In this document: positions 1 through 64,000 of the stretch, piece by piece
Layout of the letters: each line of letters starts with the position of its first letter
Position numbering within the stretch: position 1 is the first letter of the stretch
Notes under the pieces: model-generated
Told to the model about the DNA's origin: nothing
Databases searched by the model: none
The model's input: only the letters and a program-made list of their open reading frames with translations
Position numbers and translations under genes: made by a program
Assembly: GCA_026196955.1 (NCBI GenBank)
Contig: JAPHTO010000037.1
Span: forward strand, 1-64,000
Direction: 5' to 3'
DNA from: Colwellia sp.
GTDB taxonomy: Bacteria > Pseudomonadota > Gammaproteobacteria > Enterobacterales > Alteromonadaceae
Length of the DNA: 64,000 nucleotides

Positions 1-834
1 ACGATTAATCATCACCACTTCTAACTTGCCAAACTCACGACCATCACTGGCAGCTTTAACAATAGCGCCTCGAAACTCTTTATCAACAGCCTTCATGGCA
101 AAAACTGAAGGTAACATTTGGCCATCATGTACAGGCACTACATAGTCACCTGAGCGAATTTCTCGTTTAGCGGTACTAACTTTTATTGTCGCAGGCTCTT
201 TTTCGGCCATATTACCCGTACGCAATGCTTGCCCTGTCGCCACTAAATCAACATAAAAACCTAAAGACTCTTGTGTCTCTGGGTCAAGGATCTCTTCACC
301 TTTATTATAAATGGCATAGGTTTTAGCTAAATCTAGATCCTTATTAACATACACTTTAAAACCGGTAATACTAGAGCGATAACCTTCATCACTGCCTATA
401 ACATACGGAAGCTGCTCAAGCTGCTCTGCGCTAAATAAATGGTCATATTTTATAAAAGGGGCAATAACCTCCAGAGGTAGCATCCTGATAGCCGAGTCAT
501 TTTTGTTTTGTTGGCGAATTTTAGGTGACCATTTATAGCTTGGCTTCACTTTAACAGGCTCAACCACCAACATAGGCTGACCTTGATCATCAAAGACAAG
601 TGTCAGAACATCACCAGGATAGATTAAATGCGGGTTATTGATTTCAGGATTTAAACGCCACAATTTAGGCCATAACCAGGGTTGCTCTAAAAAAATAGCC
701 GAGATATCCCATAGCGTATCGCCCTTTTCTACAATATAGGTTTTAGGCGCATCATCATTAATTTTTAGTTGATCGGCCAATGTAATAAAAGAGCATGTAA
801 GCAAGGAAAGTGTTAACAATATTTTTTTTAGCAT
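1..834 (-). CDS. LysM-domain protein, truncated at window edge
   Basis: Minus-strand ORF starting at 834 (MLKKILLTLSLLTCSFIT...), followed by the LysM-like segment YIVEKGDTLWDISAIFLEQPWLWPKLWRLNPEINNPHLIYPGDVL; divergent from def. Confidence 0.85.
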   Translation of the reverse strand, partial: MLKKILLTLSLLTCSFITLADQLKINDDAPKTYIVEKGDTLWDISAIFLEQPWLWPKLWRLNPEINNPHLIYPGDVLTLVFDDQGQPMLVVEPVKVKPSYKWSPKIRQQNKNDSAIRMLPLEVIAPFIKYDHLFSAEQLEQLPYVIGSDEGYRSSITGFKVYVNKDLDLAKTYAIYNKGEEILDPETQESLGFYVDLVATGQALRTGNMAEKEPATIKVSTAKREIRSGDYVVPVHDGQMLPSVFAMKAVDKEFRGAIVKAASDGREFGKLEVVMINR

Positions 835-961
835 GTGGCTCGTTCCTTTATTATGGTTTTTCATGCTTTTATAGAAATGCAGGTTTAATAGTTGCTATAA
901 TAATAAACATAACACTCTAAAAGAATTATCGCTAATTCTTTTATTAAACATTTATAAGATT

Positions 962-1477
962 ATGACTATTCTAACAGTATTAAGATTTCCAGATCCTCGT
1001 TTAAAAACAAAGGCTAGCCCTGTAAGTGAAATTACCAGTGCAACCTCAACCATTATCGACAATATGCTAGCAACCATGTATGACGAGAAGGGTGTTGGTT
1101 TAGCCGCCACCCAAGTTGATATTCATCAACGAATCGTTGTTATGGATGTTTCTGAAAATGGCGACCAACCCATTGTACTGATTAACCCAGAGATCATTGC
1201 AAAAAGTGATGAAACCCTAGTGAATGAAGAGGGCTGTTTATCAGTACCCGGTGTTTATGCAAAAGTAAATCGCCACACTAGCTGTACAGTAAAAGCGCTT
1301 GATAGAGACGGTAAAGAATTCACTTTAGATGGTGAAGAATTACTTAGCATTTGTATTCAACATGAGCTTGATCACTTAAATGGTATTTTATTTGTTGATT
1401 ATTTATCACCGCTTAAACGTCAGCGCATTAAAGCCAAGCTAGAAAAAGAAGCCCGTTTAGATAAAGCTAACGCTTAA
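962..1477 (+). CDS. def: Peptide deformylase
   Basis: [19 protein letters not shown] and QHELDHLNG motifs. Confidence 0.97.
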
Positions 1478-1491
1478 GTAGGATTATCCTT

Positions 1492-2466
1492 TTGTCAAAA
1501 CCATTAAATATCATCTTTGCTGGTACACCTGATTTTGCCGCCCAGCACTTAGCTGCACTGATTAACACTGAGCACAATATTGTCGCCGTTTATTGCCCAC
1601 CCGACAAACCAGCTGGACGTGGTAAAAAACTAACTGCCTGTGCAACTAAGCAGTTAGCGCTTGAAAATAACCTCGTTGTCGAACAACCTGTTAACTTTAA
1701 AGATGTTAACGATCAACAGCAATTAGCACAATATAATGCCGATGTAATGATAGTGGTGGCTTATGGTCTATTACTCCCCGAAGTAATATTGAATGCTCCC
1801 CGTTTAGGTTGTATCAATGTTCACGGCTCAATATTACCTAAATGGCGCGGCGCGGCGCCTATTCAGCGTTCATTAGAAGCAGGCGATGAAAAAACAGGTG
1901 TCACCATTATGCAAATGGATAAGGGCTTAGATACGGGAGCCATGATCTTGACTGCAGAATGTGCCATTGAACCGAGTGACACTAGCGCCAGCTTATACGA
2001 AAAACTTGCCCAATTAGGCCCTAAAGCATTAATAGATACTTTAGCGTTAATGGCAACAAATGAGCATAAAGCTACTCCTCAGAACAATGATTTAGCAACT
2101 TATGCTCACAAGTTAGATAAAGCTGAAGCAGAGTTAAACTGGCAACTAGCAGCAAACGAACTCGATAGAAAAATTCGCGCTTATATTCCTTGGCCCGTAG
2201 CACAGTTTACTTTTACCCAAAGTAATGAAAAGCAGCATAGAATCCGCGTTTGGCAAGCATCCGTTCAAGATAGGAAAACCACTGAGCCCGTCGGCACCAT
2301 TCTCTCTGTTGATAAAAGTGGCATTGTTGTCGCCACAGCACAAGGTGCTCTTTGTTTAGAAGTTTTGCAATTACCAAATAAAAAAGCCTTGCCGGTAAAA
2401 GATGTACTAAATGGTCGTGCTGACTGGTTTACTATCGGTGCACACATTAATGGTTTAATAGATTAA
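1492..2466 (+). CDS. fmt: Methionyl-tRNA formyltransferase
   Basis: FAGTPDFAA...; HGSILPKWRGAAPIQ motif; downstream of def. Confidence 0.97.
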   Translation: MSKPLNIIFAGTPDFAAQHLAALINTEHNIVAVYCPPDKPAGRGKKLTACATKQLALENNLVVEQPVNFKDVNDQQQLAQYNADVMIVVAYGLLLPEVILNAPRLGCINVHGSILPKWRGAAPIQRSLEAGDEKTGVTIMQMDKGLDTGAMILTAECAIEPSDTSASLYEKLAQLGPKALIDTLALMATNEHKATPQNNDLATYAHKLDKAEAELNWQLAANELDRKIRAYIPWPVAQFTFTQSNEKQHRIRVWQASVQDRKTTEPVGTILSVDKSGIVVATAQGALCLEVLQLPNKKALPVKDVLNGRADWFTIGAHINGLID

Positions 2467-3818
2467 TGAGTACTAAAGCGCCACAACAAAACCAACAGAA
2501 GCAGGTTAACATTCGCGCGCTAGCGGCTAAATGTTGCTATAGCGTTATTGATCAAGGCCGAAGCCTAGGCGATGAACTTCCTAAACAACAAGATAAGGTT
2601 GCCCCAAAAGATAAAGGCCTACTGCAAGAAATTTGTTATGGCGTATTACGGTATTTACCTGCATTAGAAAATGATGTTCGTGCCTTGATGCAAAAGCCGC
2701 TTACGGGGAAACAACGCGTATTTCATTTTTTATTACTCGTTGGCGTTTATCAAATCAAGTATATGCGTATTCCTGACCATGCGGCGATCAATGAAACCGT
2801 CTCTGCCACTGGCGCATTAAAAAATCGCCACATGAAAGCTTTAGTTAATGGGGTATTGCGCAACTTTATTCGCGCTGGTGAAAGCGCCACTAAAGAGAGT
2901 CAAGTTAGCAAACTACCTGAGGCAGTAAAATACTGCCATCCCAGTTGGTTTATTAAGAAAGTACAGCAAGGCTACCCTGAAAAATGGCCGAAAATTCTAG
3001 AAGAAAACCAACAAAAGCCTCCTATGTGGATCAGGGTTAATCAGCAACATCATAATAGTGCCGATTATCAAACATTACTTAAGGACGCAGAGATATCTAT
3101 CAATAGTGTTGAGCCACTAAGCCAAGCTATCGAATTAACGCGTCCTACTGAGGTCACCAAGTTACCCGGTTTTGAGCAAGGTTGGGTATCTGTACAAGAT
3201 GGCGCAGCCCAACAAGCGGCTCGACTCTTAGATTGCCAACCTGGCGATATCGTGCTTGATTGCTGCGCCGCGCCCGGTGGAAAAACGTGCCATATTTTAG
3301 AACAAACGCCCGATATTGCCTCAATGACAGCAATCGATGTTGAAGCAAGTCGCTTACTGCGAGTTGAAGAAAACCTCACCCGTTTAGGGTTAACAGCCAA
3401 GGTTATTGCCGCAGATGCTGCTGATGCAAAAACATGGTGGCAAGGGCAACCTTTTGATCGTATTTTATTAGATGCCCCCTGCTCTGGCACTGGCGTAATT
3501 CGTCGTCACCCTGATATAAAATGGCTACGTAAAGCCAGCGACATTGATGCGTTAGTCATACTGCAACAGCAAATCTTAAAAGAAATATGGTCTTTGCTTA
3601 AGCCCGGTGGTACTTTACTTTATGCCACCTGTAGCATTTTGCCGCAAGAAAATGCAGAACAAATCAAGCATTTTATTGAAAACAATGCAGATGCCAGCTT
3701 GGTTGCTATTGATAATGAAAATTCGGCACATTCACATAGTATTGGTTGGCAGCTATTACCCGGTGAGAAAAATATGGATGGTTTTTATTACGCTAAACTG
3801 TTAAAAATAAAGGCGTAG
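2466..3818 (+). CDS. rsmB: 16S rRNA (cytosine967-C5)-methyltransferase
   Basis: DCCAAPGGKTCHILE, DAPCSGTGVIRRHPDIKW, ATCSILPQEN motifs; 1-bp overlap with fmt stop. Confidence 0.96.
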   Translation: MSTKAPQQNQQKQVNIRALAAKCCYSVIDQGRSLGDELPKQQDKVAPKDKGLLQEICYGVLRYLPALENDVRALMQKPLTGKQRVFHFLLLVGVYQIKYMRIPDHAAINETVSATGALKNRHMKALVNGVLRNFIRAGESATKESQVSKLPEAVKYCHPSWFIKKVQQGYPEKWPKILEENQQKPPMWIRVNQQHHNSADYQTLLKDAEISINSVEPLSQAIELTRPTEVTKLPGFEQGWVSVQDGAAQQAARLLDCQPGDIVLDCCAAPGGKTCHILEQTPDIASMTAIDVEASRLLRVEENLTRLGLTAKVIAADAADAKTWWQGQPFDRILLDAPCSGTGVIRRHPDIKWLRKASDIDALVILQQQILKEIWSLLKPGGTLLYATCSILPQENAEQIKHFIENNADASLVAIDNENSAHSHSIGWQLLPGEKNMDGFYYAKLLKIKA

Positions 3819-3885
3819 AAAACTACAAACCTTCGCTTAGCGTAAACGCGAAGACGAAGTACTTTAGTGAGAACAAAAATAACAA

Positions 3886-5262
3886 ATGAAAATTATCATA
3901 GTGGGTGCAGGCCAAGTAGGTGGGACTTTAGCGGAAAACCTAGTTGGTGAAAATAACGAAATATCTGTGGTTGATGTTGACGGAGAAAAACTACGTGAAC
4001 TGCAAGATAAAATGGACCTTCAAGTGGTTACCGGCCAAGGTTGTCACCCCGAAGTATTAAAAAATGCTGGTGGTGAAGATGCCGACATGGTTATAGCGGT
4101 TACCTCTGATGATGCAACCAATATGATCACCTGCCAAATTTGTTCTTCATTATTCAATACCCATAAGAAAATTGCCCGCATTCGCTCTAACCAAGTATTG
4201 AAATATTCAGAACAGCTGTTTCATAAAAATCATATTCCCGTTGATCACGTCATTGCTCCCGAAGAATTAGTAACCCGTGATATTGCCCGTTTAATTGATT
4301 ATCCTGGCGCATTACAGGTACTTGAGTTTGCACAAGGTAAAGTAAGCTTAGTAGCTGTGAAAGCATACTATGGTGGCTTATTAGTAGGACATGCCCTATC
4401 AACCTTAAGAGATCATATTCCCAATGTAGATACGCGAGTTGCCGCAATCTATCGTAATGGTAAGCCAATTCGCCCACTTGGTACCACAGTGATTGAAGCC
4501 GATGACGAAGTGTTTTTCATTGCGGCAAGTATTCACATTCGAGCGGTCATGAATGAATTACAAAAACTAGAGCCTGCTTATAAACGCATAATGATCATCG
4601 GTGGTGGTAATATAGGCGCAGGTCTTGCTCGTATTTTAGAAGAAAACCACCAGGTAAAATTAATTGAACGCTCTCCAGAGCGAGCAGCGCAATTAACCTC
4701 TGAATTAGATAACACCATTGTTTTTAATGGCGACTCTTCGGATATAGAGCTGCTAACCGAAGAAAACATCGAACAGTTTGATGTCTTTATTGCTGTGACT
4801 AATGATGACGAAGCTAATATTATGTCATCATTATTGGCCAAAAAACTTGGTGTACGCAAAACCATGGTACTCATTCAGCGTGACGCTTACATTGAGTTAG
4901 TGCATGGTGGCGCTATAGATATTGCTATATCACCACAACAAGCAACCATATCTGCACTACTTACCCATGTTAGGCGTGGCACAATAGATAATGTCTATAG
5001 CTTACGAGGTGGCGCTGCTGAAGCCATTGAAATTGTTGCTAAGGGTGATGAAAAATCATCGAAAGTGGTTGGCCGTTCAATCAAAAATATTAAACTACCG
5101 CCGGGCACTACCATTGGCGCTATCGTTCGCGGCTCAGAAGTGCTAATAGCTCATTCCAATACGCTGATCAGAGAAGAAGATCACGTCATATTGTTCTTAG
5201 TGAATAAACGTTATATCTGTGATGTTGAGCGACTCTTTCAAGTGAGTGCTATTTACTTTTAA
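3886..5262 (+). CDS. trkA: Trk potassium uptake regulatory protein TrkA
   Basis: Two NAD-binding Rossmann motifs ([36 protein letters not shown]); follows rsmB. Confidence 0.97.
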
Positions 5263-5285
5263 TCGAAAAATCAACAAGCCCTAGC

Positions 5286-6737
5286 TTAAGTGCGCCAAAA
5301 TGCAGGCGTGAATAATACCAATAAGGTAAATATTTCTAACCGACCAAATAGCATAGCCATGATCAGTACCCATTTACTGGTATCATTAATTGAAGAGAAG
5401 TTAGCCGCTACTTCACCTAATCCCGGACCAAGGTTATTTATCGCTGCCGCGACTGCGGTAAATGCCGTGATATCATCCATACCTGTAGCTAGCAATAACA
5501 ACATACAAAGCACAAACACAGCAGCATACGCTGAGAAAAAACCCCAGACCGCTTCAACAACACGATCGGGTAGTACTTTTTTACCCATTTTTATTCTAAA
5601 TACCGCTTTAGGGTGTACTAATTTATTAAGCTCTCGCAGCCCTTGTAAATAAAGCAGCAAGACTCGTACAACCTTCATTCCTCCGCCTGTACTACCTGCA
5701 CAACCACCAATAAAACTAGAAAAAATCAGCAGTAGTGGTAACAAGGTTGGCCAATCAGCAAAAGAGGTTGTGGCAAAGCCAGCGGTTGTGCTGATTGAAA
5801 CAGATTGAAACAGCGCTTGGTCAAATGCTTGATCTGCATCTTGATAAGTACCAGAGCTCATTAACACAATAAAGCAAATCAAAGTTAATACCACTTGAAT
5901 AGCAATAAAGACTTTAAACTCTGGATCATAAAAATAATTTTTAAGCGACTTACTTTGCACCACCGCATAGTGCAAGGCAAAATTAACCCCTGCAATGACT
6001 AAAAAGAATACACAAACGAAGTTGATCGTTGGGCTGTTAAAGTAGCCCATACTGGCATCATGGGTTGAAAACCCACCTATGGCAATAGTTGAAAACGAAT
6101 GACAAATTGCATCAAAAGCTGACATTCCCGCCAACCAATATGCTGTTGCACAAGCAATGGTTAATGATAGATAGATATACCATAAGTGTTTCGCGGTATC
6201 TGCAATCCTTGGCGTCATCTTAGAATCTTTCACAGGCCCTGGAGTTTCCGCACGATATAACTGCATACCACCAATACCTAACATAGGCAGTACGGCCACC
6301 GCCAAAACGATAATCCCCATACCACCTAACCATTGCAGCTGTTGGCGATACCATAAAACAGCATGAGGTAAACCTTCAATATGGTTTAATATGGTTGCGC
6401 CTGTGGTGGTTAAACCAGAAAAGGACTCAAAAAAGGCATCGGTAATGGTAAAGTTGGGTTGTTCTAATAGAATCAAAGGAATAGCTGAAAAACTAGCAAG
6501 CACTAGCCAAAAGAGTACAACAATCAAAAAACCTTCACGCGCTCTTAAGTCTGTTTTTTCAAAACGATTGGGATACCAAGCAAGGAAGCCAGTAAATATA
6601 CACCAAAGAAAAGCCATCAAAAATGGAACACCACCACCATCACGGTAGACCATAGAAACTAAGGCGGGTGGTAACATGGTGACACTCAGTAATGCCACCA
6701 ATAAACCTAAAATTCGAATGATATTTTTATATTGCAT
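5286..6737 (-). CDS. trkH: TrkH family potassium transporter
   Basis: Multi-TM protein with SGLTTTGATIL, STTAGFATT and GGCAGSTGGGMKVVR selectivity-loop motifs. Confidence 0.95.
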   Translation of the reverse strand: MQYKNIIRILGLLVALLSVTMLPPALVSMVYRDGGGVPFLMAFLWCIFTGFLAWYPNRFEKTDLRAREGFLIVVLFWLVLASFSAIPLILLEQPNFTITDAFFESFSGLTTTGATILNHIEGLPHAVLWYRQQLQWLGGMGIIVLAVAVLPMLGIGGMQLYRAETPGPVKDSKMTPRIADTAKHLWYIYLSLTIACATAYWLAGMSAFDAICHSFSTIAIGGFSTHDASMGYFNSPTINFVCVFFLVIAGVNFALHYAVVQSKSLKNYFYDPEFKVFIAIQVVLTLICFIVLMSSGTYQDADQAFDQALFQSVSISTTAGFATTSFADWPTLLPLLLIFSSFIGGCAGSTGGGMKVVRVLLLYLQGLRELNKLVHPKAVFRIKMGKKVLPDRVVEAVWGFFSAYAAVFVLCMLLLLATGMDDITAFTAVAAAINNLGPGLGEVAANFSSINDTSKWVLIMAMLFGRLEIFTLLVLFTPAFWRT

Positions 6738-6760
6738 TACACGCTATTATTGTTCTTAGA

Positions 6761-7381
6761 TTATTTATTGTTTGAAGACTTTAATACCAGTTTTCCTGCT
6801 GACATGGTTTGCAATTGCTCGGCAACTAAAGCAAGTTTTTCTTCTGGGATCAAAAAATCAAACTCGACTTGTTGCAAGTATTCTTGCTCAACAACCTGCC
6901 CTGCTGCTTGGCGGATTATATGTAAAACATCATCAACTTGGTTATATTGACATGCTAACGTTTTTGCCGCCATAGCTATTTTTGTTTTTGACTGTAAAAA
7001 CACCAGTGCTTGTCGAACACTATCACCATAAGCACGTTGTAAGCCCCCTGTCCCTAACTTAGTTCCACCAAAATAACGTACTACAATAGCGCATACTTGC
7101 CCTATCCCCCCACCTTGTAATACTGCCAACATGGGTTTTCCTGCTGTACCACTGGGCTCTCCGTCATCAGAATAGCCATAACCTAAGCTATCATCAGCAG
7201 CTTTAGTCAAAAAAGCATGACAATGATGGCTTGCTTGCGGATGCTCTTCTTGGCATTTTTTCAGGTGGTTTTTTGCCTCATCAATACTAGCGCAAGGATA
7301 GAGGTAACAAATAAAGCGACTACGGTTAACCACTGTTTCATGTTCAACATGATTAACCGCAATTGGGTAGGATGTTGTCAT
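6761..7381 (-). CDS. YigZ/IMPACT family protein
   Basis: SRFICYLYPC...GYSDDGEPSGTAGKPML...VVRYFGGTKLGTGGLQRAYGDSV, typical of YigZ/UPF0029. Confidence 0.93.
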   Translation of the reverse strand: MTTSYPIAVNHVEHETVVNRSRFICYLYPCASIDEAKNHLKKCQEEHPQASHHCHAFLTKAADDSLGYGYSDDGEPSGTAGKPMLAVLQGGGIGQVCAIVVRYFGGTKLGTGGLQRAYGDSVRQALVFLQSKTKIAMAAKTLACQYNQVDDVLHIIRQAAGQVVEQEYLQQVEFDFLIPEEKLALVAEQLQTMSAGKLVLKSSNNK

Positions 7382-7399
7382 TATTATGCTAATGCCAAG

Positions 7400-8728
7400 T
7401 TATAACCCTATATCACGAGTCATATTTTCATTATGGGATTGATGAACAATAATATTGTCTTCTATACGAATGCCGCCAAAAGCGCGCATCTCATCAACAT
7501 TTTGCCAGTTAACCTGGTCGCTATTGCTTGACGCTTTTAATTCCTGCAATAAAGAATCAATAAAATATAAACCCGGCTCTATAGTAAATACTTGCCCTGC
7601 TTCAATCACTCTCGACGTACGCAAGAACGGATGTTTGTCTGGCGCATTAATATGTGTACCTCGTTCGTCCGCCATAAAGCCGCCCATATCATGAACTTGT
7701 AAGCCTAAATGATGACCTAAACCATGAGGGAAAAAAGTACTTACAATACCTGACTCTACTGCGGTATCTGCACTTACCTTAATTAAATCAAACTCAGCAA
7801 GTACATGAGCAATGTCTTTATAAGTAGCAATATGCAAATCAACATAACTAACGCCAGGCTTTAAACCGTCAACAGCGTTTAACATAAGTTGATCCATACG
7901 TGTTATCAGATCAGCAAATTTGTTCTGTGTAAAAGCATATGTACGAGTAATATCGGAAGCATAGCCATGAAAGTTTGCGCCAGCATCGATTAAAAATGAT
8001 TGATGCGTTTGTGGCTGTTCTTTTTCTAAGGTCATGTAGTGTAATATCGAACAGTTTTTATTTAACGCAACGATGTTGCCATAAGGCGTTTCATTATTGC
8101 TATAACCGATAGCATTCAAATAAGCATTTTGAATGTCATACTCTGTTCCACCACTGAAAAAAGCTTCTTTTGCTGCTTTATGTGCCGTAACCCCTAAAGC
8201 ATTAGATTCGCGTAAACACACTTGCTCATAAGCGGTTTTATAAGCGCGATGATAATGAAAATAATTGAGCAATGGCTCAGGATTGATCACTTCAAATCCA
8301 AGGGCTTTAGCCACTTCAATATGGCTACCAATATACGCAAAGCCTTTTTTATCGTAAGGCAGCAACTTATCGACGTCACTTGCTTGTGTCAGCACTTTAA
8401 TAGTAAAGAACTCACCCCAATAGCTTTCAGATAAAGGAACAACTTTATGCCAAAAATCAATTGGTTGGTAATATATAAGTGTCGGTTTGTCTTCACCATT
8501 AACAATAAGCCAACAATTAGGCACATCAATCAAGGGAAGCCAATGTTTAAAATGAGGGTTCACTCTAAATGGGTAGGCATTATCATCAAGAAAAGCTTTT
8601 ATTTCTTGTCCTGAATGTATCACTACACCTTCAATATTTTCACGTGATAAGGCTTTTTTAGTTCTTTGTTGTAAGCACGCTATATGCGCAGGATATTGCT
8701 CTTTTAGCTTATTGAATTGTGTTGTCAT
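7400..8728 (-). CDS. pepQ: Xaa-Pro dipeptidase
   Basis: M24 metallopeptidase: DAGANFHGYASDITRTY, FFPHGLGHHLGLQVHD, EPGLYFI. Confidence 0.93.
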   Translation of the reverse strand: MTTQFNKLKEQYPAHIACLQQRTKKALSRENIEGVVIHSGQEIKAFLDDNAYPFRVNPHFKHWLPLIDVPNCWLIVNGEDKPTLIYYQPIDFWHKVVPLSESYWGEFFTIKVLTQASDVDKLLPYDKKGFAYIGSHIEVAKALGFEVINPEPLLNYFHYHRAYKTAYEQVCLRESNALGVTAHKAAKEAFFSGGTEYDIQNAYLNAIGYSNNETPYGNIVALNKNCSILHYMTLEKEQPQTHQSFLIDAGANFHGYASDITRTYAFTQNKFADLITRMDQLMLNAVDGLKPGVSYVDLHIATYKDIAHVLAEFDLIKVSADTAVESGIVSTFFPHGLGHHLGLQVHDMGGFMADERGTHINAPDKHPFLRTSRVIEAGQVFTIEPGLYFIDSLLQELKASSNSDQVNWQNVDEMRAFGGIRIEDNIIVHQSHNENMTRDIGL

Positions 8729-8864
8729 TCAACCCTCCTTTCATTTTTCAACATGATAACACAGGCCAATAATTTCACGCTATATAAGCGTAATGGCAGG
8801 CGATTGATATTGTGAATCAATATTTACAAATTTAATGAGTTAACAATAAAAGCGGGCAAATGTA

Positions 8865-10802
8865 TTAATCGCCAATGCTCATGTTGATGACCTGCTCAAA
8901 AACTCGACTCACTTGTCCAGGCTCATGTTGATATATTTCTTGGTAAGCTAAAACACTTTTTACATAGTTTCTCGTTTCCTTAAAGGGAATTGTTTCTATC
9001 CAAATATCTGCTGGCATAATATCAACATCTTTTAACCAGTGTCTTACTCTGTATGGTCCCGCATTATAGGCCGCTGTAGCCAGTACCTGATTTCCTTTAT
9101 TTTTATCTAATAAAATCTTCAAATACTGTGTGCCTAAGGCAATATTATTATTTGCGTTAAGTAAATAGCTACGGCTAATTTTTCCCTGCTTTAAGTTTTT
9201 AGCCGTATTAGGCATTAACTGCATCAAACCTCTTGCCCCCGCAGGAGAGTGAGCATCAGCCATAAAAGAGCTTTCTCTGCGTGCAATAGCAAAAGCCCAA
9301 GCAGGATTTATTTTTTGATCGTTAGCATAAAGGTTAATTTCTTTATCAAACGCTTTTGGAAACCTAAGATCAACATCATCTAAATAACCAGCACTGGCTA
9401 GCGTAAAAATGGTTCGGTCAAACCATTGGTTTTCGTTAGCGACTTTAGCAGCGATTAGTTGCTCTCGCTTACTTAACTGGCTAATTAAAAAATTCCACTC
9501 TGATCGTGCTTTGACATGCTTACCTAAATAATAAAACTCAAATGCCCTTTTCGCTGCCGGCTTATTAATGACCTGACGCTTTTCAGCCAAGGTAAAAGAC
9601 AGTGGTTTATCTTGCATACTCACGGGGGTTTGCAGATAGCTAGCCGCCAAAAAACCATAATAATGGCGTTCATTAGCTAACTGCTCAAGTAAATACTCAC
9701 CCCGCTGTTTTGCGTCGGTAGCAATAAGCGCTCGGGCATACCAGTATTTCCATTGCAATTCATCTTTATGTTTTGTTGGCAGCTGCTTTAATTCAACAAT
9801 TAATCGCTGCCAGTCTTGTGTTTTTAATGCTTGCGACAAACGCCACTGCAACATACTTTTATCCAATGTTCCCAGTTCAAGCTTGTCTAACCATGTGCGT
9901 GCTTCATTGTGATTTTTAGCTGCCAAAGCCACAGCAAATTTTTCAGCAATTTGAATTTGTTGAGCCTGAGTGAAGGCAAACTTTTGTTGCGCTTTTTTAT
10001 AGCTTTTCAACGCAACATCTGGATAACGCCAAATAAGCCGTTTTAATCCATAAACTAAAATTTGTGTTTCTCTGACCGAGTTATTTGGAAAATATTTTAA
10101 TTTACTGACCAATGAAGGGTCTCTGCGCACTTTATGCCAAAGCTTTGCTAAATACTGCTGTTCAGCAGGCAATAATGTTGTGAGGTAAGGAATAAGTGTA
10201 TGTTTACCACCATCTGCGGCCAGTGCCACACGTTGCCAAACAACATCATTGGTACGGTATCCAGCCTGCTGCCAGCGTTCAAATAAAGGGTCACACATTT
10301 TATCTTGTGATTTCCCTACCACCCATAACTTGGTCACTTGCGGCAAAACAACACGTTCTGGTATGCCAGAACGTAATTGAAACTTTAACTGTAAACAATT
10401 TAGCTTGGCATTGGTTGTTGGCCTATAGAAGTTTAAAAAAAGCTGTGTATTCTCTTTTTTAGCTAAATAATTCAGCCATGCTTTACGTAAAGGCCAATCA
10501 AGCGGTGAACCCTGATATTTATCTAAAAATTTAGCGATCTCTCCGGCTGAAGATAAACGCATATTCGCCATCAAGCGACGCTGCTCAAGATAAGGCTGCA
10601 GAGGGTAATAATGAAGTTGATTATAGAGTGTTTGAAATTGGGCTGAGTTGACTGCACTCCTCTCGGCTTTTTTAAACAACTGCTGTTGAGACTTATTCAC
10701 ACTTAACAGTAGCGGTTCATCAGCCCATAGGTTCGTGCTTAAGGCAAAGGCCATAACAAGCAAACACAGCTTTTTTAAAGGATTTACGGCCATTGATTTC
10801 AA
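8865..10802 (-). CDS. slt: Soluble lytic murein transglycosylase
   Basis: Signal peptide; C-terminal ARRESSFMADAHSPAGARGLMQLMPNTA and TAAYNAGPYRVRHW (GH23 Slt70-type). Confidence 0.92.
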   Translation of the reverse strand: MKSMAVNPLKKLCLLVMAFALSTNLWADEPLLLSVNKSQQQLFKKAERSAVNSAQFQTLYNQLHYYPLQPYLEQRRLMANMRLSSAGEIAKFLDKYQGSPLDWPLRKAWLNYLAKKENTQLFLNFYRPTTNAKLNCLQLKFQLRSGIPERVVLPQVTKLWVVGKSQDKMCDPLFERWQQAGYRTNDVVWQRVALAADGGKHTLIPYLTTLLPAEQQYLAKLWHKVRRDPSLVSKLKYFPNNSVRETQILVYGLKRLIWRYPDVALKSYKKAQQKFAFTQAQQIQIAEKFAVALAAKNHNEARTWLDKLELGTLDKSMLQWRLSQALKTQDWQRLIVELKQLPTKHKDELQWKYWYARALIATDAKQRGEYLLEQLANERHYYGFLAASYLQTPVSMQDKPLSFTLAEKRQVINKPAAKRAFEFYYLGKHVKARSEWNFLISQLSKREQLIAAKVANENQWFDRTIFTLASAGYLDDVDLRFPKAFDKEINLYANDQKINPAWAFAIARRESSFMADAHSPAGARGLMQLMPNTAKNLKQGKISRSYLLNANNNIALGTQYLKILLDKNKGNQVLATAAYNAGPYRVRHWLKDVDIMPADIWIETIPFKETRNYVKSVLAYQEIYQHEPGQVSRVFEQVINMSIGD

Positions 10803-10937
10803 TTTTTATTCAATTCTCTAATGCTAACAGTATAGTTCACTAAGCTATTAATTATTTCAAGCACTCATAATTATTTTTTAGATAACGTATAATACTGACT
10901 AGTAACTTTCGTTTATATTAATTCGCTTACTTCAGAC

Positions 10938-11183
10938 ATGACCAGTACTACTTTTCAAACCGCAGATCACTTTTTAGACGCCATGGGTTTACGCTGCCCA
11001 GAGCCTGTAATGATGATTCGATTAAATATACGAAAAATAGCCAGTGGTGAAACACTATTAATTAAGTGTGATGATCCTTCAACGACCCGTGATATCCCAA
11101 GCTTTTGCCGCTTTATGGAGCATGAGCTAGTTGCAACACAGGTCGATGAAAAGCCATATTTATATGTGATTAGAAAGAGTTAG
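10938..11183 (+). CDS. tusA: Sulfurtransferase TusA-like
   Basis: [21 protein letters not shown] motif; 81 aa. Confidence 0.93.
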
Positions 11184-11193
11184 AATTTCCCTT

Positions 11194-11466
11194 TTATGCA
11201 GACAAATCTACTTTTTTCAACATAATAAATAATTCATCCTTTAATTTTAACCGTTGTTTTTTTCTTTGCTCTATATATTCATCACTGGTATTTTCAACTC
11301 CATGTTCAATGCGTAATACCTCTTGGTTTACCTCATGATAATCTTTGAATAAACGCACAAAGTGATTATCATTCATTTTTAGGTGATGTATTTCGTCATT
11401 AAATTCTGGAAATTCGTGATGTAGATCGTGCTTTTCTAATGCCATGTTTTGCTCCTGATTATTCAA
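11194..11466 (-). CDS. YdcH-family (DUF465) small protein
   Basis: HDLHHEFPEFNDEIHHLKMNDNHFVRLFKDYHEVNQEVLRIE pattern. Confidence 0.85.
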   Translation of the reverse strand: MNNQEQNMALEKHDLHHEFPEFNDEIHHLKMNDNHFVRLFKDYHEVNQEVLRIEHGVENTSDEYIEQRKKQRLKLKDELFIMLKKVDLSA

Positions 11467-11736
11467 ATAATATTTACGATTAGCCTTTACCTAATACTCT
11501 ACGCCTATATAGATCTCAGTGTTTGATCTAGCACAAAGCTACTACCATTTATAAGGGCAATTTTGCACCGCTTCTTATCAGTACAAGCTTTCTGCTCAAA
11601 GCCTTATTTATCATGAATAATTAACCTTATGTAAGACAGGTTGCTACGCTCAGTTGTAAGCAAATATTGCTACTCGGAACTTTCTCTTTTTCAGTAACTC
11701 TATTGTTAAGTCTTTAACATAAAGGAGCGCTATTTT

Positions 11737-12396
11737 ATGATTTTTTTCAAACAGCTTTGGCACAATAACAAGCAATTCATTCTGTTTATTTTGCTTATGT
11801 CTGTATTTAGAAGTGCTGTAGCTGATTGGTATACAGTTCCAACCGGTTCAATGCAGCCGACAATTAAAGAAGGCGATAGAGTTATAGTCAATAAGATGGC
11901 TTATGATTTAAAAATACCTTTTAGTCAGATATCAGTGTTCAAAACAGGAGAGCCCAAGCGAGGAGAGATAGTGGTCTTTGAATCAAAAGCCGCAAACAAT
12001 AGATTGATCAAACGTGTTATCGGTTTGCCTGGTGATGTGATTGAAATGAAAAATGAAGTCTTATTTATTAACGGTAAGGCTCTCAATTATCATAGCTCGC
12101 AGCAAAAAAATCACCTCGTTCACGCGATTGAAGCAATCGATAATATTCAGCATGCCATTCAAGTTGATGAAAATCAAAGTAACCAATTAAGTAGTTTTAA
12201 AGCTACCCTTGTACCAAAAAACAGCTATCTGGTATTGGGCGATAATCGCCGCCATAGTGCAGACTCTCGCGTTTATGGTTTTGTCCCTCGTCATGAATTA
12301 AAAGGGAAAGCAACCCGCATTGCCTTCTCGCTTAACTATGATAATTATTACCAGCCTAGAGATGATCGATTCTTTAAAGATATCTACGCTATTTAA
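11737..12396 (+). CDS. lepB: Signal peptidase I
   Basis: VPTGSMQPTIKEGDRVIVNK, NRLIKRVIGLPGD, YLVLGDNRRHSADSR motifs. Confidence 0.92.
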   Translation: MIFFKQLWHNNKQFILFILLMSVFRSAVADWYTVPTGSMQPTIKEGDRVIVNKMAYDLKIPFSQISVFKTGEPKRGEIVVFESKAANNRLIKRVIGLPGDVIEMKNEVLFINGKALNYHSSQQKNHLVHAIEAIDNIQHAIQVDENQSNQLSSFKATLVPKNSYLVLGDNRRHSADSRVYGFVPRHELKGKATRIAFSLNYDNYYQPRDDRFFKDIYAI

Positions 12397-12426
12397 GCGG
12401 CGCTCTGGTTAATAAAATATTCACAA

Positions 12427-12454
12427 AAAAAGGGCATAATCATATGCCCTTTTT
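12427..12454. terminator. Bidirectional hairpin terminator between convergent lepB and glyS
   Basis: aaaaagggcat-aatcat-atgcccttttt; A-tract on the left and T-tract on the right. Confidence 0.8.
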
Positions 12455-12475
12455 ACTTACTTTAATGACCTAGTT

Positions 12476-14542
12476 TTATTGCAGTACCGAGATATCGGCA
12501 ATGGCAAAAAAGCTATTTCGAATTTCATTTAGTAAGGTTAAACGATTAATTTTAATCGCTTCATCATCACTCATGACCATGACACTATCAAAGAAGGTAT
12601 CAATAGGTGTTTTAAGCGCTGCAAGCTCAGTTAGCGCTGCCTGATAGTTTTTATCGGCAACTAATGGTGCTACTTTTAAGCTGATGCTTTGGAATGTGTC
12701 AGCAAGATCTTTTTCTGCTTGCTCATTCGCTAGCTCAGCTTTAAAACCGTCGTAAAGTTCGCCATCAAATTTCGCTAAAATATTACCCACTCGTTTGTTT
12801 GCCGCAGCTAATGTTGCCGCTTCAGGCAAATTACCAAAGAAGCTTACAGCTTTAATACGCTTTTCAAAGTCCAACGGCGCACTAGGCTTTTTCGCTAATA
12901 CTGCCTGAATCACATCAACTGCAATACCCTGCTCTTGGTAGAAGGCACGGAAACGCCCCATAATAAAATCGAGCACGTTTTCAGCGGTATTTTCATTAGT
13001 TAATTTATCTGCAAATAAATGAATACTTTCATTAATAAGCGTAGACAAGTCTAAATTCAGCTGTTTTTCAATAATAATACGTATAACACCAATAGCGGCT
13101 CTTCGTAGCGCAAAGGGGTCTTTGTCGCCCTTAGGAGGTTGGTTAATACCAAAAATGCCCACAAGTGTATCTATTTTATCACTGATGGCTACTGCACAGC
13201 CTGTGTTCGCTTCTGGCAAACTATCACCAGCATACCTTGGACGATATTGATCTTCTAAGGCTTGCGCTATGGCTATATCTTCACCGTCGTTGATGGCATA
13301 GTATTTCCCCATGGTGCCCTGCACTTGTGGAAATTCTTGTACCATATCTGACAATAAATCTGTTTTACTCAGTAAACCCGCGCGATAAGCTTGCTCTGCA
13401 TCGTCACCTAACTGCGCTGCAATAGTTTTACTTAAACTGGCAATTCGCTCTGATTTAGCTTTTAAAGTGCCTAACTGTTTTTGGAATAATACTGATTCAA
13501 GTGTTGTTAACCTAGATTCTAAACTTTGCTTTTTATCTGTTTTAAAGAAAAACTCAGCGTCCGCTAATCGCGGGCGAATAACCTTTTCATTACCAAAGAT
13601 AACTTGCTTTGGCTCTTTTGATTCAATATTGGCAACAAAGATAAATTTATTTACCAGCTCCCCCGCTTTATCTGTAACTGGAAAATACTTTTGATGATCT
13701 TTCATTGAATAAATAAGCGGCTCAGCTGGCACATTAAGAAATTCTTCATCAAAAGTACCCACTAAGGTTACCGGCCACTCAACAAGTGAAGTCACTTCTT
13801 CAAGTAAATCTTCATCAATCAGTGCTATCGCAGATATATCTTCTGCTGCTGCTTTTATTTGCGCAACAATTTCGCTTTGTCGACTTAGGTAATCAACTTT
13901 AACAAAGGCCTTTTCTAACGCTGCTTGATAATCATCCGCATGATTCAGTGTCACTAACCCTTGATGATGGAATCGATGACCTTGCACTTGGTTACCAGAA
14001 TTAACACCAAGCGCTGAGCCTGCAATAATCTGCTCACCATATAGCATGGTTAATGTATGTACTGGGCGAATAAACTGGGTGCGCTCAGCGCCCCAACGCA
14101 TCGGTTTAGCAATCGGTAATTTATTTATTGCTGTTGTGACCATATCTGGCACTAATTCATTGATAGTTTTACCAGCAACCGTTGCTTTATATAGCAGCCA
14201 TTCGCCTTTTGGTGTTGTTAAACGCTCTGCTTCTTCAACGGTAATACCATTAGAGCGTGCCCACCCCATAGCGGCTTTACTTGGTTGACCTTGCTCATCA
14301 AAAGCAACATTAACTGCTGGACCGCGTTTTTCTACTACTTTATCGGCTTGCTTGTCAGTTAGAGACAATACTTGCACTGCTAATCTGCGTGGAGTAGCAA
14401 ACCATTTAATGTCTTTATAGGCTAGGTCATGGCTTTCTAGTTGAGCCTTGATACTGTCATGGAACGCTGTTGCTAGTGTTCTTAATGATTTCGGTGGTAG
14501 TTCTTCTGTACCTAATTCGATAAGGAGAGTTTCTGTGCTCAT
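12476..14542 (-). CDS. glyS: Glycyl-tRNA synthetase beta subunit
   Basis: LLIELGTEELPPKSL, FATPRRLAV, HQKYFPV; paired with glyQ. Confidence 0.97.
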   Translation of the reverse strand: MSTETLLIELGTEELPPKSLRTLATAFHDSIKAQLESHDLAYKDIKWFATPRRLAVQVLSLTDKQADKVVEKRGPAVNVAFDEQGQPSKAAMGWARSNGITVEEAERLTTPKGEWLLYKATVAGKTINELVPDMVTTAINKLPIAKPMRWGAERTQFIRPVHTLTMLYGEQIIAGSALGVNSGNQVQGHRFHHQGLVTLNHADDYQAALEKAFVKVDYLSRQSEIVAQIKAAAEDISAIALIDEDLLEEVTSLVEWPVTLVGTFDEEFLNVPAEPLIYSMKDHQKYFPVTDKAGELVNKFIFVANIESKEPKQVIFGNEKVIRPRLADAEFFFKTDKKQSLESRLTTLESVLFQKQLGTLKAKSERIASLSKTIAAQLGDDAEQAYRAGLLSKTDLLSDMVQEFPQVQGTMGKYYAINDGEDIAIAQALEDQYRPRYAGDSLPEANTGCAVAISDKIDTLVGIFGINQPPKGDKDPFALRRAAIGVIRIIIEKQLNLDLSTLINESIHLFADKLTNENTAENVLDFIMGRFRAFYQEQGIAVDVIQAVLAKKPSAPLDFEKRIKAVSFFGNLPEAATLAAANKRVGNILAKFDGELYDGFKAELANEQAEKDLADTFQSISLKVAPLVADKNYQAALTELAALKTPIDTFFDSVMVMSDDEAIKINRLTLLNEIRNSFFAIADISVLQ

Positions 14543-15462
14543 TATTTATCTCCTTCGTTGTTATTTGATTTACATAATGGGAAACCTAGCTCTTCACGTT
14601 TAGCATAAAACGCTTCTGCACAAGCTTTAGATAAAGTACGGACACGCAAAATATAGCGTTGACGCTCTGTTACAGAAATAGCGTGGCGCGCATCAAGTAA
14701 GTTAAACGCATGAGATGCTTTCATCACCTGCTCGTAAGCCGGTAAGGGTAAGTTAGCTGCAATCAATTTTTCACTGTCTTTTTCACACTGATCAAATTGT
14801 TTAAATAAAGCATCAACATCAGCATGTTCAAAGTTGTACGTAGATTGCTCTACTTCATTTTGATGGAAGACATCGCCATAATAAACCGTGCCCATCGGGC
14901 CATCAGTCCAAACAAGATCATAAATGCTATCAACATTTTGAATATACATTGCCAGGCGCTCTAAACCATAAGTGATCTCGCCCGTTACTGGCGTACACTC
15001 TAAACCACCGACCTGCTGGAAGTAAGTAAACTGTGTTATCTCCATGCCGTTTAACCAGATTTCCCAACCTAAGCCCCAAGCGCCTAGTGTTGGTGATTCC
15101 CAGTTGTCTTCAACAAAACGAATATCATGAACAAGTGGATCAATACCTAATTCTTTTAATGAATTAAGATATAACTCTTGGATATTTTTTGGTGATGGCT
15201 TCAACATAACTTGAAATTGATAGTAATGTTGTAAACGGTTTGGGTTTTCGCCATAACGGCCATCTGTAGGGCGTCGACAAGGCTGAACATAAGCACTACT
15301 AATTGGCTCAGGACCAATGGAGCGCAAAAAAGTCATGGGATGGAAAGTACCAGCCCCTACTTCTAAATCTAAAGGCTGGACAATAACACAGCCTTGACGC
15401 GACCAAAAATCCTGCAACTGCAAGATAAGGCCTTGAAAGGTTTTACAATTGAAACTTGTCAT
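14542..15462 (-). CDS. glyQ: Glycyl-tRNA synthetase alpha subunit
   Basis: [38 protein letters not shown]. Confidence 0.98.
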
Positions 15463-15599
15463 GGGTTTACAATTCGCTTTTTGTTTATTACATATGAGAG
15501 TTAGATTAACCCTCTGTTTTTAAAGTAGAAATGCCCGGTTATGATGACCGAGCATATATATTAAATATTAAATGGGATAAGCCCATATAACTAATAGGA

Positions 15600-18044
<2,445 letters not shown>

Positions 18045-18098
18045 CTATTCGCTCTTATTACATTGCTTTTGGGTACTGCTAGTTGGTTTCATGCCTAA

Positions 18099-19187
18099 TT
18101 AAATAGATATCACTTCACCATGTTTCACGTGAAACACCTTATATTCATTTGAGTTATTTGACTCGATAAAAGGCTGTAACACACTTTCTTCTATTGCCGT
18201 AATTATTACTTGGCAATTTAAAAATTCTATTGCAGATGATAATGCCGTACGCGACTTAATATCTAACTCTGCACCAATATCATCTATTAATAAAATTGGT
18301 TTTACTCGATTAACTTTTGCAATCAATTTTGCTTGTGCAAAAGTTAACGCCAATAAAAACAACTTTTGTTGCCCTCTTGATAATTGAGTTTCTATTGCTT
18401 GTTTGTCTAATAAAAACTTAACATCAAATTTATGCGCGCCATAAAGGCTATAACCAAAACTTAATTCACGATCTTGGTTAGCAGCTAATACATCGGACAA
18501 TAATCTTTTCTGTGACCAGCCCTGCAAGTATTGAACAGTTACTTTATCGCTAATCGTTGGAAGTAAAATTGATAACCAAACTTTTAGTTCTTCAATTAAA
18601 CTCGCTATATAAACACTTCTTTCCTCAGCTACAATTACAGAATGCTGGCAAAATTGCTCAGTCCAATATGCCAGTGTAACATCATCAGCCTTATTTCTTA
18701 TACATGCATTTCGCTGTTTTAGCACCCGTGAAAAGTTTTTCCACTGACTGGAAAAATTATGTTTCACGTGAAACATCCCCAAATCAGTAAAGCGACGCCT
18801 TTCCTTTGGACCACCAAAAAAAAGTTTAAAACTTTCTGGTGTCACTATCTGAATTGCTATATTTTTTGCTAACTCAGATAAACGAGCATGACGTTCACCA
18901 TCAATCTTTATAATTGTTGTCCCGGATGTAGTATCACGGCTTAATCCAAGCTGACTTCCTCTTCCATCCTTTACGCTAACAACAAACTCTTTTTGCTCGT
19001 AACGCACCAAGCTGTCAGTTTTGCTGGTTCTAAATGATTTACCATGCCCCAAATAAAATAATGCTTCAAGTAAACTGCTTTTACCGCTACCGTTATCTCC
19101 AACAAAGAAATTAAGTGCTGGATTAAAGTCTATGGTTTTAGGGCTCAAATTTCTAAAATGTTGAGTGGTAAGCCGAGCTACTGTCAT
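18099..19187 (-). CDS. recF: DNA replication and repair protein RecF
   Basis: Walker A FVGDNGSGKSSLLEAL; LLIDDIGAELD; between dnaN and gyrB. Confidence 0.97.
   Translation of the reverse strand: MTVARLTTQHFRNLSPKTIDFNPALNFFVGDNGSGKSSLLEALFYLGHGKSFRTSKTDSLVRYEQKEFVVSVKDGRGSQLGLSRDTTSGTTIIKIDGERHARLSELAKNIAIQIVTPESFKLFFGGPKERRRFTDLGMFHVKHNFSSQWKNFSRVLKQRNACIRNKADDVTLAYWTEQFCQHSVIVAEERSVYIASLIEELKVWLSILLPTISDKVTVQYLQGWSQKRLLSDVLAANQDRELSFGYSLYGAHKFDVKFLLDKQAIETQLSRGQQKLFLLALTFAQAKLIAKVNRVKPILLIDDIGAELDIKSRTALSSAIEFLNCQVIITAIEESVLQPFIESNNSNEYKVFHVKHGEVISI
18121..18136. promoter_or_regulatory. parS: parS centromere-like site (perfect 16-bp palindrome) within recF 3' end
   Basis: TGTTTCACGTGAAACA, matching the canonical ParB-binding consensus; parB is at 35785 in the same window. 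Confidence 0.93.
18760..18775. promoter_or_regulatory. parS: parS centromere-like site (perfect 16-bp palindrome) within recF
   Basis: TGTTTCACGTGAAACA, extended to the 18-bp palindrome ATGTTTCACGTGAAACAT. Confidence 0.93.
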
Positions 19188-19253
19188 GTAAATCTGTATC
19201 CATTGTTATACTTTAGGTATAACAAAAAATTAACCCTAAATTGCATTTACCAG

Positions 19254-20357
19254 TTAAAGGCGCATAGGCATTACAACATAGAGTGCTTCACCTGAGTCAG
19301 CCCCTTCAATTACAACACTAGAATTTGCATCTGCTAGGGTAAACTTAACTTTTTCGTCTTTGATGGCATTTAATACATCAAGGACATAGCTAACGTTGAA
19401 ACCAATTTCTAGCTCTTCATAAGGAAAATCAATTTCTAGCTCTTCTTCTGCTTGCTCTTGCTCTGGGTTATTCGCAGTAATTTTCAAAAGCGAATTTAAA
19501 AAGTTTAAGCGAACACCTTTAAATTTTTCATTTGATAAAATAGAAGCGCGTGAAAGAACCTGACGTAATTGCTCTTTGTCTGTAACAAAAATTTTATCGC
19601 CGTTTCTAGGCAAAACTCGTCTGTAATCAGGAAAGCGACCATCAACTAACTTACTAGTAAAGGAGAACTCTGAATCGATAATTCGAATATGATTAGAGCC
19701 AAGGTATACTTGTACTTCTTCATCAACCGGCGCAAGTAAACGGATAATTTCTAAAATACCTTTACGAGGCACAATAACTTGCCTTGCAGGTAAAACTAAG
19801 GATTCGTTTGAAATTTTACAAATAGCGAGACGGTGCCCATCTGTGGCAACAGATCGTATTTCATTTCCTTCACTCTCAATAGACATACCATTTAAGTAAT
19901 AACGGACATCTTGATTTGCCATAGAGAAATGAGTGCTCTCAATTAAGCGTAATAACTCAGATTTTAATAGCTTAAATTCTACATCCCCCTTCCACTCTTC
20001 AATATTGGGAAAATCACTCGCTGCTAAAGTGGAAAGAGAATAACGACTTCTACCTGAGCTAAGCTTAACTGTGTCTTCCTCAACACTGAAAGTTATGGTT
20101 GAGTTTTCAGGCAAGCTTTTACATATATCTAATAACTTGCGAGCCGGAATGGTAATTTTTCCATCAGCACCTTGATTATCAACTTGCGCATAAGCAACCA
20201 TTTCAAGTTCTAAATCAGTAGCTGTCAGAGTAAGTGATTGCTCACTTACTTCAAAAAGAATATTACCTAAAATAGGTAACGTACTTTTACGTTCGACAGC
20301 ACCTGAAACTAACAATAAAGGCTTAAGTAATAATTCTCTATTTAGTGAAAACTTCAT
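19254..20357 (-). CDS. dnaN: DNA polymerase III beta subunit (sliding clamp)
   Basis: MKFSLNRELLLKPLLLVSGAVERKSTLPILGNIL...; C-terminal YVVMPMRL. Confidence 0.99.
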   Translation of the reverse strand: MKFSLNRELLLKPLLLVSGAVERKSTLPILGNILFEVSEQSLTLTATDLELEMVAYAQVDNQGADGKITIPARKLLDICKSLPENSTITFSVEEDTVKLSSGRSRYSLSTLAASDFPNIEEWKGDVEFKLLKSELLRLIESTHFSMANQDVRYYLNGMSIESEGNEIRSVATDGHRLAICKISNESLVLPARQVIVPRKGILEIIRLLAPVDEEVQVYLGSNHIRIIDSEFSFTSKLVDGRFPDYRRVLPRNGDKIFVTDKEQLRQVLSRASILSNEKFKGVRLNFLNSLLKITANNPEQEQAEEELEIDFPYEELEIGFNVSYVLDVLNAIKDEKVKFTLADANSSVVIEGADSGEALYVVMPMRL

Positions 20358-20425
20358 TTTATTTCCTGCTTATGCACATATTTTATTATAATTAGAGAGC
20401 ATCCAATATTGCTCAACATTTATTT

Positions 20426-21805
20426 TTACGACGAAAGAGTTCTGATTAAGTTTGAATAATCTTCTTTAATATCATGTAGTTCTTCTCGTAAAGACTTAAC
20501 TTTACGACAAGCATGAAGTACGGTTGTATGATCTCTTCCGCCAAAAGCATCCCCTATTTCAGGCAAGCTATGGTTAGTTAACTCTTTAGATAATGCCATT
20601 GCTAATTGCCTAGGTCTAGCGACAGATCTATTTCTTCGTTTAGAAAGTAAATCAGCGACCTTAATCTTATAATATTCTGCAACGGTACGCTGAATATTAT
20701 CAATTGTAACTAATTTATCTTGTAGCGCTAATAAATCCCGCAGCGCTTCACGAACAAAATCGATAGTGATAGCGCGCCCAGTAAAGTTAGCATTAGCAAT
20801 GACACGATTGAGTGCCCCTTCTAGCTCGCGAACATTTGAACGAAGTCGCTTAGCGATAAAAAATGCAACTTCATCGGCAAGATTGATATGACTCTCTTGA
20901 GCTTTACGTTTTAAAATAGCAACACGAGTTTCAAGTTCAGGTGGTTCAATGGCTATAGTAAGCCCCCAGCCAAATCGAGATTTTAATCTGTCTTCAACGG
21001 CTACTTCTTTAGGATAACGATCACTGGTTAAAATGATCTGTTGATTTCCCTCTAACAAAGCATTAAAAGTATGGAAAAATTCTTCTTGGGTACGATCTTT
21101 GCCAGCGAAAAATTGAATATCATCAATCAATAAAGCATCTACACTACGATAATATTGCTTAAACTTTTCCATCTCGTTATTTTGTAGCGCTTTAACCATA
21201 TCTTGAACAAATCGCTCTGAATGCATATAGGCAATTTTTGCATTCGGATTATTTTGTAAAATACCATTACCAACCGCGTGTAATAAATGCGTTTTGCCTA
21301 AACCTGTTCCACCGTATATAAACAATGGGTTATAGGCTGCACCTGGATTATCCGCAACTTGCGATGCAGCGGCACGTGCTAGTTGGTTAGATTTACCCTC
21401 GACAAAGTTATCAAAAGTATACTTAACTCTTACATTCGCCTTTTTGGGTAAATTAGTTTCTGACTGAATAGCCGCCGCTGATGTGGCGTTTTTGTTATTA
21501 CCAGACTTTATTGCGTTGGTTGGCTGAGAAGATCCTGCAGAATTAAGTGGCTTACTGCCAACATCAAACTTAAGTAAATAAGAGTCTGCATCATCATTTA
21601 AGGTAATTAGTTCATTGATTCTGTTTACATATTTATCACGTACCCAATCTAAAACAAACCGGTTAGGTGCGTAAAGTGTCATGATATTATCGTCAACAAC
21701 ACATTGTAATGGCCGGATCCACATACTAAATTGTTGTGCAGGCAATTCTTCTTGCAATGCGGATAGGCATCGCTGCCAAAGTGAATGTTCCAACCAAAAC
21801 TCCAA
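20426..21805 (-). CDS. dnaA: Chromosomal replication initiator protein DnaA (TTG start)
   Basis: [17 protein letters not shown]-terminal domain [16 protein letters not shown]. Confidence 0.99.
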
Positions 21806-22267
21806 GGGAAAGTGAACTTATCTGCTTGCTAATAATATCTAACTTTTATAACAAGTGAATGAAAAAAGAAAAGATAGCGAATATATAAAATACACGTTAA
21901 CACGTAATGTATAAAACTAATTTATCAGATGACGCAAGCGGAAATTTTTATTATGTAGTGCCATTATCTCTATACTTATCCACAAGTGCAATATTGACTT
22001 TTAACAATTCTCAATTATTTTTATAAAAAATAAGCTAACACCTTGTAAATTTGGCATATTACCTACTTATTTATATTAAATTGATGCTAAAAAATGATTA
22101 ATAGTTTATTTAATTATTAAAAGATCTCTCCAAAGATCCACACCTTTATAAACAAAAAAGAAGCGCCTTTTTTAAAACTGTGGATATCAATGATCATTTT
22201 ATGAGATCTTTACGACGATCTGAACGATCGCTACAGGATCATTTAATAAATAAGCCGAGATAATATA
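21806..22267. promoter_or_regulatory. dnaA-rpmH intergenic regulatory region with DnaA boxes and GATC cluster
   Basis: DnaA box TTATCCACA at 21976-21984; near-consensus TGTGGATAT at 22179-22187; seven GATC sites within about 22123-22238; AT-rich. Confidence 0.75.
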
Positions 22268-22296
22268 TTGACAATAGCTTAGTTAAGCTTTAGAAT
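22268..22296 (+). promoter_or_regulatory. Predicted sigma70 promoter for rpmH-rnpA
   Basis: TTGACA (22268-22273), 17-bp spacer, TAGAAT (22291-22296). Confidence 0.75.
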
Positions 22297-22371
22297 TCGG
22301 CCTCATTTTTTAGACCAGTGTGCTCATAACGGCTGTTTTGCCAGGGCAACAACAACCGACGGATTAGCGTA

Positions 22372-22506
22372 ATGAAAAGAACATTTCAACCTAGCGTATT
22401 AAAGCGTAAGCGTAACCACGGATTCCGTGCTCGTATGGCAACTAAGAATGGCCGTGCTGTTATAGCTCGTCGCCGTGCTAAAGGCCGTGCTAGCCTTAGC
22501 GCTTAA
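22372..22506 (+). CDS. rpmH: 50S ribosomal protein L34
   Basis: [44 protein letters not shown] (44 aa), missing from the ORF track because of its length. Confidence 0.99.
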
Positions 22507-22541
22507 TCTTAACTCCTTTTCTTTTAAGAAATAGAATTAAG

Positions 22542-22925
22542 ATGGTAACCAACAAGGTTACTTATGAATTTAATCGGGAGTCACGTCTGTTGACTCCCGG
22601 TCACTTTCAAGCAGTATTCAAAAAACCACTCAAATTTGGCTCTCGCCACTTTACTCTACTCATAACACCAACTCATTTACCTGAAGATTCAAGTAAAAGT
22701 AATCGTCTTGGCCTAGCTATTGCCAAAAAACGCGTAAAACTTGCCGTGCAGCGTAACCGCATCAAAAGAATTGTTAGAGAAAGCTTTCGATTAAATCAGC
22801 ATGATTTACCCGCTATTGACATGGTAGTTATGGTAAAGTCTGGTATTGATCAGCTCGACAATAAAGAAATCAACAAAGAATTAGCAAAGATATGGCGAAA
22901 AATAATTCAGCGCCACAAAAACTAA
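22542..22925 (+). CDS. rnpA: Ribonuclease P protein component
   Basis: [29 protein letters not shown] motif. Confidence 0.98.
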
Positions 22926-23140
22926 CGATAACCTGTATAAAGGGCTATCAGCGTTTTATCAGTCCTTTGCTAGGCTCTAATTGTCGATTTCACCCTACTT
23001 GCTCATGTTATGCCATTGAAGCAGTTGAACGCTTTGGCGTAATAAAAGGTGGATGGTTAGCAAGTAAACGAATAGTAAAGTGTCATCCATTAAATGAAGG
23101 TGGTGAAGATCCTGTTCCACCAGTAAAAAAAGACCAATAA
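22892..23140 (+). CDS. yidD: Membrane protein insertion efficiency factor YidD
   Basis: [61 protein letters not shown]; overlaps rnpA. Confidence 0.97.
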
Positions 23141-23165
23141 AGCTTGTGCTAGCACAATAATATAA

Positions 23166-23269
23166 TATTTTAGTCTACATATTTTAAAAGTTGGTTGGTT
23201 AACAGGCAAACGTATACTAAAATGCCACGCAGTTAAAACATTATCCCAAAAACAAGAGAAACAAATCTT
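23166..23269 (+). pseudogene. Relic of a second, diverged yidD 3' end
   Basis: Frame open from 23166 reads ...HILKVGWLTGKRILKCHAVK..., aligning with [20 protein letters not shown] of yidD; 49-nt ungapped match 23186-23234 vs 23044-23092 (about 36/49 identical by eye). Confidence 0.7.
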
Positions 23270-24904
23270 ATGGAATCTCAACGCAGTCTGCTATTTATTG
23301 CGCTTATGGTTGTTACTTACTTACTTTTTAGTCAGTGGCAATTAGAAAATGCTCCAGTAGTTGAACAAGCTCCCGTTAGTCAAAACACAAATGTTGAACA
23401 AGCAGCCGATGCTGATTTTGTTCCTGAATCGACTGATGCTCTAGCACCAACTACCAAAACCTTAGCGGTAGGTGCAAAACTAATAACAGTTACCACTGAC
23501 ACACTAAGTATTAAAATTAATACTCAAGGTGGCGATATTGTTGAAGCTAAATTATTAAAATATGATACCGAGCAAGGTAATGACGTTCCATTTACCGTGA
23601 TGCAAAACGGCAATCAGAAATATGTTGCTCAATCAGGTTTAACTGGTGCTAATGGTCTTGATAGAATTATTAAAGGCCGTCCAATTTATGCTAGCGCTCA
23701 AAGCAGTTATGAATTAAATGGCGATAGTCTAACGGTAGACTTAACCTTTCAAGATGAACATGGCTTAGCTGTCATTAAACGTTATACCTTTAATGCTGGC
23801 AGTTACAGCGTTGCTGTTGATTATGTGATCAATAATAACACGGGTAATAGTGTGTCTGTACAAATGTACGGCCAGCTTAAGCAATCAACACTACAAGATG
23901 CCTCATCAGGTATGTTACCAACTTATCGTGGTGCCGCTTTTTCAACTAACGAAGATCGTTATGAAAAATATGATTTTGACGATATAGCCGAAGCAAACTT
24001 AAACAAAACAACACCAGGCGGTTGGGTTGCTATGCTTGAGCATTACTTTGTTTCTGCTTGGGTTCCAAATGCAACAGAAAACAACCAACTATATACCAGT
24101 TTAAGCAACAACCAAGAGGCTGTTATCGGTTTTAAAGCCCCTGCTGTAACCATCGACGCTGGCCAACAAGGTGCTACATCCGCTATTTTTTATGTTGGTC
24201 CTAAAGATCAGGAAGTATTAGAAAAAATAGCACCTAACTTAGATTTAACCATAGATTACGGCTTCTTATGGATGATCAGCCAACCACTATTTTGGTTATT
24301 GCTAACGATTCAAAGCTTTGTTTCAAACTGGGGTGTGGCAATCATTATAATCACCCTAATTGTTAAAGGTGGTATGTATCCTTTAACTAAAGCGCAATAT
24401 ACCTCAATGGCTAAAATGCGTGAGTTAGCACCTAAAATGGCGCAGTTAAAAGAGCGCTTTGGTGATGACAGACAAAAAATGTCACAAGCCACCATGGAAA
24501 TGTACCGTAAAGAAAAAGTAAACCCTGCTGGTGGTTGTTTACCACTACTTTTACAAATGCCTATTTTCCTTGCGCTTTACTGGGTATTTTTAGAAAGTGT
24601 TGAATTACGCCATGCACCGTTTATATTTTGGATTCAAGATTTATCGGCAATGGATCCATATTTTGTATTGCCTGTATTAATGGGTGTTAGTATGTATGTA
24701 ATGCAAAAAATGCAGCCAATGACGATACAAGATCCAATGCAACAAAAGATCATGCAATATATGCCTGTCGTTTTCTCTATCTTTATGGCTTGGTTCCCTT
24801 CTGGCTTAGTACTTTACTGGTTTATCAGTAACGTAATTTCAATTGTTCAAATGAAAATAATTTTCAACGGCATTGAAAAGAAAAAGCTAGCGAAAGCGAG
24901 TTAA
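23270..24904 (+). CDS. yidC: Membrane protein insertase YidC
   Basis: MESQRSLLFIALMVVTYLLFSQW; C-terminal core KMRELAPKMAQLKERFGDDRQKMSQ...NPAGGCLPLLLQMPIFLALYW. Confidence 0.99.
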   Translation: MESQRSLLFIALMVVTYLLFSQWQLENAPVVEQAPVSQNTNVEQAADADFVPESTDALAPTTKTLAVGAKLITVTTDTLSIKINTQGGDIVEAKLLKYDTEQGNDVPFTVMQNGNQKYVAQSGLTGANGLDRIIKGRPIYASAQSSYELNGDSLTVDLTFQDEHGLAVIKRYTFNAGSYSVAVDYVINNNTGNSVSVQMYGQLKQSTLQDASSGMLPTYRGAAFSTNEDRYEKYDFDDIAEANLNKTTPGGWVAMLEHYFVSAWVPNATENNQLYTSLSNNQEAVIGFKAPAVTIDAGQQGATSAIFYVGPKDQEVLEKIAPNLDLTIDYGFLWMISQPLFWLLLTIQSFVSNWGVAIIIITLIVKGGMYPLTKAQYTSMAKMRELAPKMAQLKERFGDDRQKMSQATMEMYRKEKVNPAGGCLPLLLQMPIFLALYWVFLESVELRHAPFIFWIQDLSAMDPYFVLPVLMGVSMYVMQKMQPMTIQDPMQQKIMQYMPVVFSIFMAWFPSGLVLYWFISNVISIVQMKIIFNGIEKKKLAKAS

Positions 24905-24944
24905 TCACGACAAGTTACACCCTGTAAATAATAGGTGTACAAAC

Positions 24945-24978
24945 AAAGGCGGCCTCTGCAAAGTTGGTCGCCTTTTTG
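24945..24978 (+). terminator. Rho-independent terminator after yidC
   Basis: aaaggcg ... cgcctttttg hairpin with T-tract. Confidence 0.7.
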
Positions 24979-25050
24979 TTTTTATAGGATAGTAGGCTTT
25001 TATGCAGTAAAATGCCCCAAACTAGAATTTTGACCACTAACACAAACGCC

Positions 25051-26469
25051 ATGACATCAACATTTAACGAAAAAACTACTATTGCCGCGCAAGCAACAGC
25101 TCCTGGTCGTGGTGGTGTAGGTATTATTCGTGTTTCAGGGCCAGAAGCCAAAAACGTCGCCAAAATCATTTTAGGTAAAGTACCTGAAGTCAGAAAAGCA
25201 GAGTATTTACCTTTTGTGGGCGCTAATAACCAAGTATTAGATCAAGGTATAGCCCTTTATTTCCAAGCTCCTAATTCCTTCACAGGTGAAGATGTTATTG
25301 AGTTTCAAGGTCACGGTGGCCCAGTTATTTTAGATATGCTGCTAAAAGCAATTTTAGCTATACCTAAAGTAATTATGGCAAAACCTGGTGAGTTTAGTGA
25401 GCAGGCCTTTTTAAATGACAAGCTTGACTTAACCCAAGCAGAAGCTATCGCAGACTTGATTAACTCAAGCTCTGAGCAAGCAGCACGCTCTGCCCTACAC
25501 TCTTTGCAAGGAGACTTTTCCACACTAGTACATGAAATGGTAGAAAGCATCATACATTTGCGTATGTATGTTGAGGCAGCCATTGACTTTCCTGAAGAAG
25601 AAATTGATTTTTTAGCTGACAAAAAAATTGTTAATGACCTTAAAGCCATCATTAGCCAAGTTGAAGATGTACGAAAAAAAGCACATCAAGGCAGTATCAT
25701 ACGTGAAGGCATGCGTGTGGTTATTGCCGGTAAACCTAATGCTGGAAAATCAAGCCTATTAAACGCCTTAAGTGGCAAAGAAAGTGCCATAGTTACCGAT
25801 ATTGCCGGCACCACCCGTGATGTACTTGCAGAGCAAATACACATTGATGGTATGCCGCTGCATATCATTGATACTGCAGGTCTACGCGAAAGTGATGATA
25901 GAGTTGAACAAATAGGTATAGAGCGCGCTTGGCAAGAAATAAAACAAGCAGATCGCGTGTTATTAATGGTTGACGCTAGTGAAAACCATAGCGTTTTAGA
26001 AGATGAGCAAGATCTTAAAAGTTATTACCCTGAATTCTTTGAAAAGCTGCCGAGCAATATCGGCTTAACATTAGTTAGAAACAAAGCCGATCTTAATCAG
26101 GCTATTTCACCTGAAAATATTGGTTTAACTGAATTTACTGACAATCAGCAAATAAAACACACCATAGTCACCTTATCTGCCAAAACAGGTAACGGCGTTG
26201 ATGCACTGAAAGAGCACTTAAAAGCAATTATGGGCTACCAAGGTAGCACAGAGGGTGGATTTATGGCTAGAAGACGTCATTTAACCGCTTTAGACAACAC
26301 TCACCAGCATTTAATTACAGGCTTGGAGCAACTGGAATCTTTTGTTGCGGGCGAAATTCTGGCGGAAGAGTTACGTATTTGCCAGCAAGAATTAGATCAA
26401 ATCACCGGAGAGTTCACCAGTGATGATCTACTAAGCAAAATATTTAGTTCTTTTTGTATTGGTAAATAA
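25051..26469 (+). CDS. mnmE: tRNA modification GTPase MnmE
   Basis: Likely start [31 protein letters not shown]-domain [17 protein letters not shown]-terminal FCIGK. Confidence 0.98.
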
Positions 26470-26493
26470 AACAAAAATCCTACCTGATCAAAT

Positions 26494-26517
26494 CACGCTT
26501 TCCCCCTAGAAAGCGTG
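26494..26517 (+). terminator. Hairpin downstream of mnmE
   Basis: cacgctttc-ccccta-gaaagcgtg perfect 9-bp stem; weak T-tract. Confidence 0.45.
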
Positions 26518-26652
26518 AACTTTCCTACTTTCTACACTTTTATAAAAACACTGCTGATAAGTATTTGAAATATTGTGTAAATAAATATAGATTAATGATG
26601 AAAATAAGCTTATTTCCCGTCTAATAAGCTGTTAGTTTTAAAAGGAAGTGTT

Positions 26653-27330
26653 GTGCAACGTGATACAAAAGTAGCTAAGAATGTATCTGAGTATTTAAAT
26701 ATATTAAAAGAAAGTGGCTATATGAGTCTTTATCGAGGGCAAGAAGAAGATTGGCCTTTAATACCCTCAATAGGCAGAGTAAATGTTGTCGTTATAGAGG
26801 GATTACTTGAAGTCGAACAAAATATACTCGAAAGCCTAAAACTTCTTGGTCACCCTTTTTTTAAAGGTGATATTACAAATGAAAGTGACTGGATTTTACA
26901 TGCTCAACATTATGGATTGCCTTCAAGACTACTAGACTTTACAACTAATCCTCTAAAAGCCCTTTACTTTGCGGTTGAGTCAAATTCTGAATCAGATGGA
27001 GTTGTTTTTACAATAGATGAATATGGAGATGCGGAATTTCCATCATTAGAAATAAAGTCTGCGTGCTTTTACCGTCCAACGCATATTAATTCAAGGATTA
27101 CAGCACAAGAAAGTGCTTTTGCTGTTTTCCCTTTGGAATATAGTACGTTAGAAATGAAACCATTAGACGAATATACACAGCGTTCCTTAACTCAGAAAGT
27201 TATAATTCCAGCAGAGTCCAAAGAAGATATTAAAAAGGATTTAAGCATCTTGGGAATTAATAAAATGAGTATATATCCAGGTATTGAAGGGATTGTAGAA
27301 AAAATAAAAGAAGAGTGTGGTTTAACTTAA
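26653..27330 (+). CDS. FRG-domain protein
   Basis: GTG start; YMSLYRGQEEDWPLIPSIGR...HAQHYGLPSRLLDFTTNPLKALYFAVE, characteristic FRG domain. Confidence 0.85.
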   Translation: MQRDTKVAKNVSEYLNILKESGYMSLYRGQEEDWPLIPSIGRVNVVVIEGLLEVEQNILESLKLLGHPFFKGDITNESDWILHAQHYGLPSRLLDFTTNPLKALYFAVESNSESDGVVFTIDEYGDAEFPSLEIKSACFYRPTHINSRITAQESAFAVFPLEYSTLEMKPLDEYTQRSLTQKVIIPAESKEDIKKDLSILGINKMSIYPGIEGIVEKIKEECGLT

Positions 27331-27428
27331 AACTTACAAGTCACTCAAAAGGACAAAAAAACAGTTGGCTTTTGCACCTTCGTCGCTGATTTTAGCCAAA
27401 ATTTTTACCGCTTAACGAGGCGTCATAC
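27322..27428 (+). repeat. attC-like recombination site 1
   Basis: acttacaagtcactcaaaagg...cagttggcttttgcaccttcgtcgctgattttagccaaaa...cttaacgaggcgtcatac; internal ttggct/agccaa stem; one substitution in the GTTRRRY core. Confidence 0.65.
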
Positions 27429-27445
27429 ACAAGGAAGATAAGAGT

Positions 27446-27934
27446 TTGAGCAATATTTTAATCTTTGGTAATTCAAGTTCCGGTAAATCAACACTTGCAA
27501 AGAGCATGTGTAAAGATCAAGGCCTAGCGCATTTAGATTTAGATTCGTTTGCATGGGAAGCAACAACTCCCCCTCGAAGAAAAAGTTTAAACGCTTCTAA
27601 AAAAGACATTGATAATTTTATCAAAACAAATGATTCTTGGGTTATCGAGGGTTGTTATACTGACTTGCTAGAGCTAGCCAAATCACATTCCAGTGAAATA
27701 ATATTTATGAACTTACCAATTGAAGAGTGTATTTCAAATGCAAAATCTCGCCCTTGGGAACCCCATAAGTATAAATCAAAGCAAGCTCAAGACGAAAACT
27801 TGGAAATGTTAATTGACTGGATATGCCAATATAAACAAAGAGATGACACTTTCTCAATGGTTGCGCATCAAAATTTCTATAATAATTACATCGGTAAAAA
27901 ACGAATAATAAACAGTAATATAAAGTGCATATAG
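27446..27934 (+). CDS. P-loop adenylate/shikimate-kinase-like NTPase
   Basis: TTG start; MSNILIFGNSSSGKSTLAKSMCKDQGLAHLDLDSFAWE; Walker A GNSSSGKST. Confidence 0.75.
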   Translation: MSNILIFGNSSSGKSTLAKSMCKDQGLAHLDLDSFAWEATTPPRRKSLNASKKDIDNFIKTNDSWVIEGCYTDLLELAKSHSSEIIFMNLPIEECISNAKSRPWEPHKYKSKQAQDENLEMLIDWICQYKQRDDTFSMVAHQNFYNNYIGKKRIINSNIKCI

Positions 27935-28026
27935 CAAGACAATTAAGTCGGGCTCGTAACAGTTGGCTCAGTTTCGCTTCATATTTTAGCAAACTATTAA
28001 AGAGCCCCTTAATGGGCGTTAGTTTA
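27929..28026 (+). repeat. attC-like recombination site 2
   Basis: tagcaagacaattaag...agttggctcagtttcgcttcatattttagcaaact...ccttaatgggcgttagtt; imperfect internal stem. Confidence 0.72.
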
Positions 28027-28044
28027 TACAACGGATAGGGTTGA

Positions 28045-28434
28045 ATGAATCCAGATTATACGAAATATACACTTGTAGAGTTGTATGATGTTAAAGATAA
28101 CATTGATAACGAGTCTTATCCCGAACGATATGCTTCACTATTAAATGAGATAAGAAAGCGAGAGATGACCCCTGAGAAGGAACCTGAGCCTCAGAAGCCT
28201 AATAAAAAAAATAAAGCTTACATTGCAAGATTTATAATGCTCCTTTGCATTCCTTTTTTTTCATGGCAATTAATTAATGCATATAAGCATGGTTCGATTC
28301 ATTTCAAAAATGATCATGTATATCACCTTAGTGCACAACCAACAGCGTTTTATGTAGCTGTTTTGATTCATGTGATTTGTCTTTTGATAGCATTACGTAC
28401 AGTGTTTAAAGGTTTGGGACAAAGTAATGCTTAA
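28045..28434 (+). CDS. Hypothetical membrane protein (cassette-borne)
   Basis: 129 aa with two predicted hydrophobic segments; lies between attC-like sites 2 and 3. Confidence 0.65.
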   Translation: MNPDYTKYTLVELYDVKDNIDNESYPERYASLLNEIRKREMTPEKEPEPQKPNKKNKAYIARFIMLLCIPFFSWQLINAYKHGSIHFKNDHVYHLSAQPTAFYVAVLIHVICLLIALRTVFKGLGQSNA

Positions 28435-28527
28435 CAAGAAAATAAACAGAGCCTCAAAACAATTGTTTTTTGCTCCTTCATCACTTATTTTACCAATTAT
28501 TATCAGCCCATTAAACGGGTGTTATGT
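28429..28527 (+). repeat. attC-like recombination site 3
   Basis: gcttaacaag...ttttttgctccttcatcacttattttaccaatt...cccattaaacgggtgttatgtg; shares the central TGCNCCTTCRTCRCT-type segment with site 1. Confidence 0.7.
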
Positions 28528-28554
28528 GTAGCAGAAACCGCTAAGGAGTGATAC

Positions 28555-29031
28555 ATGTCTGATATTATTATCAGAGGCGCAAATTTAAATGACTTGCCGA
28601 CTTTACTTGAGTTTGAGCAGCATATAATAACTGCAGAGCGCCCTTATGATAACCACTTAAAAGATGATCCTATTTCATATTATGATTTGAAGGAGCTCAT
28701 CTTGTCAGAAAAAGCAGAAGTACTTGTCGCTGAAGTATCCAATGAAATAGTCGGCTCTGGATATGCACAAATAAAAGAATCAAAACCATATATGAAGCAT
28801 GATTTACATTCTTATCTAGGTTTCATGTATGTCGCACCTAATTATAGAGGTAAAGGCATTAATAAGTTGATACTCAACGCCCTTCAGGCATGGAGCAAAG
28901 CCCAAAATGTATATCACTGTATTTTAGATGTATATTCAGGTAATCAGCTAGCTATAAGGGCTTACGAAAAAGTAGGATTCAAGAGTAATCTCATTGAAAT
29001 GTGTGTATCTTTAGATGAAACACACACATAA
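28555..29031 (+). CDS. GNAT-family N-acetyltransferase
   Basis: LGFMYVAPNYRGKGINKLILNALQAWSKAQNVYHCILDVYSGNQLAIRAYEKVGFK, acetyl-CoA-binding motif. Confidence 0.92.
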   Translation: MSDIIIRGANLNDLPTLLEFEQHIITAERPYDNHLKDDPISYYDLKELILSEKAEVLVAEVSNEIVGSGYAQIKESKPYMKHDLHSYLGFMYVAPNYRGKGINKLILNALQAWSKAQNVYHCILDVYSGNQLAIRAYEKVGFKSNLIEMCVSLDETHT

Positions 29032-29120
29032 CGAGCAAACTTAATGAAGCTTCTAACCGTTAACTCTATTTCGCTTCACATTTTAATCAGCTGATATTTG
29101 CCCACTATTTGGGCGTTACA
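29027..29120 (+). repeat. attC-like recombination site 4
   Basis: cataacgagc...tctatttcgcttcacattttaatcag...cccactatttgggcgttacac; shares TTTCGCTTCANATTTTA with site 2. Confidence 0.75.
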
Positions 29121-29139
29121 CGCACAAAAAGGGTTCCTA

Positions 29140-29442
29140 ATGAATTTAAAACTTAAGTTAATATTCTCAGCAATAGCTCTTATTTTGACAAATGGCTGTA
29201 CCTCTTATAGTGCAGAAGATTATGGAGATCCTGATGTCAGTAAAAAGGAATCTTCATGTATAAATATGGAGCCAGCTCAAGAGATGAAATGTAAAGAAAG
29301 AGAGCAAAGCTTATTAATCGGCTTAGGTGCTGACAAAGATTGTAATCACCCATATGATTATGAAAGAAACAGATGTAAAAGTGCGCAAGCAAAGCAAAAA
29401 AAGGCGCTTGACGACTCACTTAAAAAGCATACGGATAAATAG
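29140..29442 (+). CDS. Putative small lipoprotein
   Basis: MNLKLKLIFSAIALILTNGCTSYSAEDYG: signal peptide with lipobox-like LTNGC. Confidence 0.65.
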   Translation: MNLKLKLIFSAIALILTNGCTSYSAEDYGDPDVSKKESSCINMEPAQEMKCKEREQSLLIGLGADKDCNHPYDYERNRCKSAQAKQKKALDDSLKKHTDK

Positions 29443-29688
29443 TAGGTGCAGTATGCTTTTTCTTAATAAATTAGCCAATAAGGCGCTCACTTGAGTTTTG
29501 GTTTTGGAGTTCTATAATTTGTTTGTCCTTTGATATTGTTCATTTAATAGGATTAAAACAACAATGCGCAAATTTATAAGCAAAGTGCATTTTACCCCGC
29601 ATTTTTATTAAATGGCATTTTGGTGTAGTGTATTAATAGCAAATATTTAATGGGTATAGATTTTTATCAATAACATGGAGAGTCCTAA

Positions 29689-30027
29689 ATGGATTATTTT
29701 ATAGGTGCATTAAAAAAATATGCGGATTTCAATGGAAGAGCACGCAGAAAAGAATATTGGATGTTCGTCCTTATTTATATGATTATCAACTTTATTTTAG
29801 CTTTACTTGGTATGGATATAATTTCAATAGTTATAGGTCTTGCTCTTTTAATTCCAAGTATCAGCATTGGTACTAGAAGGTTACATGATACAGGCCGTTC
29901 TGGATGGTGGCAGTTAATCTACTTTGTACCACTTATCGGTTTAATCGTAATGCTTGTTTTCTTAGTTCAAGATAGTCATGACGATAACGACTATGGTGTA
30001 AACCCTAAATCTACTGCGTCAGCATAA
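29689..30027 (+). CDS. DUF805 family membrane protein
   Basis: ALKKYADFNGRARRKEYWMFVL...IGTRRLHDTGRSGWWQLIYFVPLIG. Confidence 0.93.
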   Translation: MDYFIGALKKYADFNGRARRKEYWMFVLIYMIINFILALLGMDIISIVIGLALLIPSISIGTRRLHDTGRSGWWQLIYFVPLIGLIVMLVFLVQDSHDDNDYGVNPKSTASA

Positions 30028-30105
30028 AGCCTAAAAAAATGTTTAAAGAACACATAACAAGCTAATTTTTAGGGGGTTATGTGTTTCTCTAAATTGGAGT
30101 TTTTA

Positions 30106-30354
30106 ATGCTAGAATTAAGACCAAATTGCGAGTGTTGTGATAAGGATTTACCACCAGAATCGACGGAAGCTCATATCTGCACATTTGAATGCACTTTTTG
30201 CACAAGTTGTGTTGAAGGGGTTTTAAATAACCAATGCCCTAATTGTGGTGGTAACTTTGTTAGTCGGCCAATTAGACCTAGTGCTGCATTAAAAAAGCAT
30301 CCAGCATCAACTAAACGTATATTAAAAGAACAGGGTTGTTCGCCAACACCATAA
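30106..30354 (+). CDS. DUF1272 family cysteine-rich protein
   Basis: MLELRPNCECCDKDLPPESTEAHICTFECTFCTSCVEGVLNNQCPNCGGNFVSRPIRP. Confidence 0.9.
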   Translation: MLELRPNCECCDKDLPPESTEAHICTFECTFCTSCVEGVLNNQCPNCGGNFVSRPIRPSAALKKHPASTKRILKEQGCSPTP

Positions 30355-30456
30355 TAAAAATATTGTTTTGCTTAAAGCGTATTTCAACATTTAAATAGTC
30401 TTATATTTCATGCCATACTCACTTAAACAGATTATTACTTTTAAATGGGAGATTAC

Positions 30457-30798
30457 ATGAGATACGTCTTCAACCTAGTGCTCATAATAGTTGTATTACT
30501 CAGTGCAATGGCAGGAGTTGCCAAAGTAATGCATACCCCACAAGAAGTAGAATTTCTTCAAAGCTTTGGGTTAAATAATACACATATTAGTATTTTTGGA
30601 GCTGTTCAAATTTTAGGGGCTGCATTGCTTTCTTATAAAAAAATGCGATTATACGGTGCTGTATTAGTGGTTGTAGGGTTCTTTATTTCTGCAGTCTTAA
30701 TTTTTGTTAGTGGTAACACTGGTTTTGCGCTTATTTCGTTACTGCCTGTTGTGTTAACTACTGTTATTATTCAAAAAACGGTTAAATTAAAAAAATAA
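30457..30798 (+). CDS. DoxX-like small membrane protein
   Basis: MRYVFNLVLIIVVLLSAMAGVAKVMHTPQEVEFLQSFGL...GAVQILGAALL; four hydrophobic segments. Confidence 0.65.
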   Translation: MRYVFNLVLIIVVLLSAMAGVAKVMHTPQEVEFLQSFGLNNTHISIFGAVQILGAALLSYKKMRLYGAVLVVVGFFISAVLIFVSGNTGFALISLLPVVLTTVIIQKTVKLKK

Positions 30799-30800
30799 AA

Positions 30801-30871
30801 TAATTAAAGCGGTACAGATAAACGTCACCCTTTCTATTTTACTTCACATTTACTCAATAAAAAGGCGCACT
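30801..30871 (+). repeat. Possible decayed attC-like site
   Basis: tctattttacttcacatttactcaat...aaaaaggcgcac resembles the tctatttcgcttcacattttaatcag...gggcgttac part of site 4. Confidence 0.35.
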
Positions 30872-30872
30872 C

Positions 30873-31223
30873 TTGTATTTATATTTGGGCTATCTTCTCG
30901 TTCAATTTTATCCGTTAATAGTAAAGTTATTTGAAACCAATATTTCAGCTTCATCAATATTGTTTTCAGTTATTGTTGTTTTTATTTGGTCACTTATTCC
31001 TTTTATTGGCTTCGGGTTAGCTAAGTTGCTTAATGCGAACGGTAAGGCGAGTAAACATTTTCTATTTATCTTTGGGTTTGGTATTGGATTAATCGAAAAT
31101 GGTTTGTATTTTTTTGATCTATTAGCTAAAAATCAAAGCTACATTGGTACTTTTATCATTTTCTGTTTATTTTTTATTACCGCTTTTATCACACTAAATA
31201 AAACAGAATTGAGTACTCATTGA
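30873..31223 (+). CDS. Hypothetical small membrane protein
   Basis: TTG start; 116 aa, several hydrophobic helices. Confidence 0.55.
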   Translation: MYLYLGYLLVQFYPLIVKLFETNISASSILFSVIVVFIWSLIPFIGFGLAKLLNANGKASKHFLFIFGFGIGLIENGLYFFDLLAKNQSYIGTFIIFCLFFITAFITLNKTELSTH

Positions 31224-31354
31224 AATAAAATTACTACCTTTTGTTGAACACCCAGCTAGTATCAACCTTAACCCTGTAGACGGGTCAAGTATGGTTAGAA
31301 TAATTTATCCTATTAGGTATACAATGAGCGCTTTATTCATCCATAGATACTTAT

Positions 31355-31822
31355 ATGAGCTCATTTCAAATTATTGTCGGCAGTATGCTTGGTGCAACAG
31401 AATATGTTGCTGAAGCCTGTGAAGAACAACTTAATACCCAAAATCATCAAGCCATTGTACATTTAAAACCCGATTTTTCATCGATCCTTGCGAGCACTTT
31501 TTCAGCAAAAGATAAAAAAAACAACACATGGTTAATTTGTACCTCTACTCATGGCGCAGGCGACTTTCCTGATAACATTCAAGCATTCGTTGAAGATCTT
31601 AAAAATTGTGAACAAGATCTATCCTCAATTCGTTTTATGATCATCGCTGTTGGAGATTCTAGCTACGATACCTTTTGTAAAGCAGGTATAGATATAAATA
31701 AACTACTAATAACAAAAGGTTGCAGAGAACTACTGACAATTAAAACCCTAGATATGAGTCAAGATATCGATCCAGAAGATCTTGCCCAAGCATGGTTAAG
31801 TGAAAATAGTGATCTTTTATAA
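31355..31822 (+). CDS. mioC: Flavodoxin-like protein MioC
   Basis: IIVGSMLGATEYVAEACEEQL, CTSTHGAGDFPDN, VGDSSYDTFCKAG; upstream of mnmG as in enterobacteria/vibrios. Confidence 0.92.
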   Translation: MSSFQIIVGSMLGATEYVAEACEEQLNTQNHQAIVHLKPDFSSILASTFSAKDKKNNTWLICTSTHGAGDFPDNIQAFVEDLKNCEQDLSSIRFMIIAVGDSSYDTFCKAGIDINKLLITKGCRELLTIKTLDMSQDIDPEDLAQAWLSENSDLL

Positions 31823-32249
31823 CCTTCTTACCCATAAGTTATTAACAAATCCTCTGTTAGTAAAACTCATCTGTGGATAGTTTGGTGAGTAAACTATTAA
31901 TTTTCTATTATTATTCAGTTATTAGTTTTAGTAATTAATTTCACTGTGGATAAAACAAGGTTTTGATCAGGGCTTATAAGTGACTTGATCAAACTTTGAT
32001 CACAACTTTATCATTTGTTTAACCTTATAAAAAATATAATAAAAAAACACTTACTCACAGCAAATGGCTTCCTTAATAAGTAATAGTAATAAGATCTTTA
32101 TAAAGATCTTTTTATATATTAGAGAGATCGCGCTTAGATCTTTTTACTCATTTGATCGTTTCCCTATTGATAAAAAAGCGCTAAAATACGTCTCCTTATT
32201 TTCGTAAAGCAGTTTGCTTTAACTATTCTTTTTCAAAGGTTATAAATTT
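31823..32249. other. oriC: Probable chromosomal replication origin (oriC)
   Basis: mioC-mnmG intergenic, AT-rich; DnaA box TGTGGATAA 31945-31953 and near-box TGTGGATAG 31872-31880; eight GATC within 31965-32157; GATCT-T-rich 13-mer-like repeats at 32093, 32105, 32137. Confidence 0.82.
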
Positions 32250-34142
32250 ATGTGGTATCAAGAGTCTTATGATGTGATTGTTGTTGGTGGTGGCCATGCA
32301 GGCACCGAGGCAGCGCTTGCTTCAGCACGAATGGGTTGCAAAACTCTTTTGTTGACTCACAACATTGATACGTTAGGGCAAATGTCTTGTAATCCCGCTA
32401 TTGGTGGTATTGGTAAAGGACATCTAGTGAAAGAAATTGATGCTTTAGGTGGTTTAATGGCAACCGCTATTGATCATAGTGCTATTCAATTTAGAACCTT
32501 AAATGCCAGTAAAGGCCCTGCGGTAAGAGCAACCAGAGCCCAAGCAGATCGCGCCTTATATCGCAATTTTGTTCGTCAGTATTTAGAAAACCAAGAAAAT
32601 TTAACCATTTTCCAACAACCTTGTGATGACTTGATCTTAGAAAATGATCGTGTTGTTGGTGTTTCTACCCAAATGGGACTTAAATTTAAAGGCACAACCG
32701 TAGTATTAACCGTAGGAACTTTTCTTGCGGGACAGATACACATTGGGCTAAATAATTATCAAGGTGGTCGTGCTGGTGATCCTGCAAGCGTAAACTTAGC
32801 CGCTAAAATGCGTGATATGCCATTTAGAATGGATCGTTTAAAAACAGGAACCCCACCGCGATTAGATGCAAGATCTATAGATTTTTCAGTGATGGAAGAG
32901 CAGCCGGGTGATACACCCTCCCCTGTGTTTTCTTTTATGGGATCGGTTAAGGATCATCCTAAGCAAATTTCTTGTTATATTACTCACACTAATGAGCAAA
33001 CGCATCAACATATTCGTGATGGTTTAGATAGATCCCCCATGTATACTGGGGTAATTGAAGGAATAGGCCCACGCTATTGCCCGTCTATTGAAGATAAAAT
33101 CACCCGTTTTGCAGATAAAACATCACATCAAATATTTGTTGAGCCTGAAGGGTTAACAACCCATGAAATTTACCCTAATGGTATTTCAACCAGTCTGCCT
33201 TTTGATGTGCAAATGAATTTAGTTCGCTCAATTAAAGGTTTTGAAAACGCATTTATAACCCGACCTGGTTATGCGATCGAATATGATTATTTTGATCCTC
33301 GTGATCTTAAGCAATCACTCGAAAGTAAATTTGTCGATAATCTTTACTTTGCTGGCCAAATTAATGGTACTACAGGTTATGAAGAAGCTGGTGCGCAAGG
33401 ATTAATTGCTGCAACCAATGCCGCTAATCGTGTTAAAGGCCGTGATGAATTTATCTTAGGTCGTGATCAAGCTTATATGGGCGTATTAATTGATGATCTG
33501 GCCACGTTGGGCACAAAAGAGCCCTACCGTATGTTTACCTCACGTGCTGAATATCGCTTATTGTTACGTGAAGATAATGCTGATATCCGCTTAACCGAAA
33601 AAGGTCGTGAAGTGGGTTTGGTTGATGATCTTCGCTGGCAGCGCTTTAATGAAAAAATGGAAAATATTGAGCTTGAACGTCAACGCTTAAAAGAAACTTG
33701 GGTACAAAAAGATCATAGTCAAGTTGAGCAAGTTAATGAACTGCTTAAAAATCCAATGAGTAAAGAAGCTAGCCTTGAAGATCTTATTCGTCGCCCTGAA
33801 GTGCGTTATGAAGATCTCATGAAAATAGAAGGGTTAGGCCCAGCCATTGAGGATTCTCAAGCGGCTGAACAAATAGAAATTCAAACCAAGTATGCTGGTT
33901 ACATTGATAGACAACTTGATGATATTGCCAAGAAAAAGCGCAACGAAGATACCTTAATTCCTGCGGATTTTGATTATCAACAAATATCTGGGCTGTCTAA
34001 TGAAGTGGTTGCCAAGCTAAAAGATGCCCGTCCAGAAACTATTGGTAAAGCATCTCGAATTTCTGGTATTACTCCAGCGGCAATTTCGTTATTATTAGTC
34101 TTCTTGAAGAAGCATGGTTTATTGCGTAAAAAAACAGCGTAG
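32250..34142 (+). CDS. mnmG: tRNA uridine-5-carboxymethylaminomethyl modification enzyme MnmG (GidA)
   Basis: [46 protein letters not shown]. Confidence 0.99.
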
Positions 34143-34181
34143 GCAGGCATCTTAGATTTAAGGCAAAATGAAAGCATTACA

Positions 34182-34811
34182 ATGACGTTAACTTCAACAT
34201 TAGAAAATTTACTCGCTAAAACATCGCTGCAAGTATCTGAAAAACAAATACAACTACTTATTCAATATGTAGAGTTGTTGCATAAATGGAATAAAGCCTA
34301 CAACTTAACGTCGGTGCGTGATCCGCAAGATATGTTAGTAAAGCACATCATGGATAGCCTTATGGTAGGTAGTGTTTTACAGGGTGATAATTTTATTGAT
34401 GTCGGAACGGGCCCTGGTTTACCAGGTATTCCATTGGCTATTTTGTATCCTGAACGAAATTTTGTATTATTAGACAGTTTAGGCAAACGAATTACTTTTC
34501 TAAGACAAGTGGTATTTCAGCTAAAACTAACCAATGTTCAGCCTGTGAAGTCTCGCGTTGAAGAATATCAAGGGGATGTGGCATTTGATGGCGTGTTAAG
34601 TAGAGCCTTTTCATCATTAAATGATATGGTAAGCTGGTGCTCTCACTTAGTTAGTGAAGATCATGGACAATTTTTTGCGTTAAAAGGACAATATCCTGAG
34701 GATGAGTTAGCCAACTTACCCGAAAATATTTGTTTAGTATCAAGTCATGAAATTAAAGTGCCTGAGTTAGTTGGTGAACGTCATGTACTTGTGTTGAAAA
34801 AAGTGAATTAA
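34182..34811 (+). CDS. rsmG: 16S rRNA (guanine527-N7)-methyltransferase
   Basis: [40 protein letters not shown]. Confidence 0.97.
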
Positions 34812-34948
34812 AAGCGAAAAATCACCTCGCTCTAGGTGAGATAATATTTTGTAAGTCTCTTATACGGGATCTTGTGAATAAATACTGAGCTCCTCAATAA
34901 GCTACCTGAGGATGGCAGGAAATAATATAAATAATAATAGAGGCGCTT

Positions 34949-35770
34949 GTGGGAAAAATAATAGCTGTTGCAAATCAAAAAGGTGGCGTTGGAAAAACAA
35001 CGACAGCCGTCAATTTGGCTGCCTCGTTAGCTGCGACTAAACGTAAAATTTTATTAATTGATCTTGATCCTCAAGGCAATGCCACTATGGCCAGTGGTAT
35101 TGATAAATATGAAGTACCAGCAACTTGTTACGAGTTATTAATTGAAGAAAAACCCGTCGCAGAGGTTGTGCAAACTGAAACCTCAGGTTTATATGACTTA
35201 CTTGCGGCTAATACTGATGTTACGGCTGCAGAAATTAAATTGATGGAAGTTTTTGCGCGCGAGCAACGTTTAAAAACAGCGCTAGCACCCGTTAAAGATT
35301 ACTACGATTTTATCATTATAGACTGCCCGCCTTCACTCAATATGTTAACGGTTAACGCTATGACGGCGGCTGACTCTGTGCTTGTGCCTATGCAGTGTGA
35401 ATATTATGCACTAGAAGGTTTAACGGCCTTAATGGACACTATTTCAAAATTAACATCAGTGGTGAATGGCGATCTTCATATCGAAGGTATTTTACGTACT
35501 ATGTATGATCCGAGAAATCGTTTGGCTAATGATGTCTCTGAGCAATTAAAGCGTCATTTTGGTGATAAAGTTTATCGCAGCGTTATTCCGCGAAATGTAC
35601 GTTTAGCTGAGGCACCTAGTTTTGGCGCTCCTGCCATGTACTATGATAAATCATCTACGGGCGCTAAAGCGTATTTAGCGCTAGCGGGTGAAGTGTTGCG
35701 TAAAAACCCTACCAGCAAAAAAGTGAATAACGAGCAAGACGCTAATCAAAATAAAAGTACTGCACAATAA
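34949..35770 (+). CDS. parA: Chromosome partitioning ATPase ParA/Soj
   Basis: IIAVANQKGGVGKTTTAVNLAASLA; DLDPQGNATMASG; GTG start. Confidence 0.98.
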   Translation: MGKIIAVANQKGGVGKTTTAVNLAASLAATKRKILLIDLDPQGNATMASGIDKYEVPATCYELLIEEKPVAEVVQTETSGLYDLLAANTDVTAAEIKLMEVFAREQRLKTALAPVKDYYDFIIIDCPPSLNMLTVNAMTAADSVLVPMQCEYYALEGLTALMDTISKLTSVVNGDLHIEGILRTMYDPRNRLANDVSEQLKRHFGDKVYRSVIPRNVRLAEAPSFGAPAMYYDKSSTGAKAYLALAGEVLRKNPTSKKVNNEQDANQNKSTAQ

Positions 35771-35784
35771 TTTCAAGGAAACGT

Positions 35785-36681
35785 ATGAGTCCAGCAAAAA
35801 AAAGAGGTTTAGGCAGAGGCCTTGACGCATTACTTACTCCACAAGTTAAAGCTCCTAGTCAAGATACTGAGGGTGAGCCAACAAAACCTAAAGACGGTGA
35901 TTTAAGTAAATTAGCAATTAACTCATTATCACCCGGTAAATACCAACCTCGAAAAGACATGTCTGATGCGGCTCTTGAAGAGTTGTCATTGTCTATTCAA
36001 TCACAAGGTATTATTCAACCTATTGTGGTTAGAGTTATTGGTGAAGATGATGACGGCGAAAGAAGGTATGAAATTATCGCAGGTGAACGTCGTTGGCGTG
36101 CTGCGAAGTTAGCACAATTAACCGAGGTTCCTTGTTTAATTAAAGATGTGCCTGACGAGTCTGCCGTTGCTATTGCCTTGATAGAAAATATTCAGCGTGA
36201 AGATTTAAATGCCATGGAAGAAGCGGTAGCGCTAGAGCGATTACTTACCGAATTTGATTTAACCCATCAAGAAGTTGCTCTTGCGGTCGGAAAATCACGT
36301 ACAACCGTGACTAACCTTTTACGCTTGAATAACTTAAATGAAGAAGTTAAGACCTTTTTAGAAAATGGCGATATTGAAATGGGTCATGCACGTGCTTTAT
36401 TAGCGCTTGCCGACGGTTTACAAGCAGATGCTGCTAGAACCGTGGCTGCTAAAGAGTTGACGGTAAGAGAGACAGAATCACTCATTAAAAAGATACAAAA
36501 CCCGAGCGAAGAAAAGCCCCTAAAAGAAAAAGATCAAACAAGCGTTACTATAGAATCTGATTTAAGCGACAAGCTAGGATTGAAAGTTGCCGTTAATCAT
36601 AATAAAAAAGGCAAAGGTAAGTTGGTCATCTCCTATGCCAATTTAGCTGAGCTTAACGAGTTTATTGCTAAAATAAAATAA
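35785..36681 (+). CDS. parB: Chromosome partitioning protein ParB/Spo0J
   Basis: KKRGLGRGLDALL; IIAGERRWRAAKLA; ALIENIQREDLNAMEEA. Confidence 0.98.
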   Translation: MSPAKKRGLGRGLDALLTPQVKAPSQDTEGEPTKPKDGDLSKLAINSLSPGKYQPRKDMSDAALEELSLSIQSQGIIQPIVVRVIGEDDDGERRYEIIAGERRWRAAKLAQLTEVPCLIKDVPDESAVAIALIENIQREDLNAMEEAVALERLLTEFDLTHQEVALAVGKSRTTVTNLLRLNNLNEEVKTFLENGDIEMGHARALLALADGLQADAARTVAAKELTVRETESLIKKIQNPSEEKPLKEKDQTSVTIESDLSDKLGLKVAVNHNKKGKGKLVISYANLAELNEFIAKIK

Positions 36682-36977
36682 TGACTTGTGACATTTTTGC
36701 ACGGTTTATCTCTTATTAACTCCTCTGAGTTGTAAGAGATAATTGCCTTGTGATTTTTTACCTTCCCCAAAAGTTCTACTCCTTTAGTCGCATTTACCAA
36801 AAAAATATTAATTATTCGCACAAATAAAGGGCGTTCGTTGCCCTAATTTCTTGCAAAAAAAGCCAAAATGAGTATACTTGCGCAAACTTTTTATCATTAA
36901 AGTTTTTACTTTAAAAAAGTATACAAGCTACGAGTTTATTCGTATTGCTTTATTTATAACTTTAGATAGAAATAAAG

Positions 36978-37358
36978 ATGACAAATAAATTAACTATTGC
37001 TGGTCGAAAGCTAGCATGGCGACAAAATATTTTATCTATTGTTGTGGTTTTATTTTGTTCATTAGTAACTTATTTTATTTGGGGATTAGCTCATGCTCAG
37101 TCAACGTTAGTTGCGGGTGTGGTTACTATAATTCCCAATATTGTTTTTGCGCATAAGGCATTTAAATATGCTGGTGCTAAGTCGTCAAAATTAGTGGTTG
37201 ACTCTTTTTTTAGCGGCGTAAAATTAAAAATGGTATTAACGGCTTTATTATTTGCACTCGCCTTTAAATTTTTAGTGCTACTGCCAATACCTTTTTTTAG
37301 TATGTTTTGTTTAGTAATGGTACTGCCGCTACTAAGACCGTTTATTTGGAAACATTAA
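36978..37358 (+). CDS. atpI: ATP synthase subunit I
   Basis: 126 aa, four hydrophobic segments, directly upstream of atpB. Confidence 0.88.
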   Translation: MTNKLTIAGRKLAWRQNILSIVVVLFCSLVTYFIWGLAHAQSTLVAGVVTIIPNIVFAHKAFKYAGAKSSKLVVDSFFSGVKLKMVLTALLFALAFKFLVLLPIPFFSMFCLVMVLPLLRPFIWKH

Positions 37359-37399
37359 CCTAAACGTAATGACCAAAAACGAAAAAATTTATATTTTAA

Positions 37400-38209
<810 letters not shown>

Positions 38210-38292
38210 TCTTTAGCGCTATAACCAGCGCTGAAAATAGGGCAGGAAGCCCAAAAAAATTATTTTTTAACTTTAAACTTTACTTTAAATAA

Positions 38293-38529
<237 letters not shown>

Positions 38530-38572
38530 GAAACCATTTTTTTTTAACGAACATTGTTAGGAGGTACGCACA

Positions 38573-39043
38573 ATGGATATTAATGCCACACTGATTGGCC
38601 AATTAGTCGCTTTTGTCGTATTTGTAATATTCTGTATGAAGTATGTATGGCCACCTATTATTGGTGCCATTGAAGCTCGTCAAGCAACTATTGCTGATGG
38701 CCTTGCTGCTTCAGACCGTGCTGCTAAAGATCTTGAGCTTGCTCAAGAGAAAGCTACAGCTCAACTAAAAGAAGCTAAAATTGAAGCTGCGTCTATTGTT
38801 GATGCTGCTAAAAAACATGAAGCTAAAATTGTTGAAGAAGCTGCTGGTAAAGCACAAGCTGAGAAAGAAAAAATCTTAGCGTCTGGTCACGCAGAAATCG
38901 AAACTGAACGTAACCGTGCTAAAGAAGAACTACGCCAACAAGTGGCTGTTCTTGCTGTAGCGGGTGCCGAGAAAATTCTTGAGCGTTCAATAGATGCCGC
39001 TGCACACAGCGACATTTTAGATAAACTCGTCGCTGAACTTTAA
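38573..39043 (+). CDS. atpF: ATP synthase F0 subunit b
   Basis: [29 protein letters not shown] plus charged coiled coil. Confidence 0.98.
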
Positions 39044-39055
39044 GAGGAAAGAGCT

Positions 39056-39589
39056 ATGTCTGAATTGACAACTGTCGCTCGTCCTTACGCTAAAGCAGCG
39101 TTCGACTTCGCCGTTGAAGCTAAAGCAATTGATAGCTGGTTAGCCCAGTTAACTTTTGCTGCTCAAGTTGCTCAAGACGATACCATCATTGGTTATTTAA
39201 CTGGTGGTGCATCGGTAGAGCAAGCACAAACATTATTTTTAAATGTTTGTGGTGAGCAAGTAGATGGTCAAGGCCAAAACTTTATTAAAGTAATGGCTGA
39301 AAACGAACGTTTGTTGGTGCTACCACAAGTGCTTGAACAATTTATAGCTTTAAAAGCTGAATTTGAACAAGAAGTCACTGTGGATGTTACCTCTGCTGTT
39401 AAATTAAAAGTAGCACAGACAAAAACATTAAGCGCCGCGCTTGAAAAGCGCTTGGCACGTAAAGTAAAGCTTAATTGTATTGTTGATAAAAACATTGTTT
39501 CTGGTTTGATTATTCAAGCGGGTGACATGGTAATTGATGGCTCTGTAAAAGGTAAACTGAGTCGTCTAGCAACAACATTACAATCTTAG
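39056..39589 (+). CDS. atpH: ATP synthase F1 subunit delta
   Basis: [14 protein letters not shown]; operon position; [21 protein letters not shown]. Confidence 0.98.
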
Positions 39590-39604
39590 ATAAGGGAACA
39601 GAGC

Positions 39605-41146
39605 ATGCAACTGAATTCCACTGAAATCGCTGAACTGATCAAGAATCGCATTGAACAGTTTGACGTTGTCAGCGAAGCTCGTAACGAAGGTACTATCGTT
39701 TCTGTAACAGACGGTATCATTCGTATCCATGGCCTTGCCGATGTAATGCAAGGTGAAATGATCGAACTTCCTGGTAGCCGTTTTGCTATCGCATTAAACT
39801 TAGACCGTGATTCGGTCGGCGCGGTAGTTATGGGTCCGTACGCGGACTTAGCTGAAGGACAAAAAGTAAAAGGTACTGGCCGTATTTTGGAAGTACCTGT
39901 AGGTCGTGGTCTATTAGGCCGTGTAGTAAACACCTTAGGTGAACCAATTGATGGCAAAGGCCCAATTGAAAACGATGGCTTCTCTCCTGTAGAAGTTGTT
40001 GCACCGGGTGTTATCGACCGTAAATCAGTTGACCAACCAGTACAAACTGGTATCAAGTCAATTGACTCTATGATTCCAATTGGTCGTGGCCAACGTGAAT
40101 TAATCATTGGTGACCGTCAAATCGGTAAATCAGCGATTGCACTTGACGCCATCATTAACCAAAAGAACACAGGTATCAAAAGTATTTATGTAGCAATTGG
40201 CCAAAAAGCCTCTACTGTTGCTAACGTAGTGCGTAGCTTAGAAGAGCACGGCGCATTATCAAATACTATCGTAGTTGTTGCTTCAGCCTCTGAAGCTGCT
40301 GCACTACAATACCTAGCACCATACTCTGGTTGTTCAATGGGTGAATACTTCCGTGACCGCGGTGAAGATGCGTTGATCGTATATGATGATTTGTCTAAGC
40401 AAGCTGTTGCTTACCGTCAAATTTCATTACTACTTCGTCGTCCGCCAGGTCGTGAAGCATACCCAGGTGATGTTTTCTATCTTCACAGTCGTTTATTAGA
40501 ACGTGCTGCTCGTGTAAACGAAGCCTACGTTGAAAAATTCACTAACGGTGAAGTAAAAGGTCAAACTGGTTCTTTAACTGCTTTACCTATTATTGAAACG
40601 CAAGCGGGTGATGTATCTGCATTCGTACCAACTAACGTAATCTCAATTACTGATGGTCAAATTTTCCTTGAGTCTGATTTATTCAACTCAGGTATTCGTC
40701 CTGCGGTAAATGCTGGTTTATCAGTATCTCGTGTTGGTGGTGCTGCGCAAACGAAAATCATCAAGAAACTTGGTGGTGGTATTCGTTTAGCCTTAGCTCA
40801 ATATCGTGAATTAGCGGCTTTCGCTCAATTTGCCTCAGATTTAGATGACGCTACTCGTGCTCAATTAGAGCATGGTCAACGTGTTACTGAATTAATGAAG
40901 CAAAAGCAATACAGCCCGTTATCTGTTGCTGAAACTGCCGTATCTTTATTTGCTGCAGAAAAAGGTTTCTTAAACGACGTTGCCATTAACAAAATCAATG
41001 ATTTTGAAGACGCGTTACAAACCTATATGAACAGTAACCAAGCTGAGCTTATGGCTACGATTAACGAATCAGGTAACTACGATAAAGACATCGAAGCAGG
41101 ATTGACGTCAGCACTTGAAACATTCAAGTCGACGCAAACTTGGTAA
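39605..41146 (+). CDS. atpA: ATP synthase F1 subunit alpha
   Basis: [43 protein letters not shown]. Confidence 0.99.
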
Positions 41147-41184
41147 GACGTTTTTAATTAAGTAACCTTTTCGGAGAAAGAGTC

Positions 41185-42048
41185 ATGGCCGTTGGTAAAG
41201 AAATAAAAACCAAGATTGCGAGTGTACAAAACACTCAAAAGATCACAAACGCTATGGAAATGGTTGCCGCCTCTAAAATGCGCAAAGCGCAAGATGGTAT
41301 GGCAGCCTCTCGTCCATATGCGACAAATATACGAAATGTGATCGGTCATATCGCGCTTGGTAACTTGGAATATCGCCATCCATATATGGAAGAGCGTCAA
41401 GTTAAGCGTGTTGGCTATATTGTTGTATCAACAGACCGTGGTTTGTGTGGTGGCTTAAATATTAACTTATTTAAGAAAGTGCTCGCTGATGCTGCTAAAT
41501 GGCAGGGTCAAGAAGCTGAAGTTGAATTTGCGGTAGTTGGCTCAAAAGCTACATCGTTTTTCAACAACATGGGCGCTAAAGTAACTGCACAAATATCTGG
41601 CTTAGGCGATAGCCCTTCTGTTACTGACTTAGTTGGTAGCGTACAGGTTATGCTTAAAGCCTATGATGACGGTGAAATTGATAAGTTGTTTGTGGTTTAC
41701 AATAAATTTGTAAACACCATGACACAAGAACCAACAGTTGATCAGTTGTTACCTTTACCTAAATCTGACGATGAAGAAATTAAGCATCGTTGGGATTACA
41801 TATATGAGCCTGATGCTAACGCACTGTTAGATCAATTATTGGTTCGTTATATTGAATCGCAGGTATACCAAGGCGTGGTTGAAAACCTAGCTTGTGAGCA
41901 AGCCGCCCGTATGATCGCAATGAAAGCCGCAACAGATAATGCTGGCGAATTAATTGATGATTTACAATTGGTATTTAACAAAGCGCGTCAAGCGGCAATT
42001 ACCCAAGAGTTGGGTGAAATTGTTGCCGGTGCTGCTGCGGTTGGTTAA
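41185..42048 (+). CDS. atpG: ATP synthase F1 subunit gamma
   Basis: [37 protein letters not shown]. Confidence 0.99.
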
Positions 42049-42107
42049 TTGGTAATTAATATATTTTCGTAATTTAACGTAAAGCTAGTTGCTAAAATGG
42101 CAATTAG

Positions 42108-43514
<1,407 letters not shown>

Positions 43515-43521
43515 TCATCTA

Positions 43522-43553
43522 GTAAGTATCTAGACACTTGTTTAGATACTTAC
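43522..43553 (+). repeat. Perfect 11-bp inverted repeat in the atpD-atpC spacer
   Basis: gtaagtatcta-gacacttgtt-tagatacttac; no T-tract. Confidence 0.85.
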
Positions 43554-43573
43554 GCTATTAGAGGTCGAGTCAA

Positions 43574-43996
43574 ATGGCATTATTTACTGTAAATCTAAAT
43601 GTTGTTAGTGCACAAGAAAGCTTGTTTTCAGGCAGCATTAAATCATTACAGATCACAGGTAGTGAAGGTGAGCTAGGTATTATGCCTGGTCATGCACCTT
43701 TATTGACCTCACTAAAACCAGGTATGGCATTAATCACTAAAGAAGATAATAGCGAAGAAGTTATCTATCTTTCTGGTGGTATGTTAGAAGTTCAACCAAA
43801 TCAAATTATCGTGCTTGCTGATGTTGCAACGCGTGCAGATGATTTAAATGAACAAGCTGCTTTAGAAGCTAAACAACGTGCTGAAGACAACATGAACGCC
43901 CATGGCGCAGATGTTGACTATGCCGCTGTTGCTGCTGAATTAGCCCGTGCGGTAGCGCAATTACGTGTTATTCAAGCGTCTAACAAGAAAGGCTAG
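43574..43996 (+). CDS. atpC: ATP synthase F1 subunit epsilon
   Basis: [26 protein letters not shown]. Confidence 0.98.
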
Positions 43997-44043
43997 TTAA
44001 TATCTTTAAATAAGATATAAACCAAGGTTTAGTGTACAAATAC

Positions 44044-44080
44044 AAACGCCCTGTTACGCAAGTGACAGGGCGTTTTTTTG
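44044..44080 (+). terminator. Rho-independent terminator of the atp operon
   Basis: aaacgccctgt...acagggcgttttttt. Confidence 0.9.
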
Positions 44081-44318
44081 TTTAAGTTAAAAATGGAAGC
44101 TCCTTTGGGTGAGCTATTTGGCCAATACAAAGCCACTATTAAAGGAAGTTATAAATTCTTAAAAGATACAAGTGCTAAATAGTTAATCTACAAGCAGGTT
44201 ATTTAAGGGCTAACATAGCCCTTAGAAGTATTATAATCAGTGTTGTGCAGCGACGGGTTTCTATGATTACAAATAAAGGGACGAAACGATCCCCCCAAGG
44301 TTACTAACCTTATTGTCA

Positions 44319-45509
44319 CTAAACCGCTTGACCACATGCCCAGCCACTAGACCAACACCACTGAAAATTATACCCTCCTAAATGACCTGTAACATCAACA
44401 ACTTCACCTATAAAATATAAGCCTTTGCTGTGTTTTGCTTCAAAGGTTTTTGAAGAGAGTTCGTCGGTATCTACTCCACCTAATGTTACTTCTGCGGTGC
44501 GATAGCCTTCGGTGCCGTTGGGTTTGATTTGCCATTCATGAATAGTCTCAGCTAACTGAGTCATTTCAGTATGGGTTAACTGGTTTACAGCCTTATCTAT
44601 CACGCTCCCTTCGTTAACTAATACTTCAACAAAGCGTTTTGGCAATAGTGTCGCTAATAAGTTCTTTAAGGACTTGTTAGCTTGGTTTAGGCGCCATTCG
44701 TTAAGTAAATCAAGCAAGCTGTGCATAGGTAATAAGTTGATAGTTATCGCTTGTCCAGCACGCCAAAATGATGAAATTTGTAATATTGCCGGACCAGATA
44801 AGCCTCTATGGGTAAAAAGAATATTCTCGCGAAAACTGTCATTACTTTCGCTGCTGACTAAGCAATCAATACTAATGCCTGATAGGCCATCAAAACGCTG
44901 TTTATCATGATCATGCAGAGTAAAAGGCACTAAAGCGGCAGTGGTAGGTAAAACATGTAAACCAAATTGCTCAGCGATTTTATAACCAATGGGTGATGCG
45001 CCAAGCTTTGGCATGGTTAAGCCACCAGAAGCCACTACAAGCGCTTGACATTGGTAGGTGCTGTGGTTGGTATGGATTAAGTAGCCAGTGTCATTTTTGG
45101 TGACGCTAAGCACCTCAGTACGCATGTTTATAGTGACGCCAGCCCAGTCGCACTCGGTTAATAGCACATCAAGAATATCTTGAGCGCTATGATCACAGAA
45201 TAATTGCCCTAAGGTTTTGTGGTGATAGTCTACCCCGTGGCGATCAACTAACTCAATAAAGTCGTCAGCTGTGTAGCGACTGAGAGCCGATTTAACAAAG
45301 TGAGGATTTTGACAAATATAATTGCTAGGCTGTGCATTTTGGTTGGTAAAGTTACAACGACCACCGCCACTGATTAAAATTTTTCGACCGGGCTTTTTAC
45401 CCATATCGATAACCGTGACATTTTTGCCTCGATAACCGGCGCTTGCAGCACACATTAATCCAGCTGCGCCTGCGCCAATAATTAACACATCAGTGGTGGT
45501 TAAGGTCAT
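44319..45509 (-). CDS. NAD(P)/FAD-dependent oxidoreductase, HI0933/YhiN family
   Basis: VLIIGAGAAGLMCAASAGYRGKNVTVID; KPGRKILISGGGRCNFTN; GGVDTDELSSKTFEAK; GGYNFQWCWSSGWACGQA. Confidence 0.93.
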   Translation of the reverse strand: MTLTTTDVLIIGAGAAGLMCAASAGYRGKNVTVIDMGKKPGRKILISGGGRCNFTNQNAQPSNYICQNPHFVKSALSRYTADDFIELVDRHGVDYHHKTLGQLFCDHSAQDILDVLLTECDWAGVTINMRTEVLSVTKNDTGYLIHTNHSTYQCQALVVASGGLTMPKLGASPIGYKIAEQFGLHVLPTTAALVPFTLHDHDKQRFDGLSGISIDCLVSSESNDSFRENILFTHRGLSGPAILQISSFWRAGQAITINLLPMHSLLDLLNEWRLNQANKSLKNLLATLLPKRFVEVLVNEGSVIDKAVNQLTHTEMTQLAETIHEWQIKPNGTEGYRTAEVTLGGVDTDELSSKTFEAKHSKGLYFIGEVVDVTGHLGGYNFQWCWSSGWACGQAV

Positions 45510-45512
45510 TAC

Positions 45513-46040
45513 TTAGGCTTGAGAGTCTGTCATTATGCTACTTGAGCCATTTTTTGCCATTTCAGCAAGATCTTTATCAACAAAAAATAAAGCATGGCCG
45601 TCGTGACCGACTAAATTGATTTTATCTAAGATGCTTTTAAATAATGTTTCTTCTTCGTGTTGCTCAGAAACATACCATTGTAAAAAGTTGAAGGTTGAAT
45701 AGTCTTGGTTTGTGAAAGCTTGATGAGCAAGGGCGTTAATGCGCTCAGTGATCTCACATTCGTGCTCATAAGTCTTTTCAAAAACATCCGCTAAAGAGTC
45801 AAACTCGTGAGGTGGCGCTTGGATAGTACCTAAAATAGGTAAAGCACCTGTTTCACTTACATAGGTGAAGAGGCGTGTCATGTGATCCATTTCTTCAGCG
45901 GCATGTTTACGCATAAACTCTGCAGCACCTTCAAAGCCTTTTTCTTCACACCATGCACTCATTTGCAAGTAAAGATTTGACGAATAAAATTCAAGGTTAA
46001 TTTGGTGGTTAAGTTGTTCTACCATTGTCGCTTTTAACAT
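45513..46040 (-). CDS. ftnA: Ferritin
   Basis: [52 protein letters not shown] ferroxidase motifs. Confidence 0.96.
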
Positions 46041-46121
46041 GATTAAGCCTGTTAATAATAAGAAGTAGCAGGATCTTGCCTTGGTCTGGGTGAATATTCA
46101 AGCCATTAAGGTAAAAGATAA

Positions 46122-46289
46122 CTATTTTTTGTCTAGGGTGACTTCAATAGTTTGGCTATTACCGGCAAACCATTTTTGCACATAAATTGAGCCAAGTACG
46201 GGAGGCATTCCCTCTTTAGGGACTTCTTTATAGCGAACGCTGTTTTTGTTTTGTTTTTCAATTTCAAAAGTGATGGTGGTTTTTGCCAT
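46122..46289 (-). CDS. Small hypothetical protein (probable start at MAKTT)
   Basis: MAKTTITFEIEKQNKNSVRYKEVPKEGMPPVLGSIYVQKWFAGNSQTIEVTLDKK; the upstream extension overlaps the neighbouring gene. Confidence 0.7.
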   Translation of the reverse strand: MAKTTITFEIEKQNKNSVRYKEVPKEGMPPVLGSIYVQKWFAGNSQTIEVTLDKK

Positions 46290-46336
46290 AATTCCTGAGT
46301 CGTCAATTAAAGATAAGTTATTGTATGCGATAAATG

Positions 46337-46846
46337 CTAATAATATATAGCGCCGTAAGCATCTATTTGAGTTAAATAAATACGTAAGTCTAACTCTACT
46401 TGGTGGTAGTCGCTCATCATATACTGGCATAGCTTGTAAAAAGCTTTGCTGTGATCTTTTTCTTTTAAATGCGCCAATTCATGAACGACAATCATATTTA
46501 AAAATGCTTCAGGTGTTTTTTTAAATAAGCTAGCAATACGTAATTCATTTTTACTTTTTAATTTACTACCTTGCACACGAGATACATAGGTATGTAGGCC
46601 TAATGCATTGTTGATAATGTGGATTTTATCATCAAATTTTATTTGGCTTAAAGGAGCGGATTTCTTTAAGTATTGATTTTTTAAGCTGACAACATAGCTG
46701 CGGAGCATTTTGTCATTGCTAATATCATGAGTATCAGGGTACTTGGCTAATAGATATTTATTCAAGGTGTTTTGCGCAAGCATTTGTTGTACTTGGCTTT
46801 GCACCGCGGGTGAGTATGCAGAAAGATACTTTAACGTACTAGGCAT
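46337..46846 (-). CDS. YgjP-like zinc metallopeptidase-fold protein
   Basis: NMIVVHELAHLKEKDHSKAFYKLCQ, HExxH motif. Confidence 0.82.
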   Translation of the reverse strand: MPSTLKYLSAYSPAVQSQVQQMLAQNTLNKYLLAKYPDTHDISNDKMLRSYVVSLKNQYLKKSAPLSQIKFDDKIHIINNALGLHTYVSRVQGSKLKSKNELRIASLFKKTPEAFLNMIVVHELAHLKEKDHSKAFYKLCQYMMSDYHQVELDLRIYLTQIDAYGAIYY

Positions 46847-46849
46847 TGG

Positions 46850-47644
46850 TTAGTTTTTAGGGATAGCGGCATTAACGTAAACATCAAAGCGGTTCTTTTT
46901 CATCTTTATGCTCATTGTCGATTTTTTGTCAGCTAAACAAGGTGCATAGCTTGGGCGCTTTACCACCACGCGGTATTTGGCGAGCTCAAGGGCAGGGTTA
47001 AGTAAGTTATCAGCATCTAGATCTTCCCCGACTAACGACTGAAAAACACGCATTTCTTTTTTTACCGCGGCTGATTTTTCACGGTGTGGATACATAGGAT
47101 CAAGATAAACTACATCAATGTGATCCGCTAAGTCCATATTATCAATAGAGGAAACATGTACAAGCTGCATGCGGTTGGCAATATCGCCAACATCACTGTT
47201 GAGTTTTGCTCGTGCTAGACCATCATCAAGTAATGCCGCAACAGCAGGCATACGCTCCATTAAGGTTACTTGGCAACCAAGGCTGGCGAGAACAAAAGCA
47301 TCTCGTCCTAAGCCTGCGGTGGCATCAAGCACATGAGGGGTAAAACCATGTTTTAAGCCTATCGCTTTGGCGATATCTTGCCCGCGGCCGCCACCAAATT
47401 TTCGTCGGTGAGCACTTGCACCTTCAACAAAGTCGACTTTAATACCAGCCAATTTAGGCTCATCGAGTTTTATTAACTCCAATGCCTGTTGATTAAACTG
47501 TAATAAGAATTGCAGTTGTGGGTACTTGCTTACCGAGGCAGCATCGCCAATATAAGTGAACTGCCATTTGTGAGCGACTTTTTTTGCCGCATCACGGTCA
47601 ATGGTGTCAAGGTAGGCGACGCCGATATGCGTATAGTCAGTCAT
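46850..47644 (-). CDS. rsmJ: 16S rRNA (guanine1516-N2)-methyltransferase
   Basis: [17 protein letters not shown]...[42 protein letters not shown]. Confidence 0.95.
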
Positions 47645-48360
47645 TAAGCTTGTTGCTCTAATTGCACAAAATTATCCCCGCTGGCAAAGGCTATTAAACG
47701 GCTTAATTGCATTAAGCTATAGCCTGTTTGAGTTTGAAGATCGTTAAAATAATTTTGCATGGCCATTAAGCTTTTTTTACTGTGTAGGCCACCTTCAATA
47801 ATTTTCTGCCCTCTCAGATAAGCTTCTACATCTGAGCTAAGAATAAAGGTATCCTTGCCTAATAAACGCAGCACGTTAGGGCCTGTGTTGCCGCCAAGGC
47901 GTTGACCGTGCTTTTTTAAATAGGCCCATAAACCAATGATGTCAGTGGTAGGCCAATCGCTAATAAATTTTGCAAAAGAGCTATTATGTTCAACCTGATG
48001 CTCAAAGAGCATTTGGGCATTTGCCTTGATGGTTTTAACCTTGTTGTAATTACGGATGATTTTAGGATCGGCAGCTTTTCGTTCAAGCATTTCATCAGGC
48101 ATCATCAACATTTTTTCTATGTCAAAATTGAAAAAGCTGTCCTCAAAATCAGGCCATTTATTTTCAACAACACGCCATACAAAGCCAGATTTAAAGATTT
48201 GCTTGGTAAAGGCACTCAACACTCTATCGTCAGTGAGCCTTGATAAAGAAGATGCATCGCCCATCTCACCATACTTAACCACTAATAAGGCTTCTAATGC
48301 TTGCTTACCGCCCTTACGTTGAGCAGCACGCTGATATAAATCATCAAATTTTTCGATCAT
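47644..48360 (-). CDS. DNA-3-methyladenine glycosylase I family protein
   Basis: Likely start [61 protein letters not shown]. Confidence 0.78.
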
Positions 48361-48367
48361 AGTTTTG

Positions 48368-50413
48368 TTATGCCTCAATGCCTGAGTGGCGAAGTAGGGC
48401 ATCTATCTCAGGTGCACGGCCTCTAAAGGCTGCAAATAGCTCGCTTGGCTCTTCACTGCCCCCTTTTTCTAAAATATTTGTTAAGAACGACATGCCTGTT
48501 TTTGCATTGAAGATACCTTGTTGTTCAAATAAACCAAATGCATCAGCAGATAACACTTCTGCCCATTTGTAACTGTAATAACCCGCGGCATAACCGCCAC
48601 CAAAGATATGACCAAAACCATGCTGAAAACGGTTAAAATCGGGCGCTTTAACAACAGCGTATTGTTGGCGTACTTGATCTAAAGTTTGTTGAATGTGATC
48701 TTCACTGGCGTTGCTCGTGTAGTTAGCGTGCATAGTAAAGTCGAAAATACTAAACTCTAATTGACGCAACATTTGCATTGCCGATTGGAAGTTTTTCGCG
48801 GCGAGCATCTTATCTAATAACGCTTGTGGTAATGGCTCTCCGGTTTCAAAATGACCAGAAATAAAGGCTAAAGCTTCATCTTGCCAGCACCAGTTTTCTA
48901 AAAATTGGCTAGGTAGCTCAACAGCATCCCAAGGAACACCATTGATCCCTGCAACTGAGCTCGCTTCAACCTGAGTAAGCATATGGTGAATGCCGTGTCC
49001 AAATTCATGGAATAAAGTCACCACTTCATCGTGGGTAAATAGCGCAGGTTTGTCACCTACTGGGCCATTAAAATTACAAGTTAAATAAGCCACAGGGTTT
49101 TGGCTGGAGCCATCGGCCATGACATGACGACCAACGCAGTCATCCATCCAAGCACCACCGCGTTTTTTCTCACGTGCATATAAGTCTAGGTAAAAGCTGC
49201 CGCGCAAGGTGCCATTTTTTGCAAACACATCGTAGAATTTGACATCGTTATGCCAAACATCAACATCTTGGCGTTGTGTTATGGTTAAACCAAACAGGCG
49301 GTGTACAACCTCAAATAGGCCACTAACCACTTTGCTTTCAGGAAAGTACGGGCGTAGTTGCTCATCAGAAATGGCATAGCGGCTTTGTTTTAGCTTTTCA
49401 CTGTAATAGGCAAGATCCCATGCTTGTAGTTGAGTTTGAGCGTGCTCACTGGCAGCAAAATCGCTTAGCTCTTGAAAATCTTTTTCACCTTGATGTTTTG
49501 ATTTAAGCGCAAGGTTTTCTAAAAAGGCCATGACTTCGTCAGTGGTATTGGCCATTTTAGTGGCTAATGAGTGCTGGGCGTAATTATCAAAATCTAGCAA
49601 ATTAGCTAATTCGTGACGTAGCGCTAATAGCTCGTTCATGATTTCGCTATTATCAAATTCGCCAGCGTTAGGGCCTTGATCAGAGGCGCGAGTAACAAAA
49701 GCGTGGTATAACTTTTCTCTCAGCTCTCGGTTATCACAATACATCATAACGGGTAGATAGCTAGGGATGTCTAAAGTAAATAAATAGCCTTGCAGCTCTT
49801 TACTTGCTGCTAATGCTTGCGCCGCATCAAGGGCACTTTCAGGTAAACCCGCTAATTCATTTTTATCGGTAATGTTAATGGTAAAAGCATGAGTTGCATC
49901 GAGCACATTGTTACTAAAACTTGAGCTTAACTCGGATAAACGGGTAACAATTTCACCATAGCGTTTTTTATCTTCATCCTTGAGTGCTATCCCCGATAAT
50001 TTAAAATCGCGTAGGGCGTTAGTGATTACTTTTTGTTGTGCGGTAGTGAGTGAAGAAAACTCATTACTATTTTTAATGCTTTGGTAAGCCTGAAATAAAC
50101 CTTGGTGCTGACCAACAAAGGTGCCGTATTCAGATAACAACGGTAAACAAGACTCGTAAGCTTCACGTAATTCATCGGTACTCACTACAGAATTCATGTG
50201 AGAAACAGGTGAAAATAACTTTGACAATACATCATCAATGGCATCAATAGGCTCAACTAAGTTTTGCCAAGTATAGTGCTCGTTCTGGCTTAGCACGTCT
50301 GCAATAACGTCTTTACAGTCTTGGATAGCTTGTTCAACAGCGGGTTTTACATGTTCAGGTTTAATTATAGAAAAAGCAGGCAAGTCGAAGTTTTGCATTA
50401 AAGGGTTAGTCAT
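48368..50413 (-). CDS. prlC: Oligopeptidase A (M3 metallopeptidase)
   Basis: TLFHEFGHGIHHML HExxH motif; VELPSQFLENWCW. Confidence 0.96.
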   Translation of the reverse strand: MTNPLMQNFDLPAFSIIKPEHVKPAVEQAIQDCKDVIADVLSQNEHYTWQNLVEPIDAIDDVLSKLFSPVSHMNSVVSTDELREAYESCLPLLSEYGTFVGQHQGLFQAYQSIKNSNEFSSLTTAQQKVITNALRDFKLSGIALKDEDKKRYGEIVTRLSELSSSFSNNVLDATHAFTINITDKNELAGLPESALDAAQALAASKELQGYLFTLDIPSYLPVMMYCDNRELREKLYHAFVTRASDQGPNAGEFDNSEIMNELLALRHELANLLDFDNYAQHSLATKMANTTDEVMAFLENLALKSKHQGEKDFQELSDFAASEHAQTQLQAWDLAYYSEKLKQSRYAISDEQLRPYFPESKVVSGLFEVVHRLFGLTITQRQDVDVWHNDVKFYDVFAKNGTLRGSFYLDLYAREKKRGGAWMDDCVGRHVMADGSSQNPVAYLTCNFNGPVGDKPALFTHDEVVTLFHEFGHGIHHMLTQVEASSVAGINGVPWDAVELPSQFLENWCWQDEALAFISGHFETGEPLPQALLDKMLAAKNFQSAMQMLRQLEFSIFDFTMHANYTSNASEDHIQQTLDQVRQQYAVVKAPDFNRFQHGFGHIFGGGYAAGYYSYKWAEVLSADAFGLFEQQGIFNAKTGMSFLTNILEKGGSEEPSELFAAFRGRAPEIDALLRHSGIEA

Positions 50414-50590
50414 AATAAGCACAAGTCAATGAATAATAATCTAGATGTAATGGCTACAAGGGGATTATTCAAGGGAAGAGGCTCTTGCAAGTGAAAAATT
50501 TTATAGGTTAATGGGCAGCTTATTTTTAGAGCTGTTATACTTTATCAATGTTTTGTTGTAGTGAAACCCTTTCGTTAAGGTTGTAATGGT

Positions 50591-53500
50591 TTGGTACGCG
50601 TTAATTTCTGGAAAATATCGCAACTATTTGTGCTTCTTGCTTTATTTAGTCTTAAATTACAGGCTGAAGATAATAGTAGCGTTAAAAACTTATACTTAGA
50701 GCATATATCTGTTAAGGAGGGCCTTTCCCAAGGCACGGTCAACAGTGTTTTAGCCAGCCGCAGTGGTTTTATATGGCTTGCTACTGATAATGGCCTTAAT
50801 ATCTATGACGGTTACACAATAAAGCAACTGCCAGGACCAAATAATCGTTTTATTGATGAAAGTATATATTTGGTAAAACAAGACAGCCAGGGTGGCGTTT
50901 GGATAAATGTTGATGATGGCCTGTATCGATTTCAACCGAAAAACAATCAATATCAGCAAGTTTTTCAAAGTGACGAAGAGCATTATGTTGTAGATGTTGT
51001 CGAGGGAACAAACAGCAAAAATGATAATGGCTATTGGATTGCTACCGCCAAAACCATCGGCTTTTATTTGCCAGATAAAGAGCAATTTCAAAACACCTTA
51101 GACTTATCAAAAGAGTTACTCGATAAAAATATTATCTATCAAATAAAATACCATCAGCAGATATTGTATGTTGCTACGCGCATAGGAGTGTATGCCTATA
51201 ATGTCAATACAGCACAATGGCGAAAGCTTCCTAGCTTAGCAAAAATTAATACACAAGATAGTTTCAATTTAGTAGAAGCCAGCAAAAGCTATGCTTTATA
51301 TATTTGTGAACAAAATAATTTATATATAGGCACAAATGATGGTGTTTTTAGTGTCAACGTTAAGAATATGGATAAATATATTCAAGAAGAAAAACCATTA
51401 TCAAACTATAAGCAAATAGTAAATGAAGTCTCTGTTTGGCAATTCATGTATGAAGAGGAACAGCTTTATATTGCCAGTAATAAAGGTTTGCACAAAGTTG
51501 ATGTGGCGACTCAACAGGCTAGTTTTTTATTTGGTTTTAGCGACTATTTTGACAATATTTCTGATAACACCGTTAAATCCTTAGCACGAGATAATAGTGG
51601 CGTTTTTTGGTTAGGATCAGAAACTTCAGGTGTTTACTTGTGGGATCCAAGCCGCGAGTTAATTAGCAATTATCGCTATCAAAAAAATGCTAAAAATAGC
51701 TTAAGCCATAATGCAGTGTGGGCTTTACAATCCCATAGCGATGATCCGCAAAAATTTTGGGTAGGTACTAGTCAGGGATTAAACTTAGTTGATAAGGCTA
51801 AAGGCACTGTTGAACAATATATGTTGACAGAAAGTGATAAAAGCCAATTTACTGAAAATCATATTTTTAATATTTTTAACTACGGTAAAAACAGCTTATT
51901 ACTGTCAACGTCAAAAGGGATTTTTCGCTATGATACTCGCTTGAAACAGGTTACTCGATTGTCTTTTAGCGATGAAGTCGATGAAATTTTAGCTAAAGAT
52001 CACTATGCCGTGCACATGCAAGCCCAGCGTTATCTTTGGCTAGTCTATGAAGAAAAAGCTTCCTTGGTTGATTTGCAAACAGGGGAAATTGACACATTAT
52101 CTGATATTGCTTCAGTGGTACCATTAAAGAAAATTTATAGTTTTCTCGGTTTGCTTCCCAACAGTCAAACCATGCTCTTTACCACCAATGATAGCCTGTG
52201 GGGATATGACTTAGATACAAAAGCCGTTAAGCGCCTTTATCAACATCCTGACATTGTTGCTAGTCAGTGGGGCTCGTTTGATAATTGGATTATTGATAAA
52301 AATAATGTTTTTTGGTTAAGCTACCCAACTGAAGGTTTGGTAGGCTTAGCGTTACCTTCATTTAAGCCAAAATATTTTTATCACAGCAATAATTCTATTA
52401 TAGATAACAATGTTTATAGCTTAGCGACGGATAATGATGGCGATATCTGGTTTTCGACTCATAAAGGGCTATTTTTACTGGATAGCGATAATCAGCATAT
52501 TCGCCACTTTTCTATTGCTGATGGCTTGCCTGCAATGGAGTTTAATGCCAGCGCGAAACTTAAATTCAACGATGGACAATTAGCCTATGGCTCTATGGAG
52601 GGAGTCAGTGTTTTTAACCCCGTAAGATTAAAAAATAAGTATCCTGATAGCACAATACAGATTTATACCACAGGTATTGAGGTGACTTCTCGACAGTTGG
52701 ACCTACCCTTGCTGATAAACCAGCAAGAAGAGGTGCAATTACAATATGACGATGTTGGCATTCGGTTTGACTTCTCGACACTTTCCTATGCAGATACTCA
52801 AGAGGTAGAATTTGAATATAAATTGTCGGGTGAAAGTACTGTTACCTACCCAGTGACGACGGACAATAGAATTTCATTTCCAAGTTTACCTTCTGGTCAA
52901 TATATCTTATCGGTTCGTGCTATCTCTCCTGTTTCAGGAGAGTATTCGGCACCTAGACAAGTAAAGATAAGGGTAAGTTATGCACCCTGGCAGTCACCTT
53001 TAGCCTATTTTGTGTATACCTTTATTTTATTTGTTCTCTCCTTTATCTGGCTCTATAGACGAAGCTTGCAAAGACAAAGGTTAATTGCAGCCCATGAGGA
53101 TGTTAAGTATAGAGAGAACCGACTGCAATTAGCATTAGTGGGTAGTAATAGTGAAGTGTGGGATTGGCAAGCTCACGATAATTTAATGTTTGGTAAGCGC
53201 ATAGCTCAGGAATTGGACTATGTAGACTTAGCGACGTCACATAGTTTTGAGCAACACGTTGAGTTAATTCACCCCGATGATATAGAAACATTTTTATCGA
53301 GTTGGCGTACCTTTATTGAAGAGAACAACCCCGAAGAAACCTTCTCATGTACATACCGTTTAAAGCACTCGAAAGGACATTGGCTGTGGTATAAAGATTT
53401 AGGAAAAATCGTAAGTGTTGATAAACACAATAAGCCAAGCCGAATTACGGGCTCTTACACTAATATCACTAAAACGCGCGCGGAAGAAGTGCGTAGCCAA

Positions 53501-55165
53501 TATTACGGTGAAGCATTTAAGCAAACTAATGACTGGGTGCTTATTGTTAATGAAGATTTTACTCGAGTAACCGCTAATCAATCGTTGAGAGCTGTTTTTG
53601 GCTGGCTTGATGAAGATTTTGAATTCAACAGTAATTTAATGGGATTAAGTAAAAGGCGTTGGCAATTCTTTCTACAATTACTTCCTTCACTCAGTGAAGG
53701 TGAACATTGGCGTGGTGAAGAATTAGTGGTTACGGACTCAGGTGATGAGTTTCATGTGCTGGTAAATATTAATGTGGGCATGAGTCATACTACCAATAGC
53801 TTACATTACGTTTGTGTGTTTACTGATATAAGTGCACAAAAAGCAGCTGAAAAAGAGCTACGTTATTTGGCTAACTATGATCACCTAACCGATTTGCCAA
53901 ATCGCAGCTTATTATTAGAGCGCATTAAACATGCTATAGAATCGTCAAAACGTAAAAACACTTCAATTGCTTTATTCTTTATTGATTTAGATAGATTCAA
54001 GCAGGTAAATGATTCTTTGGGTCATGATTGCGGAGACCTATTATTGATTGAAGTAACCCGTCGTTTATCTGAGTTACTGCGAGTTGACGATACTGTCGCC
54101 CGTATTGGCGGTGACGAAGTTGTTGTACTGTTAGAGTCATTTCGTGGTGCTAATCAATTAGGTCAAATTGCTCAAAAAATTATTGCCTCCGTAGAGCAAC
54201 CTGTGATGTTGCAAGGAAATAAAGTCAGTATTGGTGCAAGCATAGGTATCGCTTTATATCCCGATGATGCCAGTGATTGTAATGCCTTGTTGAGGCATGC
54301 AGACGTTGCCATGTATCATGCAAAACAATTAGGCAGAAACACCTTTCAGTTCTTTACGCCACGTATGAACTTTGAAGCTAATGAGCGATTAACAAAAGAG
54401 TCTAATGTGAAATTAGCTTATAGCAATAATGAGTTTTTTAATTATTATCAGCCCATTATTGATGCTCATACAGGTAAAGCGACTGGGTTTGAGCTGTTAA
54501 TGCGTTGGCAAAGTAGTCAAGGTCTGGTTGCTCCAGCTGGCTTTATTGGCATAGCAGAAGAGTTGGGCCTGATCATCCCTATGACTGAGGCCGCACTAGA
54601 GCGAGGCTTGGTGGATCTTAAAAAATGGCATAAACAGCGTCCTGCTTTGTATTTGTCGGTTAACTTATCACCACAACATTTTGCTAAAACAAGTTTAGTT
54701 TCCTATATTGCTAATTTGTTAGAAGAACATAATTTACCTGCACGCTTGCTTAAAATAGAAGTCACAGAAAGTGCCTTGCTGTCAGAGCCTGAGCAAGCAA
54801 TAAAAACGATGCAAGCATTGTCAGAATTGGGTGTTATTTTAGCACTTGATGATTTTGGCACTGGCTTTTCTTCACTCTCTTATTTGAAACGATTACCACT
54901 TGATATTATCAAAATAGATCGTAGTTTTGTTTCAGGCATAGGTATAGAAAAAACTGATGAAGCGATTGTTGATGCCACAATCGTTTTGGCAAAACGATTG
55001 AACATGCATTGTATTGCTGAAGGTGTTGAAACAACTGAGCAACTTGAATATTTAACAAATCGAGATTGCCATTATATTCAAGGTTACTTGTATAGTAAGC
55101 CCGTGGATGAAAAAACCATTTGCGACTACTTAAGTGTTAATACAGTCGAGTTAAAAGCAACTTAG
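50591..55165 (+). CDS. Two-component-regulator-type propeller sensor with PAS, GGDEF and EAL domains
   Basis: Signal sequence; repeated propeller motifs (LASRSGFIWLATDNGLNIYDGY, DNDGDIWFSTHKGLFLLD); TM at YFVYTFILFVLSFIWLY; PAS-like region; LTDLPNRSLLLERI...ARIGGDEVVVLLE; GFELLMRW...LALDDFGTGFSSLSYLKRLPLDIIKIDRSF; TTG start. Confidence 0.93.
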   Translation: MVRVNFWKISQLFVLLALFSLKLQAEDNSSVKNLYLEHISVKEGLSQGTVNSVLASRSGFIWLATDNGLNIYDGYTIKQLPGPNNRFIDESIYLVKQDSQGGVWINVDDGLYRFQPKNNQYQQVFQSDEEHYVVDVVEGTNSKNDNGYWIATAKTIGFYLPDKEQFQNTLDLSKELLDKNIIYQIKYHQQILYVATRIGVYAYNVNTAQWRKLPSLAKINTQDSFNLVEASKSYALYICEQNNLYIGTNDGVFSVNVKNMDKYIQEEKPLSNYKQIVNEVSVWQFMYEEEQLYIASNKGLHKVDVATQQASFLFGFSDYFDNISDNTVKSLARDNSGVFWLGSETSGVYLWDPSRELISNYRYQKNAKNSLSHNAVWALQSHSDDPQKFWVGTSQGLNLVDKAKGTVEQYMLTESDKSQFTENHIFNIFNYGKNSLLLSTSKGIFRYDTRLKQVTRLSFSDEVDEILAKDHYAVHMQAQRYLWLVYEEKASLVDLQTGEIDTLSDIASVVPLKKIYSFLGLLPNSQTMLFTTNDSLWGYDLDTKAVKRLYQHPDIVASQWGSFDNWIIDKNNVFWLSYPTEGLVGLALPSFKPKYFYHSNNSIIDNNVYSLATDNDGDIWFSTHKGLFLLDSDNQHIRHFSIADGLPAMEFNASAKLKFNDGQLAYGSMEGVSVFNPVRLKNKYPDSTIQIYTTGIEVTSRQLDLPLLINQQEEVQLQYDDVGIRFDFSTLSYADTQEVEFEYKLSGESTVTYPVTTDNRISFPSLPSGQYILSVRAISPVSGEYSAPRQVKIRVSYAPWQSPLAYFVYTFILFVLSFIWLYRRSLQRQRLIAAHEDVKYRENRLQLALVGSNSEVWDWQAHDNLMFGKRIAQELDYVDLATSHSFEQHVELIHPDDIETFLSSWRTFIEENNPEETFSCTYRLKHSKGHWLWYKDLGKIVSVDKHNKPSRITGSYTNITKTRAEEVRSQYYGEAFKQTNDWVLIVNEDFTRVTANQSLRAVFGWLDEDFEFNSNLMGLSKRRWQFFLQLLPSLSEGEHWRGEELVVTDSGDEFHVLVNINVGMSHTTNSLHYVCVFTDISAQKAAEKELRYLANYDHLTDLPNRSLLLERIKHAIESSKRKNTSIALFFIDLDRFKQVNDSLGHDCGDLLLIEVTRRLSELLRVDDTVARIGGDEVVVLLESFRGANQLGQIAQKIIASVEQPVMLQGNKVSIGASIGIALYPDDASDCNALLRHADVAMYHAKQLGRNTFQFFTPRMNFEANERLTKESNVKLAYSNNEFFNYYQPIIDAHTGKATGFELLMRWQSSQGLVAPAGFIGIAEELGLIIPMTEAALERGLVDLKKWHKQRPALYLSVNLSPQHFAKTSLVSYIANLLEEHNLPARLLKIEVTESALLSEPEQAIKTMQALSELGVILALDDFGTGFSSLSYLKRLPLDIIKIDRSFVSGIGIEKTDEAIVDATIVLAKRLNMHCIAEGVETTEQLEYLTNRDCHYIQGYLYSKPVDEKTICDYLSVNTVELKAT

Positions 55166-55249
55166 TTTTTGGTAACATTAGGCAATAGGTTGAATTATTT
55201 GCTTTTGTGCCCATATCTAGCAACACAAACATACTTTTTGGAACATATT

Positions 55250-56620
55250 ATGACCCAACATTTTGATTATTTAGCCATAGGCGCTGGTAGCGGTGGTATT
55301 GCTTCAGCCAATAGAGCAGCGCGACTTGGTAAAAAAGCGGCTGTTATTGAAGCAAAAGAGCTAGGTGGCACCTGTGTGAATGTTGGTTGTGTGCCTAAAA
55401 AGGCTATGTGGTATGCGGGACAAATTAGTGATGCGCTCAAATATGCGCATGATTATGGTTTTAATTTAGGTAACTTTACTTTAGCGCATAATGGCTTTGA
55501 CTGGGATCGGTTAATAAAAAACAGAGAAGCTTATATAGAACGCATTCATGCTGCCTATCAGCGGGGTTTTGATGCCAATGATGTCACGGTTATTCGAGGC
55601 TTTGCTAAATTTGTCGATAAAAACACAGTCGAAGTCGATGGCACTATATACACTGCCGACCACATTACTATTGCCACCGGTGGTCGCCCATCTATTCCTG
55701 TGATTGAGGGCGCTGAGTTTGGTATGGACTCAGACGGATTCTTTGCTTTAACGGAGCAACCCAAATCGGTAGCTGTAATCGGCGCAGGTTATATTGCTGT
55801 GGAATTAGCCGGAGTTTTCCATGGTTTAGGTACACAAACCCATTTATTAGTTCGAAATGAAAAGCCATTACGTACCTTTGATGACATGTTAAGTAATACA
55901 CTTGTGGAGCAAATGGCGAAGCATGGCCCAACGCTTCACAATCATAGTACGCCAGAGCGTATTGAAAAATTAGCGGATGGTAACTTGGTGGTTCACCTGA
56001 CTAATGGTCAAACTGTCGGCCCGGTTGAAAAACTTGTTTGGGCTATTGGGCGAGAGCCTGCCACTGATAATATTAATCTAGATCTCGCAGGTGTGAAGCT
56101 AGACGAGCGTGGTTTTATTGTTACTGACATATACCAAAATACCAGTGTTGATGGTATTTACGCCGTTGGTGATAATACAGGTCGTGCACAACTGACACCG
56201 GTTGCTGTTGCTGCTGGTCGTCGCTTATGTGAGCGCTTATTTAATAACAAACCGGAAGAACATTTGGATTACTCTGGCATTGCCACAGTGGTCTTCAGTC
56301 ATCCTGTTATTGGTACTGTTGGTTTAACGGAAGCCGAAGCGGTCGCTGAGTATGGTGAAGATAATATTTGTGTTTACAATTCTCAGTTTACTGCCCTATA
56401 CCAAGCCATCACCGAAGATTATCGCGATCCTACCCGTATGAAACTGATTTGTGCAGGCAAAGATGAAAAAGTGGTTGGTTTACACAGTATTGGTTTTGGT
56501 AGTGATGAATTACTGCAAGGTTTTGCGGTTGCGATGAAAATGGGGGCAACTAAAGCGGATTTTGATAATACCATTGCGATTCACCCAACGTCTGCAGAAG
56601 AGTTCGTTACTATGGCTTGA
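55250..56620 (+). CDS. gor: Glutathione-disulfide reductase
   Basis: [41 protein letters not shown]-terminal [13 protein letters not shown]. Confidence 0.97.
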
Positions 56621-56628
56621 TAGTGAGT

Positions 56629-56665
56629 AATGGACTGTAAAATTTAAAGTAAACAGTCCATTTTA
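56629..56665 (+). terminator. Hairpin terminator after gor
   Basis: aatggactgt...acagtccatttta. Confidence 0.7.
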
Positions 56666-56830
56666 TCTCATTGTTTAGGCTGTTTCACCGCATTACTATT
56701 GCGTTATATATCTTTTTTTATAAAAAAGAGTATAAGTCTACGCTAAATTAATTTCATTGTAATAAAAAACAAATATGGAAAAGTTATTCTATTATTATAA
56801 TGATATTAACCTAACGCAAAAGGTAGCTCC

Positions 56831-57160
56831 ATGTTGAAACATATTATTTTGGTATTGCTCTTCGTTTATAGTAGTAATGTATATTCCCAAGAATTAAGCC
56901 TTTTTCAGTGTGCAGAAGTAAAAAAAATGGCTAACCTTGAATCAATAGCTACAAACTTTAGTATTTTGAGTCAAGGGGTTTCACGTAAAGATATTGCGCT
57001 TAATAGAGCAAGGGGTTTAGTTCGATCTCAAGTAGCCTTTAAAGCTGCAGAATTAGATTTACGCACTCAAGCTTATGCATCATCTTTGTATAACGAAAAG
57101 TGTCAGAAAAAAGTAGCCACTGAATTGGCCGTTGTAAAAAATGGAGAAGAAAAAGGTTAG
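56831..57160 (+). CDS. Hypothetical secreted protein
   Basis: 109 aa with N-terminal signal peptide MLKHIILVLLFVYSSNVYSQE. Confidence 0.6.
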   Translation: MLKHIILVLLFVYSSNVYSQELSLFQCAEVKKMANLESIATNFSILSQGVSRKDIALNRARGLVRSQVAFKAAELDLRTQAYASSLYNEKCQKKVATELAVVKNGEEKG

Positions 57161-57244
57161 TTGATATATTGTGCGTCATTTTCGTGTTAAATATTTACTG
57201 CTCTGATAGAATACTACTGCTTTTTTATCCTTAGGTTCGTTATT

Positions 57245-57616
57245 TTGAAGGTCTTCGTTTCTTATATGGTTGTTGTGCTGATTGCTTTGCAGTCGGTATT
57301 TTCGATCCTTGATACGACAACAACGCACCAATATACTCATGAGTTAGTGCATCAAGACAGTGACCATCACACTGCCAGTGAACTCGCCACTTTGGTAACC
57401 CACCTTGATAGTGAAGAAAGCAATCATTCAAATCAAAGTAAAGGCGAAAAACACCCAGATTGTCATCAAAGTCATTGTCATCATGGGCCAATGCTTTTCG
57501 TTGAGCTTGAAGCTATTCGAACCTTCGTCAAACAAAATGTTAGTCAGTCAATCTCAATGAGTAATTTTTTTATCTCATATTTTCTAACTCCTGATCTGCG
57601 CCCTCCTATCGTTTAA
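57245..57616 (+). CDS. His-rich small exported protein next to metal RND genes
   Basis: N-terminal hydrophobic segment, then many His (THQYTHELVHQDSDHHTASE...HPDCHQSHCHHGP); alternative (TTG) start likely. Confidence 0.6.
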   Translation: MKVFVSYMVVVLIALQSVFSILDTTTTHQYTHELVHQDSDHHTASELATLVTHLDSEESNHSNQSKGEKHPDCHQSHCHHGPMLFVELEAIRTFVKQNVSQSISMSNFFISYFLTPDLRPPIV

Positions 57617-57776
57617 TTTGTTTTAAATTTTCAAACTACTTACCAACTTCATCCTGATGCTGTGTTCATCGAGGATCTTAATATCGTGCCACTAAAAAAT
57701 AGCTGGCAGAGTGTTAAGCTTTTGCTGCTTGGTGAGTAGTTATTTTTATTATTTTTACAAATTTTATGAGTTAACT

Positions 57777-58994
57777 ATGAATTCTTCGATTAAAACTAAC
57801 GTGCTGATTTTAGCAATATTATTTCAATTACTTGTTAGCGGCTTTGCTAATGCCGTGAATACCGGACAATCACTCTCTTCTGACTATATAGAAGAAACGG
57901 AACAGACCTTATCGTTTAGTCAAACGCAAATGCGACTAGCCAATATTAGTATTGCAGAAATTTCTCTTCAACAAGCTTCCCAACGTCTTTATGCGCCGGG
58001 AGAAGTTAAAGCCAATGGTTATACGAGCTATTTGGTTTCATCTCGAGTGGAGTCAGTGATCTTACGCCGCCATGCCATTTTAGGTGAACATGTAGAACAA
58101 GGTCAGGCTCTTGTTTCTTTATTTAGTGAAGCGGTTGCCGAAGCGCAAGCTAATTACCGTATTGCTTATGCTGACTGGCAAAGAGCAAAAAAAGTGGATA
58201 AAACCGTGATCAGTGACAAGGAGTTACTCAATACAAAAACAGATTACATCGCCGCTTTTTCCCGGTTAAAAGCGTATGGCTTAAGCCAACAGGCTATTGA
58301 TGCTGTAGCGAGTGATAAAGATTCAACCTTGGGTGAATATACCTTAGTGGCAGAACGTGGTGGCGCTGTACTTTCTGATGATTTTCAGCAAGGACAAAGG
58401 GTGGCTGCTGGCGATACTATTATGGTGTTAAGTGATGAAACTGAACTGTGGGTAGAGGCGCGGTTAGCGGCAAATAATCAAGTGATTTTAACTGCGGGTG
58501 ATATGGCGCAAATGGTGTTTACCTCAGGAGGAAAAGAAAGGCATTTTAATGCACAGGTGATCCAGCAAGGCCACACCATAGATGTTAAAACTCGTACCCG
58601 TGTGGTTCGTTTGAAAGTTAACAATCCAGATCATAGCTTGCATTCGGGGTTATTTGTGGATGTTTACTTTGCTTTAACGCAAGAAGAGCCCGTTATGCTT
58701 GTGCCTGAAACAGCATTATTGATCGGTGAAGACGGTGATTGGTTGGTGTATTTACAACAAGCAGAAGCAGCTCATGATCATGAGAAAGACGCAGAAGATC
58801 ATGAAAACATAACGTTTGTACCACAAGAAGTAGAATTAGGCGGGGTTTATCGTATCTACTCGAGTAATGAACAAACTTGGCAAAACTGGCGAGAAGTTAA
58901 AGGCCTTGCTGTTAACAGCCATGTAGCGGTTACAGGCGCTTTTTTTATTGCTTCTCAGGCGGCCAAATCTGGCTTTGATGCCCATAATCACTAA
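57777..58994 (+). CDS. Efflux RND transporter periplasmic adaptor (CzcB-like)
   Basis: Barrel-sandwich and beta-barrel signatures (HAILGEHVEQGQALVSLFSEAVAEAQANY); His-rich AAHDHEKDAEDHEN insertion. Confidence 0.88.
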   Translation: MNSSIKTNVLILAILFQLLVSGFANAVNTGQSLSSDYIEETEQTLSFSQTQMRLANISIAEISLQQASQRLYAPGEVKANGYTSYLVSSRVESVILRRHAILGEHVEQGQALVSLFSEAVAEAQANYRIAYADWQRAKKVDKTVISDKELLNTKTDYIAAFSRLKAYGLSQQAIDAVASDKDSTLGEYTLVAERGGAVLSDDFQQGQRVAAGDTIMVLSDETELWVEARLAANNQVILTAGDMAQMVFTSGGKERHFNAQVIQQGHTIDVKTRTRVVRLKVNNPDHSLHSGLFVDVYFALTQEEPVMLVPETALLIGEDGDWLVYLQQAEAAHDHEKDAEDHENITFVPQEVELGGVYRIYSSNEQTWQNWREVKGLAVNSHVAVTGAFFIASQAAKSGFDAHNH

Positions 58995-59009
58995 TTGCTG
59001 GAGTTTATT

Positions 59010-62000
59010 ATGTTGAAATCAGTTGTTAGCTGGTCAGTTAATAATGTCCTGTTAGTGATCATTATATTAATAGGCATTAGTATCAGTAGTGCGTTTGTTA
59101 TTCCAAGATTAAACCTTGATGCTTTTCCTGATGTCACTAATGTTCAGGTGGCTATCAATACCGAAGCCCCGGGGCTTGCGGCACAAGAAGTGGAGCAATT
59201 AATTACCTTCCCCATCGAGGCGGTAATGTATGCCCTGCCTGATGTAAAGCAAGTACGCTCTATTTCTAAAACAGGCTTATCTGGAATTACCGTGGTGTTT
59301 AAGGAAGGTACAGATATTTACTTTGCTCGCCAGTTAGTTTTTGAGCGTTTGCAAGCTGCGAAGGAATTGATCCCTGCTGGCATTGCAGTGCCTGAAATTG
59401 GGCCTAACACTTCTGGCTTAGGACAGGTTTATCAGTACTTACTTACTGCAAAACCTAACTCGGGCTTTGATACTATGTCACTGCGCAGTCTCAATGATTA
59501 CCTTGTTAAGCTGTTGTTGATGCCAGTAGATGGCGTGACAGAAGTACTTTCTTTTGGTGGTGATGTTAAGCAGTATCAGGTCAATATTAATCCTTCTCGC
59601 TTACTGGCTTATGAATTAAGTCAGCAAGCAGTGATGTCAGCTATTGAGGCTAATAATCAAAATGTTGGTGCTTGGTACCTTAATCGAGGTCAAGAGCAAT
59701 TAGTGATCCGTGGTATGGGCTGGTTAGATTCAGGCGAGTCGGCACTAACACAAATAGCGCAAATACCGTTAAAAACTATTGCTGGTGTTGTTGTAACTGT
59801 TGGAGACGTGGCTGATGTTAGCTTAGGCAGTGAAATACGCCAAGGTGCAGTCACTATGTCGCGTCGTGACGATAATGGTCAAGTACAAGCGCTGGGAGAA
59901 GTTCTTTCAGGCATAGTGTTAAAACGTATGGGGGCAAACACTAAAAGCACTATTGACGGTATTAAAGACAAAATAGCGATAATCAACCAGGCTCTACCCG
60001 AAGGTGTTGAGTTTGAAGTGCTTTATGATCAATCAGACTTAATTGCCAATGCTATCGAAACCGTGGTGAACGCCTTACTGTTGGCTTTTGTGTTTATCAT
60101 TATTGTCTTAGCACTTTTTTTGATGAATCTACCTGCAACAATACTCGTGCTGATCTCTATTCCTATTGCGATTGGCATGGCATTAATGGTGATGGCATTG
60201 CTGGGAGTATCGGCTAACCTCATGTCTTTAGGCGGTTTAGCCGTGGCAATTGGTATGTTGGTTGATGGCGCAGTCGTTATGGTTGAAAATATCTTTAAAC
60301 ATTTAACTAAAGCAGGAGCAGGTGATAAAGCGCTTACTGAGAGGGAAGTAAAGAGTCTGGTAAAGCAGGCGGCGCAGTCAGTGGCTCGGCCAATATTTTT
60401 CGCTAGCACCATCATTCTCGTGGTATTTTTGCCGTTATTTAGTTTTGAAGGTGTGGAGGCTAAATTATTTCAGCCGATGGCTATTAGTATTATGTTGGCA
60501 ATGGTAGCGGCATTATTTGTTGCACTAGTTATTGTGCCTGCATTGGCAAGTGTATTATTTAAAACAGGTATTAGGGTTGGCAATAACTCACTGCTTAATG
60601 GCTTGGAGAGGTTTTATAACAAGGTATTATCTCAAGCATTAACATGGAAAAAAACGGTTGTAGTTAGCGCTTTTACCTTGTTAATTGTTAGTTTAGCTTT
60701 AGTGCCTCAATTGGGTACTGAGTTTGTCCCTGAGCTAGAAGAAGGCACTATTAATTTAAGAGTGACGCTTGCTCCTTCAGCTAGCTTAGCAACAGCCCTT
60801 GATGTCGCGCCTAAATTAGAGAAAATATTACTTAATTTTCCTGAAGTGACCTATGCCTTAAGCCGGTTAGGACGTCCAGAAATTGGTGGCGATCCTGAGC
60901 CTGTTAACAATATTGAAATATATTTAGGCTTAAAGCCAATGAGTGAATGGCAAAGTGCCAACAATCGATATCAGTTGCAAGCGCAAATGTTAAATCAGCT
61001 TGAGCAATTCCCGGGCTTGTTGTTTAATTTCTCACAACCCATCGCTACCCGTGTTGATGAATTGCTGTCAGGTGTGAAAGCTCAACTGGCTATTAAGCTA
61101 TTCGGTAAAGATCTTGATGTACTTGCTAAAAAAGGGCAACAAATAGCGCAAGTTATTGGTGATGTTGAAGGTGCAAAAGATGTTGCTATGGAGCAAATAA
61201 CGGGGGAAGCGCAGTTGGTGATCACTCCGAAGCGTCGGCAATTATCACGTTATGGCGTATCGGTTGCTGAAGTTATGTCATTGGTCAGGGATGGTTTAGG
61301 AGGGAGTGCTGCAGGGCAAATTATTGATGGTAATGAGCGTTATGATATTTATGTACGCTTAGCGCCGAAATTTCGTCAAGATATATCTGCTATCAAAGAG
61401 CTACGCTTACGTTCTAAATCAGGAGCATGGCTACGTTTGGCCGATATTGCAGAAATCAATATTGCATCAGGCCCCCCGCAAGTAAGACGTGATGATGTGC
61501 AAAGACGTGTGGTGATTCAAGCCAATGTACAAGGGCGAGATATGGGCAGTGTTGTTGCTGATATTCAGTTAAAAATTGCTGAGAAAGTCACACTGCCTAG
61601 TGGTTATAGTGTACAAATTGGTGGTCAGTTTGAGTCACAACAGCGAGCACAACAACGTCTTGCTATCGTGGTGCCAATCTCTTTGTTATTAATTGCTTTG
61701 TTACTTTATTTAGCTTTTAGCTCTTTAGGTCAGGCATTGCTTATTTTAGTCAATGTGCCTTTAGCGATTATCGGTGGCATTGTTGCTTTGTATTGTTCAG
61801 GTCAATACCTTTCTGTGCCGGGATCTGTTGGCTTTATTACCTTATTTGGTGTTGCTGTACTCAATGGGGTTGTGATGGTGGAAAGTATTAATGCTCAGGT
61901 TAAGCAGCATATTATTGCAGGTTTTACCGTAAAAGATGCCATTTTTGCAGGAGCTAGTGCTCGATTAAGGCCAGTATTGATGACCGCACTAACCTCATTA

Positions 62001-62168
62001 CTGGGGTTAATACCTATGCTACTAGCTACAGGCGTTGGTGCTGAAATTCAAAAACCATTAGCAACAGTGATAGTCGGTGGTTTAGTCAGTGCTACTTTAT
62101 TAACTTTATTTGTGTTGCCGGTACTCTACCAAAGTTTCTCTAGAGCTAAGTTAGCAAAATATAGCTAG
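59010..62168 (+). CDS. Heavy-metal-type RND efflux permease (CzcA family)
   Basis: DAFPDVTNVQVAINTEAPGLAAQEVEQLITFPIE; LGGLAVAIGMLVDGAVVMVENIFKHL; 1050+ aa, 12 TM pattern. Confidence 0.95.
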   Translation: MLKSVVSWSVNNVLLVIIILIGISISSAFVIPRLNLDAFPDVTNVQVAINTEAPGLAAQEVEQLITFPIEAVMYALPDVKQVRSISKTGLSGITVVFKEGTDIYFARQLVFERLQAAKELIPAGIAVPEIGPNTSGLGQVYQYLLTAKPNSGFDTMSLRSLNDYLVKLLLMPVDGVTEVLSFGGDVKQYQVNINPSRLLAYELSQQAVMSAIEANNQNVGAWYLNRGQEQLVIRGMGWLDSGESALTQIAQIPLKTIAGVVVTVGDVADVSLGSEIRQGAVTMSRRDDNGQVQALGEVLSGIVLKRMGANTKSTIDGIKDKIAIINQALPEGVEFEVLYDQSDLIANAIETVVNALLLAFVFIIIVLALFLMNLPATILVLISIPIAIGMALMVMALLGVSANLMSLGGLAVAIGMLVDGAVVMVENIFKHLTKAGAGDKALTEREVKSLVKQAAQSVARPIFFASTIILVVFLPLFSFEGVEAKLFQPMAISIMLAMVAALFVALVIVPALASVLFKTGIRVGNNSLLNGLERFYNKVLSQALTWKKTVVVSAFTLLIVSLALVPQLGTEFVPELEEGTINLRVTLAPSASLATALDVAPKLEKILLNFPEVTYALSRLGRPEIGGDPEPVNNIEIYLGLKPMSEWQSANNRYQLQAQMLNQLEQFPGLLFNFSQPIATRVDELLSGVKAQLAIKLFGKDLDVLAKKGQQIAQVIGDVEGAKDVAMEQITGEAQLVITPKRRQLSRYGVSVAEVMSLVRDGLGGSAAGQIIDGNERYDIYVRLAPKFRQDISAIKELRLRSKSGAWLRLADIAEINIASGPPQVRRDDVQRRVVIQANVQGRDMGSVVADIQLKIAEKVTLPSGYSVQIGGQFESQQRAQQRLAIVVPISLLLIALLLYLAFSSLGQALLILVNVPLAIIGGIVALYCSGQYLSVPGSVGFITLFGVAVLNGVVMVESINAQVKQHIIAGFTVKDAIFAGASARLRPVLMTALTSLLGLIPMLLATGVGAEIQKPLATVIVGGLVSATLLTLFVLPVLYQSFSRAKLAKYS

Positions 62169-62243
62169 CAAAGTATGTACCCCTTATTAATATCCTGATA
62201 TGGTTTCTTTATCAATATTAAGGTATTAGTTAAGAGGAATGAC

Positions 62244-63092
62244 ATGGAACTGGCAATATATGAGTGTTTATCTGAGCAAGAGATCATAAGTAAAATTAAT
62301 GATAGAGAGTGTTTTAGTGCCACTATTCTAGGTGGCGCTTTTACCTTGAAAATTGAAAAATACTTACCTGCTATGTCGGCAGCTATTCATAATGGTGGTC
62401 AGTTAAGACCTGAACTAGTAGAAAATTGCTTGCTTGATCAATCGCAACGTTATTACGAAGAAGATCCACACACAGGAAGCTTTATCAGCGAACAAGCGAT
62501 CACCTTAATTGCTCATGACTCTCGTTATGAATATGATTTAAATCGCAACACTGATGAGTGTGTTTATGAAACTGCCTGGGGGGTTGATGTTTGGAAAGCC
62601 CCTCTGACACCTGAAGCAATCATGAAAAGCAAAGCTAAGCATGCACAGTTTTATCGTATTGTCGGTGCTATTGTTGAGGCTTTACAGGCTGATTTTGGCC
62701 AATGCATTGTTTATGATAATCATTCATACAACTATAAAAGGCATGAGCGTCAAGATTTACCGGTATTAAATCTTGGTACAACTTCTGTTAAAAGTGAGAA
62801 ATGGCGCCCGGTAATTGATAGTTGGTTAACTTGTTTACAAGCGATGAAAGTTGATGGCATAGAAGTGACAGCTGCTGAGAATGATATCTTCTTTGGTAAG
62901 GGCTATTTGGCTGCATTTTGTCATGGTAATTATGATAATGTTTTAGTGCTGGCTACCGAAGCCAAAAAAGTTTTTATGGATGAGCTTACCGGTTGTGCTG
63001 ATGATAAAGTATTGCCTTCGCTGCAACAGGCCTACAATGCAAGTATTAGGCAACATACTCAGTCTTATATCAATGAATATCATGGCAAGTAA
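62244..63092 (+). CDS. N-formylglutamate amidohydrolase-like protein
   Basis: SAAIHNGGQLRPELVENCLL, AHDSRYEYDLNR, YDNHSYNYKRH His/Asn/Arg motifs resemble the FGase family. Confidence 0.6.
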   Translation: MELAIYECLSEQEIISKINDRECFSATILGGAFTLKIEKYLPAMSAAIHNGGQLRPELVENCLLDQSQRYYEEDPHTGSFISEQAITLIAHDSRYEYDLNRNTDECVYETAWGVDVWKAPLTPEAIMKSKAKHAQFYRIVGAIVEALQADFGQCIVYDNHSYNYKRHERQDLPVLNLGTTSVKSEKWRPVIDSWLTCLQAMKVDGIEVTAAENDIFFGKGYLAAFCHGNYDNVLVLATEAKKVFMDELTGCADDKVLPSLQQAYNASIRQHTQSYINEYHGK

Positions 63093-63098
63093 CGCACA

Positions 63099-64000
63099 GT
63101 GAAATTACCTTCTTTTCGTACTCTTTTCCCCGCCGTTACCCTATGTTTATCCACTACATTGTTACTGACTGCTTGTGAGCAGCAAAAGACAGCGACTCGC
63201 TTACCAGCAAAAGCAGCTGTTTTAGATATTGATAGGGTGGTTAACTATTATGATATTAACCACCCTGTTATTGGGCGTAAGGGCATGGTGGTCAGTCAAA
63301 GTGAAATAGCCAGTAATATCGGCGCTGAAATACTACAACGTGGTGGTAATGCTGTTGATGCCGCTGTCGCGGTTGGCTTTGCGTTAGCGGTTGTTTTACC
63401 TAGAGCCGGTAATTTAACAGGTGGCGGTTTTATGCTCGTGCATTTACAAGAGCTCAATAAAACCATTGCGATTGATTATCGAGAAATGGCACCACTTGCC
63501 GCGGTTGAACATATGTTTATTGACAGCAAAGGTGACGTGGACAATGACAAGGCATTAGAAACTCTTGCCGCTGCAGGGGTGCCAGGCACTGTTGCTGGCT
63601 TTGAATACGCGCTGGAAAATTACGGCACAATGACGTTAAAGCAGTTGATAAAACCTGCCCTTGAAATAGCACAGCAAGGCTTCGTTGTTAACGATGATAT
63701 GGTGCGTATTGTTAAAAAAACACAAACGCTTTTACAGCAAAACAATGAAACTTGTCGGGTGTTTTTTAAGCAAGGTTGTCAACCATATCAAACAGGAGAG
63801 TTATTTAAACAGCCAGATTTAGCCACGACTTTACAGTATTTGAGCGAAGAGGGTGCTGACGGTTTTTATCAAGGGGATATTGCTAAAAAAATTGTCTTAG
63901 CAATGGAGCAGGGGCAAGGGTTGATCACCATAGAAGACTTACGCCGCTATCAAGTAAAAGAACTCGCTCCGATAAAGGGGCACTTTAATGGTTATGAAAT
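63099..64000 (+). CDS. ggt: Gamma-glutamyltransferase, truncated at window edge
   Basis: GTG start; lipoprotein-like signal (LLLTACEQ); GMVVSQSEIASNIGAEILQRGGNAVDAAVAVGFALAVVLPRAGNLTGGGFMLVHL...IDYREMAP. Confidence 0.9.
   Translation, partial: MKLPSFRTLFPAVTLCLSTTLLLTACEQQKTATRLPAKAAVLDIDRVVNYYDINHPVIGRKGMVVSQSEIASNIGAEILQRGGNAVDAAVAVGFALAVVLPRAGNLTGGGFMLVHLQELNKTIAIDYREMAPLAAVEHMFIDSKGDVDNDKALETLAAAGVPGTVAGFEYALENYGTMTLKQLIKPALEIAQQGFVVNDDMVRIVKKTQTLLQQNNETCRVFFKQGCQPYQTGELFKQPDLATTLQYLSEEGADGFYQGDIAKKIVLAMEQGQGLITIEDLRRYQVKELAPIKGHFNGYE

Follow-up and report, generated by a model that had tools for sequence, protein, structure and literature searches.

Two palindromes in the recF reading frame

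What function can be ascribed to two copies of a 16-bp palindrome that lie within the coding region of recF in a Colwellia sp. chromosome? The question was examined in a 64,000-nt stretch of DNA from this organism (hereafter the window), in the draft genome from which it derives and in the recF genes of its genus, family and class. The features concerned are the following.

18121-18136, no strand assigned: predicted parS site TGTTTCACGTGAAACA at the 3′ end of recF, coding for (V)FHVKH(G); exact match, site found in 130/130 family recF genes
18760-18775, no strand assigned: predicted parS site TGTTTCACGTGAAACA in the body of recF, coding for (M)FHVKH(N); exact match, site found in 130/130 family recF genes
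18099-19187, minus strand: recF, 362 aa, host of both sites; RecF/SMC_N (Pfam), TIGR00611 recF model

Searching the window returned two exact copies of TGTTTCACGTGAAACA, 639 bp apart, both of which are contained in the recF reading frame and share one frame. The body site is read in RecF as GMFHVKHNF and the C-terminal site as KVFHVKHGEVISI, which confirmed the coordinates and the common FHVKH frame that a preliminary description of this DNA had given for two perfect palindromes. Both copies have the form expected of a chromosomal parS, a 16-bp palindrome, and agree with the parS consensus at all 16 positions.

The preliminary description had also called for a genome-wide parS search. In the source genome, a 3.97-Mb draft (167 contigs, 95.5% complete) in whose missing sequence a further site may lie, the recF pair proved to be the only exact copies, and neither a third exact copy nor any copy with one mismatch was found. 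At up to two mismatches, four additional sites appeared, each with two mismatches, a number close to the three that the reversed-pattern control gave at two mismatches. Dinucleotide shuffles gave a mean of 0.38 matches even when three mismatches were allowed. Chance occurrence of the pair was ruled out by these shuffles and by the genome-wide search with its reversed-pattern control.

The origin region and the ParB partner

The window contains the usual gene cluster of an origin, with dnaA, dnaN, recF and gyrB on one side and mnmG, rsmG, parA, parB and the atp operon on the opposite side. Four further features of this region are relevant here.

34949-35770, plus strand: parA, partition ATPase; Pfam AAA_31/CbiA; adjoins parB, downstream of mnmG and rsmG
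35785-36681, plus strand: parB, predicted binder of both sites; Pfam ParB_N, HTH_ParB and ParB_C; R173/G201 equivalents
31823-32249, no strand assigned: candidate oriC, the mioC-mnmG gap; one exact and one 1-mismatch DnaA box, many GATC
21806-22541, no strand assigned: alternative candidate oriC, the dnaA-rpmH gap (includes rpmH); one exact and one 1-mismatch DnaA box

The origin is thus a matter of two candidates, the mioC-mnmG gap and the dnaA-rpmH gap. GATC clusters were seen by eye in both, the GC skew switches sign at around 22-23 kb, close to the dnaA-rpmH gap, and the mioC-mnmG gap (31823-32249) resembles E. coli oriC in its DnaA boxes and GATC-rich stretch. The recF sites are about 3 or about 13 kb from the two candidates and hence origin-proximal with either of them, and they share the chromosome with a cognate parA and parB pair 16-18 kb away. 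The earlier statement that parAB lies about 17 kb off across the origin holds whichever candidate is chosen, because both gaps fall between recF and parAB.

Between mnmE and mioC (26470-31354) there is a row of small same-strand genes that encode FRG-domain, AAA, GNAT, DUF805 and DoxX-like proteins and others without a recognised family. Several gaps between them, for example 27935-28044 and 28435-28554, resemble integron attC sites, and a gene-cassette array has likely been inserted here beside the origin.

The ParB encoded in the window matches the Pfam families ParB_N, HTH_ParB and ParB_C and can be aligned with chromosomal ParB proteins of known structure. In the alignment, Arg and Gly occupy the places of Caulobacter R173 and G201, the pair of a parS-reading protein. 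These two residues distinguish parS-binding ParB from Noc and, according to published work, are conserved without exception in ParB (PMC7383237).

The palindrome might nevertheless belong to another DNA-binding protein, such as a transcription factor whose site has a CACGTG core. This core is common among DNA-binding sites, which lends the idea what plausibility it has, but the match to the parS consensus extends over 16/16 positions and a parS-type ParB is encoded nearby. Furthermore, genomes carry one to three such sites in origin-proximal positions, and the named examples of groups that have no ParABS do not carry them. We consider such a coincidental resemblance exceedingly improbable.

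Conservation of the sites and of their codons

The closest named RecF proteins are those of Colwellia (best identity 84%); the scan of named genomes used patterns that included FHVKH and was kept out of all counts. Two exact copies of TGTTTCACGTGAAACA were present in 33 of 39 genomes of the genus, one copy in five and none in one. In each of these six genomes the pattern TGTTYCACGTGRAACM gave two sites, 657-729 bp apart, so that the pair is present in 39/39 once the Y/R variants are allowed. The exact sites were in the recF frame in the loci of 30 relatives from the genus, although these loci had been picked by the site, which may have biased the selection. This bias was avoided in two larger sets, where recF genes were picked by protein similarity (family, 130 loci, a few of which represent the same genome twice) or by the TIGR00611 model (class, 110 loci, aligned together with those of the family) and not by the site. 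All 130 family genes had both sites, 129 of them exactly as TGTTYCACGTGRAACM at both positions. The C-terminal sites matched TGTTYCACGTGRAACA in 130/130 cases, and the body sites in 112; 17 of the other body sites deviated solely at the final base, with C in place of A, and the remaining one was a CAT variant. Together with the codon usage described below, this is the conservation of DNA in relatives that is expected of a parS.

The same conservation could be explained without ParB if RecF needed FHVKH, in which case the 16-mers would be a by-product of the genetic code. The Phe is indeed kept almost everywhere and is followed in the body motif by an aromatic residue or His, and a C-terminal [FY]-x-[VI]-x-x-G is found in RecF of other phyla as well. 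The codons, however, speak against the peptide as the sole cause. In the family, Val in the sites was encoded by GTG in 260/260 cases and His by CAC in 259/260, while elsewhere in these recF genes GTG makes up 20% of Val codons and CAC 29% of His codons. Since the recF sequences are related, these counts are not independent, but the other columns of the same alignment serve as a control, and the Val and His columns of the sites were the four most biased among 57 conserved columns. The class set behaved similarly (GTG in 183/184 FHV motifs vs 42% gene-wide; CAC in 181/184 vs 49%). The codon before the site was always NTG, giving M, L or V. At the same time, residues shift where the DNA pattern tolerates it: Lys and Glu replace each other within the sites via an A/G change accepted by parS, and the fifth residue is restricted to H, Q or P, those codable by CAN or CCN. 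Thus, the peptide varies where the DNA pattern permits and is invariant where the pattern forbids. Lineages without the sites read FHNEP, FYREP, FTVEK or FSLEN in an otherwise intact RecF. The preliminary description had named loss of the palindromes in close relatives that retain the peptide as the result that would tell against it; the opposite was seen, the DNA being kept while the peptide underwent K/E and H/Q changes. The bias to GTG and CAC indicates that the DNA, not the peptide alone, is under selection, and judged from these sequences the DNA of both sites is selected strongly and beyond what the peptide needs. Peptide constraint as the only cause was ruled out by the codon counts, and we regard it as extremely unlikely.

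What RecF itself uses at these positions can be read from genes that have no parS there: FYREP, FQTNA, FHSEP or FHNEP in the body and FTVEK, FRVEE, FSVEH or FQLAD at the C-terminus. The C-terminal copy had been proposed to lie beyond the conserved RecF core, which does not hold, as it overlies a C-terminal motif common to other phyla. RecF examples of Firmicutes, Bacteroidota and Fusobacteria terminate in [FY]-x-[VI]-x-x-G, and because of this the C-terminal site appears to be built on an existing motif; a location outside RecF proper was ruled out by the similar terminal motif of these phyla. As to whether the site shaped the end of the gene, one part of the suggestion stands, as comparison of the sequences indicates that parS has fixed one version of the C-terminal motif, and one part does not, as a similar end motif predates it and occurs in other phyla.

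Distribution and loss of the sites in Gammaproteobacteria

Among the 110 recF genes of the class, 84 had both sites, 20 had one and six had neither (up to two mismatches). Of 370 class genomes, 246 contained the pattern TGTTYCACGTGRAACA; among the pairs listed, many had the recF spacing of 609-630 bp. Named recF genes were taken from a plasmid collection, in which a DNA search for Pseudomonas gave no entry of that genus among the best matches listed. Of the named recF genes, those of Legionella and Acinetobacter have the body site and that of Aeromonas the C-terminal site; those of E. coli, Proteus and Pasteurella have neither. Enterobacteriaceae and Pasteurellaceae have been stated to lack par genes (PMC3909081), and G218, one of the six class genomes that lack the site at both positions, gave no clear chromosomal ParB (best match 79 bits). 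No parS-like site was seen at these recF positions in the non-gammaproteobacterial examples examined.

Some members of the class bear ParB and yet have no site at one or both positions; therefore, the recF location is not obligatory. G304 (L233), whose recF has neither site, carries a single canonical TGTTTCACGTGAAACA about 18 kb from parB, and its centromere site may have moved out of recF. In G287 the C-terminal site is kept and no ParB match was found; the assembly is a fragmented draft and a missing contig is the likely reason. At the C-terminal position, the 3′ end of E. coli recF (L378) reads TGTTTACCGTGGAAAA, three mismatches from parS, and may be what is left of a site that was lost and has decayed. 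Two small genomes, G176 (L271) and G178 (L299), have half-changed recF sites with CACATG or CATGTG cores, possibly intermediates between CACGTG and CATATG.

A paired change was found in G257 (L295; also L315 and L377), in which both recF sites read TGTTTCATATGAAACA and RecF has Met for Val at both. This genome contained no canonical site and no exact TGTTTCATATGAAACA other than the recF two. In the ParB of G257, residue 170, which makes contact with parS (PMC7383237), is Ser; it is Gly in the ParB of the window, in that of Caulobacter and in the 19 others compared. Site and ParB seem to have changed in concert here, which would make G257 a candidate for a switch of centromere specificity, seen in one genome: the search for relatives that share the change returned G257 alone, the sole genome of its order in the collection. 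We give even odds to a wider proposal, namely that the recF pair is the ancestral centromere of Gammaproteobacteria, which has stayed at the same two codon positions since early in the class, was lost together with ParABS and can co-evolve with ParB.

The recF pair as the probable centromere

We concluded, with a probability of roughly 0.93, that both palindromes are parS centromere sites of this chromosome, at which ParB would bind to segregate the origins. The preliminary description had taken recF for the probable local centromere, and this is well supported: recF is very probably the centromere region because of the sequence of the sites, their copy number, their origin-proximal position, the ParA/ParB pair with its parS-type ParB and the conservation at the DNA level. 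Sequence, copy number, position, codon lock, class-wide conservation and presence of a parS-type ParB were observed here, and the binding of ParB, its spreading and its role in segregation in this Colwellia are expected by analogy with the chromosomal ParABS family. By that analogy, ParB, encoded 16-18 kb off on the other side of the origin, would nucleate at both recF sites, load as a CTP-dependent clamp and spread across the recF region, and ParA would move the ParB-parS complexes so that sister origins part. The same 16 bases would also code for F-H-V-[K/E]-[H/Q/P] in RecF, and selection for ParB binding may have fixed the codons and some residues that are dispensable for RecF itself.

Sites bound by ParB could instead serve mainly to tune the dnaA-dnaN-recF-gyrB operon through spreading, and not segregation. 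In P. aeruginosa, excess ParB lowers the expression of genes beside parS1-4, and interference with dnaA-dnaN-recF-gyrB was ascribed by the authors to parS1/parS2 in recF (PMC5521831). However, loss of ParB or parS in that species raised solely genes near the intergenic parS3/parS4, not those at the intragenic parS1/parS2 (PMC5521831), and in Colwellia the recF pair represents the sole parS sites found, so that they must serve segregation if ParABS works. A mainly regulatory role is therefore highly improbable.

If the recF pair is the centromere, it illustrates clearly how one set of bases can serve both a DNA-binding site and a protein over deep time, and lineages without ParABS act as a natural control for the residues that RecF itself needs. 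In many Gammaproteobacteria recF alone would be a simple locator of the probable centromere; conversely, free recoding or exchange of recF would touch segregation.

Comparison with known systems

Noc and its binding site (NBS) resemble the present system in that the protein family and the palindromic site are related. Noc, however, has Q173 and R201 at the key positions, where the window ParB has R and G and is of the parS-reading type (PMC7383237); an assignment to Noc/NBS failed on this point. The ParABS systems of Caulobacter and Bacillus (Spo0J/ParB) share the type of 16-bp palindrome, the ParA and ParB families and origin-proximal sites with Colwellia, in contrast to which the recF genes of the non-gammaproteobacterial examples have no parS-like site at these positions.

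The closest parallel is P. aeruginosa. There, recF holds the parS sites nearest to oriC, at a distance of about 4 kb (PMC3909081), and has been named as the gene that contains parS1 and parS2 (PMC5521831); ParB binds the parS1-4 cluster, which acts as the segregation site (PMC3909081, PMC5521831, PMC5098823, PMC4368675). ParB ChIP-seq and parS mutants have been published (PMC5098823, PMC4368675), including mutations of the intragenic sites that left the protein unchanged (PMC4368675). Both species have two origin-proximal parS in the recF frame, ParA/ParB by the origin and palindromes of the same family (consensus TGTTCCACGTGGAACM). This likeness is based on the published recF placement, and codon positions were compared among the 110 class recF genes, 84 of which share both. 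The species differ in that P. aeruginosa also has parS3 and parS4, both intergenic, along with six weaker sites, whereas in the Colwellia draft the recF pair alone was found, and in that the P. aeruginosa sites were mutated and ParB binding of parS1-4 measured, whereas those of Colwellia are known from sequence. Codon-level quantification across the class was not found in the literature searched, which excluded the 2007 parS survey by Livny and colleagues; that survey may already contain some of the class-wide pattern, and the class-wide codon lock and the paired change in G257 may be new. The recF-embedded parS pair as such is the usual arrangement in the class and was already published for P. 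aeruginosa (PMC3909081, PMC5521831).
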